A DNA stretch of 64,000 nt. Source: Flavobacterium sp. NG2 (GTDB taxonomy: Bacteria > Bacteroidota > Bacteroidia > Flavobacteriales > Flavobacteriaceae). The position numbers and the translations under genes were made by a program. The stretch is taken from contig NZ_CP139420.1 in the NCBI RefSeq assembly GCF_034119845.1, positions 598,001 through 662,000 of the forward strand, written 5' to 3'. Shown here piece by piece: positions 1 to 64,000 of this stretch (position 1 is its first letter; each line of letters begins with the position of its first letter). The notes under the pieces were generated by a model. That model had not been told where the DNA came from, ran no database searches, and saw nothing but the letters and a program-made list of their open reading frames with translations.

Positions 1-322
1 TATATTCCTTAATCGATTTTAAAGACTGAGCATATCGATAGTAACATTCTGGAACTACAATAGGATTCAATTCAAAAAGCTCCGTGTATCGCTTAGCAGC
101 ATTTTCTAAATCACCGTTAAAGTAATAAGCGTTGGCTAATTTCAACAAGATGTCTTTTGACTTGTATCCTTTTTCATACATACGCTCATAGGTTTTTATG
201 GCGTCTATATAAGCATATCGATCGTACTCTTTATCAGCTTTGATTTCTATAAGACTATTTTGTGCGGATAGTTGTATTGTGACTAAACTCAATAACAATA
301 CTATTATGTAATTCTTTTTCAT
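1..322 (-). CDS. OmpA-like TPR/PD40 protein, N-terminal part (cut by left edge)
   Basis: The minus-strand frame opens with ATG at 322 and stays open to base 1, so the 3' part lies outside the window. It begins with a signal peptide ending LSAQ. The roughly 100 visible residues are TPR-like (ANAYYFNGDLENAAKRYTEL) and match, almost position by position, the N-terminus of the complete 640-aa protein encoded at 11943-13865. That protein has TPR repeats, a PD40 propeller and a C-terminal OmpA peptidoglycan-binding domain. The start lies 10 bp after the stop of the PorP/SprF gene, so it is the third gene of the adhesin operon. The usual role of such proteins is to tie an outer-membrane PorP/SprF complex to peptidoglycan. 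That role, and the presence of the unseen OmpA part, are inferred from the paralogue. Confidence 0.85.
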   Translation of the reverse strand, partial: MKKNYIIVLLLSLVTIQLSAQNSLIEIKADKEYDRYAYIDAIKTYERMYEKGYKSKDILLKLANAYYFNGDLENAAKRYTELFELNPIVVPECYYRYAQSLKSIKEY

Positions 323-332
323 ATGCTGTTTT

Positions 333-1247
333 TTAGAAAAATCTTGGTGTTACTATTTTATTTTGAATTTTAAACAAATCAAATCGCAAAAATATCTCAT
401 GTGAACCTGAATTATAATGAGATAATTTTGTCGTTTCAAAATCATAACCATAGCCAACAAAAAGTCCATTATTTACTTGAATTCCTGCCATAGCTGATGC
501 TGCAGCATCCCATCTCCAAGCTAGACCAAGGGTAAACTTATCTTGCAACAAAACATTAGCAGATAAATCTACTTGCAAAGGTGCTCCTGACACCATTTTA
601 GTTAAAAAGGCAGGTTTGAATTTGACAGTTGGACTAAATTCAAACACATACCCTCCTATTAAATAATAATGCAAACGCTGGCCTACTGCCGCAGAAGTGT
701 TATCATCAAAATGTCGAACCTCTAAAAAGTTAGGAACAGAAAATCCAACATACATTTTATCAGTATGATAATAGATTCCCGCGCCAAAATTGGGAGAAAA
801 AACATTGTCAATATTATTCTGAAATTTTGGATCGTTTAAATCATATCTGTTTAATTTAGTAAAATCTACATTTAGTAAGTCAGCAGTTGCTTTTAAACCA
901 AATGAAAGTTTGCCTGTTTCAGAAGTTGGGACAGTATAAGACACATCCGCTGAAATACTGTTCTGATCAGAAGCTCCAATTTTGTCATTTACAAACGATA
1001 ATCCTATTCCAAGTCGTGAATTTTCGATAGGTGAATTTATCGAGACTGCATTAGTAACAGGAGCCCCATCTAACCCTACCCATTGGGTTCTATGTAAGCC
1101 AAATATACTTGTTACCCCACGGCTACCTGCATAAGCAGGATTTATATTGATTGTATTATACATATAATGCGTGTACTGCGCTTGTTGCTGAGCAAAACCT
1201 GACACCATTACTAACAATAGAAGAATTATTATTGAATTTGCTTTCAT
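333..1247 (-). CDS. PorP/SprF family type IX secretion membrane protein
   Basis: A 304-aa protein with a signal peptide ending SGFAQ. It has the family landmarks: YTHYMYNT and NPAYAG near the N-terminus, HRTQWVGLDGAP, and a C-terminal strand ending PRFF. PorP/SprF proteins form outer-membrane beta-barrels. In Flavobacterium they help secrete, or hold at the surface, T9SS cargo carrying type B sorting domains, usually the adhesin encoded next to them. Here the gene lies 50 bp downstream of a giant type B adhesin and 10 bp upstream of an OmpA-like protein, which matches that role. It is clearly homologous along its whole length to the second PorP/SprF at 13877-14803 but much diverged, so each copy probably serves its own adhesin (inference). 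Confidence 0.93.
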   Translation of the reverse strand: MKANSIIILLLLVMVSGFAQQQAQYTHYMYNTININPAYAGSRGVTSIFGLHRTQWVGLDGAPVTNAVSINSPIENSRLGIGLSFVNDKIGASDQNSISADVSYTVPTSETGKLSFGLKATADLLNVDFTKLNRYDLNDPKFQNNIDNVFSPNFGAGIYYHTDKMYVGFSVPNFLEVRHFDDNTSAAVGQRLHYYLIGGYVFEFSPTVKFKPAFLTKMVSGAPLQVDLSANVLLQDKFTLGLAWRWDAAASAMAGIQVNNGLFVGYGYDFETTKLSHYNSGSHEIFLRFDLFKIQNKIVTPRFF

Positions 1248-1297
1248 ACTATTTTTTTTAAATTATTCTAATAGAACCTTTTTTAAACCGGCTACTT

Positions 1298-4200
1298 TTA
1301 CTCATTGATTAACTCCAAGTAACCTGATTTATTAAATCCATTATTATTCTTGTCTACATACTTAATAGCGTAAAAATAGGTTCCGCTTGGTAATCCATCT
1401 GACTGACTTACGGTCACCCTTCCTTCTGATTTTCCACGGAAGGCTCTTGTGTCATTATCATATCCCTGAACTTCAAATACTTTAACTCCCCATCGATCAA
1501 ATATTTGGACCGTATTATCTGGATAACAGTCTATACCTTGAATTCTGAAAAAGTCATTTAAGCCATCTCCATCAGGTGAAACCGCATTAAATACTTTAAC
1601 ATCACATCCCTTCACTCCCAATACTGTTGGATCGTCTTCAAATGGACTCGTATCATCTGACATATCTTGTACAATTATACCCAAAGGACTTGTACCAAAT
1701 ACTTTTGATTGATTCATCGAAAACCCTTGAATAATATCATTTTGAGTGATATTATATACCGCTGAAAAAGTTGTTTTATCAGTTGCTCCAATTGGAAGAT
1801 TTATTGCCCCATCAGCAATTCCGTGACCTAAAACTTCATCTTGAACCCATACATTGGTAAGTGGTACATTACCGATATTCATTACGGTATAAGTATATCT
1901 AATGGTTTCCCCTATTTGTGCCTGACCATCTCCATTCGTATCTTCAAATACTCCTGTCATCATCAATGCAATTTTTGGAGATTGAGGCACTGCTGTTATT
2001 GTGCACATTGAACAAGTAGGATAGATTGGGAAAGCACTATTAATTGTTGGGTCTGTCGAAGTATTGCTAATTAGAGCTCCATTTGAAGCAAATGCATTTA
2101 CTTCAGCCAAATTATAAACATAGCCTTTATTAATATCGTCTTGTGTAATAAAGTATTCTGCTGTGAATCCTGTATTATTTGAAACACCAACCCCTAAAGT
2201 CGGAATCATTACACCTTGAACACTAACTTTTGTATCAGTCACTATCACATTTGTCAATACAGTATTTCCTGTGTTTTTAACTTCGAAAACATATTTAATC
2301 TTGTCTCCAACACTTGCAATACCATCAGCATTTGTATCTTCATACGCTCCATCTTTAGTTAAGCTAATCGACGGTGTTTGTATTAATTTAGTAATTGTAG
2401 GGTCATCAGTTGTGACTGTAGTACCTGAAACATCACTAACCTCATTCCCTTCTGGATTTTTCCCTACAGCTAAAGCTGAATTCACAACTTGACCTGCATT
2501 AATATCCAATTGTTTAATTAAATAAGTTCCTACAATAGAATTATTAGTTGCACCTGGAGCAAGAATTGCTATTTCACTAATAGGAAGAATCAAGTCTGTT
2601 AAAGGATCTGTTATTTTGATATCTTTAATAATTGTATTTCCTGTATTAGTCACTGAGAAAGTATAAACAATAGACTGACCTACTGCTACATTAGCTGGAA
2701 GAACTGCTGTTTTAACTAATGCAATACTTGACTTTTGAGGTAAATTAGTTTCTGTGCTATCATCATTATCTATTGAAGTCCCAGAAGTATCCTCTACATT
2801 ATTTCCTTGTGGATCTTGTCCTTTAGCAATGGCGGTATTTATTACTTTTCCAGCATCAATATCCGCTTGAGTAACTTCATACTCTTTTGTAATTACACCT
2901 TCATCTAATGGTAACAATGTACTTGGTACAATTCCTAAATCAGTAACTTCTAATTTAGCATCGTTAATCACAATATTACTTACCGTTACATTCCCGGTAT
3001 TGGTTACTGTAAATGTATATGTGATAGTATCCCCTACTTTCGCTTTAGTAACATCACCGTTATACACTCCTGTTTTAACAAAAGCTATTTTGTTTGTTTG
3101 TGGTAAATCAGTCACTGTGCTATCATCAGTATCCACTGTTGTACCTGAAATATCTTGTACTTCGATACCTTGTGGATCTTTTCCTTTGGCAATAGCTGTA
3201 TTTGTAACTTTTCCAGCATCGATATCGGCTTGAGTAACGAAATAATCTTGTGTGATTACACCAAACTCTAATGGTTTCAAAGTGCTTGGTACAATAGGCA
3301 AATCAGTTACTCCCAGCTTGGCATCATTAATAATGATATCCATAACCGTTAGATTACCTGTATTGGTTACTGTAAAAGTATAAGTAATCTTATCACCTAC
3401 TTTTGCTTTAGTAACATCACCGTTATATACTCCTGTTTTTACAAAAGCTAATTTCCCTTCTTGCGGTAAAGTAGTTATGGTGCTGTCGTCATTATCAATT
3501 GTAGTTCCTGAAGTATCCTGAACATCATTACCTAATAAATCTTGACCTTTGGCGATGGCAGTATTGGTTACCTTTCCTGCATCGATATCTTCTTGAGTTA
3601 CAACATAATCTTTCGTGATCATACCAAATTCTAATGGAACTAAATTACTTGGCACTATTGCTAAATCAGTTACTCCTAATTTAGTATCGTTTATGCGTAC
3701 ATTATTTACCGTTAGATTACCAGTATTAGTCACTGTAAATGTATATTTGATTACATCGCCAACTTTAGCTTTGGTAACATCACCCATATAGTCTCCTGTT
3801 TTCACAAAAGCCAAAGCTCCTTTTTGTGGTAAATTTGTAACTGTACTATCATCATTATCTATAGTTGTTCCTGAAGTATCTTGAACATTATTTCCTTCTA
3901 GATCTTGTCCTCTTGCAATAGCGCTGTTGGTTACTTTTCCAGCATCAATATCTGCTTGAGTCACAATATAATCTCTAGTCATTATTCCAAATTCAGTTGG
4001 TGCTAAAGTACTTGGCACTAATGCTACATCAGTCAATCCTAATTTTGAATCATTAATAAGAATATTGTTTACAGTTACATTCCCTGTGTTTGTAATAGTG
4101 AAAGTATATGTAATCTTATCTCCTACTTTTGCTTTTGCAGCATCACCATTATAAACCCCTTCTTTTAAGAACACTAATTTTCCTGCTGTCGGCAAATTGG

Positions 4201-7200
4201 TTACTGTACTGATATTATTATTAACAGCAGTACCAGAAATGTCCTGAACATCATTACCTAATAAATCCTGTCCTTTTGCAATGGCGGTATTTGTTACCTT
4301 ACCTGAATCAATATCCAACTGAGTGACTGTATAATCTTGAGTTACAACTCCAACTTCCAAAGGGCCTAATGTACTTGGCACTATTGCCAAATTTGTGACT
4401 CCTAGTTTAGCATCATTAATCAAAATATTATTTACAGTTACATTTCCTGTATTGGTTACTGTAAATGTATAAGTTATTTTATCGCCTACTACTGCTTTGG
4501 TTGGAGCTCCTTTATAGTCTCCTGTTTTCACAAAAGCTAAAGCTCCCATTTGAGGTAAAGTTGTTATGGTACTATCATCATTATCAACTGTAGTACCAGA
4601 AATATCTTGAACATCATTATCTTGTGGATCTTTTCCTTTGGCAATAGCTGTATTCGTAACTTTTCCTGCATCGATATCTGCTTGAGTCACGACATAATCT
4701 TGTGTGATTACACCAAATTCTAATGGTTTCAAAGTGTTTGGTACAATAGACAAATCCGTTACTCCCAGCTTGGCATCGTTAATAACGATATCCTTTACCG
4801 TTTGATTTCCTGTATTGGTCACTGTAAAAGTATAAGTAACCTTATCTCCTACTTTGGCTTTAGTAACATCACCGTTATATACTCCTGTTTTAACAAAAGC
4901 TATTTTCCCTATTTGCGGTAAAGTAGTTACGGTGATGTCGTCATTATCAATTGTAGTTCCTGAAGTATCCTGAACATCATTTCCTAATAAATCTTGCCCT
5001 TTGGCGATGGCAGTATTGGTTACCTTCCCTGCATCGATATCTTCTTGAGTTACAATATAATCTAGAGTTGCTATTCCTACTCCCAATGGCGCTAAAGTAA
5101 TTGGCACTAGAGGTAAATCAGTTACTCCTAATTTTGTGTCATTAATTAAAATATTGGCTACTGTAACATTTCCTGTATTGGTCACCGTAAAAGTATAAGT
5201 GATTTTATCTCCTACTTTAGCTTTGGCAACATCACCGTTATACACTCCTGTTTTAACAAAAGCTATTTTGCTTGTTTGTGGTAAATCAGTCACTGTGCTA
5301 TCATCAGTATCCACTGTTGTACCTGAAATATCTTGTACTTCGATACCTTGTGGATCTTTTCCTTTTGCAATGGCAGTATTCGTTACATTTCCTGCATCAA
5401 TATCTGCTTGGGTAACTGCATAATCGTAAGTTATTATTCCATCTTGAAGTGGAGCTAAAGTACTTGGTACAACAGCTACATTATTAACACCTAGTTTGGC
5501 ATCCATAATACCTATAGCACTTAAAGTAACATTTCCAGTATTGGTAATCGTAAAAGTATAAGTTATAATATCTCCTACTTTAGCTTTAGTAACATCTCCC
5601 TTATAAACAGCTTCTTTTAAAAAACTTAATTTTCCTAATTGTGGTAAGTTTGTTACAGTACTGTCATCATTATCTATAGCTGTACCCGAAGTATCTTGAA
5701 CTGTATTCCCTAATGAATCTTGACCTTTGGCAATTGCCGTATTCGTTACTTTTCCAGCATCAATATCAGCCTGAGTTAGCACATAATCTTTAGTAATTAC
5801 TCCAACACCCAGAGGTAATAAATTACTTGGGACAGTAGGTAAATTAGTCATTCCTAATTTAGCATCATTAATAAGGATATTATTAACCGTTACATTTCCT
5901 GTATTTGTCACCGTGAAAGTATAAGTGATTATATCACCTACTTTTGCCTTGGTCGGGTCTCCTTTATATAGTCCTTCTTTAACAAAAGCTAATTTTGGGG
6001 TCTGAGGTAAGTTCGTAACCGTGCTAATATCATTATCGATTGTTGTTCCTGAAATATCTTGAACCGTATTTCCATCAGGATCTTCTCCTTTTGCTATAGC
6101 AGAATTAGTTACTTTTCCAGCGTTAACATCGTCCTGAGTTACGATATAATCTTTTGTAATTACTCCAACTCCTAGTGGCGCTAAAGTATTTGGAACAATC
6201 GCTAAATTGGTCACGCCTAATTTAGCGTCATTAACTACTATATCCTCTACAGATACATTTCCAGTATTGGTGACTGTAAAAGTATAAGTTATAATATCTC
6301 CTGCTTTAGCTTTAGTAACATCACCATTATAAACTCCTGTTTTAACAAATACGATTTTCCCCGCTGTAGGTAAATCAGTTACTGTATTTGTATCATTATC
6401 AACTGTGGTTCCTGAGATATCTTGAACATCATTCCCTAAAGTATCTTGACCTTTAGCAATAGCCGTATTCGTTACCTTTCCTGAATCAATGTCCCCTTGC
6501 GTTACTACATAATCTTGAGTAATTACACCAACACCTAAAGGAGCTAAAGAGCTTGGTACTATTGCTAAATCAGTTACTCCCAATTTAGCATCATTAATTA
6601 ATACATTCTCTACAGTTACATTTCCTGTATTGGTTACTGTAAACGTATAAGTAATTACATCTCCTATCTTCGCTTTAGTTGGATCGCCATTATAAACTCC
6701 TGTTTTAACAAATCCTAATTTTGGTGTTTGTATCAACGGAGTTGCTGTACAAGTAAGACAAGTTGGAATCACTGGACAAGTTGCACATGGCGTTGGATCA
6801 GTTGATGTCGCTGTCACATCCATTCCTACAGGAGGTGTTCCTGTTGCTGTGGCTAAATTATAAACCACACCCGCATCAATATCAGCTTGTGATATTAAAT
6901 ATTCAGCTGTAAACGCAGTTGTATTATTTTCACCTGCTGCCAATGATGGAATTGCAGTACCTGAAACAGTCGCATTATCATCAGTGACGGTAACATTTGT
7001 CAAGGTTTCAAAACCTGTGTTTTTAATATCAAAAGTATATACAATTTTATCTCCTACATTTACAATACTATCCAAGTTGGCATCTACATATATTCCTTCT
7101 TTAGTAATCGAAATAGAAGATGAATTACACTGCAATGCACTGCCTGAACCTCCATCACTATTGGCAGTATTTACAAAAGCACCATAGACATTGATAGAAT

Positions 7201-9346
7201 TTATTACACTTGCGATTGAATTTACTGTTAGTCTAATTTCGTCAAATTCTAATGAAGCTTGAAATCCTACATTATAAGTTCCTGGACCTGTCCCTAAAAC
7301 AGGAATTCCTAAAAGTCCCAAATCAAGTATATCACCAGCAGATTTCAATTCTTGCAAAACACCATTATTATAGGTAGCAATAGATAATCCTTGAAAAAGA
7401 TTTACTTGAGCTAAAGTATTCAAGTCTTTAATTCTGAATCCAGCATAAGTTCCTTGCGGATACGTATACAATTGATCTTTTACAGCAACAGAACCTGAAC
7501 CAAGTACTCCTGCAACAATACTAATATTAGCAAAATCAGTTGTATCAGCTGTTAATAAATTATTAGTGTTATTAATGGCACATGCCACACAAGCAACTCC
7601 ATCAATACCTGTGTTATCACCGTTTATTGTCACTGGAAAATCTGGGGTAGACCAATCATAGGTTTTATTACATTCTACAATTGGCTCACAAAACTTTTGA
7701 AAAACTGCATTATAAACCTTAACCGTTCCTAAGTTCACAGAAACTAAATTTGTCAAGGTAATTTGTACTTCGTCAAATGCTTTTGTGGAAACAAAACCAA
7801 TTGTTTGTTTACTGGTTCCAACTAATAAATTAGTATCTACTGAAATCAAAGGACCATTACCTGATTTAGATTCTTGTAACACCCCATTTAGATATGTTTT
7901 GATTCGTATAGCATCAAATGCATTTACAGCAAGTAATGAAGGATTTTCGATTGTATAACCTGCAAAAGTTCCGATTGGATAATCGGTAATTTGATCTTTT
8001 ACAGAAAGACTTCCACTTGTCCCTACTCCAGCAGTCAAATTAACAGTAGCAAAATTGGAACTGTCTTGGTCAATTAAATTATCCTGATTACTCACACTGC
8101 ATAAGACACAGGCAATTCCGTCAATACCTGTATTTTCACCATTAATAAATACTGGATATTCAGGTACCGAAACCGCTGTTTGTGTATTACAAGCTAAAGC
8201 GGGACCAGCACAAAATTTCTCATAAATAGCCCCATATACTTTAGTTGTACCTAAATTAATCCCTACAGTCTGATTTACAGTTATCTTTACTTCATCAAAT
8301 GACTTAGTACTCACAAAACCTAATTTATAACGACCGTTTGAACTGAGTAAAGTCCCATTTACAACTAAATTATTCCCTGAAAATTGTTCTCTAAAGACTC
8401 CATTCAAATAAGTTGAAATCACCATATTGCCAAGGGCAGAGACACTAACTAAATTTGAATTCTCAATTTCGAAACCCGCATAAGTACCTGATGGATAATC
8501 AGTAATTTGATCTTTGACAGCAATACTTCCAGAGGCCAACAACCCAACAGTTAAATTAATCGTTGCAAAATCTGTCGTACTAGAACTAATTACATTATCT
8601 ACATTACCAATACTACCAACACTAATACCTGACATTCCCGTATTTGCATGATCAATTATAACAGGATATGTTGGCAAACTTAATGTAGTTGCCACATTAC
8701 AATCTAATGCAGGTCCAGCACAATATTCTCTTAATACTGCATGATAAATTTTTGTAGAATTTAGTAAATTAACCACACCACTTAATACGATTTCAATGGT
8801 GTCAAAGGATTGATTTGTATTGAAACCTATAATATAATCACCAGATCCTGGCAATAAATCAAGACTCAATAATGATGCTCCCGAAAATGTTTCTTTGAGT
8901 GTCGTACCACTATAGGTATTTATCGAAATTCCATTTAGTAAACTCAAAGAAAGTAACCCATTACCAATGCCTATTTTAAATCCGGCAAAAGAACCAGCTA
9001 TGTAGGTTGTATTACTATCCTTTACTCTTAATTTATGCAATACACCAGCACTAACTCCAAAATTAGCAGTAGCATAATTAGTCAAATCAGCATCAATTAA
9101 ATTTGCTTCATTTGATATACCACACCCTAGCAATCCTGTACATACACCTGTAGAGGACTTACTTACTGTCAATCCATCATAATTATCAGAAATAAACGGA
9201 CTAGGTGTTTCAATATTACATTGCCCAAATGAATTTGCAGACATCAAAACAACACCTAAGAAAAATACAATTTTATTGAATCTTATTCTAGAGCTAATGT
9301 TTTCAATAAAATTTTCAATTAATGATTCAGGGTAAAATTTTCTCAT
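1298..9346 (-). CDS. Giant T9SS type B adhesin with DUF11 repeats (2682 aa)
   Basis: The N-terminus has an unusually long signal sequence: about 20 polar residues before the hydrophobic stretch FFLGVVLMSANSFGQ. Residues about 45-735 contain four copies of a domain of about 175 aa, recognisable by VKDQITDYPxGTYAGF. Fifteen DUF11-type beta-sandwich domains follow (TYTFTVTNTGN, then TQADIDAGKVTNTAIAKG). Numbers 2-12 (residues about 872-2203) are near-identical 121-aa units, while 1 and 13-15 are diverged. The last roughly 88 residues are the gliding-motility-associated type B sorting domain (AVSPDGDGLNDFF, QIFDRWGVKVFE, SGTYFYAIKY). It should be exported by T9SS and displayed on the surface as a long stalk, probably for adhesion or gliding; the ligand is unknown. 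The gene heads an operon with porP/sprF and an OmpA-like gene. The linker after the first DUF11 carries four cysteines. Confidence 0.9.
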   Translation of the reverse strand: MRKFYPESLIENFIENISSRIRFNKIVFFLGVVLMSANSFGQCNIETPSPFISDNYDGLTVSKSSTGVCTGLLGCGISNEANLIDADLTNYATANFGVSAGVLHKLRVKDSNTTYIAGSFAGFKIGIGNGLLSLSLLNGISINTYSGTTLKETFSGASLLSLDLLPGSGDYIIGFNTNQSFDTIEIVLSGVVNLLNSTKIYHAVLREYCAGPALDCNVATTLSLPTYPVIIDHANTGMSGISVGSIGNVDNVISSSTTDFATINLTVGLLASGSIAVKDQITDYPSGTYAGFEIENSNLVSVSALGNMVISTYLNGVFREQFSGNNLVVNGTLLSSNGRYKLGFVSTKSFDEVKITVNQTVGINLGTTKVYGAIYEKFCAGPALACNTQTAVSVPEYPVFINGENTGIDGIACVLCSVSNQDNLIDQDSSNFATVNLTAGVGTSGSLSVKDQITDYPIGTFAGYTIENPSLLAVNAFDAIRIKTYLNGVLQESKSGNGPLISVDTNLLVGTSKQTIGFVSTKAFDEVQITLTNLVSVNLGTVKVYNAVFQKFCEPIVECNKTYDWSTPDFPVTINGDNTGIDGVACVACAINNTNNLLTADTTDFANISIVAGVLGSGSVAVKDQLYTYPQGTYAGFRIKDLNTLAQVNLFQGLSIATYNNGVLQELKSAGDILDLGLLGIPVLGTGPGTYNVGFQASLEFDEIRLTVNSIASVINSINVYGAFVNTANSDGGSGSALQCNSSSISITKEGIYVDANLDSIVNVGDKIVYTFDIKNTGFETLTNVTVTDDNATVSGTAIPSLAAGENNTTAFTAEYLISQADIDAGVVYNLATATGTPPVGMDVTATSTDPTPCATCPVIPTCLTCTATPLIQTPKLGFVKTGVYNGDPTKAKIGDVITYTFTVTNTGNVTVENVLINDAKLGVTDLAIVPSSLAPLGVGVITQDYVVTQGDIDSGKVTNTAIAKGQDTLGNDVQDISGTTVDNDTNTVTDLPTAGKIVFVKTGVYNGDVTKAKAGDIITYTFTVTNTGNVSVEDIVVNDAKLGVTNLAIVPNTLAPLGVGVITKDYIVTQDDVNAGKVTNSAIAKGEDPDGNTVQDISGTTIDNDISTVTNLPQTPKLAFVKEGLYKGDPTKAKVGDIITYTFTVTNTGNVTVNNILINDAKLGMTNLPTVPSNLLPLGVGVITKDYVLTQADIDAGKVTNTAIAKGQDSLGNTVQDTSGTAIDNDDSTVTNLPQLGKLSFLKEAVYKGDVTKAKVGDIITYTFTITNTGNVTLSAIGIMDAKLGVNNVAVVPSTLAPLQDGIITYDYAVTQADIDAGNVTNTAIAKGKDPQGIEVQDISGTTVDTDDSTVTDLPQTSKIAFVKTGVYNGDVAKAKVGDKITYTFTVTNTGNVTVANILINDTKLGVTDLPLVPITLAPLGVGIATLDYIVTQEDIDAGKVTNTAIAKGQDLLGNDVQDTSGTTIDNDDITVTTLPQIGKIAFVKTGVYNGDVTKAKVGDKVTYTFTVTNTGNQTVKDIVINDAKLGVTDLSIVPNTLKPLEFGVITQDYVVTQADIDAGKVTNTAIAKGKDPQDNDVQDISGTTVDNDDSTITTLPQMGALAFVKTGDYKGAPTKAVVGDKITYTFTVTNTGNVTVNNILINDAKLGVTNLAIVPSTLGPLEVGVVTQDYTVTQLDIDSGKVTNTAIAKGQDLLGNDVQDISGTAVNNNISTVTNLPTAGKLVFLKEGVYNGDAAKAKVGDKITYTFTITNTGNVTVNNILINDSKLGLTDVALVPSTLAPTEFGIMTRDYIVTQADIDAGKVTNSAIARGQDLEGNNVQDTSGTTIDNDDSTVTNLPQKGALAFVKTGDYMGDVTKAKVGDVIKYTFTVTNTGNLTVNNVRINDTKLGVTDLAIVPSNLVPLEFGMITKDYVVTQEDIDAGKVTNTAIAKGQDLLGNDVQDTSGTTIDNDDSTITTLPQEGKLAFVKTGVYNGDVTKAKVGDKITYTFTVTNTGNLTVMDIIINDAKLGVTDLPIVPSTLKPLEFGVITQDYFVTQADIDAGKVTNTAIAKGKDPQGIEVQDISGTTVDTDDSTVTDLPQTNKIAFVKTGVYNGDVTKAKVGDTITYTFTVTNTGNVTVSNIVINDAKLEVTDLGIVPSTLLPLDEGVITKEYEVTQADIDAGKVINTAIAKGQDPQGNNVEDTSGTSIDNDDSTETNLPQKSSIALVKTAVLPANVAVGQSIVYTFSVTNTGNTIIKDIKITDPLTDLILPISEIAILAPGATNNSIVGTYLIKQLDINAGQVVNSALAVGKNPEGNEVSDVSGTTVTTDDPTITKLIQTPSISLTKDGAYEDTNADGIASVGDKIKYVFEVKNTGNTVLTNVIVTDTKVSVQGVMIPTLGVGVSNNTGFTAEYFITQDDINKGYVYNLAEVNAFASNGALISNTSTDPTINSAFPIYPTCSMCTITAVPQSPKIALMMTGVFEDTNGDGQAQIGETIRYTYTVMNIGNVPLTNVWVQDEVLGHGIADGAINLPIGATDKTTFSAVYNITQNDIIQGFSMNQSKVFGTSPLGIIVQDMSDDTSPFEDDPTVLGVKGCDVKVFNAVSPDGDGLNDFFRIQGIDCYPDNTVQIFDRWGVKVFEVQGYDNDTRAFRGKSEGRVTVSQSDGLPSGTYFYAIKYVDKNNNGFNKSGYLELINE
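2737..6732 (-). repeat. Eleven tandem 363-bp repeats coding DUF11 domains
   Basis: Corresponding sites recur every 363 bp, for example 3061, 3424 and 3787. Each unit encodes one 121-residue DUF11 domain of the adhesin. Units differ by scattered substitutions. Such arrays change copy number by recombination and are easily collapsed in short-read assemblies, so the unit count is that of this assembly only. Confidence 0.9.
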
Positions 9347-9696
9347 AATCTATTACTTTAAATTGTGTTTCAGATAGGCAAATACCCTTTTTTTAAACAC
9401 AAAATTTCGTACAGTAATTAGATTACAAAATTGATTTAAGTAGGGGCACAACTATCTATCAAAAACAAAATTACTTTATTCATATACGAACAAACATCAA
9501 AATATCTAAAAATAAACCTACATAACCATAGATTTAATACTATAAAAATTTAATCAAAAAACTACTATTTAATCATATTATTTCCTACAAAACATAAATA
9601 TTAATGTCTTATATTTGTTACAATTCAAGATTCATACGAATAATGAATTTATATCTTTCGTCCATAACAATGTTTGAATTTTCTTAAACATCTAGA
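9347..9696. other. Divergent intergenic region, adhesin operon / two-component genes
   Basis: This AT-rich stretch of 350 bp has no credible coding frame. It separates the minus-strand adhesin operon from the plus-strand histidine kinase gene, so it should hold both promoters. On the minus strand there is a good match at 9466-9493 (listed separately). On the plus strand TATATTTG at 9610-9617 fits the TAnnTTTG -7 element but has no clear TTG upstream. No obvious inverted-repeat operator is visible. Confidence 0.6.
9466..9493 (-). promoter_or_regulatory. Putative promoter of the first adhesin operon
   Basis: Read on the minus strand, TTG (9493-9491), 17 bp, then TAATTTTG (9473-9466) matches the Bacteroidota TTG / TAnnTTTG promoter. 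It would give a leader of about 115 nt before the ATG at 9346. The match is by eye in AT-rich DNA. Confidence 0.45.
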
Positions 9697-11214
9697 ATGC
9701 ACAAACAAACTAAAGTCAAACCCTTATTGGAAAAAACTTTCAACATACTCCGTACTCAAAGTCTGCTTCAAACAAAGACATTTACATTCTACTTAATTAT
9801 CATCATCTCTTGTTCGATGTTGATATTAATAAATTTTTATACTATTAAAACGTTATCCGCCACAAGGGCATATGTCAATGGTGAATCTCATTACTCTAAG
9901 GGTCATAAATGCGCTGTAATCAATTTGATAACGCACCTACTTACTGGAGAAAAAAATTACTGGATAAACTTTAAAAAAGACTTAAGCATTCCTTTAGGCG
10001 ATGCAAAAGCACGTATTTCACTTCAAAAAAACCTTGATGATGAAATTGTTAGAGAAGGCTTTAGAGAAGGGAGAAACCATGAAGAGGACATAGATGATAT
10101 GATCTGGCTTTTTAAAAATTTTAAATCTTTTCCATTTTTCAAAAAAGCAGTAATTGAGTGGGAGAAAGGAGATTACTTAAATAATCAACTTTACAAAATT
10201 GGACTTGAAATAAATTCGAGGCTTCAAAAAGAGAAACTAGACAGAAAAGAAAAGCGTGGTTATTTATCTCGAATAATGGCTCTTACACATGAGTCTAATA
10301 TCAATCAAGATGCTTTTTCGGAGTCCTTTGGTTATGGCACTAGAAAAATCAAAAAATATCTCTTATTTACCAATATTTTTTTCATTTTAATAATTATATG
10401 TTCTGTTAGTTTTTACTATAGTTCAATGATTAAAAAATTAATCTTTTCAAAACAAAAACTCAATAGACGAAAAAAACAACTTAAGTTAATTATAAAAGAT
10501 TTAGAGAATGCAAAAGAAGACCTATCCACGGGAATAATTCAACATAAAAAAATAATAGGCACCATCAGTCATGATATTAGAAGCCCTCTAAAATATATCC
10601 AATTAATATCCAAACACCTCAGTAAAGAAACACTAAAAAACAATGATACCGTTTCAAATAAATATGCCAATTCAATATATAAATCCAGTTCTCAATTATA
10701 TGACTTTACCAAAACATTAATTCAGTACTCCAAAATTTATATGGAGGATAGAGATTATATCCAAAAACCATATTCTATTCACAGCCTATTCGAAAATAAA
10801 AAAGATTTTTTTGAAGAAATGGCATTAAGCAAAGAAATCATAATAAAAAATGTTAGTTGCAAGGATTTACATTCAACAATTAATATTCGAATTATGTCGA
10901 TCATAATACACAACCTACTTGATAACGCCATTAAAAACACTTCTAAAGGTACAATTGAACTAGGAGCTCAATCTGACCAATTTAAAACAACTTATTGGAT
11001 AAAAGATACTGGCATCGGAATGAATCAAGACATAATAGACTATTATACCAACCTATTTAAAAATAGAGATCCTGAAAAATTAATCCTTAGCACTTATGGC
11101 ATTGGCCTTCATTTAGTATTAGAATTATTAATCATTATTAAGGGAAAAATATTCTTCTCAAGTATTCCAAATAAAGGAACTACCATTACAATTGAATTAA
11201 AACATGCGAAATAA
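9697..11214 (+). CDS. Membrane sensor histidine kinase
   Basis: A 505-aa kinase with two membrane segments (residues about 29-50 and 222-245) enclosing a mostly helical, charged periplasmic domain of about 170 residues that I do not recognise. A coiled coil follows (about 245-290). The dimerisation box is TISHDIRSPLKY with phosphoacceptor His292. The ATPase domain has the N box NLLDNAIKN (about 406), the G1 box DTGIGMN (about 437) and the G2 box GIGLHL (about 470). There is no PAS or HAMP domain that I can see. The response-regulator gene starts 27 bp downstream, so the two form a pair. The pair lies between two adhesin modules transcribed in the opposite direction. Control of adhesin expression is a positional guess. 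Confidence 0.88.
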   Translation: MHKQTKVKPLLEKTFNILRTQSLLQTKTFTFYLIIIISCSMLILINFYTIKTLSATRAYVNGESHYSKGHKCAVINLITHLLTGEKNYWINFKKDLSIPLGDAKARISLQKNLDDEIVREGFREGRNHEEDIDDMIWLFKNFKSFPFFKKAVIEWEKGDYLNNQLYKIGLEINSRLQKEKLDRKEKRGYLSRIMALTHESNINQDAFSESFGYGTRKIKKYLLFTNIFFILIIICSVSFYYSSMIKKLIFSKQKLNRRKKQLKLIIKDLENAKEDLSTGIIQHKKIIGTISHDIRSPLKYIQLISKHLSKETLKNNDTVSNKYANSIYKSSSQLYDFTKTLIQYSKIYMEDRDYIQKPYSIHSLFENKKDFFEEMALSKEIIIKNVSCKDLHSTINIRIMSIIIHNLLDNAIKNTSKGTIELGAQSDQFKTTYWIKDTGIGMNQDIIDYYTNLFKNRDPEKLILSTYGIGLHLVLELLIIIKGKIFFSSIPNKGTTITIELKHAK

Positions 11215-11241
11215 AAAGTCATTAACTAAATTATAAAAAAC

Positions 11242-11886
11242 ATGCAGAAAAATATCTTAATTGTTGACGATCATTTAGTAGTTAGAACAGGTGTTTCTAT
11301 AATTTTAGAAGAAAAATTTAAATACCTAAATATCTCAACAACAGAAGACTATAAAGAAACACTAGCAATACTTGATGTTCAAAAGTTTGACTTGATCATT
11401 TTAGACATCAACATTCCAGGTGGAAAAAACACAGGGATGATTTCAGAAATAAAAAAAATTCAACCCTTTGCTAAAATTTTAATTTTCTCAGTATACGATG
11501 AAGAAACTCACGCTTGCCCTTATATTGTTGCAGGGGCTAATGGCTACATCAATAAATTAAGTGACCGAAAGAAAATCATTAAAGCGGTAGACACTATTCT
11601 TAAAACTGGTAATTACCTCACTACTGATATTGTAAATGCGCTTATCAATGCTTCAACTAATAAAGAGACATTCAATCCATTGGATAAACTATCTAAAAGA
11701 GAATTAGAGATTTCCGAATTATTAGTAAAAGGAGATGGTAACATCGAAATAGCTAATAAACTAAACATCCAGTTAACTACTGTAAGTACTCATAAATATA
11801 AAATATACCAAAAACTAAATATTAAAAACATCATAGAATTAATGTCGCTATTCAATAGATCAATTGGTTTATCTAATCAAAATTAA
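11242..11886 (+). CDS. NarL/FixJ-family response regulator
   Basis: A 214-aa protein with an N-terminal receiver domain (NILIVDDHLVVRTG at the start, phosphoacceptor Asp55 in LIILDINIPGG, conserved Lys near 105) and a C-terminal LuxR-type helix-turn-helix (residues about 150-206, LSKRELEISELLVKG and TTVSTHKYKIYQKL). It is presumably phosphorylated by the kinase encoded just upstream and then binds DNA. Its targets are unknown. A hairpin that can terminate transcription from both sides follows the gene. Confidence 0.92.
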   Translation: MQKNILIVDDHLVVRTGVSIILEEKFKYLNISTTEDYKETLAILDVQKFDLIILDINIPGGKNTGMISEIKKIQPFAKILIFSVYDEETHACPYIVAGANGYINKLSDRKKIIKAVDTILKTGNYLTTDIVNALINASTNKETFNPLDKLSKRELEISELLVKGDGNIEIANKLNIQLTTVSTHKYKIYQKLNIKNIIELMSLFNRSIGLSNQN

Positions 11887-11894
11887 ACAAAATA

Positions 11895-11926
11895 AAAAGG
11901 CCATCTTTTTCAAGATGACCTTTCTA
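11895..11926. terminator. Bidirectional terminator
   Basis: The hairpin AAGGCCATCTT / AAGATGACCTT is flanked by an A-run on the left and T-rich sequence on the right. It lies between the convergent response-regulator gene and OmpA-like gene. Confidence 0.75.
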
Positions 11927-11942
11927 TTTATAAATCTATTGA

Positions 11943-13865
11943 TTAGTCTATCGAAATTACGATAAACTCACTACGTCTGTTTAGTTGATGTTCTTCTTCG
12001 GTACATTCAACTCCATCAGCACATTTATTAATCAGCTGATACTCTCCGTATCCTTTTGCTGTTAATCTATCTGCCCTAACGCCTTTACTGATTAACCAAG
12101 CCATAGTAGATTTAGCTCTTCGGTCTGATAATGACTCGTTATATTTAAATGTTTGACGGCTGTCAGTATGCGAACGGATATCAATTTTAATTTGCGGATA
12201 TTGAAGCATTACATCTAATATTTTTTCTAAATCGATAGCCGCATCTTTTCGAATATTGGATTTATCCAAATCAAAATAAATCATTTTAATTCCAAAACAC
12301 TTCGCTAAATCAACTCCAACCGTTAATTCACAACCCTCCTTGTTTAAGGCAATAGGTTGATTAATTTTACCATTAACCTTTGGCACCTCCACAGATGCCT
12401 CATTAGTTTCATAATGCGGTTTTTCAGCTCTTACAGTATATGTTTTTCCACATTCCACATCAAAGTGATAATCACCCGAAGCATTAGCAGAAGTGGTCCC
12501 AATGATTTGATTGTTTCTATCAAACAAACTCACTTTGGCATTAGGTATAGGCATCTTTGTTTCTAAATCAGTAATCGCTCCCATCAGCACTTGACTACAT
12601 CTGATTTCGCTAAACTTATATATATCATCGTATCCTTTTCCGCCAGCTCTATTCGAAGTAAAAAAACCAACTTTACTTTTACTGTCCATAAAGAAACCAA
12701 AATCATCCTGTGTTCCATTGATAGGCGCACCGATATTTTCCACCTTACCAAAACTAGTACCTTCTATTTTGGAAACATAGACATCTAAACCTCCTAACCC
12801 TGGACGTCCATCTGACGAAAAATACAATTTATTATCATCTGAAATAAAAGGGAATGTTTCTCTTCCTTCAGTATTAATCCCAACACCTAAATTAACTGGA
12901 GTTGAATAAGTCCCATCATTATTAATACTTACCTTAAATAAATCCGATTGCCCAACTGTTCCTGGCATATTGGAGGCAAAATACAATTCTTTTTCATCGA
13001 TACTTAATGCTGGATGTGCGACACTATAATCATCGCTATTAAATGGTAATTCCACTACATTTTTCCATTCATTATCTTCCCATGTGGCTTTGTAAATTTT
13101 CAATAAGGTTACACGTTCACTGTTCTTCCCTTTTTTACCATCAATGAAGTTGTTTCGTGTGAAATACATCGTTTTCCCATCACTTGTAAAAACAGGAGTT
13201 GATTCGTGGAATTTAGAATTAATTTTATTGTCAAAAAGTACTGGTTCTTCTAATCTTCCTTCTGGACTAACCTTTGAAGCATATAAATTTGTAAAAGCTT
13301 GATTGGTCCAAGTAAAAACCTTTTTAGAAGCCCCCACTACTTCTCTTGAAGAAGCAAAAATTAATTTATCACCCAAGAAAGTCGTACCATAATCTGAAAA
13401 ACCAGAATTAATTCCTGCATCTTCAATAGCAAAACGACCCGAATTTTCTTTTATCTCTTCTAAATAGTTTTTATCATTCGCGAATAATTTTGCTCTCTGA
13501 TCGTTTCCTGATTTTTTAGTATAAAGTTCTAAAATCTTATCAGCCTTTTTATAATCCCCAATTGACTTTAAACATTGAGCATAACGGTAACAATACTCAC
13601 CTGTTTGATCTTTATTCATATCAAACAACTCCGTGTACCATTTTTCAGCCTTACCTAATTCGGCATTAAAATAATAAGCGTTTCCTAATTTTTGAAACAT
13701 CTTTTCATCTTTATATCCTTTTGCAGCAATACGTTCATAGGTAGCGATAGCATCAATATAAGCAAAGCGTTCGTATTTTTTATCTGCAGCTGCGACACTA
13801 GCTTTCTGAGCAAAACCTTTAGTAAAAACAACTAATAAAAAAGTGATGTATATATAATTTTTCAT
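11943..13865 (-). CDS. OmpA-family protein with TPR, PD40 propeller and peptidoglycan-binding domain
   Basis: A 640-aa protein with a signal peptide ending KGFAQ. Residues about 22-135 are TPR-like. Residues about 150-420 are PD40/WD40-like propeller blades (TPVFTSDGKTMYFTRN, HPALSIDEKELYFAS, TFPFISDDNKLYFSSDG). Residues about 425-505 form a carboxypeptidase-regulatory-like beta domain. Residues about 520-640 are an OmpA/MotB domain (IYFDLDKSNIRKDA, IDIRSHTDSR, NRRSEFIVI). It should be periplasmic and bind peptidoglycan, resembling the PorE-type anchors of T9SS. It is the last gene of the second adhesin module, 11 bp after porP/sprF, and the paralogue of the truncated gene at 1-322. Confidence 0.92.
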   Translation of the reverse strand: MKNYIYITFLLVVFTKGFAQKASVAAADKKYERFAYIDAIATYERIAAKGYKDEKMFQKLGNAYYFNAELGKAEKWYTELFDMNKDQTGEYCYRYAQCLKSIGDYKKADKILELYTKKSGNDQRAKLFANDKNYLEEIKENSGRFAIEDAGINSGFSDYGTTFLGDKLIFASSREVVGASKKVFTWTNQAFTNLYASKVSPEGRLEEPVLFDNKINSKFHESTPVFTSDGKTMYFTRNNFIDGKKGKNSERVTLLKIYKATWEDNEWKNVVELPFNSDDYSVAHPALSIDEKELYFASNMPGTVGQSDLFKVSINNDGTYSTPVNLGVGINTEGRETFPFISDDNKLYFSSDGRPGLGGLDVYVSKIEGTSFGKVENIGAPINGTQDDFGFFMDSKSKVGFFTSNRAGGKGYDDIYKFSEIRCSQVLMGAITDLETKMPIPNAKVSLFDRNNQIIGTTSANASGDYHFDVECGKTYTVRAEKPHYETNEASVEVPKVNGKINQPIALNKEGCELTVGVDLAKCFGIKMIYFDLDKSNIRKDAAIDLEKILDVMLQYPQIKIDIRSHTDSRQTFKYNESLSDRRAKSTMAWLISKGVRADRLTAKGYGEYQLINKCADGVECTEEEHQLNRRSEFIVISID

Positions 13866-13876
13866 GTAACTAATTT

Positions 13877-14803
13877 TTAGAAGAATCGAGGAGAAACAAT
13901 TCGATCGTATTTATTAAACAACTCATATCGTAAGAAAATCTCATGAGACCCTTTGTTAAAATGAGCCAAACGTGTTGTTTCAAAATCATAACTATATCCT
14001 ACGAACCATCCGTCAGTGATTTGAAAGCCTGCCATACCACTAAGTGCCGCACTCCATCGGTATGCTGCTCCTAAAACAAATTTCTCATTAAACATAAAAT
14101 TAAGAGATGCATCTACTTGCAGAGGAGCTCCTTGTGTCATTTTGGTCAAAATGGCTGGCTTAAATTTAATATCACCAGTTAAGTCAAAAACGTGTCCAGC
14201 TGTTAAAAAATAATGCAAACGTTCTTTAGCGATATAGCTAACTGAGCCATTACCTGCATATCTATCAAAATGTTTGGTTTCGATAAAATTAGGAATAGAC
14301 AAACCAATATATGTGTTATCGGAATAAAAGTAAATTCCAGCTCCTATGTTGGGCGAAAATTTATTATCAATACTCGCTTCGAAACTATTATCTGGTGTCA
14401 AATAAGTCAATTTATTAAAATCAATATCCAATAGATTGACCGAAGCTTTTAATCCAAATGCTAATTTATATCTTTCTGAAGTTTGAATATTGTAAGAGAA
14501 ATTAACACCTATATCCGTTTCATCAGAAGGGCCAATTTTATCATTCAGAATAGAAACACCAAACCCCATATCCCCCCCATTGATAGGTGTATGTAACGAT
14601 ACATTATTAGTAGTAGGCGCTCCTTCCAAGCCTACCCATTGGGTGCGGTGTAATGCAAAAATGCTCATTTTTTCTCTCATTCCAGCATAGGCAGGATTGA
14701 CTGCCATAGTATTGTACATATATTGCGTAAACTGTGAATCTTGTTGAGCGTAGCTAATGCTTGTAAGAAGCATTAAAACCAGTATTGATAATTTATTTCT
14801 CAT
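13877..14803 (-). CDS. PorP/SprF family type IX secretion membrane protein (second copy)
   Basis: A 308-aa protein with a signal peptide ending ISYAQ. It has the family motifs FTQYMYNTMAVNPAYAG, HRTQWVGLEGAP, SHEIFLRYEL and a terminal PRFF. It is predicted to be an outer-membrane beta-barrel that assists export or surface retention of a type B T9SS cargo. It lies between the 3535-aa adhesin (43 bp upstream) and the OmpA-like gene (11 bp downstream), the same order as in the first module. It is a full-length but diverged homologue of the copy at 333-1247, so the duplication is old compared with the repeats inside the adhesins. Confidence 0.93.
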   Translation of the reverse strand: MRNKLSILVLMLLTSISYAQQDSQFTQYMYNTMAVNPAYAGMREKMSIFALHRTQWVGLEGAPTTNNVSLHTPINGGDMGFGVSILNDKIGPSDETDIGVNFSYNIQTSERYKLAFGLKASVNLLDIDFNKLTYLTPDNSFEASIDNKFSPNIGAGIYFYSDNTYIGLSIPNFIETKHFDRYAGNGSVSYIAKERLHYFLTAGHVFDLTGDIKFKPAILTKMTQGAPLQVDASLNFMFNEKFVLGAAYRWSAALSGMAGFQITDGWFVGYSYDFETTRLAHFNKGSHEIFLRYELFNKYDRIVSPRFF

Positions 14804-14846
14804 CTTTTTCTATTTAAAATCCAAAGAGTTTTTCTTATGATTTTGA

Positions 14847-17800
14847 TTATCTATTTAAATATAAGTATCCTGCTTTTTCATGAAGATTAGCTTCACTATC
14901 CTTATATCTGAATACATAGTAATATGTCCCTGTAGGTAATTCAGTAGATTGACTTACTGTAACTCTACCCTCTGAAACTCCTTTAAATGCTCGGTCAGTA
15001 TTGTTATAATTGTCTCTTTCAAAAACAAGTACTCCCCAACGGTTATAAATTTGAACGTTATTATCAGGATAACAATCCAATCCACTAATATAAAACACAT
15101 CATTATCACCGTCTCCGTTAGGCGAAACTGCTTTAAACGGAATAACTTCACAACCTATAACACCTCCAATTATTGGCAGGTCAACAACATAAGTGGATTC
15201 ATCGGTTGCTAAAGCACCTCTAGCATCAACACCTCTTACCGAAGCTTGATTAGAAACAGCTAATGCAATTATATCATCCCTTGTAATTACATAAGTCGCA
15301 GTGTATGCTGATGTGTTAACTTGACCAACATTTAACACTGGAATCGTATTCCCTGAAAGCACTAATCCAGGCATTAAGTCGGTTACCGAAACATTAAATA
15401 AGGCAACGTTACCAATATTTTTAATTTCAAATTGGTACGTAATTGTTTCACCAACTTGTGTAAATCCATCTTTATTTTCATCATTAAAAATTCCTGTTTT
15501 AATAATACTGATAGCTGGAGTTCTCACTAATTCTACAATCGTACAATCCAAACACGTTGGTTCTTTTGGACAGGTTGCACAAGGTGTTGGGTCTGTCGAA
15601 GTTCCTGTAACTGGAGTTCCTTTTGGAGGCGTTCCTGTTGCTGTAGCTAAGTTGTACACAATTCCTTCATCAATATCATTTTGAGTAACAGTATGAACAG
15701 CTGTAAAAGTTGTACTGTCAACCGCACCAACAGTTAAACTAGCAATTGGCCCTCCTGATACGGTAGCATTGTTATCCGTTACAGTAACATTCATTAATGG
15801 TACATTTCCTGTATTGCGAATTACAAAATTGTAAACAATAACATCTCCTACATTCGTTATTCCATCGTTATTCTTATCCTCATATTTACCATCTTTTGTG
15901 ATTGAAATACTTGGCATTTGTTTCAATTCGGTCATCGTACAATCCAAACAAGTTGGTTCTTTTGGACAAGTTGCACAAGGTGTTGGGTCTGTCGAAGTTC
16001 CTGTAACTGGAGTTCCTTTTGGAGGTGTTCCTGTTGCTGTAGCTAAGTTGTACACAATTCCTTTGTTGATATCCTCCTGAGTAACGGTATGAACAGCTGT
16101 AAAAGTTGTACTGTCAACCGCGCCAACAGCTAAACTAGCAATTGGCCCTCCTGATACGGTAGCATTGTTATCCGTTACAGTAACATTCGTTAATGGTACA
16201 TTTCCTGTGTTGCGAACTACAAAATTGTAAACAATTACATCTCCTACATTCGTTATTCCATCGTTATTCTTATCCTCATATTTACCATCTTTTGTGATTG
16301 AAATACTTGGCGTTTGTTTCAATTCAGTCATCGTACAATCCAAACAAGTTGGCTCTTTTGGACAAGTTGCACAAGGTGTAGGATCTGTCGAAGTTCCAGT
16401 AACTGGAGGCCCTTGTGGAGGCGTACCTGTTGCAGTAGCTAAGTTATACACAATTCCTTTATTGATATCGTCCTGAGTAACGGTATGAACAGCCGTAAAA
16501 GTTGTACTATCAACCGCGCCAACAGCTAAACTAGCAATTGGTCCTCCTGATACTGTTGCATTGTTATCCGTTACAGTAACATTCGTTAATGGTACATTTC
16601 CTGTGTTGCGAACTACGAAATTGTAAACAATTACATCTCCTACATTCGTAATTCCATCGTTATTCTTATCCTCATATTTACCGTCTTTTGTGATTGAAAT
16701 ACTTGGCGTTTGTTTCAATTCGGTCATCGTACAATCCAAACAAGTTGGTTCTTTTGGACAGGTCACACAAGGTGTAGGATCTGTCGAAGTCCCTGTAACT
16801 GGTGTTCCTTTTGGAGGTGTTCCTGTTGCAGTTGCTAAGTTGTACACAATTCCTTTATTGATATCGTCCTGAGTAACGGTATGAACAGCCGTAAAAGTTG
16901 TACTGTCAAACGCGCCAACAGCTAAACTAGCAATTGGTCCTCCTGATACTGTTGCATTGTTATCCGTTACAGTAACATTCATTAATGGTACATTTCCTGT
17001 GTTGCGAACTACAAAATTGTAAACAATTACATCTCCTACATTCGTAATTCCATCGTTATTCTTATCCTCATATTTACCATCTTTTGTGATTGAAATACTT
17101 GGCGTTTGTTTCAATTCGGTCATCGTACAATCCAAACAAGTTGGCTCTTTTGGACAAGTTGCACAAGGTGTAGGATCTGTCGAAGTTCCAGTAACTGGAG
17201 GCCCTTGTGGAGGCGTACCTGTTGCAGTAGCTAAGTTATACACAATTCCTTTATTGATATCGTCCTGAGTAACGGTATGAACAGCCGTAAAAGTTGTACT
17301 ATCAAACGCGCCAACAGCTAAACTAGCAATTGGTCCTCCTGATACTGTAGCATTGTTATCCGTTACAGTAACATTCGTTAACGGCACATTTCCTGTGTTG
17401 CGAACTACAAAATTGTAAACAATTACATCTCCTACATTCGTAATTCCATCGTTATTCTTATCCTCATATTTACCATCTTTTGTGATTGAAATACTTGGCG
17501 CTTGTTTCAATTCGGTCATCGTACAATTCAAACAAGTTGGCTCTTTTGGACAGGTCACACAAGGTGTAGGATCTGTCGAAGTCCCTGTAACTGGGGTTCC
17601 TTTTGGAGGTGTTCCTGTTGCAGTTGCTAAGTTATACACAATTCCTTTATTGATATCGTCCTGAGTAACGGTATGAACAGCCGTAAAAGTTGTACTATCA
17701 ACCGCACCTACAGCTAAAATAGCAATTGGACCTCCTGATACTGTAGCATTGTTATCCGTAACGGTAACGTTAGTCAATATTGCACCACCCGTATTCTTAA

Positions 17801-20800
17801 CAACAAATTTGTATAAAATCTGGTCACCTACATTTACAATTTTATCACCATTAAAGTCATTATAAACCCCATCTTTGGTAATAGAAATTGACGGTTCATA
17901 TACATTTACGGTCACTTTCGCTTCGTCACAGTTCGTTGGGTTGGTTATTTCACAAATTTTATAGATGAGTTCATAACTACCTGCTGGAGTTCCCGCAGCT
18001 ACTTTTACAGTTGTTCCGTCTAAGGTGATTCCTGTATTGGTTGCGCTTACAAAAGTCGTGTTCACTTTGATTGGGTCAACAATTACTCCGTTTAATTTAT
18101 CATTTGTTAATACGTTTGCAAAAGCAGTTCCACCTGTAAATCCGTTTACCGCTGTTCCTGCATCGTCAATAGCATCTATTACTGGTTTGGTAACGGTTAC
18201 GGTGACTACAGCATCATCACAATTGTTTGTATTCAATTTTTCACAAATCTTGTAAACTAATGAGTAGTCTCCTGCTGGTGTACCTGCTGCTACTTTTACA
18301 GTTGTTCCGTCTAAAGTGATTCCTGTGTTTGTTGCACTTACAAAAGTCGTGTTCACTTTAGCTGGGTCAACAATCGATCCGTTTAATTTATCATTTACCA
18401 ATACGTTTGCTAAAGCTGTCCCACCGTCATATCCGTTTACCGCTGTTCCTGCATCGTCAATTGCTTCAATTGTCGCTGCTGAAACGCTTAAGGTTACTTT
18501 TGCTTCATCACAGTTCGCTGGGTTGGTTTTTTCACAGATTTTATAGATCAGTTCATAATTACCTGCTGGTGTTCCCGCTGCTACTTTTACAGCTGTACCG
18601 TCTAAGGTAATACCTGGATTAGTAGCACTTACAAAAGTGGTATTCACTTTGGTTGGGTCAACAATCGCTCCGTTTAATTTATCGTTTGCTAATACGTTGG
18701 CTAAAGCGGTGCCTCCTGTAAATCCGTTTACAGCTGTTCCTGCATCGTCAATCGCTTCTATTGCTGGTTTGGTAACCGTTACCGTGACAACAGCATCATC
18801 ACAATTGTTTGTATTCAATTTTTCACAAATCTTGTAAACTAATGAGTAGTCTCCTGCTGGTGTTCCCGCAGCTACTTTTACAGCTGTTCCATCTAAGGTG
18901 ATTCCTGTGTTTGTTGCGCTAACAAAAGTCGTATTCACCTTGGTTGGGTCAACAATTGCTCCGTTTAATTTATCGTTTACCAATACGTTTGCTAAGGCTG
19001 TTCCACCTGTAAATCCGTTTACTGAGGTACCTGCATCGTCAATCGCATCGATTTCTGGTTTAGTTACTGTAACAGTTACTTTCGCTTCATCACAGTTCGC
19101 TGGGTTTATTTTTTCACAGATTTTGTAAACCAACTCATAGTTACCTGCTGGAGTTCCCGCAGCTACTTTCACAGCTGTAACATCTAAGGTGATTCCTGTG
19201 TTTGTTGCGCTAACAAAAGTCGTGTTCACTTTGGTTGGGTCAACAATCGCTCCGTTTAATTTATCATTTACCAATACGTTGGCTAAAGCGGTGCCTCCTG
19301 TAAATCCGTTTACAGCTGTTCCTGCATCGTCAATCGCTTCTATTGCTGGTTTGGTAACCGTTACCGTGACAACAGCATCATCACAATTGTTTGTATTCAA
19401 TTTTTCACAAATCTTGTAAACTAATGAGTAGTCTCCTGCTGGTGTTCCCGCAGCTACTTTTACAGCTGTTCCATCTAAGGTGATTCCTGTGTTTGTTGCG
19501 CTAACAAAAGTCGTATTCACCTTGGTTGGGTCAACAATTGCTCCGTTTAATTTATCGTTTACCAATACGTTTGCTAAGGCTGTTCCACCTGTAAATCCGT
19601 TTACTGCGGTACCTGCATCGTCAATCGCATCGATTTCTGGTTTAGTTACTGTAACAGTTACTTTCGCTTCATCACAGTTCGCTGGGTTTATTTTTTCACA
19701 GATTTTGTAAACCAACTCATAGTTACCTGCTGGAGTTCCCGCAGCTACTTTCACAGCTGTAACATCTAAGGTGATTCCTGTGTTTGTTGCGCTAACAAAA
19801 GTCGTATTCACTTTGGTTGGGTCAACAATCGCTCCGTTTAATTTATCGTTTACCAATACGTTTGCTAAAGCTGTTCCACCTGTAAATCCGTTTACTGAGG
19901 TTCCTGCATCGTCAATAGCGTCAATAGTCGCTGCTGAAACGCTTAAGGTTACTTTTGCTTCGTCACAGTTCGTTGGGTTGGTTATTTCACAGATTTTATA
20001 AATGAGTTCGTAACTACCTGCTGGTGTTCCTGCTGCTACTTTTACAGCTGTACCGTCTAAGGTAATACCTGGATTAGTAGCGCTTACAAAAGTGGTATTC
20101 ACTTTCGATGGGTCAACAATCGCTCCGTTCAATTTATCGTTTGCTAATACATTAGGCACTGCAATACCACCAACGATACCATTTACTGGACTACTCGCTA
20201 CATCGTCAATCGCATCAATGATTGGTTTAGTAACCGCTACGGTAACTTTCGCTTCGTCACAGTTTGTTGGATTGGTTATTTCACAGATTTTGTAAACCAA
20301 CTCATAGTTTCCTGCTGGAGTACCCGCAGCTACTTTTACAGCTGTTCCGTCTAAGGTAATACCAACGTTTGTTGCACTTACAAAAGTCGTATTCACTTTC
20401 GTTGGATCAACAATAGCTCCGTTTAATTTATCATTTACCAATACGTTTGCTAAAGCGGTTCCACCCGTAAATCCGTTTACTGAGGTTCCTGCATCATCAA
20501 TCGCATCGATTTCTGGTTTAGTTACTGTAACAGTTACTTTCGCTTCATCACAGTTCGCTGGGTTTATTTTTTCACAGATTTTATAGATCAGTTCGTAACT
20601 ACCTGCTGGTGTTCCCGCTGCTACTTTTACAGCTGTACCGTCTAAGGTAATACCAACGTTTGTTGCACTTACAAAAGTCGTGTTCACTTTGGTTGGGTCA
20701 ACAATTGCTCCGTTTAATTTATCGTTTACTAATACGTTGGCTAAAGCTGTTCCACCTGTAAATCCGTTTACTGCTGTTCCTGCATCGTCAATCGCATCAA

Positions 20801-23800
20801 TTGCTGGTTTGGTTACTGTAACAGTTACTTTCGCTTCGTCACAGTTGGATGGGTTAGTTTTTTCACAGATTTTATAAACCAACTCATAGTTTCCTGCTGG
20901 TGTTCCTGCGGCTACTTTTACTGATGTTCCATCTAAGGTGATTCCTGCATTGGTTGCGCTTACAAAAGTCGTGTTCACTTTGGTTGGGTCAACAATCGCT
21001 CCGTTTAATTTATCATTTGTTAATACGTTTGCAAAAGCAGTTCCACCTGTAAATCCGTTTACCGCTGTTCCTGCATCGTCAATAGCATCTATTACTGGTT
21101 TGGTTACGGTTACGGTGACTACAGCATCATCACAATTGTTTGTATTCAATTTTTCACAAATCTTGTAAACTAATGAATAGTCTCCTGCTGGTGTACCTGC
21201 TACTACTTTTACAGCTGTTCCATCTAAGGTAATACCTGGATTGGTTGCGCTTACAAAAGTCGTGTTCACTTTGGTTGGGTCAACAATCGCTCCGTTTAAT
21301 TTATCATTTACCAATACGTTTGCTAAAGAGATTCCACCTGTAAATCCGTTTACTGAGGTTCCTACATCGTCAATCGCGTCAATTTCTGGTTTGGTTACTG
21401 TAACAGTTACTTTCGCTTCGTCACAGTTCGTTGGGTTGGTTATTTCACAGATTTTGTAAACCAACTCATAGTTACCTGCTGGTGTTCCCGCAGCTACTTT
21501 TACAGTTGTTCCATCTAAAGTAACACCAACGTTTGTTGCACTTACAAAAGTCGTGTTCACTTTCGTTGGGTCAACAATTGCTCCATTTAATTTATCATTT
21601 ACCAATACGTTGGCTAAAGAGGTTCCACCTGTAAATCCGTTTACTGAGGTTCCTGCATCGTCAATCGCATCAATTTCTGGTTTGGTAACAGTTACGGTTA
21701 CGATAGCATCATCACAATTGTTAGTATTCAATTTTTCACAAATCTTGTAAACTAATGAATATTCTCCCGCTGGAGTTCCAGCTGCTACTTTTACAGTTGT
21801 TCCATCTAAGGTAATACCAACGTTTGTTGCACTTACAAAAGTCGTATTCACTTTCGTTGGGTCAACAATTGCTCCATTTAATTTATCATTTACCAATACG
21901 TTTGCTAAAGCTGTTCCTCCTGTAAATCCGTTTACCGCTGTTCCTGCATCGTCAATAGCATCGATGGCTGGTTTAGTAACGGTTACGGTTACTTTCGCTT
22001 CCTCACAGTTTGTTGGGTTGGTTATTTCACAGATTTTATAGATCAGTTCATAATTACCTGCTGGTGTTCCCGCTGCTACTTTTACAGCTGTTCCATCTAA
22101 GGTGATTCCTGCGTTTGTTGCACTAACAAAAGTCGTGTTCACTTTAGCTGGGTCAACAATCGCTCCGTTTAATTTATCATTTACCAATACGTTTGCTAAG
22201 GCTGTTCCGCCTGTAAATCCGTTTACAGAAGTTCCTGCATCGTCAATAGCATCAATTGCTGGTTTAGTTACTGTAACAGTTACTTTCGCTTCGTCACAGT
22301 TCGCTGGATTTATTTTTTCACAGATTTTGTAAACCAACTCATAGTTACCTGCTGGAGTTCCAGCTGCTACTTTTACAGTTGTTCCATCTAAAGTAACACC
22401 TACGTTTGTTGCACTTACAAAAGTCGTACTCACTTTCGTTGGATCAACAATCGCTCCGTTTAATTTATCGTTGGCTAATACGTTTGCTAAAGAGGTTCCA
22501 CCTGTAAATCCGTTTACTGCGGTACCTGCATCGTCAATAGCACAAATAAAATTATTTATTACAACATTTGAAGTTGTTTGAGAAATACATCCTTGAGCAT
22601 TAGTCACTGTAAAATTATAGGTACCTGGTTCTAATCCAGAAATAGTTCTAGTTGACGTATTACCACTTATATTCCCAGGATTTATAATCCAATTTCCAGT
22701 TGGTAATCCACTTAATAAAACACTTCCTACTGGTGTTTCACAACTTGGCTGAGAAGATATCAAATAATTTGGCGCTGATGGCGTGGTCTTTGGAGCCGCA
22801 ACTCCTGAACCTGTAGCACTCGTACAACTATTTACAGTTTGAGTAACTGTGTATGTTCCTGCTGTACTAACGGTAATAGATGCTGTTGTAGCATTATTGC
22901 TCCACAACAAACTTCCTGTATAATTTGATGCCGTTAGTGTTGATGTTCCATTACAATTGTTAACTACATTTACTGTTGGCGCTGATGGCGTGGTCTTTGG
23001 AGCCGCAACTCCTGAACCTGTAGCACTCGTACAACCATTCACAGTTTGAGTAACTGTGTATGTTCCTGCTGTACTAACTGTTATAGATGCTGTTGTAGCA
23101 TTATTACTCCACAACAAACTTCCCGTATAATTTGATGCAGTTAAAGTAGATGTACCATTACAATTGTCAACCACATTTACTGTTGGTGCTGATGGTGTTG
23201 TCTTTGGAGCCGCAACTCCTGAACCTGTAACACTTGTACAACCATTAACAGTTTGAGTAACTGTATATGTTCCAGCTGTACTAACGGTGATAGAAGCTGT
23301 TGTAGCATTATTGCTCCACAACAAACTTCCTGTATAATTTGACGCAGTTAAAGTAGATGTACCATTACAATTGTTAACTACATTTACTGTTGGTGCTGAT
23401 GGTGTTGTCTTTGGAGCCGCAACTCCTGAACCTGTAGCACTTGTACAACCATTAACTGTTTGAGTAACTGTATATGTTCCTGCTGTACTAACGGTGATAG
23501 AAGCTGTTGTAGCATTATTGCTCCACAACAAACTTCCTGTATAATTTGATGCTGTTAAAGTAGATGTACCATTACAATTGTCAACCACATTTACTGTTGG
23601 TGCTGATGGTGTTGTCTTTGGAGCCGCAACTCCTGAACCTGTAGCACTTGTACAACCATTAACTGTTTGAGTAACTGTATATGTTCCTGCTGTACTAACG
23701 GTGACAGAAGCTGTTGTAGCATTATTGCTCCACAACAAACTTCCTGTATAATTTGACGCAGTTAAAGTAGATGTACCATTACAATTGTTAACTACATTTA

Positions 23801-25454
23801 CTGTTGGTGCTGATGGTCTTGTTTTTGGTGCAGCAATTCCTGAACCAGTAGCACTTGTACAACCATTAACAGTTTGAGTAACTGTATATGTTCCAGCTGT
23901 ACTAACGGTGATAGAAGCTGTTATAGCATTATTGCTCCACAACAAACTTCCTGTATAATTTGACGCAGTTAAAGTAGATGTACCATTACAATTGTCAACC
24001 ACATTTACTGTTGGTGCTGATGGTGTTGTCTTTGGAGCCGCAACTCCTGAACCTGTAGCACTTGTACAACCATTAACAGTTTGAGTAACTGTATATGTCC
24101 CTGCTGTACTAACGGTGATAGAAGCTGTTGTAGCATTATTGCTCCACAACAAACTTCCTGTATAATTTGACGCAGTTAAAGTAGATGTACCATTACAATT
24201 GTTAACTACATTTACTGTTGGTGCTGATGGTCTTGTTTTTGGTGCAGCAATTCCTGAACCAGTAGCACTTGTACAACCATTAACAGTTTGAGTAACTGTA
24301 TATGTCCCTGCTGTACTAACGGTGACAGAAGCTGTTGTAGCATTATTGTTCCACAACAAACTTCCTGTATAATTTGATGCGGTTAAAGTAGATGTACCAT
24401 CACAATTGTTAACAACAGTTACAGTTGGAGCTGATGGAGTGTAAGTTATGGTTATCTTAGCTTCATTTGATGTTAAACCCGTCAAATCATTTATTGTATA
24501 ATAAATAGGTGTTGGATTAGATTTAAAAGTAGCTAACGGAGTAAAGGTAACAATTCCTGCTGCTGTAACAGACCAAGTACCCTCACCAGCTACAACTAAT
24601 GAATTTTGAATACCTGAGGAAGTTAGTGCTAAATTCAAATCAACTTTAGACTTATCAATATTTTGATTTGAATCGGTATCGTTTAGCGTTACATCTAATG
24701 ATACAGCTCCATAAGGTTTACATAATGCTGAATCGTTGTTTGCAATAGGTGCTTTAGGTATAACAAAACTAACTTCCCCAAAACTAATTGAACTTTGTCT
24801 ATTACTTGATGTACCACTATTTCCAAGTCTAAATCTAATCGAATTAAGTGTACCAAAGTTAACTGCAGCAATGTATCGTGTATTTGTAATACTAATAGGA
24901 TCCACAGAATTACTTGGGCCTTGAAATCTCGTATAAGCACCTACCGTAGAAACTGTTATATAAGAATTACTTTCTAAAGTATAACTTTCGTTATTAGGTC
25001 TTGCTACATCAAAAAACTCATTCCCATCCAGATCTAATGCTTCTAATATAAACGAGCCCAAATCAATTTTTAATTCTTGAGCTGTTCCGTACGTACCACT
25101 TTTGTAAAAACTAAATTCATATTCAACATATCCATTTGCTGAAGAGGTATTTACAACAGGCTGAAAACGATCTATTAATCCTCCATTTGTTGGATTATCA
25201 ACATCTACAATTGACGCATTATTTATAGAAACAATTGTCACAATTGCATCTACATTATTTCCATCAACCGTAGTTACAATTGGATATAAATATTTGGCCC
25301 CAACTTGTTTATCAGTTCCTGATTTCAATGTTGGTGTTGTAAACTTTGGTGTTTGAGCAACCGCAAAATTGGAAAACAACATAATAAACAAAAGACATAA
25401 AATAACTTCTATTCTATTGTTTATAGTCAAATAATTAGTGTAGTTCTTTTTCAT
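14847..25454 (-). CDS. Giant T9SS type B adhesin with Ig-like, 97-residue and DUF11 repeats (3535 aa)
   Basis: The signal peptide ends NFAVAQ. Residues about 33-240 are an N-terminal beta-rich domain of unknown family, followed by a cadherin-like stretch to about 340. Then come eight Ig-like repeats of 69 aa (SAPTVNVVNNCNGTSTL, two Cys each) and one diverged Ig-like unit. Sixteen 97-aa repeats follow (AIDDAGTAVNGFTGG, NVLVNDKLNGAIVDP, YKICEKxNPxNCDEA). Seven DUF11 domains of about 132 aa come next, six of them followed by a four-cysteine linker (CATCPKEPTCLDC). The C-terminus is a type B sorting domain (AVSPNGDGDNDVFY, QIYNRWGVLVFE, TGTYYYVFRYKD). It is a predicted surface-exposed T9SS adhesin, paired with the PorP/SprF and OmpA-like proteins downstream. 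Plus-strand open frames inside it recur with the repeat period and are shadows. Confidence 0.9.
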   Translation of the reverse strand: MKKNYTNYLTINNRIEVILCLLFIMLFSNFAVAQTPKFTTPTLKSGTDKQVGAKYLYPIVTTVDGNNVDAIVTIVSINNASIVDVDNPTNGGLIDRFQPVVNTSSANGYVEYEFSFYKSGTYGTAQELKIDLGSFILEALDLDGNEFFDVARPNNESYTLESNSYITVSTVGAYTRFQGPSNSVDPISITNTRYIAAVNFGTLNSIRFRLGNSGTSSNRQSSISFGEVSFVIPKAPIANNDSALCKPYGAVSLDVTLNDTDSNQNIDKSKVDLNLALTSSGIQNSLVVAGEGTWSVTAAGIVTFTPLATFKSNPTPIYYTINDLTGLTSNEAKITITYTPSAPTVTVVNNCDGTSTLTASNYTGSLLWNNNATTASVTVSTAGTYTVTQTVNGCTSATGSGIAAPKTRPSAPTVNVVNNCNGTSTLTASNYTGSLLWSNNATTASITVSTAGTYTVTQTVNGCTSATGSGVAAPKTTPSAPTVNVVDNCNGTSTLTASNYTGSLLWSNNAITASITVSTAGTYTVTQTVNGCTSATGSGIAAPKTRPSAPTVNVVNNCNGTSTLTASNYTGSLLWSNNATTASVTVSTAGTYTVTQTVNGCTSATGSGVAAPKTTPSAPTVNVVDNCNGTSTLTASNYTGSLLWSNNATTASITVSTAGTYTVTQTVNGCTSATGSGVAAPKTTPSAPTVNVVNNCNGTSTLTASNYTGSLLWSNNATTASITVSTAGTYTVTQTVNGCTSVTGSGVAAPKTTPSAPTVNVVDNCNGTSTLTASNYTGSLLWSNNATTASITVSTAGTYTVTQTVNGCTSATGSGVAAPKTTPSAPTVNVVNNCNGTSTLTASNYTGSLLWSNNATTASITVSTAGTYTVTQTVNSCTSATGSGVAAPKTTPSAPNYLISSQPSCETPVGSVLLSGLPTGNWIINPGNISGNTSTRTISGLEPGTYNFTVTNAQGCISQTTSNVVINNFICAIDDAGTAVNGFTGGTSLANVLANDKLNGAIVDPTKVSTTFVSATNVGVTLDGTTVKVAAGTPAGNYELVYKICEKINPANCDEAKVTVTVTKPAIDAIDDAGTSVNGFTGGTALANVLVNDKLNGAIVDPAKVNTTFVSATNAGITLDGTAVKVAAGTPAGNYELIYKICEITNPTNCEEAKVTVTVTKPAIDAIDDAGTAVNGFTGGTALANVLVNDKLNGAIVDPTKVNTTFVSATNVGITLDGTTVKVAAGTPAGEYSLVYKICEKLNTNNCDDAIVTVTVTKPEIDAIDDAGTSVNGFTGGTSLANVLVNDKLNGAIVDPTKVNTTFVSATNVGVTLDGTTVKVAAGTPAGNYELVYKICEITNPTNCDEAKVTVTVTKPEIDAIDDVGTSVNGFTGGISLANVLVNDKLNGAIVDPTKVNTTFVSATNPGITLDGTAVKVVAGTPAGDYSLVYKICEKLNTNNCDDAVVTVTVTKPVIDAIDDAGTAVNGFTGGTAFANVLTNDKLNGAIVDPTKVNTTFVSATNAGITLDGTSVKVAAGTPAGNYELVYKICEKTNPSNCDEAKVTVTVTKPAIDAIDDAGTAVNGFTGGTALANVLVNDKLNGAIVDPTKVNTTFVSATNVGITLDGTAVKVAAGTPAGSYELIYKICEKINPANCDEAKVTVTVTKPEIDAIDDAGTSVNGFTGGTALANVLVNDKLNGAIVDPTKVNTTFVSATNVGITLDGTAVKVAAGTPAGNYELVYKICEITNPTNCDEAKVTVAVTKPIIDAIDDVASSPVNGIVGGIAVPNVLANDKLNGAIVDPSKVNTTFVSATNPGITLDGTAVKVAAGTPAGSYELIYKICEITNPTNCDEAKVTLSVSAATIDAIDDAGTSVNGFTGGTALANVLVNDKLNGAIVDPTKVNTTFVSATNTGITLDVTAVKVAAGTPAGNYELVYKICEKINPANCDEAKVTVTVTKPEIDAIDDAGTAVNGFTGGTALANVLVNDKLNGAIVDPTKVNTTFVSATNTGITLDGTAVKVAAGTPAGDYSLVYKICEKLNTNNCDDAVVTVTVTKPAIEAIDDAGTAVNGFTGGTALANVLVNDKLNGAIVDPTKVNTTFVSATNTGITLDVTAVKVAAGTPAGNYELVYKICEKINPANCDEAKVTVTVTKPEIDAIDDAGTSVNGFTGGTALANVLVNDKLNGAIVDPTKVNTTFVSATNTGITLDGTAVKVAAGTPAGDYSLVYKICEKLNTNNCDDAVVTVTVTKPAIEAIDDAGTAVNGFTGGTALANVLANDKLNGAIVDPTKVNTTFVSATNPGITLDGTAVKVAAGTPAGNYELIYKICEKTNPANCDEAKVTLSVSAATIEAIDDAGTAVNGYDGGTALANVLVNDKLNGSIVDPAKVNTTFVSATNTGITLDGTTVKVAAGTPAGDYSLVYKICEKLNTNNCDDAVVTVTVTKPVIDAIDDAGTAVNGFTGGTAFANVLTNDKLNGVIVDPIKVNTTFVSATNTGITLDGTTVKVAAGTPAGSYELIYKICEITNPTNCDEAKVTVNVYEPSISITKDGVYNDFNGDKIVNVGDQILYKFVVKNTGGAILTNVTVTDNNATVSGGPIAILAVGAVDSTTFTAVHTVTQDDINKGIVYNLATATGTPPKGTPVTGTSTDPTPCVTCPKEPTCLNCTMTELKQAPSISITKDGKYEDKNNDGITNVGDVIVYNFVVRNTGNVPLTNVTVTDNNATVSGGPIASLAVGAFDSTTFTAVHTVTQDDINKGIVYNLATATGTPPQGPPVTGTSTDPTPCATCPKEPTCLDCTMTELKQTPSISITKDGKYEDKNNDGITNVGDVIVYNFVVRNTGNVPLMNVTVTDNNATVSGGPIASLAVGAFDSTTFTAVHTVTQDDINKGIVYNLATATGTPPKGTPVTGTSTDPTPCVTCPKEPTCLDCTMTELKQTPSISITKDGKYEDKNNDGITNVGDVIVYNFVVRNTGNVPLTNVTVTDNNATVSGGPIASLAVGAVDSTTFTAVHTVTQDDINKGIVYNLATATGTPPQGPPVTGTSTDPTPCATCPKEPTCLDCTMTELKQTPSISITKDGKYEDKNNDGITNVGDVIVYNFVVRNTGNVPLTNVTVTDNNATVSGGPIASLAVGAVDSTTFTAVHTVTQEDINKGIVYNLATATGTPPKGTPVTGTSTDPTPCATCPKEPTCLDCTMTELKQMPSISITKDGKYEDKNNDGITNVGDVIVYNFVIRNTGNVPLMNVTVTDNNATVSGGPIASLTVGAVDSTTFTAVHTVTQNDIDEGIVYNLATATGTPPKGTPVTGTSTDPTPCATCPKEPTCLDCTIVELVRTPAISIIKTGIFNDENKDGFTQVGETITYQFEIKNIGNVALFNVSVTDLMPGLVLSGNTIPVLNVGQVNTSAYTATYVITRDDIIALAVSNQASVRGVDARGALATDESTYVVDLPIIGGVIGCEVIPFKAVSPNGDGDNDVFYISGLDCYPDNNVQIYNRWGVLVFERDNYNNTDRAFKGVSEGRVTVSQSTELPTGTYYYVFRYKDSEANLHEKAGYLYLNR
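15525..17900 (-). repeat. Six tandem 396-bp repeats (DUF11 plus four-Cys linker)
   Basis: Equivalent sites recur at 15898, 16294, 16690, 17086 and 17482, exactly 396 bp apart. Five of the units are nearly identical at DNA level. The unit nearest 17900 is diverged, and a further diverged DUF11 lies at about 15140-15525 outside the array. Confidence 0.9.
17900..22545 (-). repeat. Sixteen tandem 291-bp repeats (97-residue units)
   Basis: The period of 291 bp is visible at, for example, 18025, 18316, 18898, 19189, 19480 and 19771. Each unit begins AIDDAGT and ends VTVTKP, with two cysteines eight residues apart (ICEKxNPxNC). One unit (about 20000-20220) is diverged. Two-unit blocks are themselves duplicated (see findings). 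Confidence 0.9.
22780..24440 (-). repeat. Eight tandem 207-bp repeats (69-residue Ig-like units)
   Basis: The same sequence recurs at 22774 and 22981, 207 bp apart, and so on to about 24440. Units 2-8 alternate between VVNNC and VVDNC, which suggests that pairs of units were duplicated. Confidence 0.9.
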
Positions 25455-25801
25455 AAGTACATTTTAATTTTTGTATCCCTTAAAAAACACAATTTTCTTT
25501 TTTTAATACCTTTCAACAGTATTAAAACTAGTCGTTTTTTAAAATCCACCGCGAAAGTACATTATTCAAAAGATAAAATCCTTACAAAATCGATGAAATA
25601 ACAGTTTCTACTGTTTAAGTGTATTTTTAATAAATTATTCTTATAAAAAGCATTAATTTCATGACTATAACAAACCTATAACATAACATTAAATTAATAT
25701 TTTAATAAAACTTTAAGAAATAACATTTTTTTCAAAACATAAAAATCATTCAGTCATTTTCGAAACTCTACAATTAGTATCTTTCAAAAAAAAAATAAAA
25801 A
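25455..25801. other. Divergent intergenic region, second adhesin / glycosyltransferase
   Basis: 347 bp, very AT-rich, with no credible gene. On the minus strand TAGGTTTG (25678-25671) fits a -7 element for the adhesin operon, but I see no TTG at the right distance. On the plus strand TATCTTTC (25778-25785) is a one-mismatch -7 element 16 bp before the glycosyltransferase ATG. No repeat or hairpin stands out. Confidence 0.4.
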
Positions 25802-26866
25802 ATGAGCACTAAGAGCTACAGTAAAAAAATTCTAATCACCCCATTAAACTGGGGATTAGGACATGCTACACGCTGTATTCCAATTATTAAAGTATTACAA
25901 AATTTTAACTACAACTTAATTATAGCTTCAGACGGAGATGCTTTGAATATGCTCAAAAAAGAATTCCCAAACATAAAGTCCTTAGAATTACCTTCTTACA
26001 AAATTCAATACCCAAAAAAGGGAAAATATTTCAAATGGAAACTTCTTTTAAGCCTTCCTAAAATCACAAAAGCCATTTTAAAAGAACAGAAGATAATTAC
26101 CAAATGGATTGAACAATATAACATCGATGGAATTATTTCTGATAATCGCCTAGGATGTTATTCTTCAAAAGTTCCATCAGTCTATCTAACACATCAAGTA
26201 AATGTTTTAACAGGAAAAACAACATGGCTAAGCTCTTTTATTCATCAATATTTCATAAAAAAATACCGCGAATGTTGGATTCCAGACAACCTTAATGAGC
26301 CAAATTTAGCCGGAAGACTTAGTCATAGCTCCAATAAAAAATTGACACTAAAACACATCGGGCCAATTAGCAGGTTTATTAAAAAGATGGAGCCAAAACA
26401 ATTTGATTTAATGATTATCCTTTCAGGACCAGAACCTCAACGGGGCATACTTGACAATCTATTACAAAATGAAATAAAGAGATATAAAGGCAAGATACTT
26501 TACATCAAAGGAATCATAGAAAAAGAACAAAAAAAAGAAGAATACGAAAATGTTACTTTTTATAATTTCATGAGTAGCGAACAAATTGAAAAAAGTATAA
26601 ATGAAAGCGAATCCGTTTTATGTCGCTCAGGTTATACCTCTATAATGGACTTGACTAAATTGGAAAAAAAAGCTTTTTTCATCCCTACACCTGGACAATA
26701 TGAACAGGAATATTTAGCTTCAAAATTAGAACAGGAAGGTGTTGCGCCATTTGCATATCAAGTAGATTTTAGAATTGAGGATTTAGAAAAAATACCACAA
26801 TACACAGGACTAAAAAATACTAAAACTACTGTTGAATGGGAAGAGTTATTAAAAATATTTAAATAA
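25802..26866 (+). CDS. MurG-like (GT28-type) glycosyltransferase
   Basis: 354 aa with a GT-B layout. The N-terminal half begins ILITPLNWGLGHATRC, the glycine-rich acceptor loop with GLGH as in MurG/MGDG-synthase-type enzymes. The C-terminal half has the nucleotide-sugar side: LSGPEPQRG (about 205), LCRSGYTSIMDL (about 280) and a PTPGQYEQEYLA motif (about 300) like the donor-binding loop of GT28 enzymes. It has no signal peptide and no clear membrane span, so it is cytoplasmic or peripheral. It stands alone, divergent from the adhesin operon and convergent with phoU. The sugar donor and acceptor cannot be read from the sequence. Confidence 0.8.
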   Translation: MSTKSYSKKILITPLNWGLGHATRCIPIIKVLQNFNYNLIIASDGDALNMLKKEFPNIKSLELPSYKIQYPKKGKYFKWKLLLSLPKITKAILKEQKIITKWIEQYNIDGIISDNRLGCYSSKVPSVYLTHQVNVLTGKTTWLSSFIHQYFIKKYRECWIPDNLNEPNLAGRLSHSSNKKLTLKHIGPISRFIKKMEPKQFDLMIILSGPEPQRGILDNLLQNEIKRYKGKILYIKGIIEKEQKKEEYENVTFYNFMSSEQIEKSINESESVLCRSGYTSIMDLTKLEKKAFFIPTPGQYEQEYLASKLEQEGVAPFAYQVDFRIEDLEKIPQYTGLKNTKTTVEWEELLKIFK

Positions 26867-26870
26867 AAAA

Positions 26871-26911
26871 ACTGATAATTAAACCTCAAAAAAGTTTAAT
26901 ATCAGTTCTTA
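26871..26911. terminator. Terminator between convergent glycosyltransferase and phoU
   Basis: Inverted repeat ACTGATAATTAAAC / GTTTAATATCAGT with one bulge and an A-rich loop, flanked by A-rich and T-rich tracts. It lies in the 65-bp gap between the converging genes. Confidence 0.65.
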
Positions 26912-26931
26912 AATCAATTATTTCTAGCGAA

Positions 26932-27600
26932 TTATTTTTTATCAATAAACTTTTCGTGCTTAATGGTTTTTGCATTAATCATAAAGTAAATAGACTCCGC
27001 TACATTTGAATTATGGTCAGCAATACGTTCCATATGCTTTAAAGCAATTATAAGATGCGTACCTGAAACCACTGTCTTCGAATTACTTTTCATTTCACCA
27101 ATGATATCTTCGATAGCAGCTGTACTTTGACTTTTAATGATGTTATTTATACCAAAAATTTCTTCAATAATAGATGCATCTAGTTCTTTAAAACATACAT
27201 TCATCTTAGCTGTAATCACTTCTACAGCTTTAGCAATTTCATCAACTTTAAACCTAGACACCAATTCGTGCTTCTCCTTAATGTTCTTAGATTGTTTAAT
27301 GATACTCATTGCTAAATCACCAATACGTTCTATTTCATTACTGATTTGCATTGCCGACATAATAAACCTTAAATCTGAGGCAACAGGTTGCTGTAAAGCA
27401 AATACACCTTGACATATATCATCGATTTTTACATCCAATTTGTCAATTTTATTTTCCGTTTTCTTCACTTCTTTCACTTCTGAAAAAGGTTCTGAAAGTA
27501 TTGATTTAACTGCTTCACTAATTTGGCTTTCTGCCAAATTACCAATTTTTATTATTATTTCTCTAAGTTTCCCTAGTTCAGTTTCTAAGTGTGATGCCAT
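26932..27600 (-). CDS. phoU: Phosphate transport regulator PhoU
   Basis: A 222-aa, all-helical protein with the two repeated PhoU three-helix bundles. The first carries the metal-binding pattern EIERIGDLAMSI (about 90-101), the second MERIADHNSNVAE (about 190-202). PhoU is a cytoplasmic regulator that links PstB to PhoR and keeps the Pho regulon off when phosphate is plentiful. Here it is the last gene of pstC-pstA-pstB-phoU, 44 bp after pstB, which is the usual arrangement. Confidence 0.95.
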   Translation of the reverse strand: MASHLETELGKLREIIIKIGNLAESQISEAVKSILSEPFSEVKEVKKTENKIDKLDVKIDDICQGVFALQQPVASDLRFIMSAMQISNEIERIGDLAMSIIKQSKNIKEKHELVSRFKVDEIAKAVEVITAKMNVCFKELDASIIEEIFGINNIIKSQSTAAIEDIIGEMKSNSKTVVSGTHLIIALKHMERIADHNSNVAESIYFMINAKTIKHEKFIDKK

Positions 27601-27644
27601 TGTATTTTGTTTAAAGATTGGAAGATAATAATTTTTACTATTGA

Positions 27645-28397
27645 TTAACCAAATCTTCCTGTTATATAATCTTCTGTTTGTTTTTTACTTGGTTTTGTGA
27701 ATATGGTTTTGGTCTTGTCAAACTCAATTAACTCTCCCATATAGAAAAAAGCAGTATTATCACTTACACGTCCTGCTTGTTGCATGTTATGTGTAACGAT
27801 AACGATTGTATATTGTTTTTTCAATTCATAAATAAGCTCCTCCACTTTTGAAGTTGAAATAGGGTCCAATGCAGAAGTTGGCTCATCCATTAACAAAACC
27901 GATGGCTGAATTGCCAAAGCACGGGCAATACACAAACGTTGTTGTTGTCCTCCAGACAATTCAAATGCTGATTTGTGCAATTTATCTTTTACTTCTTCCC
28001 AAAGCGCTACTTGTTTGATAGAAGTAATAACGCGCTCTTCGATAATTTTCTTATCGTTAATTCCGTTAACTCTTAAACCATAAGCTACATTTTCAAATAT
28101 TGATTTTGGAAATGGATTTGGTTTTTGAAAAACCATACCCACATTTTTTCTCAAATCATCAACATTAGTCTGTTTCTCATAAATATCATTACCATCAATA
28201 GTAATCGTCCCAGACATATGGGTATTATCTATCAAATCATTCATTCGATTCAGTAAACGCAAATAGGTTGATTTTCCACAACCAGAAGGACCAATTAGTG
28301 CTGTCACCGTATTCTCTTTCATCGATAAAGAAATATCGTGTAAAGCTTGAGATTCTCCGTAATAAAAATTTACGTTTTGTGATACTATTTTATGCAT
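27645..28397 (-). CDS. pstB: Phosphate ABC transporter ATP-binding protein PstB
   Basis: 250 aa, the family's normal length. It has Walker A (GPSGCGKST, about 37), the Q-loop ([12 protein letters not shown]), the ABC signature ([16 protein letters not shown]), Walker B ([12 protein letters not shown]) and the switch His in VTHNMQQA. It powers phosphate import through PstC/PstA on the cytoplasmic face of the inner membrane. There is a 1-bp gap to pstA. Confidence 0.97.
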
Positions 28398-28398
28398 G

Positions 28399-29274
28399 TT
28401 AGTTCATTTTTACTTTTTTTCCATAATATTTACGAAGCTTATTCGCTAATAAATTGGAAATTAATACAATTATAATCAAAATAAGTGCAGTTCCATAAGC
28501 CATTGCTCTTGAAGCTTCAATATTTGTTCCGCTGGTTGAAATTACATATAAGTGGTATGGCAACGCCATAGCTTGATCAAATATTGAGGACGGCAATTTA
28601 GGCAAAAAATACGCAGCCACTGTAAATAAAATTGGAGCCGTTTCACCCGAAACACGACCAATAGACAAAATCAAACCGGTAATAATATTAGGAAATGCAA
28701 TTGGGAACACAACGTTTCTAGTGGTTTGCCATTTACTCGCACCCAGACCTAAACTAGCTTGTCTAAACGTATCGTCAACTGATTTTAAAGATTCTTCAGT
28801 AGTACGAATAACAACAGGTAATACTAATAATCCCAAGGTTAGTCCCCCTGCTAAAATCGAATCTCCAAAACCTAATTTATTTACAAATAAGGACATTCCA
28901 AAAAGTCCAAAAACAATAGAAGGAACACCTGCTAAATTGTTTGTCATTTGTTTAATTATTTTTTTTGGCCATCCTTCTTTTACATATTCATTCATATATA
29001 AAGCCGCTAAAACTCCAACAGGAAATGCAAAAACCATACTAACTAATACCAAACATACAGTTCCTACAATGGCTGGAAAAATCCCTCCGCTAGTCATTCC
29101 TTCTTTTGGCATCTCAGAAATAAATTCCCAACTAATTACTCCAATACCTTTGATAACAATGAAAGCTAAAATAACAAATAACAGCGCCACAATACTATAA
29201 CTGATGAAACTAAAAATTCCAAAAGCGATATTCTGACTTCTTCTTTTTTTCTTAACTAGATTATTAGTACTCAT
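28399..29274 (-). CDS. pstA: Phosphate ABC transporter permease PstA
   Basis: 291 aa with six predicted membrane segments and the permease EAA-type loop ([21 protein letters not shown], about 175-195). It is the second permease subunit of the Pst phosphate importer, usual length. It is tightly packed: 2 bp after pstC and 1 bp before pstB. Confidence 0.96.
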
Positions 29275-29276
29275 AA

Positions 29277-30509
29277 TTAGTGTTTTTTATGTGATTTTCT
29301 ATTGGTAACTAATTCTACCAACATATTAATCCCAAAAGTGATGATAAACAAAATACATCCTAATGCAAATAATGCTTCATAATGCAATCCACCATTTGGC
29401 GCTTCACCTAATTCAGCTGCAATGGTAGCAGGAATTGTTCTAACAGGTGCTAAAAATGAATTCGGAATAACAGCTGCATTACCCGTTACCATCAATACCG
29501 CCATAGTTTCACCAATAGCACGACCAATACCCAAAATAGCTCCTGCAGTAATCCCTGAAGCAGAATATGGAATCACAACTTTATAAATTGTTTGCCAATG
29601 ACTTGCTCCCAAAGCCAAGCTAGCTTCTTTCATTGCTCTAGGTGTATTACGCATAGCATCTTCAGAAATAGTGATGATTGTAGGCAAAGCCATAATCGCT
29701 AACACCACACTTCCTGCTAAAGCCGTTTCTCCAACTGGTAAATTAAAAGTACTTTGTATTAAAGGAACAATAATAACCAAACCAAAGAAACCATAAACTA
29801 CAGATGGAATTCCAGCAAGTAATTCAATTAAAGGCTTTAACAGGTTACGTGTTCTTTTATTAGCTATTTCACTCAAAAATATTGCAGCAGCAAGTCCGAT
29901 AGGTAGAGCAATTAAGATAGCTCCAAAACTTACCCAAAGTGTACCATAGATTAAGGGTTTCACTCCCATTTGAGCAATTGGTTGAGCCGTAGGAAACCAT
30001 TCTTCACCTGACAAAAAACTAGCAACCGTTATTTTATCTATATCTAATTCGACACCAGCAAAGTCTTTTGCCTTATAGGTTTCTGAGAAAAAAGCAATGA
30101 TACCTGGAGTTTTAGCAATAAGTTCATTTATTTTTTGAGGGAAATATTCAAAATTTTCTCCCAATTCTTCTTCAGTATAATAATCTGTAATATCCGAAGT
30201 TCTGAACAATACGATGGCTCTATCTTCACCACCTAGTTCTTTCCAGTTTGTTATCTTTTGATCATAAACATCTTTGACTTGAGAAGGTGATAACTTTTTT
30301 ACTGGATTAGTAGCTTCGACTGCTAACAAAAAACCATCATCAATAGGCTTTCTATTAAAAACACCAGCTCCTTCAATAAATAAAAAAAAGACAATCAACA
30401 CTACTGTAATACTGGTAGTTACACTACTAAGCATCAAGATAGACTCAATTATTTTTTCTTTAATCTGCTTTAAATTTGTTTTCAAATCAGTAAATTTAAT
30501 TTTTGACAA
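29277..30509 (-). CDS. pstC: Phosphate ABC transporter permease PstC with inserted PstS-like periplasmic domain
   Basis: 410 aa, about 90 longer than the usual PstC of about 320. Residues about 27-50 are the first membrane helix, and residues about 185-405 are the normal permease core, with the EAA loop KEASLALGASHWQTIYKVV. Between them (about 58-165) is a soluble segment that resembles the second lobe of PstS: LSPSQVKDVYDQKITNWKEL here against LTREQLEKIYTGEIKNWKEV in the PstS of this window. The phosphate-binding SSSGT of PstS is replaced by SDITD. The frame opens with a TTG at 30509 that lies inside a perfect -7 promoter element, so translation more likely starts at TTG 30485 or ATG 30434. 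It heads the pstC-A-B-phoU operon. Confidence 0.93.
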   Translation of the reverse strand: MSKIKFTDLKTNLKQIKEKIIESILMLSSVTTSITVVLIVFFLFIEGAGVFNRKPIDDGFLLAVEATNPVKKLSPSQVKDVYDQKITNWKELGGEDRAIVLFRTSDITDYYTEEELGENFEYFPQKINELIAKTPGIIAFFSETYKAKDFAGVELDIDKITVASFLSGEEWFPTAQPIAQMGVKPLIYGTLWVSFGAILIALPIGLAAAIFLSEIANKRTRNLLKPLIELLAGIPSVVYGFFGLVIIVPLIQSTFNLPVGETALAGSVVLAIMALPTIITISEDAMRNTPRAMKEASLALGASHWQTIYKVVIPYSASGITAGAILGIGRAIGETMAVLMVTGNAAVIPNSFLAPVRTIPATIAAELGEAPNGGLHYEALFALGCILFIITFGINMLVELVTNRKSHKKH

Positions 30510-30573
30510 AATTACGCCAGACCTAGCCCTCTAATGTTCATACACCATTAACCTTATGTTAACTTAATGTTAA
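30507..30573 (-). promoter_or_regulatory. Putative Pho box and promoter of pstC-pstA-pstB-phoU
   Basis: On the minus strand four direct repeats lie exactly 11 bp apart: TTAACA (30573-30568), TTAACA (30562-30557), TTAATG (30551-30546) and TGAACA (30540-30535). After 20 bp comes TAATTTTG (30514-30507), a perfect -7 element. The layout resembles PhoB/PhoP-type operators, which are tandem half-sites with 11-bp spacing. Confidence 0.7.
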
Positions 30574-30610
30574 GCGAACTGTTTTTGTAAAGCAAGGATT
30601 ACCTAAAAAC

Positions 30611-30638
30611 TAAAAAGGCTACCCAAAATGGATAGCCT
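30611..30638 (-). terminator. Rho-independent terminator of pstS
   Basis: Read on the minus strand, the stem AGGCTATCC / GGGTAGCCT (one G-U pair) is followed by a T-run, 30 bp past the pstS stop. It separates pstS from the pstC operon, which has its own promoter. Confidence 0.85.
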
Positions 30639-30668
30639 CATATAATCATGTAATAATTAACCTTTTAC

Positions 30669-31532
30669 TTAGTTCAATGGTACATATCCTATTTCAGATA
30701 CATTTTTCTGACCAGCTTCAGACAAAGCATAATCAATAATTGATTTTACTTTAGCAGCATTTGTTTTATTATACATGTAAAACAACGGTCTTGAAATTGG
30801 ATATGTTTTATCTTTTGCACTTGCTACAGAAGGCTCAATGAAGTTTTTCCCTTGATCATAAGATACCGCTACTTGCTTCACCTCTTTAGTTTCATAAGCT
30901 AAACCTACGTAACCAATCGCTCCTTTTGTTTGACCTACTGCCTGAACAATAGCTCCTGTTGCAGGTAAACTCAAGATATCCGTTGCGTAGTTTTTCTTAT
31001 CCATAACTTCTTCTTTAAAAAACTCATAAGTTCCTGAAGAAGATTCTCTAGAATAAGCAACAATTTTCTCATCAGCTCCACCTACTTCTTTCCAGTTTTT
31101 AATCTCACCAGTATAAATTTTCTCCAATTGCTCACGAGTCAATTTAGACACACCATTTGCTGGATTAACAATTACTGCTAATGCATCAAAAGCAATAATT
31201 ACTTTTTCGATTTCAGTTTTAGACTCAGCAAATTTTAATTTTTCATCAGTTTTCAAATCTCTAGAAGCCATTGCAATATCAGTAGTTCCATCAATCAAAG
31301 CAGTTAACCCTACACCTGAACCACCACCAACAACAGTAATACTTACATTAGCATCATTCTTCATCAACTCTTCAGCTTCTTTTTGAGCCAAAGGCAAAAC
31401 TGTATCACTTCCTTTGATAGTTACAGAAACTTCAGCCTCAGCATTAGCTTCTCCTTTATTTTCAGTTTTTGCTTTACCGCAACTTAACATACCAATCAAT
31501 GGTAATATTAAAAATAGTTTAAATTTATTCAT
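30669..31532 (-). CDS. pstS: Phosphate-binding lipoprotein PstS
   Basis: 287 aa with a lipoprotein signal peptide (GMLSCGK, acylated Cys18). The phosphate-binding loops are present: KGSDTVLPL (about 41), GGGSGVGLTALIDG with DIAMASRD (about 70-92), and SRESSSGTYEFF (about 160). It captures phosphate in the periplasm for PstC/PstA/PstB. It is transcribed separately from the pstC operon, with its own Pho-box-like promoter and its own terminator, which would allow more PstS than permease. Confidence 0.96.
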   Translation of the reverse strand: MNKFKLFLILPLIGMLSCGKAKTENKGEANAEAEVSVTIKGSDTVLPLAQKEAEELMKNDANVSITVVGGGSGVGLTALIDGTTDIAMASRDLKTDEKLKFAESKTEIEKVIIAFDALAVIVNPANGVSKLTREQLEKIYTGEIKNWKEVGGADEKIVAYSRESSSGTYEFFKEEVMDKKNYATDILSLPATGAIVQAVGQTKGAIGYVGLAYETKEVKQVAVSYDQGKNFIEPSVASAKDKTYPISRPLFYMYNKTNAAKVKSIIDYALSEAGQKNVSEIGYVPLN

Positions 31533-31567
31533 TTGATATTTACTTGTTTTTGATTATTTATTTTGCG

Positions 31568-31612
31568 CAAAAGTAACTACCCAATATTAACTCTATGTTA
31601 AGCCAATATTAT
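31568..31612 (-). promoter_or_regulatory. Putative Pho box and promoter of pstS
   Basis: On the minus strand ATAATA (31612-31607), TTAACA (31601-31596) and TTAATA (31590-31585) are exactly 11 bp apart. After 9 bp comes TACTTTTG (31575-31568), a perfect TAnnTTTG -7 element, 36 bp before the ATG. Confidence 0.7.
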
Positions 31613-31649
31613 TCAATCTTTATACTTTTACAGTTTTATCTATGATTTG

Positions 31650-32858
31650 CTACAACCCAATTTCAACTTGGAAACGAGCAAACCAGTTATTAGAGGTACT
31701 AGAACCAAATTTATTTACAGCATCATAAGACAATTCCGTTTGCACTTTCATTTTATGACCAAATAAATATTTAGATACACCTATAGTATACTCATCCATA
31801 TTTGGACTTTTGGTTTTAATATCGTCATGTACTTTTTGCGTAGAAAAACGACCTATAACTTGATATTCTGACGGAAAAAGATAACTCAATTGAGCATCAT
31901 AACCATGCCCTACAAAAACAGCCTGAGTTTTACTAATATCTGAGGCATCAACAGTTATTGGATCTTTAGCAGCTCTTGACATATAAGCACCTACAGCAGA
32001 CCATCCATTATATTTAAATACAGCATCTACAAATACAGACTTCAAAGTTCTTGACTCATACAAGCTGCTCCCTAACTGTCCTTGAGAACGCAGGGCATTA
32101 TTATTTTGACTAAATGCACCTGAAAGCATTAATTTTGGTGATTTCTCTCTCATCAAATCGGCCTCAAAATTAGAACCGTTTTTAGTAAATGCACCCAAAG
32201 GAAATAATTCTAACTTTCCTGTTAATGCAATTCCATCATCAGATGTTTTTACCCAGTTACGACCTTCTCCTTTAGAAATAGCCCCTTTGAAACCATAATA
32301 AAAACTTTCTTTTTTCACTTTAGCATACTCTACAAAAAATCCAAAATCACGGTCGATATTAAATTTAGAGTTATTAATACTACGGTCAGTAAGCTCTAAT
32401 GACCCTGAAGAAATGACACGTTGGTTATTCCCTGGTAACTTTGTTTGACCAAAGGCAAATGTCAAATCAGAATTAGGATGATAAAAGAATACCCCATCCA
32501 AAATCACATTTCCACTGTTTCCCACAGCTACCGTACCTATATCTCTTGCCGAAAAACCAAGCTCTACTTTGTAACCAAACTTAGGATCAACCACAAAACC
32601 ATCTAGTTTCAATCGCATTCTTCTAATTTCACCTTCAGCCACTCCCGACTTCCCTTCTTCTTTTCCGAATCCAATTCTACTTTGAACTCTAAACCCAATA
32701 TTCATTTGAAACAAACTATCAGCGGCTGTAAAACCTAGTTTCTTTCCTGACATATAATAGTTTTCTAAAATTGACTTTGCTGGTACGGTTTTCTTCACTT
32801 CTTGTGCCATTGTAATTAAAGAAAACAATAGCGAAATACTCAATAAAAATTTTTTCAT
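31650..32858 (-). CDS. OprO/OprP-type phosphate-selective porin
   Basis: 402 aa with a signal peptide ending ITMAQ and alternating beta-strand sequence throughout, ending in a C-terminal Leu after VEIGL. It has features of the OprO/P porin family: MNIGFRVQSRIGFG, EIRRMRLKLDGFVVDPKFGYKVELGF, FAFGQTKLPGNNQR and SLELTDRSINNSKFNIDRDFG. Such porins pass phosphate or polyphosphate through the outer membrane. It lies directly upstream of pstS in the Pho cluster and has its own Pho-box-like promoter, supporting a role in phosphate uptake. Substrate specificity is inferred. Confidence 0.9.
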   Translation of the reverse strand: MKKFLLSISLLFSLITMAQEVKKTVPAKSILENYYMSGKKLGFTAADSLFQMNIGFRVQSRIGFGKEEGKSGVAEGEIRRMRLKLDGFVVDPKFGYKVELGFSARDIGTVAVGNSGNVILDGVFFYHPNSDLTFAFGQTKLPGNNQRVISSGSLELTDRSINNSKFNIDRDFGFFVEYAKVKKESFYYGFKGAISKGEGRNWVKTSDDGIALTGKLELFPLGAFTKNGSNFEADLMREKSPKLMLSGAFSQNNNALRSQGQLGSSLYESRTLKSVFVDAVFKYNGWSAVGAYMSRAAKDPITVDASDISKTQAVFVGHGYDAQLSYLFPSEYQVIGRFSTQKVHDDIKTKSPNMDEYTIGVSKYLFGHKMKVQTELSYDAVNKFGSSTSNNWFARFQVEIGL

Positions 32859-32892
32859 TTTAACAATTAGTTATCATTGTGTTATTACGATG

Positions 32893-32937
32893 CAAAACTA
32901 ATGTTAATAAAAAAGGACGATATTAAATTAACGTTAC
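32893..32937 (-). promoter_or_regulatory. Putative Pho box and promoter of first porin
   Basis: On the minus strand GTAACG (32937-32932) and TTAATA (32926-32921) are 11 bp apart. After 20 bp comes TAGTTTTG (32900-32893), a perfect -7 element. A further TTAACA (32907-32902) lies out of phase between them. This is the weakest of the six Pho-type promoters. Confidence 0.5.
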
Positions 32938-33160
32938 CATAATGAAAACAAAAAGTAATCTAACCCAAAAAGCAAAAATAAAAAATAGTTAACCCCTTTA
33001 TTTACAGGTAATTACAGGCTATTCAGCAAAATCATATGAAAGATAAAATCAACCTGATAATTATTATTTTTATAGGTTTTTTTGTTCATAATGAGTCGAT
33101 TACTCTCCCGAAAATTAATTTTGCAACTAAATATTATATACTAAAAACAATACTTTAACA

Positions 33161-33204
33161 CAAAAAAAAGCTTCTTAAATCTGTTACAGACTTAAGAAGC
33201 TTTA
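33161..33204 (-). terminator. Terminator of second porin gene
   Basis: On the minus strand the long stem AAGCTTCTTAA / TTAAGAAGCTT is followed by eight T's, just after the stop of the porin at 33228. Confidence 0.85.
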
Positions 33205-33227
33205 AATAAGATTAACTTAAATAGATA

Positions 33228-34445
33228 CTAGAAATTAATTTGAAGTTGTAACCTTAATAAGTTTCCAGTTTGATCATTAATAGGTTTAATTGCATCTTCA
33301 TATCTTCTATTAGAAATAGTATAGTCAGCTACTAATTCAACATTTTTATACGGCTGCCATTCTACACCAATTTCTAAATCATTTACTGAATAACTTCTAG
33401 CATCCAATTCTTGTTTTTTTCCACCTCTATACATTTGATACTTAACAAAAGGAAGAATCACTTGTTGCTCTGCTTTCAAATTATAGAAAGCCTGTACATA
33501 TCCACCATGTAATTTTTTTTGCTCAATTGTATTATTAGTTTTGTTATACTCAGGACCTGTTCCAATATTATACTCAGCTTGCAATCCAAAAGGTTTTGGG
33601 TACAATACTATACTTGCCGCAGCACGTTGGTCTAAATATTCACCATTAGGTTTGGTAATTACATTTTTACTAGTACTGATAGACTGCACAACATATTTAC
33701 CAGTATACCCTTGAATTCCCGCCTCAAATACCTGTCCGTTTTTAAATTCAAAAGGATAAGAAACACGACCTACAATGTGTTGGTTATTATTAGCTTCGGC
33801 TCTATTTGCCGTTTGACCATTGTAAACACCAAGACCTACCACACCATAATCCCCTGAACCTTTAAGTCCGTCGCTAACTAATTTAGAGAATAATTCTCTT
33901 TTCCCTTTAGGCGCCCAATAAAACATCACCCCTAAATCACGCTCGTTTGCAACAGCACTATTCAATGCATCATTACGATCTAAGGCCAAACGATTTTGAC
34001 TTGACTGCATATTTTCAAATCCGTAAGGCACTTTACTTTGCCCTACTCTAAATCTAAATTCTTTTTTACTATCTAAAGATATATCAGCATAAGCATCTCT
34101 AATTTGCAAAAAGTTATTACTTGTCGTTGAAGCTGAAGAAGCAAAATCAGGTTGTATGTATATGTACACACGATCATGTACATTACCCGAAAATACTAAA
34201 CGTCCTCTTCGAATAAAAAAACTATTGTTTCCTCCCCAAGATTTATCACATTGCTCACAACCTAAATCAGAATTAGTTTCTAATAGTTTATTATATCTCA
34301 CTTGCATATACCCACGTAAACTAATAGTTTCAAACCATTTTTTAGTCGCTGGAGTTACCTCTTTTTTAACTTCAGTGGTTGTTTGTGCATTAGTAATAGT
34401 CACTAACACCAAGAGAGCGATTACTATAAAAATATTTTTTTTCAT
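33228..34445 (-). CDS. OprO/OprP-type phosphate-selective porin (second)
   Basis: 405 aa with a signal peptide ending TNAQT and a predicted beta-barrel ending LRLQLQINF, whose terminal Phe is typical of outer-membrane proteins. Family features include LRGYMQVRYNKL, FFIRRGRLVFSGNVHDRVYIYIQPDF, RFRVGQSKVPYGFENMQSS and RNDALNSAVANERDLGVMFYW. It is distant from the neighbouring porin at 31650. Two cysteines (CEQC, about 58-61) lie near the N-terminus. It has its own Pho-box-like promoter and terminator and sits between phoR and the other porin, so it is probably a phosphate-starvation porin. Confidence 0.9.
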   Translation of the reverse strand: MKKNIFIVIALLVLVTITNAQTTTEVKKEVTPATKKWFETISLRGYMQVRYNKLLETNSDLGCEQCDKSWGGNNSFFIRRGRLVFSGNVHDRVYIYIQPDFASSASTTSNNFLQIRDAYADISLDSKKEFRFRVGQSKVPYGFENMQSSQNRLALDRNDALNSAVANERDLGVMFYWAPKGKRELFSKLVSDGLKGSGDYGVVGLGVYNGQTANRAEANNNQHIVGRVSYPFEFKNGQVFEAGIQGYTGKYVVQSISTSKNVITKPNGEYLDQRAAASIVLYPKPFGLQAEYNIGTGPEYNKTNNTIEQKKLHGGYVQAFYNLKAEQQVILPFVKYQMYRGGKKQELDARSYSVNDLEIGVEWQPYKNVELVADYTISNRRYEDAIKPINDQTGNLLRLQLQINF

Positions 34446-34539
34446 TGTTAAATCAATTAGCCCCTCATTTTAATTTATAAGCATTACCTTATTTTTTTAA
34501 TGGTGGTTTTTAAATTATTATTATTTTGTTATTTTTTTG

Positions 34540-34595
34540 CAAACATATGACAAGGACAGGTTGCTAATGTTAACTTAATATTAAGATTAGGTTAT
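34540..34595 (-). promoter_or_regulatory. Putative Pho box and promoter of second porin
   Basis: On the minus strand ATAACC (34595-34590), TTAATA (34584-34579) and TTAACA (34573-34568) are exactly 11 bp apart. After 20 bp comes TATGTTTG (34547-34540), a perfect -7 element. Confidence 0.7.
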
Positions 34596-34649
34596 CTAAA
34601 AAACCGATATAATCGCAAGAAAAAACACTCATTTTCACAACTTAACAAA

Positions 34650-34690
34650 TAAAAAAAATGCGACTCAGAATAGACTGAGTCGCATTTTTA
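34650..34690 (-). terminator. Terminator of phoB-phoR
   Basis: A perfect 10-bp stem, TGCGACTCAG / CTGAGTCGCA, with a 6-nt loop and A/T-runs on both sides, 30 bp after the phoR stop. It can work on both strands. Confidence 0.9.
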
Positions 34691-34720
34691 CTGCTACTTT
34701 TAATAAATTATAATGGGGAT

Positions 34721-35803
34721 TTACACCCTTACTTTATTCTCTTTCTTTTTATACATCTTTTCAAGTGTGAACGAAAATTCAGAGCCAACCCCTACTTCAC
34801 TTTCAACATATATTTTCTCTTTATGCGCTTCAACAATGTGTTTTACTATTGCCAATCCTAATCCCGAACCACCTTCTTCTCTAGAACCACTTTTATTTAC
34901 TCTATAAAAACGCTCAAAAAGTCGAGGCAAATGATGCTTTGCAATTCCACCACCATCATCACTTATTCGAACCAAAACTTTTTTCTTAGTTAAATTCACA
35001 ACCGAAACCTCAGTAGAACCATTCTCTTTTCCATACTTAATAGAATTGACAATTAGATTCTCAATAACTTGTTGTATTCTGTCTTTATCTCCCACAACAT
35101 AGTTTGGCAAACTTGGTCTACTTTCAAAACTTAAAGAAATATTCTTCTTATCGGCTTTAATCTCCAGTAGGTCAAAAACGTTTTGAATTAACTCATAAAT
35201 ATCAAATTCTGAATATTCCAGATTCAAATCTCCAGCTTCTAATTTAGTAATCATATCTAAATCTTCCACGATATAAATTAATCGCTCAACCCCTTTTTCG
35301 GCACGTTTTAAATACTTTTTTCGAATCAATTTATCCTCCATTGCACCATCTAAAAGTGTAGAAATATAACCTTGAACAGTAAATAAAGGAGTCTTTAATT
35401 CATGAGAAACATTCCCTAAAAACTCTCTGCGATATTCCTCACGAACCTGAAGCAATTCGATTTCAAGTTTTTTATCTGTAGCAAACTTTTTGATCTCTCT
35501 AGATAAAGTTTCCATATCAGTAGTTATAGGCTGATTGATCAAAGTACTTGCTTCTAATAAAGATACATCATCGTAGATTTTTTTGACACGTCGATATATA
35601 AATCGCTCTACACGATACTGCAAAACTAAAAATGAAAATATAAATAGAATAAAACTAAATATCACCCCCAAAGTAACCAACTTTGACACTGCTGGTTGAT
35701 ACATGATTGCCACTAACAGAATAACAAAGCCTGTAGAAAACATGCTGATGTAAAAAGACGACTTTACAGCAAACTTATATGTTTTTTTAAAACTAATTTT
35801 CAT
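34721..35803 (-). CDS. phoR: PhoR-like sensor histidine kinase
   Basis: 360 aa with two closely spaced membrane segments (residues about 13-32 and 38-58) and almost no periplasmic loop, as in PhoR-type kinases that sense through Pst/PhoU rather than an outside ligand. The phosphoacceptor is His134 in GNVSHELKTPL. The ATPase domain shows NLIVNSIKYG, DDGGGIAKHHLPRLFERF and GSGLGLAIVKHIV. It lies 72 bp after the OmpR-type regulator gene, inside the pst/porin cluster. The PhoR assignment rests on this context, since the kinase domain itself is generic. Confidence 0.87.
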   Translation of the reverse strand: MKISFKKTYKFAVKSSFYISMFSTGFVILLVAIMYQPAVSKLVTLGVIFSFILFIFSFLVLQYRVERFIYRRVKKIYDDVSLLEASTLINQPITTDMETLSREIKKFATDKKLEIELLQVREEYRREFLGNVSHELKTPLFTVQGYISTLLDGAMEDKLIRKKYLKRAEKGVERLIYIVEDLDMITKLEAGDLNLEYSEFDIYELIQNVFDLLEIKADKKNISLSFESRPSLPNYVVGDKDRIQQVIENLIVNSIKYGKENGSTEVSVVNLTKKKVLVRISDDGGGIAKHHLPRLFERFYRVNKSGSREEGGSGLGLAIVKHIVEAHKEKIYVESEVGVGSEFSFTLEKMYKKKENKVRV

Positions 35804-35875
35804 TTTCTAACACCACTGTTATATTCATAAGGAAGAGCAACACAATTCTTTCACGTATAAAAGTAAGCAATCTAG

Positions 35876-36559
35876 CTAAACTTCAAATTTATAACCTACT
35901 CCTTTTATTGTTTTGAATAATTCTTCACCTATTTTCTCTCTAAGCTTACGAATATGCACATCAATAGTTCGTCCACCTACAACGACTTCATTACCCCAAA
36001 CCTTATCGAGTATCTCATCTCTTTTAAAAACCTTACCAGGCTTAGAAGCTAACAGATAGAATAACTCAAATTCTTTTCTTGGCAAAGCAATCTCAAGACC
36101 GTCCATTACAATTTTATATTCTTCACGGTTAATTTCGATACCTCCTACATTAAGTGTTTCGCTATCCTGTTCAGCCTCTACAAGTCTTCGCAACAAAGCT
36201 TTTACTTTACTAACTAATAATTTTGGCTTGATAGGTTTCGTTATATAATCATCAGCACCAACATCAAAACCAGCAACCTGTGAATAATCTTCACTTCTAG
36301 CCGTTAAAAAAGTAATAATCACATTACTTAGTTCGGGAATTTTTCGAATATTCTCGCAAGCCTCCATGCCATCCATTTCAGGCATCATGACGTCCATAAT
36401 AATTAAATCTGGCAGTTCTTTCTTAGCTTTTGCAATGGCTTCTTTCCCGTTACTGGCAGTAACAATTTGGTACCCTTCTTGAGAAAGATTATAGCCTACA
36501 ATCTCTAAAATATCTGGTTCATCATCAACCAATAAAATCTTTGTGTTTTTCTTTTTCAT
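35876..36559 (-). CDS. phoB: PhoB-like response regulator (OmpR family)
   Basis: 227 aa: receiver domain with phosphoacceptor Asp56 (LIIMDVMMPEMDG) and Lys near 108, then a winged-helix DNA-binding domain (residues about 135-227, RTIDVHIRKLREKIG, TIKGVGYKFEV). It should bind the 11-bp direct repeats found at six promoters nearby. The start codon lies only about 8 bp from a -7-like element (TTATTTTG, 36574-36567 on the minus strand), so its mRNA may have a very short leader. It is divergent from the TonB receptor, whose Pho-type repeats lie in the shared gap and could also affect phoB. Confidence 0.9.
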   Translation of the reverse strand: MKKKNTKILLVDDEPDILEIVGYNLSQEGYQIVTASNGKEAIAKAKKELPDLIIMDVMMPEMDGMEACENIRKIPELSNVIITFLTARSEDYSQVAGFDVGADDYITKPIKPKLLVSKVKALLRRLVEAEQDSETLNVGGIEINREEYKIVMDGLEIALPRKEFELFYLLASKPGKVFKRDEILDKVWGNEVVVGGRTIDVHIRKLREKIGEELFKTIKGVGYKFEV

Positions 36560-36685
36560 AAAATAGCAAAATAAGGTTAAATCATTGGTATTTGTTGGTT
36601 TTTTAAAGCCAATGATTACAATTGCGATTGTAAATATAACAATAAAATAATCGTGGTAAAGACGGATTTACGCTAATTTAATATG

Positions 36686-36763
36686 ATAACCTTTTGTTAA
36701 TATTTAACGAACGTAATCGTAACAACTGATTAACTTCAACTTTACAATAAGCCCGTTACTTTG
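36686..36763 (+). promoter_or_regulatory. Putative extended Pho box and promoter of TonB receptor
   Basis: Six direct repeats lie at exact 11-bp spacing: ATAACC (36686), TTAATA (36697), CGAACG (36708), GTAACA (36719), TTAACT (36730) and TTTACA (36741). Nine bp later comes TTACTTTG (36756-36763), a -7 element with one mismatch to TAnnTTTG, 19 bp before the ATG. Confidence 0.7.
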
Positions 36764-36782
36764 CAAAAAATTTAATAAAACT

Positions 36783-39542
36783 ATGAAACTTAAATTATTC
36801 ATTTTAACATTTTTCATCTGTACACTTTCATTCGCACAAAGCAAAGGCACCATTACTGGAGTACTTACTGATAAAGAGTCAAACAATGAAACTTTACCTT
36901 TTGCAAACGTAGTTCTAAAAGGAACAAAAGCAAATACAACTACAGATATAGACGGTAAATACACTTTATCTGTTTTACCTGGAAACTATATTATTCAATT
37001 TAGCTTTGTAGGGTACGAACCTTTAGAGGTCCCTGTAACAGTAGTTGCAGATAAAACAATAATTATCAATAAAGCACTTTCAGCTGGCGGATATAAACTA
37101 GAAGATGTTATTATTACCACTAAAGTAAATAGAGAAAAAGAAACAGCTCTACTATTAAATCAAAAAAATGCCGTTGAAATCAAACAATCTATTGGAGCAC
37201 AGGAATTATCTCGAAAAGGGGTTAGTGACGTCGCATCAGCAGTAACTAAAGTAAGTGGAGTAACAAAACAAGAAGGCTCAGGAAGTGTTTTTGTTAGAGG
37301 ACTAGGAGATCGCTATAATGTAACAACCTTAAATGGATTGCCATTACCATCTAACAACCCAAAAAATAAAAACATCCTTTTAGATATATTCTCAACAGAT
37401 ATTGTTGAATCCGTAGGAATTAGTAAAACATTTGAATCTCAAAATTATGCTGACTTTGGAGGAGCTAATGTTGATATTATATCTAAAAAAATGAATGGAG
37501 CTTCATTTATACAAGTTGGTGTAGGAGTTGGATCAAATACTAATGTAGCAAAACTAGACAACTTCTACTTACAAGATGGACCTTCCTACCTTGGTTTCAA
37601 CAAAATATCTGCTCCAAACAATCCTTTGTTACCATATAATTTTAGTACTAGCTGGGATAGAAAAGAACGAAAAAACACTTTAAACAATAGCCTTTCTTTA
37701 TCAGCAGGAAAAAAATTTAACGTAGGTGAAAATGGTAGTATTGGTACTTTCATAACTGCCGGATTTGATGCTGATAACAAATATAACGAAGGTATTTACA
37801 GAACAACAATCACGGCTCAAGGTGCTGCCAATACTGATTACTTTAGAAAAACATTTGAATACAACACCAACTCAACTGTGATGGGAACCGCTGATTATAA
37901 AATCAACAATAACAACTCAATCCTTTACACTTCTTTATTTTTAAACTCAACTTCACAAGATTACAGTGAATACGAAGGATTCAACATTGAATTCCCAGGA
38001 TTAGACCAAATTGGTTTTATTAAACGTGGTACTTTTAACAAAACACAGTTAATTGTAAATCAATTATTAGGAAAACACAAATACAACGAAAAATTCAATA
38101 CAAACTGGGCGTTAGGCTATACAATCCTTGACAACACTATTCCTGACCGTATGCAAAACACTTTTGTTCCCTCAAGTGACGGATCTACGGATTATACTTT
38201 CTTCAAAAACTCAAGTATAAACAACCACCGTTATTTTCAAAGCTTGAAAGAAAAAGAATGGTCAGCAAACGTTTCAGGAACGTACAACTTCTCTAAAACA
38301 ACTGATGATTCATTTAAAGGAAAAGCCACATTAGGTTATTCAGGCAAATTGAAAGATGTTAATTTTAATTCTCAACAATACTCCTTTTTTCCAGTGACAA
38401 ATAAAACTCTTTTCACAAAAGAGGGATTCAATAATACTGATTTATACTTGAATGCGAGTAATTTTGACTTTACAAGCGGAGATAGTTCAAGTAAATTAAC
38501 TCAATTTTACAATGGACACTTGAATATTCATGCTCTTTACGGAAATGTACAATATGATTTCACCGAAAAACTTTCTATCATCTTAGGAGGTCGATTTGAA
38601 CAAATTGAACAATATGTATACTACGTAAGTCTAGATGCACCTGACGGAACAGGAAGCACTTATTCACCAGTAAAGTTTCTACCAAGTATCATTGCTAAGT
38701 ATAAGTTAAATGACAAACAAAATTTAAAATTTGCAGCAAGTAATACCTATACTTTACCTCAATTTAAAGAAAAAGTAAAAATCCTGTTTCAAGAAGTAGG
38801 ACAAAGTTATGAAGGTAACGATAAGCTGTATGCCTCTACTAATTACAATGCCGATTTAAGCTGGGAATTATACCCTAGTAATGACGAAATTCTTTCGGTA
38901 ACAGCTTTTGGAAAATTAATACAAAATCCAATTAACGAAATGTTCACTAACTCTTCTTCAGGTAACATTACTTGGGCAAATACAGGAGAGAAAGCCGTAG
39001 TAGCTGGAATTGAATTAGAATTTAGAAAGAATATTTTTGAAAACATTGATGCTAATAATTTAAAACAAAAATTAGCTTTTGGCTTTAACGGTTCTTACAT
39101 GTACCAAAATATGGATCTAAGCAATGACAAAGTATTAAAAGAAAATGGTTTTGGTGCTAACTTCACTTATAAAAACTCAAATCTTTCAGGTGCAGCTGAT
39201 TTCTTAGTGAATACCGACATATCGTACACTAAAGAATTTAAAAACGACAAAGATCTTACTGCAACTTTAACCTATGCATATGTTTCAGACAAACTAGCCG
39301 TAATAGGTACATCCGAAAGAGGAAACCTGATCGATAAATCAATTGGAAGATTAGACTTTATTATAAAATCTAATCTGACTAAAAAACTAAATCTAGGTTT
39401 GTCATATAAAAACATATTAAATCCAGTTTACAAAAGATTTACAGACCAAAGCCAAGCTCCAGTAATAAAAACAGCTGATGTACTAGCTAGCTCTTACAAA
39501 ATAGGTTCAAACTTAAGTTTATCTTTAAAATACAAATTCTAA
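36783..39542 (+). CDS. TonB-dependent outer-membrane receptor
   Basis: 919 aa with a signal peptide ending TLSFAQ. Residues about 23-105 are a carboxypeptidase-regulatory-like domain (GVLTDKESNNETLPFANVVLKG, DIDGKYTLSVLPGNY). The plug follows at about 130-240 (SVFVRGLGDRYNVTTLNGLPLPS), then a 22-strand-type barrel to the C-terminal LSLKYKF. It lacks the SusC signature arrangement and has no SusD neighbour. The promoter carries six Pho-type repeats, so it is probably induced by phosphate starvation and imports a phosphorus-containing compound. The substrate is unknown. Its probable partner is the lipoprotein encoded next, which has the same type of promoter. Confidence 0.9.
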   Translation: MKLKLFILTFFICTLSFAQSKGTITGVLTDKESNNETLPFANVVLKGTKANTTTDIDGKYTLSVLPGNYIIQFSFVGYEPLEVPVTVVADKTIIINKALSAGGYKLEDVIITTKVNREKETALLLNQKNAVEIKQSIGAQELSRKGVSDVASAVTKVSGVTKQEGSGSVFVRGLGDRYNVTTLNGLPLPSNNPKNKNILLDIFSTDIVESVGISKTFESQNYADFGGANVDIISKKMNGASFIQVGVGVGSNTNVAKLDNFYLQDGPSYLGFNKISAPNNPLLPYNFSTSWDRKERKNTLNNSLSLSAGKKFNVGENGSIGTFITAGFDADNKYNEGIYRTTITAQGAANTDYFRKTFEYNTNSTVMGTADYKINNNNSILYTSLFLNSTSQDYSEYEGFNIEFPGLDQIGFIKRGTFNKTQLIVNQLLGKHKYNEKFNTNWALGYTILDNTIPDRMQNTFVPSSDGSTDYTFFKNSSINNHRYFQSLKEKEWSANVSGTYNFSKTTDDSFKGKATLGYSGKLKDVNFNSQQYSFFPVTNKTLFTKEGFNNTDLYLNASNFDFTSGDSSSKLTQFYNGHLNIHALYGNVQYDFTEKLSIILGGRFEQIEQYVYYVSLDAPDGTGSTYSPVKFLPSIIAKYKLNDKQNLKFAASNTYTLPQFKEKVKILFQEVGQSYEGNDKLYASTNYNADLSWELYPSNDEILSVTAFGKLIQNPINEMFTNSSSGNITWANTGEKAVVAGIELEFRKNIFENIDANNLKQKLAFGFNGSYMYQNMDLSNDKVLKENGFGANFTYKNSNLSGAADFLVNTDISYTKEFKNDKDLTATLTYAYVSDKLAVIGTSERGNLIDKSIGRLDFIIKSNLTKKLNLGLSYKNILNPVYKRFTDQSQAPVIKTADVLASSYKIGSNLSLSLKYKF

Positions 39543-39565
39543 TAACGTCATAAAATAACAAGTAC

Positions 39566-39602
39566 AAAAATGGGGAGTTGATAATCAACTCCCCATTTTT
39601 TT
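39566..39602 (+). terminator. Terminator of TonB receptor gene
   Basis: A perfect 11-bp stem, TGGGGAGTTGA / TCAACTCCCCA, with a 3-nt loop and a T-run, 25 bp after the stop codon. Confidence 0.92.
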
Positions 39603-39661
39603 ATGCCTTAAAAACAGGTGTAAATTTAACGTTAATGAAAAATTTTAAAAAACTGAAATCC

Positions 39662-39717
39662 TTAACAGCAAAGTAATAATCGCTTAACCTCATAAAAACT
39701 ATAACTATGTTTCTTTG
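39662..39717 (+). promoter_or_regulatory. Putative Pho box and promoter of beta-helix lipoprotein
   Basis: TTAACA (39662), GTAATA (39673) and TTAACC (39684) lie exactly 11 bp apart. After 20 bp comes TTTCTTTG (39710-39717), a -7-like element with one mismatch. The spacing equals that at pstC and both porins. Confidence 0.6.
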
Positions 39718-39752
39718 TGGTGTTAAAAAACATAAACAAAATTAAAGAAAAA

Positions 39753-40874
39753 ATGAAAAAATCAATTTTAGCAATTTTAACGGTAGCAACCATTGCATTT
39801 ACAAGCTGTACTAGTGATAATAATACAGAAACAACTTCTTCAACTGCTTTTGATTTAAAAGTGAATGATTTAAAAGGTGAGATTACAAACAAAGAAACTG
39901 TAACTTTAGACGGTACAAAAACCTACACATTAACAGGTGGATTAATCGTTAGATCTGGAGCTTCATTAGTAATTCCTGCTGGAACAATAATTAAATCTGA
40001 CCCAACAGCTGACACTGAAAAAGCTAAAACTTTATTTATTGCTGTAGAAAGAGGTGCAAAAATCTTCATCAACGGTACAGCTGCTAAACCTGTAGTAATG
40101 ACATCAGGAAAAGATGTACCTACTGAAGGAAACTGGGGTGGTTTAATTATCTGTGGAGATGCAAAAGTAAACACTGGTGACAATGGAACATCTGAAGTAG
40201 GTGGATTATTGTACGGAGGAAACAATAACGATGATTCATCTGGGAAAATCAACTATTTGAAGATTTCTTACACTGGATCTAAATTTAGTGACAGTAAAGA
40301 ATACAACGGTGTTTCTTTCTTTGGAGTAGGTAGAGGAACTGAAGTATCTAACATCTATACTTTTGAAAGTGGTGATGATGCAGTAGAGTTCTTTGGTGGT
40401 GCAGTAAATGCTTCTAATTTAGTACTTGTAAATTCTTATGATGATTCATTGGATTTCGCTGATGGATACATCGGAACAATTACAAATGTTTACATCAATG
40501 GTGTATCTTATGGAGGAGTTGAAGGATCTAACAATGGTCAAAACGATATCGCTTTACCAATGACTGATGCTAAAATCTCTAACATCTCAATTGTAAAAGG
40601 ATCAGCTGCTAAATTTACAGCTTCTGAAAAAGCAATCAACTTTAAAGAAGGTGGTGGAAAACAAACTTACACAAACTTATTTGTTGACGGGATTCCAGTA
40701 TTTGCTAAATTAGACACAAATTCAGGAGCTACAGCTAGAATTGCTGCAGGAGATTTCAAAGTAAACGGAGTAAACTTTGTTACTGCAAACAATACTACTG
40801 CTGCTTATGTAACTAATCAAACTGGAGCTGGAAACGGTGCTACTCTACCTACTTGGGCAGACTGGACAAAATAA
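39753..40874 (+). CDS. Predicted beta-helix surface lipoprotein, Pho-associated
   Basis: 373 aa from ATG 39753, chosen over an upstream in-frame ATG at 39717 because it starts a good lipoprotein signal (IAFTSCTSD) and the upstream one overlaps the -7-like element. The mature protein begins with an acidic, Ser/Thr-rich tether. It then has repeated short strands with Gly/Asn turns (GGLIVRSGASLVIPAGTII, VERGAKIFINGTAAKPVVM, GNWGGLIICGDAKVN, ESGDDAVEFFGGAVNASNLV), the look of a right-handed parallel beta-helix. I do not recognise a named enzyme family and see no catalytic motif. It lies 210 bp after the TonB receptor, has its own Pho-type promoter, and probably works with that receptor (inference). 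Confidence 0.8.
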   Translation: MKKSILAILTVATIAFTSCTSDNNTETTSSTAFDLKVNDLKGEITNKETVTLDGTKTYTLTGGLIVRSGASLVIPAGTIIKSDPTADTEKAKTLFIAVERGAKIFINGTAAKPVVMTSGKDVPTEGNWGGLIICGDAKVNTGDNGTSEVGGLLYGGNNNDDSSGKINYLKISYTGSKFSDSKEYNGVSFFGVGRGTEVSNIYTFESGDDAVEFFGGAVNASNLVLVNSYDDSLDFADGYIGTITNVYINGVSYGGVEGSNNGQNDIALPMTDAKISNISIVKGSAAKFTASEKAINFKEGGGKQTYTNLFVDGIPVFAKLDTNSGATARIAAGDFKVNGVNFVTANNTTAAYVTNQTGAGNGATLPTWADWTK

Positions 40875-40895
40875 TTCCTAATAAAAACAGATTAC

Positions 40896-40926
40896 AAAAA
40901 CCTCTCGAAATCGAGAGGTTTTTTTG
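40896..40926 (+). terminator. Terminator of beta-helix lipoprotein gene
   Basis: Stem AACCTCTCGA / TCGAGAGGTT with a 2-nt loop and seven T's, 20 bp after the stop. Confidence 0.92.
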
Positions 40927-40972
40927 TTTATAACAATTTTTTTTCTACATTTACCTAGTACAAATAGATGCG

Positions 40973-41311
40973 ATGGCAAAAAACTACTTTTATATTATTC
41001 TCTTAATGGCGTTTCTTGGTTCCTTTAGCGTAAAAGCTCAGGATTCAAAACAATTGCCAAAAACTCAAGAAAGCTCCACTATTGAGGGCTTAAACTTGTA
41101 CCCAAACCCTGTGAATAGTGGCAAAGTATCTATTTCAACTAAAAATGACTCTAATAAAGAAATCATCATTTTTGATTTACTTGGAAAAAAAATACTACAA
41201 ACTCAACTTAGCGGAAGAGAGCTAAATGTTTCAAGTTTATCACCTGGAGTTTATATTATCAAAATAATTGAAGATAGTGCTTCAGCCACAAGAAAATTAA
41301 TAGTACGATAA
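40973..41311 (+). CDS. Small secreted protein that is little more than a T9SS type A sorting domain
   Basis: 112 aa. A signal peptide (ending SVKAQ) is followed by about 17 polar residues and then a complete type A sorting domain of about 70 residues: LNLYPNPVNSGKVSIS, IIIFDLLGKKIL, SSLSPGVYIIKI and a basic end RKLIVR. In ordinary cargo this domain is fused to an enzyme or adhesin; here there is no cargo to speak of. It lies 98 bp after the lipoprotein gene but beyond its terminator, and has its own terminator. It may be a remnant of a larger gene, or a decoy or filler for the T9SS machinery. Its coding character and complete signals favour a real gene. Confidence 0.8.
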   Translation: MAKNYFYIILLMAFLGSFSVKAQDSKQLPKTQESSTIEGLNLYPNPVNSGKVSISTKNDSNKEIIIFDLLGKKILQTQLSGRELNVSSLSPGVYIIKIIEDSASATRKLIVR

Positions 41312-41330
41312 TAATTACTAAAAATATATT

Positions 41331-41366
41331 AAAAAATGCTCCAACTTATTCTTGGAGCTTTTTTAT
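41331..41366 (+). terminator. Terminator of small sorting-domain gene
   Basis: Stem GCTCCAA / TTGGAGC with a 7-nt loop followed by TTTTTTA. Confidence 0.88.
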
Positions 41367-41376
41367 TTCAATTTAG

Positions 41377-41384
41377 TATTTTTG
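41377..41384 (+). promoter_or_regulatory. -7 promoter element of LuxE-like gene
   Basis: TATTTTTG fits TAnnTTTG exactly and lies only 10 bp before the TTG start codon. Transcription should begin about 5-7 bp past the element, so the leader would be only a few nucleotides. There is a TTG at 41352-41354, about 22 bp upstream, but it is part of the preceding terminator hairpin. Confidence 0.55.
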
Positions 41385-41394
41385 CATAAAAAAC

Positions 41395-42375
41395 TTGATT
41401 ACAACTACTGATATATTTACGATTTCTTCTCAAAAGCAATTTGAAAAAATCGCTTTAAAAACCTTTCGTTATCAATACGAAAACAATCAAGTATATCAAG
41501 AATTTTGTAAACATTTAAAAACCGATGTTCAAAAAGTAAAATCACTACAACAAATTCCGTTTTTACCTATTCAGTTTTTCAAAAGTCACGAAGTTGTAAG
41601 TAATACTAATCCTATTGAAACTACTTTCACTAGTAGCGGAACTACTGGAATGATTACCAGTAAGCATCTTGTTACCGATGTATCCATTTACGAAGAGAGT
41701 TACCAAAAAGCATTTTCTGAATTTTATGGCAATATCGAAGACTATGTCATACTAGCATTACTTCCTTCTTACTTAGAACGCGAAGGCTCGTCATTAATAC
41801 ACATGGTTGATGATTTGATTCAGCGCAGCAATCGTCCTGAAAGTGGGTTTTACCTACACAATCATGACGAATTGATCAAAAACCTAATTACACTTGACGA
41901 ATCGGGACAAAATGTAATTCTGATTGGAGTAACGTACGCCCTACTCGATTTAATTGAGAAACACCAATTCAAACTTCAAAACACCATCATCATGGAAACT
42001 GGAGGTATGAAAGGCAAACGCAAAGAAATGATTCGAGAAGAATTACACCAACAACTTTGCGAAGGTTTTGGAGTAAATGCCATCCATTCTGAGTACGGTA
42101 TGACAGAACTACTTTCACAAGCTTATTCTCTTGGAAACGGCATATTTGAATGTCCCGCTTGGATGCAAATCCTTGTTCGCGATACTGAGGATGCCCTTTC
42201 CTATATTAAAACTGGCAAAACTGGCGGAATCAATGTTATTGACTTAGCCAACATCAATTCCTGCGCCTTTATCGCCACCCAAGATTTAGGCAAAAAATAC
42301 CCTAATAACTCGTTCGAGGTATTGGGCCGTTTTGACAATAGCGATATAAGAGGTTGTAATTTGATGGTGATTTAA
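41395..42375 (+). CDS. LuxE/PaaK-family acyl-protein synthetase-like acyltransferase
   Basis: 326 aa. The LuxE-type features are FTSSGTTGM (about 76, the AMP-forming P-loop-like motif), FYLHNHDEL, IIMETGGMKGKRKEM (about 198) and HSEYGMTELLSQAY (about 226). Such proteins activate an acyl group as the adenylate and pass it to a thiol; in flavobacteria the acceptor is unknown. The frame starts with TTG at 41395; there is an in-frame stop at 41374 and no ATG before about residue 83. The start codon lies right after the promoter, so the mRNA is probably near-leaderless. The gene stands alone between two terminated units. Confidence 0.85.
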   Translation: MITTTDIFTISSQKQFEKIALKTFRYQYENNQVYQEFCKHLKTDVQKVKSLQQIPFLPIQFFKSHEVVSNTNPIETTFTSSGTTGMITSKHLVTDVSIYEESYQKAFSEFYGNIEDYVILALLPSYLEREGSSLIHMVDDLIQRSNRPESGFYLHNHDELIKNLITLDESGQNVILIGVTYALLDLIEKHQFKLQNTIIMETGGMKGKRKEMIREELHQQLCEGFGVNAIHSEYGMTELLSQAYSLGNGIFECPAWMQILVRDTEDALSYIKTGKTGGINVIDLANINSCAFIATQDLGKKYPNNSFEVLGRFDNSDIRGCNLMVI

Positions 42376-42454
42376 ATACTCGGAAAATAATATTTTTAAA
42401 ATACAAGAATCTATCTAAGACAAATAAAATTAGAGTAATTAATTTTCTCAATAA

Positions 42455-42490
42455 TCAAATTTGTGAAAATTCGTGAAATCCGTGTTTAAC
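42455..42490. repeat. Dispersed flavobacterial intergenic repeat (GTGAAATCCGTG type)
   Basis: The stretch GTGAAAATTCGTGAAATCC followed by GTG repeats the word GTGAAA(AT)TC. I recognise this wording as common in Flavobacterium intergenic regions. Its function is unknown. Confidence 0.4.
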
Positions 42491-42522
42491 TTTTTTTTAA
42501 TTATTATTTGCACTACCCTTTT

Positions 42523-42552
42523 TTGAAGCTCCATTTTTTTAGATTATATTTG
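42523..42552 (+). promoter_or_regulatory. Promoter of Bax-inhibitor-1 family gene
   Basis: TTG (42523-42525), 19 bp, then TATATTTG (42545-42552): an exact match to the Bacteroidota promoter at ideal spacing, 22 bp before the ATG. Confidence 0.75.
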
Positions 42553-42574
42553 AGGTCATTAAATAATTTATACA

Positions 42575-43342
42575 ATGAATTTTAAATCAAGAAACCCGTT
42601 TTTAAACAATAAATCTTTTTCGGCCACCACAAGAGCTGAACAAGTACACAATGCTACAGTTATTGATTACGACCAACAAATGAGCATTTCTGGGACTATC
42701 AATAAAACTGCATTATTATTTTTATTATTAACTGCTTCAGCTATGGTGATCTGGTGGATGGCATTCAACGGAATGAACCCTCTTTTACCAGCAATTGGCG
42801 GCGCTATTATTGGACTGGTTCTAGTAGTTATTGCAGCGTTCAAACCTCAATACTCTGGTTATTTAGCTCCTGGATACGCCTTATTTGAAGGTTTATTTAT
42901 CGGTGGAATATCCGCTATTTTTGAAGCGCAATATCCAGGCATTGTCATTCAAGCCGTTGGAGCTACATTTGCCACTTTCTTAGTTTGTTTAGGCTTATAC
43001 AAATACAAAATTGTAAAAGTAACTGAGCAATTCAAGTCGGTTGTTTTAGCGGCAACTTTTGCTATTGCCACTTACTACCTTATCTCTTGGTTGGTTTCTA
43101 TGTTTACCAGCTTTCAACCGGTACATTACGGCAATTCCATGATGAGCATCGGAATCAGCGTTTTTGTAATTATCATCGCCGCATTGAACATCTTCTTAGA
43201 TTTTGACAGAATCGAAAAAGGAGTTCAAGAAAAAATGCCTAAATACATGGAATGGTTTGGCGCAATGGGCTTAATGATTACACTAGTTTGGTTATATATT
43301 GAGTTCTTGAGATTGCTTTCGAAACTATCGAGTAAAGACTAA
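42575..43342 (+). CDS. Bax inhibitor-1/YccA family membrane protein
   Basis: 255 aa. An N-terminal soluble stretch of about 45 residues (MNFKSRNPFLNNKSF is typical of this branch) is followed by seven predicted membrane helices. Family features include FLLLTASAMVIWW, PGYALFEGLFIGGISAIFE, ALNIFLDFDRIEKGVQ and MEWFGAMGLMITLVWLYIEFLRLL. It is an integral inner-membrane protein; bacterial members of this family have been linked to calcium leak and stress tolerance, but the role here is not known. It stands alone, with its own strong promoter and terminator. Confidence 0.93.
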   Translation: MNFKSRNPFLNNKSFSATTRAEQVHNATVIDYDQQMSISGTINKTALLFLLLTASAMVIWWMAFNGMNPLLPAIGGAIIGLVLVVIAAFKPQYSGYLAPGYALFEGLFIGGISAIFEAQYPGIVIQAVGATFATFLVCLGLYKYKIVKVTEQFKSVVLAATFAIATYYLISWLVSMFTSFQPVHYGNSMMSIGISVFVIIIAALNIFLDFDRIEKGVQEKMPKYMEWFGAMGLMITLVWLYIEFLRLLSKLSSKD

Positions 43343-43346
43343 ATAT

Positions 43347-43381
43347 CCTCTCCCCGGCCCTCTCCTAAGGAGAGGGAGACA
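43347..43381. repeat. GC-rich palindromic repeat element
   Basis: CCCTCTCC (43358-43365), TAA, GGAGAGGG (43369-43376) is a perfect palindrome preceded by CTCTCCCCGG. It is strikingly GC-rich for this DNA and belongs to a type I recognise as dispersed between flavobacterial genes. It could also act as a hairpin, but no T-run follows. Confidence 0.55.
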
Positions 43382-43461
43382 ATGCGAACATTACTTGCGT
43401 AAATTGCTTTGTGTCTTTTTATAGAAACAAACATCTATTTGATAAATTTATACAATATTCA

Positions 43462-43495
43462 GAACTCCTTCCTTGCTGGAAGGGGTTCTTTTATT
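43462..43495 (+). terminator. Terminator after Bax-inhibitor-1 family gene
   Basis: Stem GAACTCCTTCC / GGAAGGGGTTC (one mismatch) with a 5-nt loop, followed by TTTTATT. Confidence 0.75.
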
Positions 43496-43509
43496 AAGTA
43501 CATCACTAA

Positions 43510-43589
43510 ATTTTGGAACACAGATTTTAGAAATAAAAAAAAACTTTGCGCCATAGCGCCATAGCGGTAAAAAAACTTTGCGGTAAAAA
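43510..43589. repeat. Dispersed intergenic repeat cluster (ACACAGATTT and GCGCCATAGCG types)
   Basis: Contains GGAACACAGATTTTAG, then CTTTGCGCCATAGCGCCATA and CTTTGCGGTA, with internal direct repeats GCGCCATA x2 and AACTTTGCG x2. The wording is that of common Flavobacterium intergenic repeats. It abuts the dinB stop codon. Confidence 0.5.
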
Positions 43590-44675
43590 CTAGAAATTGA
43601 ATTTCAATTGCACTGCCACTACTGCTTTTTTGACTTCGGTATTTAGATTGCTCATTGAGATACCTAATAAACGAACAGAGTCTTTCATTCGCTCTTGGTA
43701 CAACAATTCCTTTACAGCCTCCAAAATCAACCCTTTATCAGCTATAAAATAAGGCAAGGTTTTACTCCTTGTTTGTTGGGTGAAATCACTGTATTTAATT
43801 TTGAGTGTAACGGTTTTGCCCGAAACCTGGTTCTTTTTTAATCGTTTTTCTAACGAAACAGCGATTTTATCCAGTTGTTCCAACATAAATACTTCCGAAG
43901 AAAGATTGGTCTCAAAAGTATGCTCAGCAGCGACTGATTTTGATATTCTATTGGACTTGACTTCGCTGTTGTGAATCCCTCTCACCACATAGTAATAATA
44001 AGTACCTGATTTGCCAAAATGACTTTCCAGAAATTCTAAGGATTTCGACTTTAAGTCGGCTCCTGTGAAAATACCGAGTTGGTACATTTTTTCGGTTGTT
44101 ACCTTTCCTACTCCGTAGAATTTTCGAATAGGAAGCACTTCTAAAAAAGTTTCTACCTCATCAGGATTAACGGTTTTTTGGCCATTGGGTTTGTTATAAT
44201 CACTGGCTATTTTGGCAACAAATTTATTCACTGAAATTCCTGCCGAAGCAGTTAGTCCTACTTCATTAAATATTCGGGTTCTGATTTCCTCAGCCAACAT
44301 ACTTGCACTAGGATTTCCTTTTTTATTTTGCGTCACATCAAGATACGCTTCGTCAAGTGACAAAGGCTCAATCATATCTGTGTATTCCTTAAATATGGCA
44401 TGGATTTTCTTCGAAATTTCTTTGTATCGCTCAAAACGAGGACGCACAAAAATCAATTCGGGACAGTACTTTTTAGCTAAAACGCCACTAATAGCAGAAC
44501 GAACTCCAAATTTCCTTGCTTCATAACTGGCAGCAGATACTACTCCACGATTTTCAGCACCTCCAACAGCAATGGCTTTGCCTCTTAAATCAGGATTATC
44601 CAATTGCTCTACAGATGCAAAAAAAGCATCCATATCAATGTGAATAATTTTCCGATTTGCTATTGGTTGATCCAT
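43590..44675 (-). CDS. dinB: DNA polymerase IV (Y-family)
   Basis: 361 aa, normal length. The palm motifs with catalytic acidic residues are IHIDMDAFFASVEQ (near the N-terminus) and SLDEAYLDVT (about 104-113). GVVSAASYEARKFGVRSA is the Y-family finger motif. There is an HhH region (FYGVGKVTTEKM, about 180) and a little-finger domain at the C-terminus. It performs translesion synthesis. No LexA-type operator is apparent upstream, and no beta-clamp motif of the usual QxxLF form is obvious at the end. It is a single gene. Confidence 0.95.
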   Translation of the reverse strand: MDQPIANRKIIHIDMDAFFASVEQLDNPDLRGKAIAVGGAENRGVVSAASYEARKFGVRSAISGVLAKKYCPELIFVRPRFERYKEISKKIHAIFKEYTDMIEPLSLDEAYLDVTQNKKGNPSASMLAEEIRTRIFNEVGLTASAGISVNKFVAKIASDYNKPNGQKTVNPDEVETFLEVLPIRKFYGVGKVTTEKMYQLGIFTGADLKSKSLEFLESHFGKSGTYYYYVVRGIHNSEVKSNRISKSVAAEHTFETNLSSEVFMLEQLDKIAVSLEKRLKKNQVSGKTVTLKIKYSDFTQQTRSKTLPYFIADKGLILEAVKELLYQERMKDSVRLLGISMSNLNTEVKKAVVAVQLKFNF

Positions 44676-44757
44676 GTTACAAATTTAATTAGGAATAGGG
44701 TGTGAAGAAGGAAATTAACTTAAAATTATTGCCAAAATAATTAATTAGATCCCCTAG

Positions 44758-44806
44758 AATGAAACACAGATGACACGGATTAAACAGATTCGAACAGATT
44801 TTTTAC
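44758..44806. repeat. Dispersed intergenic repeat (ACACAGAT / ACGGATTAAACAGATT type)
   Basis: GAAACACAGATGACACGGAT then TAAACAGATTCGAACAGATT shows the repeated word ACAGATT. It is the same family as the ACACAGATTT text at 43518 and typical of Flavobacterium intergenic DNA. Confidence 0.5.
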
Positions 44807-44839
44807 TCACTAAAAGCAAAAAAACTGAAAAATTTAAAA

Positions 44840-45010
44840 TATACCATCGCTAGCACTATAGCCCAGGTGGAAGCGGCAGCCCCGATGAAAAAAAGCTGAT
44901 TTTTACGGAAGTTACAGAGCGACCGGAGGAAGCTCCTGTAACGACCTAGTAAAAAAAGCTTTTTGAAGAGGGCTATAGCGTACGACTGGAATAGCTTCTT
45001 AAAAAGAACT
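44840..45010. repeat. Structured GC-richer intergenic element
   Basis: A 9-bp inverted repeat, CTATAGCCC (44856-44864) / GGGCTATAG (44970-44978), encloses about 105 bp that fold again (GTTACAG / CTGTAAC, GGAG / CTCC). The word AAAAAAAGCT occurs twice. Base composition is clearly richer in G+C than the flanks. I recognise the CTATAGCCC...GGAAGCGG wording as that of a repeat found between flavobacterial genes. It is probably a non-coding mobile or REP-like element, or a structured RNA. An open minus-strand frame across it is unlikely to be coding. Confidence 0.55.
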
Positions 45011-45063
45011 TTGTATAGATTTAGAAAAAATGAAGTAATTTGCGGTCTCAAACCATGATACCT

Positions 45064-45531
45064 ATGATTGAAATAGAACGTAAATTTCTAGTAACATCTA
45101 CTTCTTATAAAGAAAGTGCTTTTTCAAAAAAACGCATTAAACAAGGCTATTTGAGCTCTGTTCCTGAAAGAACGGTTAGAATCCGCATTAAAGAAGATAA
45201 GGCATTCTTGACCATAAAAGGAGCCTCAAACGCAACTGGAATGTCACGATTTGAATGGGAAAAAGAAATTCCTGTAGACGAAGCTGAAAAACTGCTGTTA
45301 TTATGCGAAAAAGGAATTATTGACAAAACGCGATTTGAGGTTAAACAAAACCAACACGTTTTTGAAGTAGATGAATTTTACGGAGAAAATGAAGGCTTGG
45401 TTATGGCTGAAATTGAGCTAAAATCAGAGAATGAATCTTTTGAAAAACCGGATTGGCTAGGAGAAGAAGTAACAAACGACAAACGGTATTACAACTCGTA
45501 TTTGAGTCAAAATCCGTTTGTTAAATGGTAA
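45064..45531 (+). CDS. CYTH-domain protein (triphosphate tunnel metalloenzyme)
   Basis: 156 aa from ATG 45064, chosen because the family signature MIEIERKFLV normally begins the protein; ATG 45055 is an alternative. The tunnel residues are present: EIERKF, RTVRIRIKEDKAFLTIKG, RFEWEKEIP, VDEFYGENEGLVMAEIEL and NDKRYYN. CYTH enzymes hydrolyse tripolyphosphate or nucleoside triphosphates with a divalent metal; short bacterial forms are often inorganic triphosphatases. It ends with no gap before the converging RlpA-like gene. Its natural substrate is unknown. Confidence 0.9.
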   Translation: MIEIERKFLVTSTSYKESAFSKKRIKQGYLSSVPERTVRIRIKEDKAFLTIKGASNATGMSRFEWEKEIPVDEAEKLLLLCEKGIIDKTRFEVKQNQHVFEVDEFYGENEGLVMAEIELKSENESFEKPDWLGEEVTNDKRYYNSYLSQNPFVKW

Positions 45532-45999
45532 TTAATTTACCACTTCTTCAATGGTAACAACCATTACACCGATACCTTTGTTTTTTGCGATTTCCATAAA
45601 ACCGCGTTTGGTTAAATCAATTTCACGCCCTCTAGAGAAAGGACCTCTATCAGTCACCTCAACAATGATGGACTTTCCACTGGCTTGATTAGTCACTTTT
45701 AATTTGGTTCCAAATGGGAATTTACGATGAGCCGCAGTATAAGAATTATTATCAAATTTTTCTCCACTAGCGGTTTTCTTTCCATTAAACTTATCCGCAT
45801 AATAAGAAGCATTAGCATCCTTCTTGTAGAACTTCAATTTTAATTTTTCAGTTCGAACAGTATCTTTATTCGTTCTAACAGTATCTTTAGTAACTGTTGT
45901 TTTTAGCAAAGAAGATTTCAATTTCTCTACAATAGAACTTTGACAGGTCGCAAGTCCTATAACAGCTACTAAAAAAAATAATGTTATCGATTTTCTCAT
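45532..45999 (-). CDS. RlpA-like lipoprotein with double-psi beta-barrel
   Basis: 155 aa with a lipoprotein signal (GLATCQSS). A Lys/Thr-rich linker (KDTVRTNKDTVRTEK is an internal repeat) is followed by the RlpA double-psi barrel (residues about 68-152): ASYYADKFNGKKTASGEKFD, RKFPFGTKLKV, VTDRGPFSRGREIDLTKRGFMEI. RlpA proteins cut or bind glycan strands lacking stem peptides. There is no SPOR domain. It meets the CYTH gene tail to tail with zero spacing, and no separate terminator is visible in between. Confidence 0.9.
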   Translation of the reverse strand: MRKSITLFFLVAVIGLATCQSSIVEKLKSSLLKTTVTKDTVRTNKDTVRTEKLKLKFYKKDANASYYADKFNGKKTASGEKFDNNSYTAAHRKFPFGTKLKVTNQASGKSIIVEVTDRGPFSRGREIDLTKRGFMEIAKNKGIGVMVVTIEEVVN

Positions 46000-46083
46000 T
46001 TTGAATTTTTGGGTTGTAAACTATTTTACAAAAACCATACCTCATTACAAGAACTCTCTAAGAAAGACAGAGTTCTTACCTTG

Positions 46084-46506
46084 TTACAGCCAAAGCCCCC
46101 AAGGTAACCTACTCAAAATAAGCAACAAACCTACTCCATAATACACAGAGAAAGTTTTAAATTTAGATTTACTAGTAGTTAGTTTTTTATGTTTAGACCA
46201 TCCAATGGTAATCAGAGTGATTGCAATGATGTTAATAAGCGGATGTTCTAATGATGTTAATCGCAAAATTTTATCGCTCATTTGTCCTAATGAAGAAAGC
46301 CCCAAAGGCGAGACAAAATATAAAATCAATCCTATCAATAATTGTGTATGAGTTCCTATCAATCCCATGATTGCAATTTTTCGATCTTTTGGTGTAAATT
46401 CTTTATCACCTAACAATCCTATAGCTGCATTAGCAACTGCAATAATCAATAACAAAAGAGCCATATAAGCCCAACCTGAGTGGAATTTCTGAATAAACTC
46501 GTACAT
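46084..46506 (-). CDS. Conserved Bacteroidota four-helix membrane protein
   Basis: 140 aa with four predicted membrane helices (residues about 13-32, 46-64, 88-104 and 120-138). Recognisable stretches are FHSGWAYMALLLLIIAV, IGTHTQLLIGLILYF and a C-terminal RLPWGLWL. I recognise it as a small membrane family common in Bacteroidota but know of no established function. The conserved His/Gln in the second helix and the His near residue 87 lie within or near the membrane. It stands alone between rlpA-like and pgi genes. Confidence 0.8.
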   Translation of the reverse strand: MYEFIQKFHSGWAYMALLLLIIAVANAAIGLLGDKEFTPKDRKIAIMGLIGTHTQLLIGLILYFVSPLGLSSLGQMSDKILRLTSLEHPLINIIAITLITIGWSKHKKLTTSKSKFKTFSVYYGVGLLLILSRLPWGLWL

Positions 46507-46548
46507 AAATATTTATTTTTTTAAAACAAATATAAACAAAATAGTCAT

Positions 46549-46584
46549 AAAAAAAAGCCCTAACTCCTAATAGAGTTAAGGCTT
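46549..46584 (-). terminator. Terminator of pgi
   Basis: On the minus strand AAGCCTTAACTC / GAGTTAGGGCTT is followed by a run of T's, about 40 bp after the pgi stop. Confidence 0.88.
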
Positions 46585-46626
46585 AAGACTTTTTTAACTT
46601 CTTTTAAACTGAAGCCAAATTGTTTT

Positions 46627-48270
46627 TTATTTATTTTTCAAAAAATAGTTTAACAAAAACGAAGTCGAACTATCATGAGTTTTAACTGTTTTAGTATTGA
46701 TTTCATCCAAAATAGAATTAGCTAATTGCTTTCCTAACTCTACTCCCCACTGGTCAAAACTAAAGATATTCCAAATAATTCCTTGTACAAAAATTTTGTG
46801 CTCGTACATCGCAATCATTGACCCTAGTGTTTTTGGAGTCAATTTATCAATTAAGATTGTATTTGTTGGTTTGTTACCTGTAAATACTTTGAAAGGCAAC
46901 AAATAACTTGCAGTAGCAGCATCTAATCCTTGTTTATCAAACTCAGCTTGCACTTGTTCAGCCGTTTTCCCGTGCAATAAGGCTTCGGTTTGCGCAAAGA
47001 AATTTGACATTAGTTTATCATGATGTCCTTCGTCTCCATAAAGAGGTTTTACGAAACCGATAAAATCAGATGGAATCAACTTAGTACCTTGGTGAATTAA
47101 TTGAAAAAACGCGTGTTGCGAATTTGTTCCTGGCTCACCCCAAATAATGGTTCCTGTTTGATAATCTACAGGCTTCCCATCTCTACCTACACTTTTACCA
47201 TTACTTTCCATAGTTCCTTGCTGTAAGTAAGGGGCTAATTTTTGCAAATATTGTGTATAAGGAATCAAAGCTTCACTTTCAGCTCCAAAGAAATTATTAT
47301 ACCAAACACTCAACAAAGCTAATATTACAGGAGCATTTTTATCAAAGTCAGCTGTTTTGAAATGGGTATCCATTTCGTTAGCTCCATTCAATAATTGCTC
47401 GTAATTATCATAACCTACAGCTAAACTGATTGTTAAACCTACCGCACTCCATAAAGAAAAACGACCTCCAACCCAGTCCCACATTGGAAAAACATTATCT
47501 GGATTGATACCGAACTCCGTTACTTTTTGCATATTAGTAGAAACCGCAACGAAATGCTTAGCCACATCTTCTTGAGTAGCTGAATTTAAAAACCATTTTC
47601 TGATGGTTTCTGAATTCGTAAGCGTTTCTTGAGTTGTAAATGTTTTTGAAACAATTACAAAAAGGGTAGTTTCTGGATTTAATTTTTTGATGATTTCGTT
47701 TACATGATCTCCATCAACATTGGAAACAAAATGTACATTCAAATCATTTTTGTAAAACTGCAAAGCTTCAACAACCATAGCCGGCCCTAAGTCTGAACCA
47801 CCAATACCAATGTTTACCACATCAGTAAAAGCTTTTCCAGTATAACCCTTGCGAGCACCCGAAACTACTTCATTAGTAAACGCTTTGATTTTAGCTTTCA
47901 CTTCGTAAACTTCAGGAATTACATTTACGCCGTTTACATTTACAACTTCAGTTTCTTTTGCCCTTAAAGCAGTATGAAGCACTGCTCTATTTTCAGTTTT
48001 ATTGATGATTTCACCGCCAAAATAATCAGCAATAGCCGTTTTCAATCCTACTTCATTGGCTAATTCTTGCAACAAAGTCATAGTCTCTGCATTGATATTA
48101 TTCTTTGAATAATCAATCAAGAAATCATTCCATTTGATGTTAAAATTATCTGTTCTTGAAGCATCTTCTTTAAACATTTCTTGCATAGAAATATTACGTA
48201 TTGCCTCATAGTGTTTTTGGAGCTTAGTCCAAGAAGTGGTCTCTGTTGGGTTAATTGTCTTTAATGCCAT
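46627..48270 (-). CDS. pgi: Glucose-6-phosphate isomerase
   Basis: 547 aa, the length of the long (E. coli-like) form. The family signatures are [15 protein letters not shown] (about 150), [12 protein letters not shown] (about 207), [15 protein letters not shown] (about 265), [12 protein letters not shown] (about 355) and the C-terminal [13 protein letters not shown] (about 505). It interconverts glucose-6-phosphate and fructose-6-phosphate in glycolysis, in the cytoplasm. It is a single gene with its own terminator. Confidence 0.97.
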
Positions 48271-48372
48271 TTAATTTTTAGTTCAAGTTTTTTTATTGAC
48301 CGTAAAAATACTGAAATTCCTTTTAATAGATAAATGCTTTTAAATTAAATAACATTTTAAAAGCTATGAATA

Positions 48373-48416
48373 AAAAAAATGAGAATCGCTATTTATTAAA
48401 TACTGATTCTCATTTT
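48373..48416 (-). terminator. Terminator of the DUF3108-kynA-M23 operon
   Basis: On the minus strand AAAATGAGAATC pairs with GATTCTCATTTT around a 17-nt loop and is followed by T's, about 30 bp past the M23 stop. Confidence 0.8.
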
Positions 48417-48447
48417 CTAACGGATTTTTACAATAAGTATACTCTAC

Positions 48448-49674
48448 CTACAAATTTCCTATACTATCTAACTCCCTTTTCAAAGGTTCAATTCCAGCAA
48501 AAAAACGTCCTTTATTAGCACCCGACAATGACTCTCCAGTAGGCAAATTCAACCCCAATGGATCCACTTGCACACCGTTTTTCCAAAAACGATAGCATAC
48601 ATGAGGACCTGTTGCCAAACCAGTACTCCCTACTCTTCCTATCGCATCTCCTTGATTAACACGTTGACCTCTTCGAACTAATATTTTTGACATATGTAAA
48701 TATTGAGTAGAATAGGTGCTATTATGTTTTACCTTCACATAATTACCGTTTCCAGCCGTATAACCCGTCATTTCGACTACACCAGAAGCAGTTGTCGTAA
48801 TTGGTGTTCCTGTAGGCGCAGCATAATCTGTTCCTTTATGGGCTTTCCAACGTTTTTGTACGGGATGAAAACGATTCATTGTAAAGCGAGAGGTAAGTCT
48901 ACTAAACTTAATAGGAGTTTTCAAAAAGAAATTCTTTAAGGTTTTCCCCTCATCATCATAATAATCGATTTTCCCAGTGGAAGCATCTTTGACAAATGGA
49001 AAGGCATAATTTATCTTTCCTTTGTATTCGAAAAAACTAGCCTCTAGTTCTTCCACTCCATCATAAATAGAGTCATTGATATATCGCTCTTTAAAAACAA
49101 TTCCAAAACGATCTCCTTTTTTTAATTTAAAAAAGTCAATAGTCCACGAATAGATTTTGGTAATCTGACTCGCTAATCCCGCATCAACTCCTGATTTATC
49201 TAACGTTTCAGACAAAGACCCTTTCAGCACACCTCCTATGGCACGTCTCTTGAGGGTAATCGGTCTTGTTTTTTTATATGCTACAATAGTAGAATCTCGA
49301 AAATCAAAAATATAATAATTCAAAGCATCTGGCTGATACACAAAAACCTGAAGTTTATTCGTTTTATCCTTAGAACGCAACATCGTATAAGCTCTATTAG
49401 GACGAATGACTCTCACATCAAAAGTATCCTTTACACTTTGAACAATTTCATATACTTTTCTATCGCCAATGTTTTGTTTTTCGATAATCGTTCCAAATGT
49501 ATCGCCTTTTTTAACTGTATCTTGAACTACATTAAAATCATCATAGTTAAAACCAAAATCAGAACGATCTGCTTTTTTAATTTTTTCTACTTTAACTGCT
49601 TCAGTCTTTTTTTCTACTTTATTACATGAAAACAGACTAACTAGTACGATGATGGTTAATGCGATTTGCTTCAA
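48448..49674 (-). CDS. M23-family (LytM-type) peptidoglycan peptidase, lipoprotein
   Basis: 408 aa with a lipoprotein signal (SLFSCNKV). Residues about 50-250 form an OapA/LysM-like and inter-domain region as in MepM. The LytM peptidase domain (about 265-385) has His279 and Asp283 in HKGTDYAAPTGTPI, and LHMSKI at about 326. The usual catalytic HxH is His358-Val-Cys360 (GPHVCYRFW), so the last zinc ligand is Cys. It probably cuts peptide cross-links of peptidoglycan from the periplasmic side of a membrane. It is the third gene of an operon with the DUF3108 protein and tryptophan dioxygenase, 29 bp after kynA. Confidence 0.9.
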   Translation of the reverse strand: MKQIALTIIVLVSLFSCNKVEKKTEAVKVEKIKKADRSDFGFNYDDFNVVQDTVKKGDTFGTIIEKQNIGDRKVYEIVQSVKDTFDVRVIRPNRAYTMLRSKDKTNKLQVFVYQPDALNYYIFDFRDSTIVAYKKTRPITLKRRAIGGVLKGSLSETLDKSGVDAGLASQITKIYSWTIDFFKLKKGDRFGIVFKERYINDSIYDGVEELEASFFEYKGKINYAFPFVKDASTGKIDYYDDEGKTLKNFFLKTPIKFSRLTSRFTMNRFHPVQKRWKAHKGTDYAAPTGTPITTTASGVVEMTGYTAGNGNYVKVKHNSTYSTQYLHMSKILVRRGQRVNQGDAIGRVGSTGLATGPHVCYRFWKNGVQVDPLGLNLPTGESLSGANKGRFFAGIEPLKRELDSIGNL

Positions 49675-49703
49675 ACTAAAATTCCTTTTTTTTTACGATT
49701 TAT

Positions 49704-50639
49704 TTATTTCTCTTTTCCCCAATTATCTAATTCTTCATCAGACCATAATTCTGGGAAAAATATTCTTTTTTGGTATTGAGGATGCATGTATTTTCTCCAA
49801 TCACTTCCACCAGTAGCCTCACCGTTGCCTTGACCACTTTGATCAATGTATTTTATAGCCACTCGCAAATGCTGCATTACCCAAGTGATATTAATAGTGT
49901 AATCCAATTGTCTCATGGCTTCTACTAACTCAGTTGATTTTTGGTCTTCGTCTGAAAGCTCTTTGAATTTTCGCCAAATATTACAGCTTTTATGTTCTTC
50001 CATAAAAGTCATAAAAGTAGCCTTATACTTTTTCTCAAACGCTTCTAAAGTATATGATTTCTTTCCTGTTTTATGATCTTTACCAGCCGCTTGCCAATAT
50101 AGTTTTTCGAAAACCTCTTCAATTGAGGTAGCCGCATCGATAGTTTTTCTGTATCTATAATCTACTAAATTTACTAAATCTGTAGTAGCAAATTCTATTA
50201 ATCGGTATTGTGCACTTTGGAATCCACTGGCTGGAGTAAGTGTGTTTCGAAATTTCATGTATTGATCGATTTCCATTCCGTTTTCCATAATGTTAAACGA
50301 AGTGGTTAACATATCAAAATAACGACTAATCCTTGTCAATCTTTCGGCAAAAAATGTGGCTTGAATATCCTGTGTACTCGCGATTTGATCAATCTCCCAA
50401 AGAATCATCTTAAAGGTTAACTCATTTACTTGATGATAAAGAATAAAAACCATTTCATCAGGCAATACAGTTCTTTGAATTTGCAAATTCAGCAAAGCAT
50501 CTGTTTGCATATAATCCCAATAGGTAATTGGTTTTGACCAAAGCAGTCCCTCGAGTTGTGTATCCGTTTTTAAATCAATAGCATCATATTTTAATTCAAT
50601 ATTCTTTAAAATATCGCTCGTACTCTCATTAATGTTCAT
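49704..50639 (-). CDS. kynA: Tryptophan 2,3-dioxygenase family protein
   Basis: 311 aa, all helical. Family features are ITYWDYMQTDALLNLQ, FILYHQVNELTFKMILWEI (about 82-100, distal haem-pocket His), FRNTLTPASGFQSAQYRLIEF (about 130-150) and GNGEATGGSDWRKYM (about 272-286). It oxidises tryptophan to N-formylkynurenine, first step of tryptophan breakdown, in the cytoplasm. The ATG overlaps the stop of the DUF3108 gene by one base (TAATG), so translation is coupled. No other kynurenine-pathway gene is in the window. Confidence 0.92.
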   Translation of the reverse strand: MNINESTSDILKNIELKYDAIDLKTDTQLEGLLWSKPITYWDYMQTDALLNLQIQRTVLPDEMVFILYHQVNELTFKMILWEIDQIASTQDIQATFFAERLTRISRYFDMLTTSFNIMENGMEIDQYMKFRNTLTPASGFQSAQYRLIEFATTDLVNLVDYRYRKTIDAATSIEEVFEKLYWQAAGKDHKTGKKSYTLEAFEKKYKATFMTFMEEHKSCNIWRKFKELSDEDQKSTELVEAMRQLDYTINITWVMQHLRVAIKYIDQSGQGNGEATGGSDWRKYMHPQYQKRIFFPELWSDEELDNWGKEK

Positions 50640-51409
50640 TACATTTTTATTTTAAATGGATTGCTCAGTCCTTTAAACGCATCCAAATCTGCTTTTATTG
50701 ACCCCACTGCTAAACTTGCTTTTATTCGAACAGGCAATCTATTGTCATCATCTGAAATCCAGACGGTTAAACTCTCTTGTTCCTTAAAAACACGACCCGA
50801 TTGCACTAATGGTCTAAATATCATTGAAGGAACGACGCCAAATTTAGTGGTAATATCTTCACGACCTATATACTTTAACTTAAATTTTGTGGTTTCATCG
50901 TCAAAAAACATATCAATAGAGATAGATTCCCCGATTTTCATTTTATCTATGCTCGGGTGATTTCTTAAATAATAAAAAGAAGATAAGATATCCTGTGTTT
51001 TATCAGGAATCACAAAGGTTTTTTCACTTCTGTTTTTATAATCTTTAACTGTAATCTTATTGGCAGACTGATTAAAAAAACCTTCTTGGTTTTTGGTATA
51101 GCCTCCTTCGTCAATTTTTCTCACAAATTGATAGGGGCTTCCTGTTTCTTTATCAATGTAACTTTCATACAAATCATCTACTTTGAAAAAAAATCGAGAC
51201 ATTCCTGTAGTATACCCCTTTCCTATAACATGAAAAACTTTTTTACTATCAATGACAGCTTCTTTAACTTCTAGGGTAGCATAACCCGCATTGACAAAAC
51301 CATAGTGAATACGGAATTTAAACCACTCACCTGGACCAAATGCATCATCATTACGCTTGTCAAAACTAAAAAGGGGAATCAATATTAAGAAGAGTACGAA
51401 CTTTTTCAT
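50639..51409 (-). CDS. DUF3108 domain protein, secreted
   Basis: 256 aa with a signal sequence (FVLFLILIPLFSF). The rest is beta-rich, with the DUF3108 features GEWFKFRIHYGFVNAGYATLEV, YTTGMSRFFFKVDDLYESYID and ISDDDNRLPVRIKASLAVGSIKADL. Function unknown; probably periplasmic or outer-membrane associated and lipocalin-like in shape. It is the first gene of the operon with kynA and the M23 peptidase, with a good promoter upstream. The pairing with an envelope peptidase suggests a cell-envelope role (inference). Confidence 0.85.
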   Translation of the reverse strand: MKKFVLFLILIPLFSFDKRNDDAFGPGEWFKFRIHYGFVNAGYATLEVKEAVIDSKKVFHVIGKGYTTGMSRFFFKVDDLYESYIDKETGSPYQFVRKIDEGGYTKNQEGFFNQSANKITVKDYKNRSEKTFVIPDKTQDILSSFYYLRNHPSIDKMKIGESISIDMFFDDETTKFKLKYIGREDITTKFGVVPSMIFRPLVQSGRVFKEQESLTVWISDDDNRLPVRIKASLAVGSIKADLDAFKGLSNPFKIKM

Positions 51410-51454
51410 AATTTACTTTTTCTATTATTGATTAGAGGAATACAAATTTTGTTC

Positions 51455-51485
51455 CAAATATATTAAAACATAAAAACTCAGTCAA
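51455..51485 (-). promoter_or_regulatory. Promoter of DUF3108-kynA-M23 operon
   Basis: On the minus strand TTG (51485-51483), 20 bp, then TATATTTG (51462-51455), an exact -7 match, 46 bp before the ATG. The -33 element sits inside the terminator hairpin, so upstream transcription and initiation here share the same DNA. Confidence 0.65.
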
Positions 51486-51504
51486 ATTAATGACTGAGTT
51501 TTTA
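51470..51504. terminator. Bidirectional terminator
   Basis: A perfect stem, AAAAACTCAGTCA / TGACTGAGTTTTT, with a 7-nt loop (a T7 stretch of pairing to A/T runs on either side). It lies 270 bp downstream of the patatin-BamA gene and so could also end a short RNA. Confidence 0.88.
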
Positions 51505-51595
51505 TACTATTAACTAACCAAAAAACTATAAATTATGAAATTTATATCAAATAGGAAGGAAACCACCCCTTCCGTTTTGTGATTACAAAGTTAGA
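51470..51595 (-). ncRNA. Candidate small RNA
   Basis: On the minus strand TAACTTTG (51595-51588) is an exact -7 element. About 110 nt later a perfect terminator hairpin follows (51504-51470). The predicted RNA begins with a second hairpin, GGAAGG-8 nt-CCTTCC, contains no ATG frame, and ends at the terminator. No clear -33 TTG lies at the ideal distance; one is 24 bp upstream. Evidence is layout only. Confidence 0.35.
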
Positions 51596-51771
51596 CAAGA
51601 ACACTGAATTATTTACACAAAAATAGATATTTTTGATACGATTTATGAAGTTGATTCATAAAAACGGTTATTTTTTTACATAATATAAAAAATGTTACTT
51701 TTTTATATTATCCCCATAATTATAACCGAAAAGTGTTGCGATAATAAAACACTCCCTTTTCACACTATAGA

Positions 51772-53979
51772 CTAAAACAAAAAACCAACACTAATCCATG
51801 AAAATCCTGTTGTATTATCAGGCGACCAAGAGTGTTTGAATTCAATAGGCCCTATAACGGTTTCCAACCCATATCCCACTGCATATCCAGAATACTTAGG
51901 CACAGAGACCCAGTCATTTATGTTCTTAAATATTTTATCTCCCAAATTTGCAAAATTAGCTGAGAAATTAAAGTGATTGTTCTTATAAAATTCATAATCC
52001 AAACTTCCCGTAGATTTGATATAGCTATTTCCCCCTAAACTCAAAAAATCATACCCATAAAAGGGTCTAAAATTATTTATTGGATTAAATCCATAACCTC
52101 CTAACACAAAATTCAAGAATGAAACACTTTTATCACCTAAGGTAAAACCTGCTTCATTTTTAATAGTAAATGTGAAATCTTTACAAATCGAAAAAGCACC
52201 CCCAAAACCCCCTTTCACTATAGTATAAGGATTAAATTCTTTTGAGTAATCAGAAGACAGTAAATAGGTTTGAATATCACCCGAAAAATACAATCCTTTT
52301 TTAGGAAAATGTTTGTCGTCAAAGCTATCAAATTTCAAGTACCCAAAAGCACTGAGATAATTACTATTATCGATAGTGGGATTATTATTTGAAAGCGTTT
52401 CTGAGTCAATTTTCAGAAATTTAAGTTCAAAACCTCCTCCAATTAAAAATTCTTGTAAAAATAAAGATTGAAAATAAGCCTGATTAGTCAAGTCCCAAAA
52501 ATCAACATTTATAGTACTCTGACCGATAGGCACAAAATCTAAATTCCCTTTACTATTTGTAACATTTCGATTAAATTGATTAAACTGAGATTTGAAACCT
52601 ACACTAAAATTGTACCCATTCTCAACATAATAATCAAAGTTATACCTCACATTATCTCCTAATACGATATCTAATGAAGCGATATCATTTTTAAAAAAAC
52701 GTTTCTTTTGAGTAACATTAACCAAAACAGCGCTTTTAAACAATTCATCATAATGCAATCCAAACTTTAAAAATGATTTAATAGGTTCTTCTCTCAGTAC
52801 CAAATTCAAATCATCTCCTCCTTCAATATTTGGACTTAAATAATAATCTATACTACTAAAATTATGAGTAGCATCAATATTGGTAATTCCTCTTTCTAAT
52901 TGTTTATACGTAATTTCTGTGTCGGGCTTAAAACGTAGCTTCCCAATAATATAATCCCTTGTATAATTTTCTAATTCGTTACAATTTATTTTCTTTATTT
53001 TAAGGATTTGATCCTTAAGCACCAAAGGAGGTTTCACATATTTTTCACCGTCATCTACCAATGCTTTTAGTTTTTCATAAACCGAAAAGGCAGCTTCCTC
53101 ACCTTTTTTCACGATTTCCTCACCTAAATCAAATGAAATAACCCCATAATTCTTTATATCTGGCTTGATATAAATATCCGTTTTCATCACATTTCTTTTC
53201 ATCTTCTCAATCGAATGAAGATTTGTAATTTGAACCAAGATTCTTGTTGCATCATTCAAGCCCGTTTTTGTAAGCAAATCGTCTTGAACATCCACACCAA
53301 TGATAATATCTGCTCCCAAAGCTTTTACTTCGTCAATGGGATAATTATTAGTTACTCCCCCATCAACTAGTAACTCGTCATTTAATTCTATAGGCGAAAA
53401 TAACGATGGAAAAGCAGCACTGATGATCATGGCTTGAGCTAGATTACCTTTATTCAAAACAACCTGCTTACCTGTTTCTATATTAGAGCCTATGCATAAA
53501 AAAGGAGTTGGCAATTGATTAAAATCTCTTATATGCCTAACATTGCGCGTCAACTTACTCAATAAGTTGAAATTATAAATTCCTTTCGAAAGCGCCTCTG
53601 GAATTCCAATTCTAAATTTGTCAAAAGGCAACACTAAAGCATATACTTCATCATTACGTTTTTCATAGAAATTTTTGGAGGCTCTAGGCACATAGTCATT
53701 TAATAACTCGTCAAAATTTGTTGCCTTAAAGATAGAATCCACTTGGGCTGCATTATAACCAGAGGCATAAATCCCTCCAACAATTGCTCCCATACTTGTC
53801 CCGCCTATATAATCCACTTTAATACCAACTTCTTCAAGCACTTTCAAAACACCTATATGTGCAAATCCTTTAGCACCTCCACCGCTTAAAACCAAACCTA
53901 CTTTAGGTCTCTTTTGTTCTTGAGAAAACAATTGGAGTCCTGAGAAAAATATAAGTATAAGTAGTATATATTTTTTCAT
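51772..53979 (-). CDS. Patatin-like phospholipase fused to BamA/TamA-type barrel
   Basis: 735 aa with a signal peptide ending LQLFSQ. Residues about 25-215 are a patatin domain: oxyanion loop GGGAKGFAHIG, nucleophile Ser62 in GGTSMGA, and catalytic Asp206 in VDGGVTNN. A POTRA-like domain follows (about 320-385, IKKINCNELENYTRDYIIGKL), then a 16-strand outer-membrane barrel of the Omp85 type to the C-terminal ISVGFLF. This is the PlpD-like (type Vd) layout, in which the barrel anchors or exports the lipase. It lies 32 bp after uvrC in the same direction and may share its transcript. Confidence 0.93.
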   Translation of the reverse strand: MKKYILLILIFFSGLQLFSQEQKRPKVGLVLSGGGAKGFAHIGVLKVLEEVGIKVDYIGGTSMGAIVGGIYASGYNAAQVDSIFKATNFDELLNDYVPRASKNFYEKRNDEVYALVLPFDKFRIGIPEALSKGIYNFNLLSKLTRNVRHIRDFNQLPTPFLCIGSNIETGKQVVLNKGNLAQAMIISAAFPSLFSPIELNDELLVDGGVTNNYPIDEVKALGADIIIGVDVQDDLLTKTGLNDATRILVQITNLHSIEKMKRNVMKTDIYIKPDIKNYGVISFDLGEEIVKKGEEAAFSVYEKLKALVDDGEKYVKPPLVLKDQILKIKKINCNELENYTRDYIIGKLRFKPDTEITYKQLERGITNIDATHNFSSIDYYLSPNIEGGDDLNLVLREEPIKSFLKFGLHYDELFKSAVLVNVTQKKRFFKNDIASLDIVLGDNVRYNFDYYVENGYNFSVGFKSQFNQFNRNVTNSKGNLDFVPIGQSTINVDFWDLTNQAYFQSLFLQEFLIGGGFELKFLKIDSETLSNNNPTIDNSNYLSAFGYLKFDSFDDKHFPKKGLYFSGDIQTYLLSSDYSKEFNPYTIVKGGFGGAFSICKDFTFTIKNEAGFTLGDKSVSFLNFVLGGYGFNPINNFRPFYGYDFLSLGGNSYIKSTGSLDYEFYKNNHFNFSANFANLGDKIFKNINDWVSVPKYSGYAVGYGLETVIGPIEFKHSWSPDNTTGFSWISVGFLF

Positions 53980-54011
53980 AGTAAAGTACTTTTTTAATAT
54001 CGTAATATTAT

Positions 54012-55811
54012 TTAATCGGTTCTAGTTTTGTAAAATTCGACAATTTTTTTGGCTTTGGACACACCAATAACGTCCGAAATTTCTTTTTCACTCACTAATT
54101 TCAATCTTTTAACACTTTTAAAATGCTGAATCAGGGTTAGCATCGTTTTTTCACCAATGCCAGGAATTGACTCAATTGAAGAATTCAAAGCTTCTTTACT
54201 TCTTCTATCTCTATGGTGTGTAATCCCGAAACGGTGTGCCTCATTTCTTAATTGCTGAATCACCTTTAAGGTTTCTGATTTTTTATCCAAATATAAAGGC
54301 ACTGAATCACCTGGGTAAAATAGCTCTTCAAGTCGTTTTGCAATACCTATAATAGCAATTTCCCCCCTTAACCCTAATGCATCTAAACTCTTTAAAGCCG
54401 ATGACAATTGACCTTTACCTCCATCAATAATAATTAACTGTGGTAAGGGTTCTTTTTCATCCAATAATCTTTTATATCGACGGTAGACTACCTCTTCCAT
54501 CGAAGCAAAATCATCAGGTCCCTCAACCGTTTTGATATTAAAATGACGGTAATCCTTTTTACTTGGTTTCCCGTCTTTAAAAACCACACAAGCCGAAACG
54601 GGATTCGTTCCTTGAATATTGGAATTATCAAAACATTCTATATGACGTGGTTCCACTGACAATCGTAAATCTTTCTGCATTTGTGCCATAATTCGATTGG
54701 TATGTCGATCAGGGTCTACAATTTGCAACTGTTTCAATTGTTCAATTCTATAAAATTTAGCATTTCGCACCGACAAATCTAAAATCTGTTTTTTATCCCC
54801 TAATTGTGGTACTGTAATTTTGATATTCGCACCTAAATCAATCGGGAATGGAACAATAACTTCTTTGGACAGCAATTGAAAACGCTCTCTAAGTTCCACC
54901 ACTGCCAATTCCAATAGTTCCTCATCGGTTTCATCCAGTTTTTTTTTCATTTCCATTGTATGGGAACGAATGATGGAGCCATGAGAAATTTGAAGAAAGT
55001 TAACATAAGCCGCACCTTCATCAGAAACGATAGAAAACACATCAATGTTGGTTATTTTTGGATTAACAATAGTAGAACGAGATTGATAGTTTTCAAGCAC
55101 TTCAATCTTTTCCTTGATTTTTTGGGCTTCTTCAAAATGCATATCTTGAGCTAATTCCATCATTACCTTTTTGAAATCTTTCATACTGTTTTTGAAATTC
55201 CCTTTCAGAATTTCTCTAACAGCATCAACTTGTTTCTGGTAATTCTCTAAGCTTTCAAAACCTTCACAAGGACCTTTACAATTGCCTATATGATATTCCA
55301 AACAAACTTTAAACTTCCCCGAATTAATATTTGATGGACTCAAATCAAAATTACAAGTTCGAAGTGGATACAATTCTTTAATTAGTTCTAAAATAGTATT
55401 TACGGTTTTAAAACTAGTATAAGGTCCAAAATATTCCGAACCGTCTTTGACCATTCTTCGGGTGGCAAATATCCTTGAAAATGGCTCTTTTTTGATACAA
55501 ATCCACGGATAACTTTTATCATCACGCAACAACACATTATATCTAGGTTGTAGCGTTTTAATCAAATTATTTTCAAGCAAAAGTGCATCCGTCTCAGTTG
55601 GAACAACAATATGTTTTATGGTAACAATTTTTTTTACCAAGACATTTGTCTTTGCCGTATCATGAATTTTATTAAAATAAGATGAAACTCGTTTTTTTAA
55701 ATTCTTGGCTTTGCCAACATATAAAATTTTTCCATCCTTGTCATAATATTGATAGACACCTGGCCCATCAGGAAGCGTTTGAATTTGAAGATCAAGACTG
55801 GGTTTAAGCAT
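54012..55811 (-). CDS. uvrC: UvrABC nuclease subunit C
   Basis: 599 aa, normal length. It has an N-terminal GIY-YIG nuclease (PGVYQYYDKDGKILYVGKAK, about 15-95), a Cys-containing region (CLEYHIGNCKGPCEG, about 170-184), a UVR domain that contacts UvrB (MHFEEAQKIKEKIEVLE, about 217-233) and an RNase H-like endonuclease core (ECFDNSNIQGTNPVSACVVF and LIIIDGGKGQLSSA). Tandem HhH motifs close the protein (IPGIGEKTMLTLIQHF). It makes the two cuts in nucleotide-excision repair. Confidence 0.97.
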   Translation of the reverse strand: MLKPSLDLQIQTLPDGPGVYQYYDKDGKILYVGKAKNLKKRVSSYFNKIHDTAKTNVLVKKIVTIKHIVVPTETDALLLENNLIKTLQPRYNVLLRDDKSYPWICIKKEPFSRIFATRRMVKDGSEYFGPYTSFKTVNTILELIKELYPLRTCNFDLSPSNINSGKFKVCLEYHIGNCKGPCEGFESLENYQKQVDAVREILKGNFKNSMKDFKKVMMELAQDMHFEEAQKIKEKIEVLENYQSRSTIVNPKITNIDVFSIVSDEGAAYVNFLQISHGSIIRSHTMEMKKKLDETDEELLELAVVELRERFQLLSKEVIVPFPIDLGANIKITVPQLGDKKQILDLSVRNAKFYRIEQLKQLQIVDPDRHTNRIMAQMQKDLRLSVEPRHIECFDNSNIQGTNPVSACVVFKDGKPSKKDYRHFNIKTVEGPDDFASMEEVVYRRYKRLLDEKEPLPQLIIIDGGKGQLSSALKSLDALGLRGEIAIIGIAKRLEELFYPGDSVPLYLDKKSETLKVIQQLRNEAHRFGITHHRDRRSKEALNSSIESIPGIGEKTMLTLIQHFKSVKRLKLVSEKEISDVIGVSKAKKIVEFYKTRTD

Positions 55812-55946
55812 TAGTTATTATTTCACAAGGGTTCTAAATCGATTATTATTGATTCCAAAAATCGAATTTAACAATATCAAAATATTGATTTGATTCAAAT
55901 TTACGAATTCCAAATAATAATTTTTACATTTAGCCTTTATTTCGAT

Positions 55947-56924
55947 ATGAAAACAAGCAAAACCATTACAATTCTCGGAGAAACGATTTTACCTGGCGAA
56001 AGCAAAACCATTGATATGGAAATTGCTAAAATGCATAATGCTGCTAAGCTCAAAATTCCAATCATCATCCAACGTTCTAAAATAGATGGTCCAACTGTAC
56101 TTTTCTCGGCTGGAATTCACGGAGACGAAATTAATGGAGTCGAAATCGTAAGGCAACTTATTACCAAAAAAATAAACAAACCCAAGCGTGGCACTATCAT
56201 TTGTATCCCTATCATTAACATGTTTGGATATATCAATATGTCGCGTCAATTTCCAGATGGCCGAGATTTAAATCGCGTTTTCCCTGGACGAAAGAAAGGA
56301 TCTCTAGCGAGCCGTTTTGCTTTTCACCTAATGAATGATATTATGCCTGTTGTTGATTACGCCATTGATTTTCACGCAGGTGGCGCCAGCCGTTTCAATG
56401 CGCCGCAAATACGACTCATACCAGATAACGAAGAATTAAAAGTACTCGCAGATGTCTTCAATGCTCCTTTTACTTTGTTTTCGAAAAATATTGCGGGTTC
56501 TTTTAGGAATTCAAGCCAAAAATTGAATGTTAAAATACTCCTTTTTGAAGGTGGAAAATCATTAGACATCAATGATGCCGTAGCCGAAACAGGAATTGAA
56601 GGAGTCAAAAGAGTACTTTCATTCTTAGGAATGCTTGACTTAAAACACCAACCAAAATTTAAAGAAACAGACAGTATTTACATCAACAAATCTACCTGGT
56701 TGCGTGCAAAATGTTCGGGCCTACTTCATGACCATAACAAGATTGGACAGTTTGTAAAAAAGGGAGAAGTTTTAGCTACTATTACAGATCCTTTTGGGAA
56801 ATTCGAACAAAAAGTAAAAGCCCCAAATGACGGCTACATCATCAACGCCAACCATTCGCCTATTGTATATCAAGGTGATGCCGTTTATCACCTATCCAAA
56901 AGTATTTTGAATGAAAAGCAGTAA
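55947..56924 (+). CDS. Succinylglutamate desuccinylase/aspartoacylase-family zinc hydrolase
   Basis: 326 aa from ATG 55947. An upstream in-frame ATG at 55890 would add an unlikely hydrophobic tail, while MKTSKTITILGE is a typical family start. Zinc-binding residues are visible in AGIHGDEINGVEIVRQL (His and Glu, about 58-74) and DFHAGGASRFNAPQIRL (third His, about 140). The C-terminal part (about 245-320) is a small beta domain (WLRAKCSGLLHD, VKAPNDGYIINANHSPIVYQGDA). The substrate, some N-acyl amino acid or peptide tail, cannot be told from the sequence. It overlaps the following folate gene by 14 bp and forms an operon with it. Confidence 0.88.
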   Translation: MKTSKTITILGETILPGESKTIDMEIAKMHNAAKLKIPIIIQRSKIDGPTVLFSAGIHGDEINGVEIVRQLITKKINKPKRGTIICIPIINMFGYINMSRQFPDGRDLNRVFPGRKKGSLASRFAFHLMNDIMPVVDYAIDFHAGGASRFNAPQIRLIPDNEELKVLADVFNAPFTLFSKNIAGSFRNSSQKLNVKILLFEGGKSLDINDAVAETGIEGVKRVLSFLGMLDLKHQPKFKETDSIYINKSTWLRAKCSGLLHDHNKIGQFVKKGEVLATITDPFGKFEQKVKAPNDGYIINANHSPIVYQGDAVYHLSKSILNEKQ

Positions 56925-57480
56925 GAAAGAATTACGTTTAAAGTATAAAAAACTAAGACAAAACCTTAGCGATATCGAAATTGAAGATAAAAGCTTGGCT
57001 ATTGCCAATTCCTTACTCAAATTGCCTATTTGGGAAAAGACTTATTTTCATGTTTTTCTCCCAATAGAAGAACAACGAGAAGTGGACACTGAGTTAATCC
57101 TACACCTACTTTCAGGCAAAGACAAGGAAACAATCATTTCGAAAACCGATTTTGAAACCCGAAAAATGACTCATTTTTTATTGACTGATAATACTAAAAT
57201 CAAAAAAAATGAGTACAATATTCCCGAACCCGTTGATGGCATAGAGGTACCATCAAAAAAAATAGAAGTCGTTTTTGTTCCTTTATTAGCTTTCGACCAA
57301 AGAGGACATCGGGTAGGCTACGGCAAAGGTTTTTACGACCGATTCCTATCAGAATGCTTACCAGAAACCGTTAAAATTGGACTGTCTTTTTTCGAAAGTG
57401 AAGAAGAAATTAGCGATGTTTTTGAAGGCGACGTTACACTAGATTATTGTGTCACTCCTGAAAAAAACTACTCTTTTTAA
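56911..57480 (+). CDS. 5-formyltetrahydrofolate cyclo-ligase
   Basis: 189 aa. It has the family start KKELRLKYKKLRQNLS with the ATP-binding basic residues, and the C-terminal signature FVPLLAFDQRGHRVGYGKGFYDRFL (about 125-150), which carries the substrate-binding GYGKGFYDR. It converts 5-formyl-THF to 5,10-methenyl-THF with ATP, in cytoplasmic one-carbon metabolism. The ATG lies 14 bp inside the preceding gene. Confidence 0.95.
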   Translation: MKSSKKELRLKYKKLRQNLSDIEIEDKSLAIANSLLKLPIWEKTYFHVFLPIEEQREVDTELILHLLSGKDKETIISKTDFETRKMTHFLLTDNTKIKKNEYNIPEPVDGIEVPSKKIEVVFVPLLAFDQRGHRVGYGKGFYDRFLSECLPETVKIGLSFFESEEEISDVFEGDVTLDYCVTPEKNYSF

Positions 57481-57485
57481 CCCAA

Positions 57486-57522
57486 AAAAAGACCAATTCT
57501 AAAAACTAGAATTGGTCTTTTT
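57486..57522. terminator. Bidirectional terminator
   Basis: Perfect stem AAAGACCAATTCTA / TAGAATTGGTCTTT with a 5-nt loop, A-run before and T-run after. It serves the folate gene (plus) and lspA (minus), whose ends converge here. Confidence 0.92.
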
Positions 57523-57541
57523 AAATTAGAACGTATACCGA

Positions 57542-58144
57542 TTAATGGTTATTGTGAAATGCTTTTTTATTAAAAACAATTAATATCCCTACACCTGTCG
57601 AAATAGCTACATCAGCTACATTAAAAATAGCGTTAAAAAATGTGAAATCTTTTCCTCCCCATATAGGCAACCAACTAGGTAAATTACCTTGCCAAATAGG
57701 AAAATAGAACAAATCCACTACCTTTCCATGAAAATACTTCCCATAAGGTTGATCACTGAATAAAGTTGCCAATTGGGAATGACTATCATCAAAAACAACT
57801 CCGTAAAAAACAGAATCAATAATATTACCAAAGGCTCCAGCTAGAATTAACGCAATAGCCACAATCAAATAATTAGAGCTATGTTTACGTTCAACAGAAT
57901 CCCATAACCAATATCCTATTCCTCCCACAGCAAAAAGTCTAAATACAGTCAAAAACAACTTACCATATTCACCTGGAATCCTTGTTCCCCAAGCCATCCC
58001 CTCATTTTCAACAAATAGAATTTTAAACCAACTGAAAACCTCAACTTCTTCTCCTAAGATAAAATTAGTTTTGATATAAATTTTTGAAAATTGATCCACC
58101 ATCAAAATAATGAAGATCAGTAAAGATGCATTTCGTAATGACAT
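57542..58144 (-). CDS. lspA: Lipoprotein signal peptidase (SPase II)
   Basis: 200 aa from ATG 58144; an upstream in-frame ATG at 58204 would add 20 residues before the normal start MSLRNASLLIFII. It has four membrane helices with the conserved DQFSKIYI, the catalytic Asp pair in AGAFGNIIDSVFYG and FNAIFNVADVAIS, and the substrate-site VENEGMAWG. It has the Bacteroidota-type extended loop between helices 3 and 4 (residues about 125-165). It trims the signal peptides of the many lipoproteins seen in this window. It is followed, in the direction of transcription, by the converging folate gene, and lies downstream of the DksA-like and ileS genes. Confidence 0.95.
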   Translation of the reverse strand: MSLRNASLLIFIILMVDQFSKIYIKTNFILGEEVEVFSWFKILFVENEGMAWGTRIPGEYGKLFLTVFRLFAVGGIGYWLWDSVERKHSSNYLIVAIALILAGAFGNIIDSVFYGVVFDDSHSQLATLFSDQPYGKYFHGKVVDLFYFPIWQGNLPSWLPIWGGKDFTFFNAIFNVADVAISTGVGILIVFNKKAFHNNH

Positions 58145-58194
58145 TTTAAAAATTTTAAGTGCGCAAAAATAGAGAATAATAAAAGACAAAACAA

Positions 58195-58250
58195 TAAATT
58201 CCAAATCCCAATAATTGTATTGGAATTTGGAATTTTAAAATTGGAATATA
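58195..58250. repeat. Inverted, dispersed TTGGAATTTGGAATTTT element
   Basis: TTCCAAATCCCAATAA and TTGTATTGGAATTTGGAA form a hairpin, and TTGGAAT recurs three times. The wording (GGAATTTGGAATTTTAAAAT) is common between flavobacterial genes. It may act as a terminator after the DksA-like gene. Confidence 0.5.
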
Positions 58251-58255
58251 AACTA

Positions 58256-58636
58256 TTATCGTTGCAAGTTTTTAGCTTCGATGCTCATAGTTGCATGAGG
58301 AACGATTTTCAATCTTTCTTTCCCAATTAACTTTCCTGTTACTTTACATATTCCGTAGGTTTTATTTTCTACACGGAATAATGCATTTTTCAAGTCACGA
58401 ATAAACTTTTCTTGACGAATTGCTAATTGTGAGTTTGCCTCTTTAGACATGGTCTCGCTACCTTCTTCAAATGCTTTGAATGTTGGCGATGTATCATCAG
58501 TACCATTATTCAAATCATTCATATAGGCACTTTTGATTAAATCTAAATCAGCTTGTGCTTTCTCTATTTTATTTAGAATAATTTCTTTGAACTCTGCCAA
58601 GTCGGCGTCTGAGTATCGTGTAGCTTCATCAATCAT
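58256..58636 (-). CDS. TraR/DksA-family protein lacking the zinc-finger cysteines
   Basis: 126 aa. A coiled-coil N-terminal half (FKEIILNKIEKAQADLDLI) is followed by FEEGSETMSKEANSQLAIRQEKFIRDLKNAL and the DksA-type end KTYGICKVTGKLIGKERL and VPHATMSIEA. In the canonical family the end has four cysteines; here only the first remains and the others read Thr, Ser and Ala. DksA proteins bind RNA polymerase; this Bacteroidota form may do so without zinc. It lies 7 bp after ileS and about 110 bp before lspA. Confidence 0.9.
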   Translation of the reverse strand: MIDEATRYSDADLAEFKEIILNKIEKAQADLDLIKSAYMNDLNNGTDDTSPTFKAFEEGSETMSKEANSQLAIRQEKFIRDLKNALFRVENKTYGICKVTGKLIGKERLKIVPHATMSIEAKNLQR

Positions 58637-58643
58637 ACCCTTA

Positions 58644-61600
58644 TTATTTAGTAATCGTTATTATTGTTTTTATATCATCAAACTCAATTTCAATGCCATT
58701 TTTTATATTTTCCTCAAAAACCAAGGCTTCCGTCAAGGTTTCTGACTTGATATAATTCAGATTTCCATTCACAGCTGCTTCCAAAATGCTATTGTTTTGC
58801 AAATGCACCTTAATTTTATCAGTAACTTCAAAACCTGAATCTTTTCGAATATTTTGAATTCTATTGACAAGTTCTCTTGAAATTCCTTCACTTTTCAATT
58901 CAGGTGAAATTACAATATCCAAAGCCACCGTAATTCCATTCGAATTTGCTACCAACCAACCCTCAATATCTTGAGAACTAATCTCCACATCTTCCAATGT
59001 TAAAGTTACGGGATTTCCTGCAATTTCAACAACTAAGCTTCCTTCGCGCTCCATCTGACTAATTTCATCGGCCGTAAAAACCTGTATTCGCTTAGAAATC
59101 AGCCCCATATCCTTACCGAAACGTGGTCCTAATGCTTTAAAATTAGGCTTTATCTGTTTTACTAACACCCCTGAAGCATCATCTAAAAGTTGAATTTCTT
59201 TCACATTTACCTCTGCTTTAATTAGGTCTGAAATAGCCTCAATTTCCAATCGCTGATTGTTGTCAAGTACTGGAATCATTACCTTTTGCAAAGGTTGACG
59301 CACCTTAATCATCTCCTTCTTTCTAAGTGATAAAACTAGTGATGAGATCGTCTGCGCTTTCTGCATTTTGCTCTCAAGTGATTTATCAACAAAGTTTTCA
59401 ACGTATTTTGGAAATTCCGACAAATGTACACTGTCAAATTGTTCTGATTGTGTTGCGTTTGTTAAATCTCTGTAAAGCTTATCCATGAAGAATGGTGCTA
59501 TTGGAGCACTTAATTTACTTACAGTTAACAAACAAGTGTAAAGTGTTTGATAAGCAGCAATTTTATCTTGTGCATATTCACCTTTCCAAAAACGACGACG
59601 ACACAAACGCACATACCAGTTACTTAGATTTTCTTGTACGAAATCCGATATAGCGCGAGCTGCTTTTGTAGGTTCGTAATCAGCATAGAAACCATCCACG
59701 TCTTTTATCAAAGTATTCAACTCCGAAATAATCCATTGGTCAATTTCTGGTCTTTCGTTCATTGGAACCTCAGCTTCATCGTATTTGAATCCGTCAATAT
59801 TGGCATACAAACTAAAGAATGAATAGGTATTATAAAGTGTTCCAAAAAACTTACGACGTACCTCAGCAATCCCTTCTAAGTCAAACTTTAGGTTATCCCA
59901 AGGATTGGCGTTCGAAATCATATACCAACGCGTAGCATCAGGACCATATTCCGCCAAAGTCACAAATGGATCAATCGCATTCCCGAGACGTTTAGACATT
60001 TTTTGTCCGTTTTTGTCCAATACCAAACCATTCGAAACAACATTTTTATAGGCAATTTTATCAAAAACCAAGGTTCCAATAGCGTGTAAGGTATAAAACC
60101 ATCCACGAGTTTGATCCACTCCCTCAGCAATAAAATTCGCTGGAAAATCTTGGTTTCCGTCTATTTTTTCTTTGTTTTCAAAAGGATAATGCCATTGTGC
60201 ATACGGCATTGCTCCTGAGTCAAACCAAACATCAATCAAATCGGCTTCACGTTTCATTGGTTTGCCCGAAGCAGAAACCAAAGTAATTGCATCGACCACA
60301 TTTTTATGCAAATCAATCAAATCGTAATTCGATTCGGCCATGTTACCAATTTCAAATCCTTTGAATGGATTTTCTTTTTGAACACCTGCAGCGATGGCTT
60401 TTTCAATTTCGTTATACAATTCTTCTACCGAACCAATCAAAATTTCCTCTTGTTTATCCTCGGTTCTCCAAATTGGCAACGGAATTCCCCAGTATCTTGA
60501 ACGGGATAAATTCCAATCGTTCGCATTTTTCAACCAGTTCCCAAAACGACCTTCACCAGTTGCTTTTGGCTTCCAGTTGATAGTTTCGTTCAAGTCGAAC
60601 ATACGGTCGCGAACTTTGGTAATTTCTATAAACCAAGAGTCTAATGGGTAATATAAGATAGGCTTATCAGTTCTCCAACAATGTGGGTAACTGTGAACGT
60701 ATTTCTCTACCTTGAAGGCTTTATTTTCTTCTTTTAAACGAATAGCAATCTCCACATCAACCGAACGTTCTGGAGCTTCGCCATCGTTATAATATTCATT
60801 TTTAACGTATTTACCTGAGTATTCGCCCAAGCCTTCAATAAATCTACCTTGTAAATCTACCAATGGCACAGGAGTCTCATTAGCATCTAACACCAACATT
60901 GGAGGAACTTCAGGAGTAGCTTCTTTAGCAACTTTAGCATCATCAGCACCAAAAGTAGGGGCAGTATGTACAATTCCTGTTCCGTCTTCGGTGGTAACAA
61001 AATCACCAGAAATCACTCTAAACGCATTTTCAGGATTTTGGTATGGCAAAGCCAAAGGCAATAATTGCTCGTAACGAATGCCTACTAAATCAGCACCTTT
61101 TGCTTCGGCAACAACTTGATAAGGTATTTTTTTATCACCTGCTTTGTAATTTTCAAAATCGGCTGCTTCTTCACTCGCAAAAAATCCTTTCCCAAATTGC
61201 TTTCCTACTAAATTTTTAGCAAGAATAACATTTATATGCTTAAAAGTATATTGATTGAAGGTTTTCACCAACACATAGTCAATCTTTGGACCAACCGTCA
61301 AAGCGGTATTTGATGGTAAGGTCCAAGGAGTTGTAGTCCATGCTAAAAATTGAAAACGACCTCTCATTGAACCTTCTCCATTAAAAAGTGGATATTTCAA
61401 CTTGAAAGCTTTTTCAACTGTATTTTCTTCAGTTTCTCCATTAGGATAAAGCACTGTAGTAAACTGGGCTACAATCGTAGTATCAGTCACATCACGGTAA
61501 GACCCTGGTTGATTCACTTCGTGTGAGGACAATCCAGTTCCTGCTTTTGGAGAATAGGGTTGAATAGTGTAGCCTTTGTACATCAAATCCTTGTTGTATA

Positions 61601-62102
61601 TTTGCTTCAACAACCACCAAACCGATTCCATATATTTGGATTTATAGGTAATGTATGGATCTTCCATATCTACCCAATACCCCATTTTTTCGGTCAAATC
61701 ATTCCAAACATCGGTATAACGCATTACTGTTTTTTTACAGGCTTCGTTATACTCTGCTACGGTAATTTTGGTTCCAATATCTTCTTTGGTAATATTTAAT
61801 TCTTTCTCGGTTCCTAATTCCACAGGTAAACCGTGCGTGTCCCAACCCGCTTTACGCTTAACTTGGAAACCTTTTTGAGTTTTATATCTACAAAAAATAT
61901 CTTTGATGGCACGAGCCATTACGTGGTGTATTCCTGGTAATCCGTTTGCTGAAGGTGGCCCTTCAAAAAACACAAAAGGTTCAGCACCTTCCCTTGTCGT
62001 TACACTTTTTTCAAATATGTTTTTTTCTTTCCAAAAATCAAGAACTTCTGACGCTACCGTTGGCAAGTCAAGTCCTTTGTATTCAGTAAATTTTGAGCTC
62101 AT
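58644..62102 (-). CDS. ileS: Isoleucyl-tRNA synthetase with GIHH in place of HIGH
   Basis: 1152 aa from ATG 62102 (MSSKFTEYKGLDLP, the usual start); the frame continues to 62171 but those residues look non-coding. It is a class I synthetase. Its first signature motif reads PGIHH (Gly57-Ile-His-His60) instead of HIGH or HYGH. The rest is normal: RKAGWDTHGLPVE, the editing domain with WTTTPWTLPSN (about 275) and GTGIVHTAPTFGADD (about 400), and KMSKR (about 700). Length, the long C-terminal domain and the absence of a C-terminal zinc finger suggest the eukaryote-like, type 2 form. It is essential for protein synthesis. It is followed closely by the DksA-like gene and lspA. Confidence 0.95.
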   Translation of the reverse strand: MSSKFTEYKGLDLPTVASEVLDFWKEKNIFEKSVTTREGAEPFVFFEGPPSANGLPGIHHVMARAIKDIFCRYKTQKGFQVKRKAGWDTHGLPVELGTEKELNITKEDIGTKITVAEYNEACKKTVMRYTDVWNDLTEKMGYWVDMEDPYITYKSKYMESVWWLLKQIYNKDLMYKGYTIQPYSPKAGTGLSSHEVNQPGSYRDVTDTTIVAQFTTVLYPNGETEENTVEKAFKLKYPLFNGEGSMRGRFQFLAWTTTPWTLPSNTALTVGPKIDYVLVKTFNQYTFKHINVILAKNLVGKQFGKGFFASEEAADFENYKAGDKKIPYQVVAEAKGADLVGIRYEQLLPLALPYQNPENAFRVISGDFVTTEDGTGIVHTAPTFGADDAKVAKEATPEVPPMLVLDANETPVPLVDLQGRFIEGLGEYSGKYVKNEYYNDGEAPERSVDVEIAIRLKEENKAFKVEKYVHSYPHCWRTDKPILYYPLDSWFIEITKVRDRMFDLNETINWKPKATGEGRFGNWLKNANDWNLSRSRYWGIPLPIWRTEDKQEEILIGSVEELYNEIEKAIAAGVQKENPFKGFEIGNMAESNYDLIDLHKNVVDAITLVSASGKPMKREADLIDVWFDSGAMPYAQWHYPFENKEKIDGNQDFPANFIAEGVDQTRGWFYTLHAIGTLVFDKIAYKNVVSNGLVLDKNGQKMSKRLGNAIDPFVTLAEYGPDATRWYMISNANPWDNLKFDLEGIAEVRRKFFGTLYNTYSFFSLYANIDGFKYDEAEVPMNERPEIDQWIISELNTLIKDVDGFYADYEPTKAARAISDFVQENLSNWYVRLCRRRFWKGEYAQDKIAAYQTLYTCLLTVSKLSAPIAPFFMDKLYRDLTNATQSEQFDSVHLSEFPKYVENFVDKSLESKMQKAQTISSLVLSLRKKEMIKVRQPLQKVMIPVLDNNQRLEIEAISDLIKAEVNVKEIQLLDDASGVLVKQIKPNFKALGPRFGKDMGLISKRIQVFTADEISQMEREGSLVVEIAGNPVTLTLEDVEISSQDIEGWLVANSNGITVALDIVISPELKSEGISRELVNRIQNIRKDSGFEVTDKIKVHLQNNSILEAAVNGNLNYIKSETLTEALVFEENIKNGIEIEFDDIKTIITITK

Positions 62103-62217
62103 TTTGTCCTTTTCTTTAATCGATTTGCGAAAGTAGTCATTTATAGTAAATAGGCAAAAGCGAAAAGGCAAAAGTTTGTGATTTTAGCATTATAGCTACT
62201 ATAATTTGAAATTATTT

Positions 62218-62931
62218 TCAAGAAAAAACCTCCTTCAAAACTTCTAATGATTTTGGATTTCTAAAACCATCCAAGTGAAATCTATAATAATCCATTAGAA
62301 TTTTTAAAATAATTTGACGCTCTACTACATGAAAAACCTTTTCAATATTATCAAATTTCAAGTTTATCAATTTTCGAAACAAACTGGTTTGATGTTCTGT
62401 CAACGTATCAACTCCAATAAAAGGTGTAAAATTCCCTTCTCTCATTTCGAAAAACGGCATATCAATATTTGAAATATCAGGATAGAAACCTAAATACTTT
62501 GTTATTTCTAATAATAATATCAAATGGAAATTAGCTATTTCGTCATGATGATCCAACCACAACAAAGCGGTTTCTAAAAAATCAAAAAGAGGTTCGTTTT
62601 TTTCCTCTTCATGTATCGAATGATACAATACTTCTGAAAGAAACAAAACCATGGTACTCTTGTAAATATCAGTATGGACTGTCTGAAAAGGGGTACTTAT
62701 TTTAATTTCCTTAAAATTTTCCAAAGTCCCTTTATTTTTATGAACCGCCTCAATCTCTAAAATAGAAAGTGGCTGAAAATAAGCTATTTTTTTATTGACT
62801 TTTCTTCCTGCAAATGCATTTCTAACAAAATAAGATTTGAGTCCGCTAGACAGTGTAAAACATTTGACAATCAAACTTTTTTCTTGGAATTTTAAAGAGG
62901 ATATGACAATTGCTTTGGTTTTGAATAACAT
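62218..62931 (-). CDS. recO: DNA repair protein RecO
   Basis: 237 aa. An N-terminal OB-fold (KTKAIVISSLKFQEKSLIVKCFTLSSGLKSYFVRN) is followed by a helical C-terminal part (STMVLFLSEVLYHSIHEEE, LLLEITKYLGFYPDIS). There is no CxxC zinc-finger region, as is usual in Bacteroidota RecO. It loads RecA onto SSB-covered DNA with RecR. It lies 41 bp after the PorZ-like gene, in the same direction. Confidence 0.92.
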   Translation of the reverse strand: MLFKTKAIVISSLKFQEKSLIVKCFTLSSGLKSYFVRNAFAGRKVNKKIAYFQPLSILEIEAVHKNKGTLENFKEIKISTPFQTVHTDIYKSTMVLFLSEVLYHSIHEEEKNEPLFDFLETALLWLDHHDEIANFHLILLLEITKYLGFYPDISNIDMPFFEMREGNFTPFIGVDTLTEHQTSLFRKLINLKFDNIEKVFHVVERQIILKILMDYYRFHLDGFRNPKSLEVLKEVFS

Positions 62932-62972
62932 TAAATTAGTAAATTAAAATCACTCTTTATGGAGGTTAATTA

Positions 62973-64000
62973 TTATCGAACAATCATCACTTTTTTTATT
63001 TTTGTCTCAATACCGTCTTCAGCAGATATAAAAATCATATACACACCCGAAGCTACTTTATAATTCCCAAAAGCAGTAGTATCCCACTCGATTGTTCCTC
63101 CTTCAGATATAGTTTCATAGACTAAATTCCCTTCTACATCCGTTATTTTAACATTTGCCTTATCGATTAAACCTGAAATTTTCACAGTTCCTTGATACCC
63201 TGGCCTTACTGGGTTAGGATAGACATAAGCATTACTCAAATCAGCACTTGCCTTAGTAGCTATCCCTTTAAACGAAACTAATCCTTTTGCTGTCGCTATA
63301 AAAACCTCACCTGTAGTCCCTCTAATTACTACATCATTTATAGTATTACTTGGCAAGGGAGAATTATTTACTGTAAAGTGATAAATTGTTTTTTGACCAT
63401 CAGGAGACACTAAAAACAAACCCGAATCAATAGTAGCAATCCACTTATTATTTGCTCCATCAACCACAATATCTGTAATAAATTGTTCGTACATTAATTC
63501 TTGAGCCAAACCATCTTCCAAAATTATCACAGCTTTTGTGGTTAATTTATCATCGGTTTGAAAACTATTAACATTTGACAAAACCCTCAAACCTTTCGAT
63601 GTTCCCACCCAAAGCTGTCCATTATTATCAACAGCCACTGCTCTGGTATCATTAGAAGGCATATTCCCCTCATTTTCACCAAAACCAAACCTCTTAAAAA
63701 CATTAGTTTTTTCGTTAAAACCAACCACTCCATCTTTATAAGTTCCCATCCATTTAGTTCCATTTTTATCAATTACAATCTTACCAAATGGCTCTTCTTC
63801 ACTATTAGAACCTAAGATTGTCACTGTTGAGAATTTTTGCCAATCTCCATTAGACCTTAGCACTTTTAAACCATTCTTAACTAAGCTATTTGTAACCCAC
63901 AAATCTCCATTCTTATCAAAGGCCGTTCCATTGATTCGTACATCAATATAATTTGGACCAATAAAAGTTAAGGTTTCTAGACCACTATTCTTTTCATTAT
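62973..64000 (-). CDS. Two-component-regulator-propeller protein with T9SS type A sorting domain, PorZ-like (cut by right edge)
   Basis: The frame stays open to base 64000, so the N-terminus lies outside; about 342 residues are visible. It has propeller blades with the repeated NGDLWVTN-type motif (DKNGTKWMGTYKDGVVGF, DNNGQLWVGTSKGLRVL, NNKWIATIDSGLFLV, TGEVFIATAKGLVSF). A type A sorting domain ends the protein (AYVYPNPVRPGYQGTVKIS, VKITDVEGNLVYET, ASGVYMIFI). This matches the layout of PorZ, which delivers anionic LPS to the T9SS sortase, and recO next door is in keeping with my recollection of flavobacterial porZ loci. An ordinary propeller cargo protein remains possible. Confidence 0.75.
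   Translation of the reverse strand, partial: NEKNSGLETLTFIGPNYIDVRINGTAFDKNGDLWVTNSLVKNGLKVLRSNGDWQKFSTVTILGSNSEEEPFGKIVIDKNGTKWMGTYKDGVVGFNEKTNVFKRFGFGENEGNMPSNDTRAVAVDNNGQLWVGTSKGLRVLSNVNSFQTDDKLTTKAVIILEDGLAQELMYEQFITDIVVDGANNKWIATIDSGLFLVSPDGQKTIYHFTVNNSPLPSNTINDVVIRGTTGEVFIATAKGLVSFKGIATKASADLSNAYVYPNPVRPGYQGTVKISGLIDKANVKITDVEGNLVYETISEGGTIEWDTTAFGNYKVASGVYMIFISAEDGIETKIKKVMIVR

Follow-up and report, generated by a model that had tools for sequence, protein, structure and literature searches.

The window, by which we mean the whole 64,000-nt stretch of Flavobacterium sp. NG2 that was analysed (assembly GCF_034119845.1, contig NZ_CP139420.1, positions 598,001-662,000 of the forward strand), includes a locus in which pst genes, two porins, a TonB-dependent receptor and a lipoprotein flank a PhoB-like response regulator and a PhoR-like histidine kinase (Table 1). 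The pstA, pstB and phoU genes lie downstream of pstC. The best NCBIfam matches of the PhoB-like protein are the PhoB models TIGR02154 (219.8 bits, cut-off 296.2) and NF053854 (212.6 bits, cut-off 270); both scores fall below the cut-offs, a shortfall that concerns the protein model and not the operator. A PhoB-family regulator and its kinase are, as expected for a Pho box, encoded right alongside the arrays described below.

Table 1. Genes, repeat arrays and -7 elements of the phosphate locus. Distances (bp) run from the end of each hexamer to the start of the -7 box.
Feature	Positions	Strand	Remarks
PstC permease	29277..30509	-	TIGR02138, 299.5 bits (cut-off 196.45); real start probably the ATG at 30434
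pstC -7 element TAATTTTG	30507..30514	-	shares bases with the TTG listed as pstC ORF start
pstC operator array	30535..30573	-	TTAACA 53, TTAACA 42, TTAATG 31, TGAACA 20
PstS, phosphate-binding protein	30669..31532	-	TIGR02136, 260.6 bits (cut-off 206.6)
pstS -7 element TACTTTTG	31568..31575	-	
pstS operator array	31585..31612	-	ATAATA 31, TTAACA 20, TTAATA 9
Porin 1	31650..32858	-	weak match to porin model NF040900, 28.6 bits (cut-off 150); no Pfam match
Porin 1 -7 element TAGTTTTG	32893..32900	-	
Porin 1 operator	32921..32937	-	only GTAACG 31, TTAATA 20; two units, weakest among the six
Porin 2, phosphate-selective porin O/P	33228..34445	-	PF07396, 134.3 bits
Porin 2 -7 element TATGTTTG	34540..34547	-	
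Porin 2 operator array	34568..34595	-	ATAACC 42, TTAATA 31, TTAACA 20
PhoR-like histidine kinase	34721..35803	-	HisKA, HATPase_c
PhoB-like OmpR-family response regulator	35876..36559	-	Response_reg, Trans_reg_C; putative binder of the arrays
TonB-receptor operator	36686..36746	+	ATAACC 64, TTAATA 53, GTAACA 31, TTAACT 20, TTTACA 9
TonB-receptor -7 element TTACTTTG	36756..36763	+	
TonB-dependent receptor with CarboxypepD_reg domain	36783..39542	+	
Lipoprotein operator	39662..39689	+	TTAACA 42, GTAATA 31, TTAACC 20
Lipoprotein -7 element TTTCTTTG	39710..39717	+	
Lipoprotein	39753..40874	+	no Pfam match

Inspection of the six promoters base by base, together with a shuffle test, confirmed the TTAACA-like direct repeats with an 11-bp period that the initial annotation had reported upstream of these genes. 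The distances that it gave for the last in-phase unit, 9 or 20 bp before the -7 box, are exact in all six, with the qualification that in pstC the 20-bp unit, TGAACA, is degenerate and the closest good unit stands at 31 bp. As the first matrix, which was trained mostly on TonB-receptor promoters, under-scored TTAAT arrays, we replaced it with a spacing-blind count of DTAAY half-sites. Of the 24 half-sites that lie no more than 70 bp from the -7 boxes, this count places 18 in phase 9 modulo 11, the second-highest phase holding two; none of 5000 dinucleotide shuffles reached 18 units in any phase, the maximum being 6. In a control across the window, T[AT]nnTTTG boxes on both strands (n = 273) had at least two adjacent units in phase 9 in only seven cases, namely the six promoters and one further box at 42545, and three in-phase units in four; each of the ten other phases yielded no more than one box with two units and none with three. 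The repeats are hence tandem, direct and of 11-bp period, and keep a constant helical phase relative to the core promoter, both hallmarks of a Pho box.

The same arrangement recurs well beyond this locus. With an array defined as at least 14 of 15 matching positions at spacing 11, arrays precede 46 of 52 orthologous TonB-receptor genes (a set in which 26 also score at spacing 8, owing to a second conserved block), 15 of 16 orthologues of porin 2, 7 of 9 of pstS and 7 of 9 PhoX operons, of which none of the nine scores at spacings 8-10 or 12-15; among the background genes 5 of 222 have one, although the shared descent of these sequences means that the counts overstate their independence. Phosphate uptake and phosphatase promoters are thereby enriched in arrays over those of other genes. 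Each of the seven PhoX arrays has its box 20 bp away, one with an additional box at 6, and the two PhoX promoters without a full array still show in-phase units at 20, 31 and 53. A weak PF05787 group of about 500 aa, considered as further PhoX, was set aside; those of its upstream regions that were inspected scored low. Lipoproteins follow suit: in the set from the phoBR locus (1 of 30 loci dropped) 25 of 27 boxes lie at 9, 20 or 42 bp, and 12 of 20 orphan lipoproteins, hand-picked from the listed matches and mostly weaker ones away from the phoBR locus, have an array at the 14-of-15 threshold with a box at 31 bp in all 12, two of them with an additional off-register box.

Outside the order, PstS-family genes (2 of 68 loci dropped for want of a usable frame, and own and same-genus pstS removed) show arrays in 20 of 66 cases at spacing 11 and in 0-2 at other spacings. 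A TTAACA-like pair at 11 bp occurs in 24 of the 66 regions, as against a mean of 2.6 and a maximum of 5 in 50 shuffles; the 42 without an array at the 13-of-15 threshold include some further PstS copies of the same genomes. Where a -7 box lies near these arrays it stands at 9, 20 or 31 bp in 17 of 17 instances, with 13 families represented. The 38 background arrays, by comparison, have 16 boxes spread over ten phases, a single one of them at phase 9; four boxes in the Pho-locus sets are at phase 10. Later backgrounds exclude genes within 6.5 kb of phoB, because the top matches of the early background were apparently mostly lipoproteins adjacent to the TonB receptor and phoB intergenic regions. 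Repeats and register are therefore found across several gene families and in part of the class, and the distance rule holds beyond the window, in Flavobacterium and part of that wider class.

The register, and not the repeat pair, sets these promoters apart in genome scans. Two hexamers with one mismatch are not enriched in the NG2 genome (79 matches versus 116 for the reversed pattern), so that the pair alone is useless as a predictor; a strict two-unit pattern with any gap of 5-34 gives 19 matches versus 15 reversed. Only three of the strict matches are in register (pstS at 9, porin 2 at 20, pstC at 31), all within this locus, which answers the concern raised at the outset that promoters of all kinds might be hit equally. 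A gene-blind scan of 51 Flavobacterium genomes returned 66 matches, 31 of them in phase 9, while reversing the pattern left 12; those inspected in phase 9 include pstC, pstS, lipoproteins, the PhoX operon and a DUF47 (PhoU_div) protein. The remaining 35 fall outside this register; 13 stand at 23 bp, and in six of the seven such loci inspected a sensor kinase follows. Likewise, an exact TAACA triplet yielded 54 matches versus 20 reversed in 150 genomes, and 22 of the 30 loci inspected belong to one candidate unit of small-RNA type, with the box at 21 bp in 21 and at 20 bp in one; an Rfam search of 14 such loci gave one Flavo-1 match, elsewhere in L135. The array by itself is thus not specific to phosphate genes, as kinase promoters and a candidate small RNA carry it in other registers.

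We consider it highly probable, on sequence grounds, that these repeats are a Pho box of the Bacteroidia, read by PhoB at a spacing of 9 + 11k bp to the -7 box. Phosphorylated PhoB would bind the half-site (T/G/A)TAA(C/T)A, arranged head-to-tail every 11 bp, with one protomer per unit and all protomers along one face of the helix. As the promoter-proximal unit would lie 9 + 11k bp (k = 0, 1, 2) before a TAnnTTTG -7 box, the activator would meet RNA polymerase at a constant angle. For k = 0 the last unit would occupy approximately -27 to -22 and the preceding one would cover the -33 region, for k = 1 the array would end at about -33, and for k = 2 at about -44, where a -33 element may remain. 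We infer the binding by PhoB, its geometry and these promoter coordinates, the last from the -12 to -5 placement published for the F. psychrophilum box. Under low phosphate, PhoR would phosphorylate PhoB and thereby induce the pst operon, the porins, the TonB receptor, the lipoproteins, the PhoX operon and phoB. In F. johnsoniae the genes induced by low phosphate include the TonB receptor of the phoBR operon (Fjoh_0545), the lipoprotein adjoining it (FII, Fjoh_0546), FI, FIII, Fjoh_2477-2478 (MauG-like, PhoX) and PhoB (PMC8115612 Table 1).

The initial annotation had further proposed that the bound regulator replaces the -33 contact. A TTG is indeed absent from that place, 19-21 bp before the box, in all six promoters, where the only TTG starts within 40 bp of the box are at 31 and 9 in pstS and at 6 in porin 2. 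More widely, the proposal fits the 9- and 20-bp classes, in which a TTG 19-21 bp before the box occurs in 3 of 96 cases, but sits less well with the 31-bp class, where 10 of 14 boxes retain a TTG at 19 bp; a single gene family supplies 12 of these 14 boxes.

Known systems offer several parallels. The Bacillus subtilis PhoP box consists of TT(A/T/C)ACA repeats with an 11-bp period, a nearly identical half-site at an equal spacing, albeit in another phylum and on another type of promoter. The Pho box of E. coli lies 10 bp from the -10 box, which fits the geometry at k = 0. As described in the accessible part of one account, the E. coli box comprises two 11-nt direct repeats with a core of CTGTCAT (PMC4415409); it shares with the Bacteroidia arrays the tandem 11-bp direct repeats, a regulator of the PhoB/OmpR family and pst and phosphatase targets, but, to go by that part, differs from them in its TGTCA half-site, as against TAAC/T next to a TAnnTTTG -7 promoter, and the Bacteroidia arrays have three offsets one unit apart and commonly at least three units. 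Within the phylum, the available portion of a study of B. fragilis has PhoB binding the pstC promoter within the sole fragment tested, of 512 bp, in which it defines no site, and only a trace of pstC expression left without phoB, PhoB and not the second-best homologue BF2185 being needed (PMC3547664).

That last requirement bears on the foremost alternative, namely that a different OmpR-family regulator, chiefly the RprY-type L221 of this genome, reads the arrays, either alone or along with PhoB, and that they form a shared operator class and no dedicated Pho box. The impetus for it comes from Riemerella anatipestifer, likewise of the Flavobacteriales, where, as far as the available text of the study goes, a 'PhoP' DAP-seq motif covers about 579 of 583 peaks, has TTTAACA as its most conserved part, with a core hexamer identical to ours, and is likened to ArcA, no phasing rule being given (PMC9603813). 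This protein is of the RprY type and no PhoB orthologue: it has 59% identity to L221 against 34% to PhoB, and scores 293 bits with NCBIfam RprY (cut-off 370) against 174 and 156 with the PhoB models. By our reading, the TTTAACA half-site is thus common to the RprY-type operator and the arrays. The original assertion that no operator had been described for the phylum therefore needs qualifying in view of this motif; for PhoB itself we found no published operator in the open-licence literature. The alternative is further favoured in that deletion of the R. anatipestifer 'PhoP' and its kinase raises pstS 8-fold (PMC5399024) and that the NG2 genome has only three PF00486 matches, of which the PhoB-like protein is one. 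However, the loci inspected in register 9 modulo 11 are phosphate-type genes, whereas the RprY-type regulator's own promoter lacks this register: the rprX promoter of NG2 has two units at 26 bp (a phase equal to 15), an orthologue has its array at 15 bp, and in R. anatipestifer the 200 bp inspected at the kinase promoter contain no array of 11-bp period that reaches the 14-of-15 threshold. Arrays of a paralogous kinase family lie at 23 bp. Taken with the B. fragilis result, we regard a reading by L221, alone or with PhoB, as unlikely.

Much less probable still is an upstream promoter element or curvature signal sensed by the polymerase without an activator; the fixed register to the -7 box and the TA-rich sequence would suit it, but the discrete offsets of 9, 20 and 31 and the conserved TAAC/T core at 11 bp follow the pattern of tandem PhoB-family half-sites, arrays are rare at background promoters, and phosphate regulates genes related to the targets (PMC8115612). 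The slightest chance attaches to AT-rich intergenic composition, with TAAY common and the 11-bp spacing due to chance or helical A-tract periodicity, since, even though background upstream regions pass a looser threshold at every spacing from 8 to 15 (12-29 of 222) and single one-mismatch pairs are no commoner than the reversed pattern, the phosphate gene sets examined single out spacing 11 and phase 9 and shuffles never match the observed count, which refutes it at the level of sequence.

The PhoB reading also admits a wider, more tentative formulation, to which we give less than even credence: several two-component regulators of the Bacteroidia might use a common TAAC/T half-site with 11-bp spacing and be told apart by the register to the -7 box rather than by sequence, 9 + 11k being the address of PhoB, and 15, 21 and 23 bp those of other regulons, which would include the conserved candidate small RNA. 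Were this so, k would be largely constant within a family (0 for pstS and TonB receptors, 1 for PhoX and the lipoproteins of the phoBR locus, 2 for orphan lipoproteins), and a short PhoB filament, lengthened by whole protomers, would activate promoters that have a -33 element or lack one, according to k. A defined half-site, period and register make the regulon predictable from sequence in a phylum whose members are important scavengers of phosphate and organophosphate (PMC8115612), put the geometry of the activator on a -7/-33 promoter within reach of tests by single reporters, and flag the published 'PhoP' of Flavobacteriales as a regulator different from PhoB. Against the PhoB reading stands the finding that Fjoh_0542, the OprP-like porin in F. 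johnsoniae, is not induced by low phosphate (-1.3, FDR 0.245; PMC8115612), although the porin 2 promoters of nearly all relatives carry the array.

In the phosphate locus of Flavobacterium sp. NG2 (genome of 4.15 Mb in one contig; the closest relatives of its PhoB are from Flavobacterium), six promoters, those of pstC, pstS, porins 1 and 2, the TonB receptor (TBDT) and the beta-helix lipoprotein, carry hexamers of the form (T/G/A)TAA(C/T)A in 11-bp steps ahead of a TAnnTTTG-type -7 box. A base-by-base reading of all six returned exactly the distances of the initial annotation, in which the proximal unit ends 9 or 20 bp before the box; below, such distances are written as 9 + 11k. Counted over 70 bp ahead of each of the six boxes, there are 24 DTAAY units, 18 of them at 9 mod 11 (phase 9) and at most two in any other phase, as against a maximum of 6 in any phase over 5000 dinucleotide shuffles. 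As a window-wide control, we took all 273 T[AT]nnTTTG boxes on both strands: in phase 9, at least two adjacent units precede seven boxes, six of which are these promoters, and three units precede four, while each of the ten remaining phases has two units at zero or one box and three at none. Across the whole genome, a strict two-unit pattern (gap 5-34) yields 19 matches versus 15 for its reverse, at scattered distances, of which three, at pstS (9), porin 2 (20) and pstC (31), fall in register. Two other patterns with up to three mismatches give totals not above their reversed controls (13 vs 19 and 95 vs 88), and their lists are topped by pstS with the TonB receptor and by porin 2 with pstS, respectively.

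Features of the phosphate locus and of related loci
Feature	Position	Strand	Remark
phoU, pstB, pstA, pstS, two porins, PhoR-like kinase, PhoB-like regulator		minus	
pstC	29277-30509	minus	
pstC start, as called (TTG)	30509	minus	within pstC's own -7 box
pstC start, probable (ATG)	30434	minus	agrees with frame starts in relatives L331, L339, L348, L350
TonB receptor, lipoprotein		plus	
Second conserved block	about 36660-36715		between phoB and TonB receptor; also upstream of tbdt in relatives' loci L009-L088
RprX-type kinase promoter	C1:3263659-3263709 (own contig)		two units at 26 bp, phase equal to 15
Unit of about 80 nt	about 1500 in each locus		loci L121-L123, L128-L130, L133, L135-L144, L146, L148

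The N-terminal residues 58-165 of PstC match the phosphate-binding-protein family (PF12849, TIGR02136), ahead of the permease part.

The array recurs upstream of orthologous genes, located from 80 PhoB loci with 250 bp taken upstream of each. For the TBDT and pstS, paired TTAACA-like hexamers are most frequent at a spacing of 11 bp (76 vs 3.5 and 8 vs 0.6 in shuffles, respectively); pstA and pstB have none, and phoU and phoR one each. When three-unit arrays were counted blind to spacing, with 14 or more of 15 positions required to match, 46/52 TBDT, 15/16 porin 2 and 7/9 pstS regions qualified at spacing 11, as against 5/222 background genes. Within the TBDT set, 26 also reach the threshold at spacing 8, from the second conserved block, which reads TTAACn-N5-TTTAAT with a TAACA 19 bp after its first unit, is out of step with the proximal array and may be an element of phoB itself.

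The same register marks gene sets beyond the six promoters. Matches to PF05787 (PhoX) occur in 30 of 150 Flavobacterium genomes and are strong in nine, all with a 605-615-aa protein encoded immediately upstream; the one tested belongs to CCP_MauG (PF03150), the Pfam family given for Fjoh_2477, partner of the PhoX Fjoh_2478 (PMC8115612). An array precedes the first gene of this operon in 7/9 cases (0/9 at other spacings), with the -7 box at exactly 20 bp in all seven and an extra box at 6 in one; in the two remaining operons, units in phase stand at 20, 31 and 53. PstS-family genes from outside the order Flavobacteriales, as judged by kinship labels, were gathered by TIGR02136 from 197 Bacteroidia genomes, giving 66 usable upstream regions among 68 fetched. 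A TTAACA-like pair at 11 bp is present in 24/66 (against 2.6 on average and at most 5 over 50 shuffles), the runner-up spacing being 22 bp (10 regions), and three-unit arrays, at 13 of 15 positions, likewise in 24/66. All 17 boxes near these arrays, from 13 families, lie at 9, 20 or 31 bp (9, 6 and 2 boxes); spacings 9, 10, 12 and 13 give few, scattered boxes. Among relatives of the lipoprotein, arrays precede 28 of the 29 usable best matches when 13 of 15 positions must fit and 20 when 14 must, with boxes at 20 (20), 9 (4), 42, 7 and 11 (one each). Of 20 other family members among the matches listed, 12 show an array at the stricter threshold; all 12 have their box at 31, and two of them an additional box outside the register. 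Background arrays (38/205 regions) have 16 boxes spread across ten phases. A gene-blind scan of 51 genomes for three exact units and a box (gap 5-34) found 66 matches versus 12 reversed, 31 of them in phase 9 (21 at 31, 6 at 20, 4 at 9), 13 at 23, 4 at 15 and the remainder scattered; the phase-9 loci among those read include promoters of pst, lipoprotein and PhoX genes, as well as those of a DUF47 (PhoU_div) protein and of a choice-of-anchor I lipoprotein of 493 aa.

Genes that we matched to several of these families by gene order and family are induced by low phosphate in F. johnsoniae. The low-phosphate values (PMC8115612; the column is headed FC and the paper's text uses log2) are 8.0 for the TBDT Fjoh_0545, 9.9 for FII Fjoh_0546, 14.5 for FI, 11.6 for FIII, 9.6 and 12.5 for Fjoh_2477-2478 and 3.1 for PhoB; the OprP-like porin Fjoh_0542 stands at -1.3, not significant. 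In B. fragilis, PhoB shifts a 512-bp pstC promoter fragment, for which the text available gives no site, and a trace of pstC expression remains after phoB deletion (PMC3547664). Our literature search, chiefly of open-access papers and few subscription ones, found no published PhoB site for the phylum.

Since the -7 box spans about -12 to -5 (PMC9723704), the proximal unit would lie at -27 to -22 (k = 0), -38 to -33 (k = 1) or -49 to -44 (k = 2), and 11-bp steps would keep nearly the same helix face, as a head-to-tail row of PhoB requires. The earlier proposal that the regulator replaces the -33 contact is plausible where k is 0 or 1, given that a TTG starts 19-21 bp before only 3/96 boxes; it may not apply at k = 2, where a TTG starts 19 bp before 10/14 boxes (12/14 being one gene family).

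The half-site is not exclusive to the phosphate promoters. For the DAP-seq motif of R. anatipestifer 'PhoP', TTTAACA is given as the most conserved part (PMC9603813). Six published primers have exact matches in genome G652, whose regulator shares 59% identity with the RprY-type paralogue of our genome (L221) and 34% with PhoB, and scores 293 bits with NCBIfam RprY (cut-off 370) versus 174 and 156 with PhoB models. By these measures, the system published as PhoPR (L270, G652) is RprXY-type rather than an orthologue of the window's PhoBR, and the TTTAACA motif thus belongs to the paralogue. Relatives (L328, L333, L340, L341, L342, L346, L347) have TTAAT arrays ahead of sensor-kinase genes, at 15 or 23 bp; L333, at 15 bp, holds the orthologue of the NG2 RprX-type kinase, and of the seven loci read at the 23-bp distance, six lie before genes of a second kinase family, which often faces an outer-membrane-protein-like gene. 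No array was seen at the R. anatipestifer kinase promoter. These arrays possibly reflect self-regulation by other two-component systems, with a common half-site and a different register. From the paralogue's motif and the off-register kinase arrays it follows that half-sites are shared, and that phosphate promoters are marked by register plus gene set.

Exact TAACA triplets give 54 matches versus 20 reversed in 150 genomes, and among the 30 loci read, 22 are copies of a single short, noncoding Flavobacterium unit, about 80 nt long. It consists of three TAACA repeats in 11-bp steps, a -7 box after 21 bp (20 in one copy), a conserved UUUGGUUAGGGUUAGUUA-like segment and a hairpin resembling a terminator. 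Being one base off the PhoB register, it is left unassigned to PhoB. Rfam has no match to the unit at the 14 loci searched, and our genome no exact match to the RNA motif, whose reverse is commoner, so that the motif alone is not specific. A search from it recovered unit plus array in 16/30 loci (hand count from the listing), all with the box 20 or 21 bp away; 13 of these 16 were known from the triplet search. From its sequence, the unit is a candidate small RNA and may be the published Rfp18; in L128, it lies 3' of a DUF4197 gene (PF13852).
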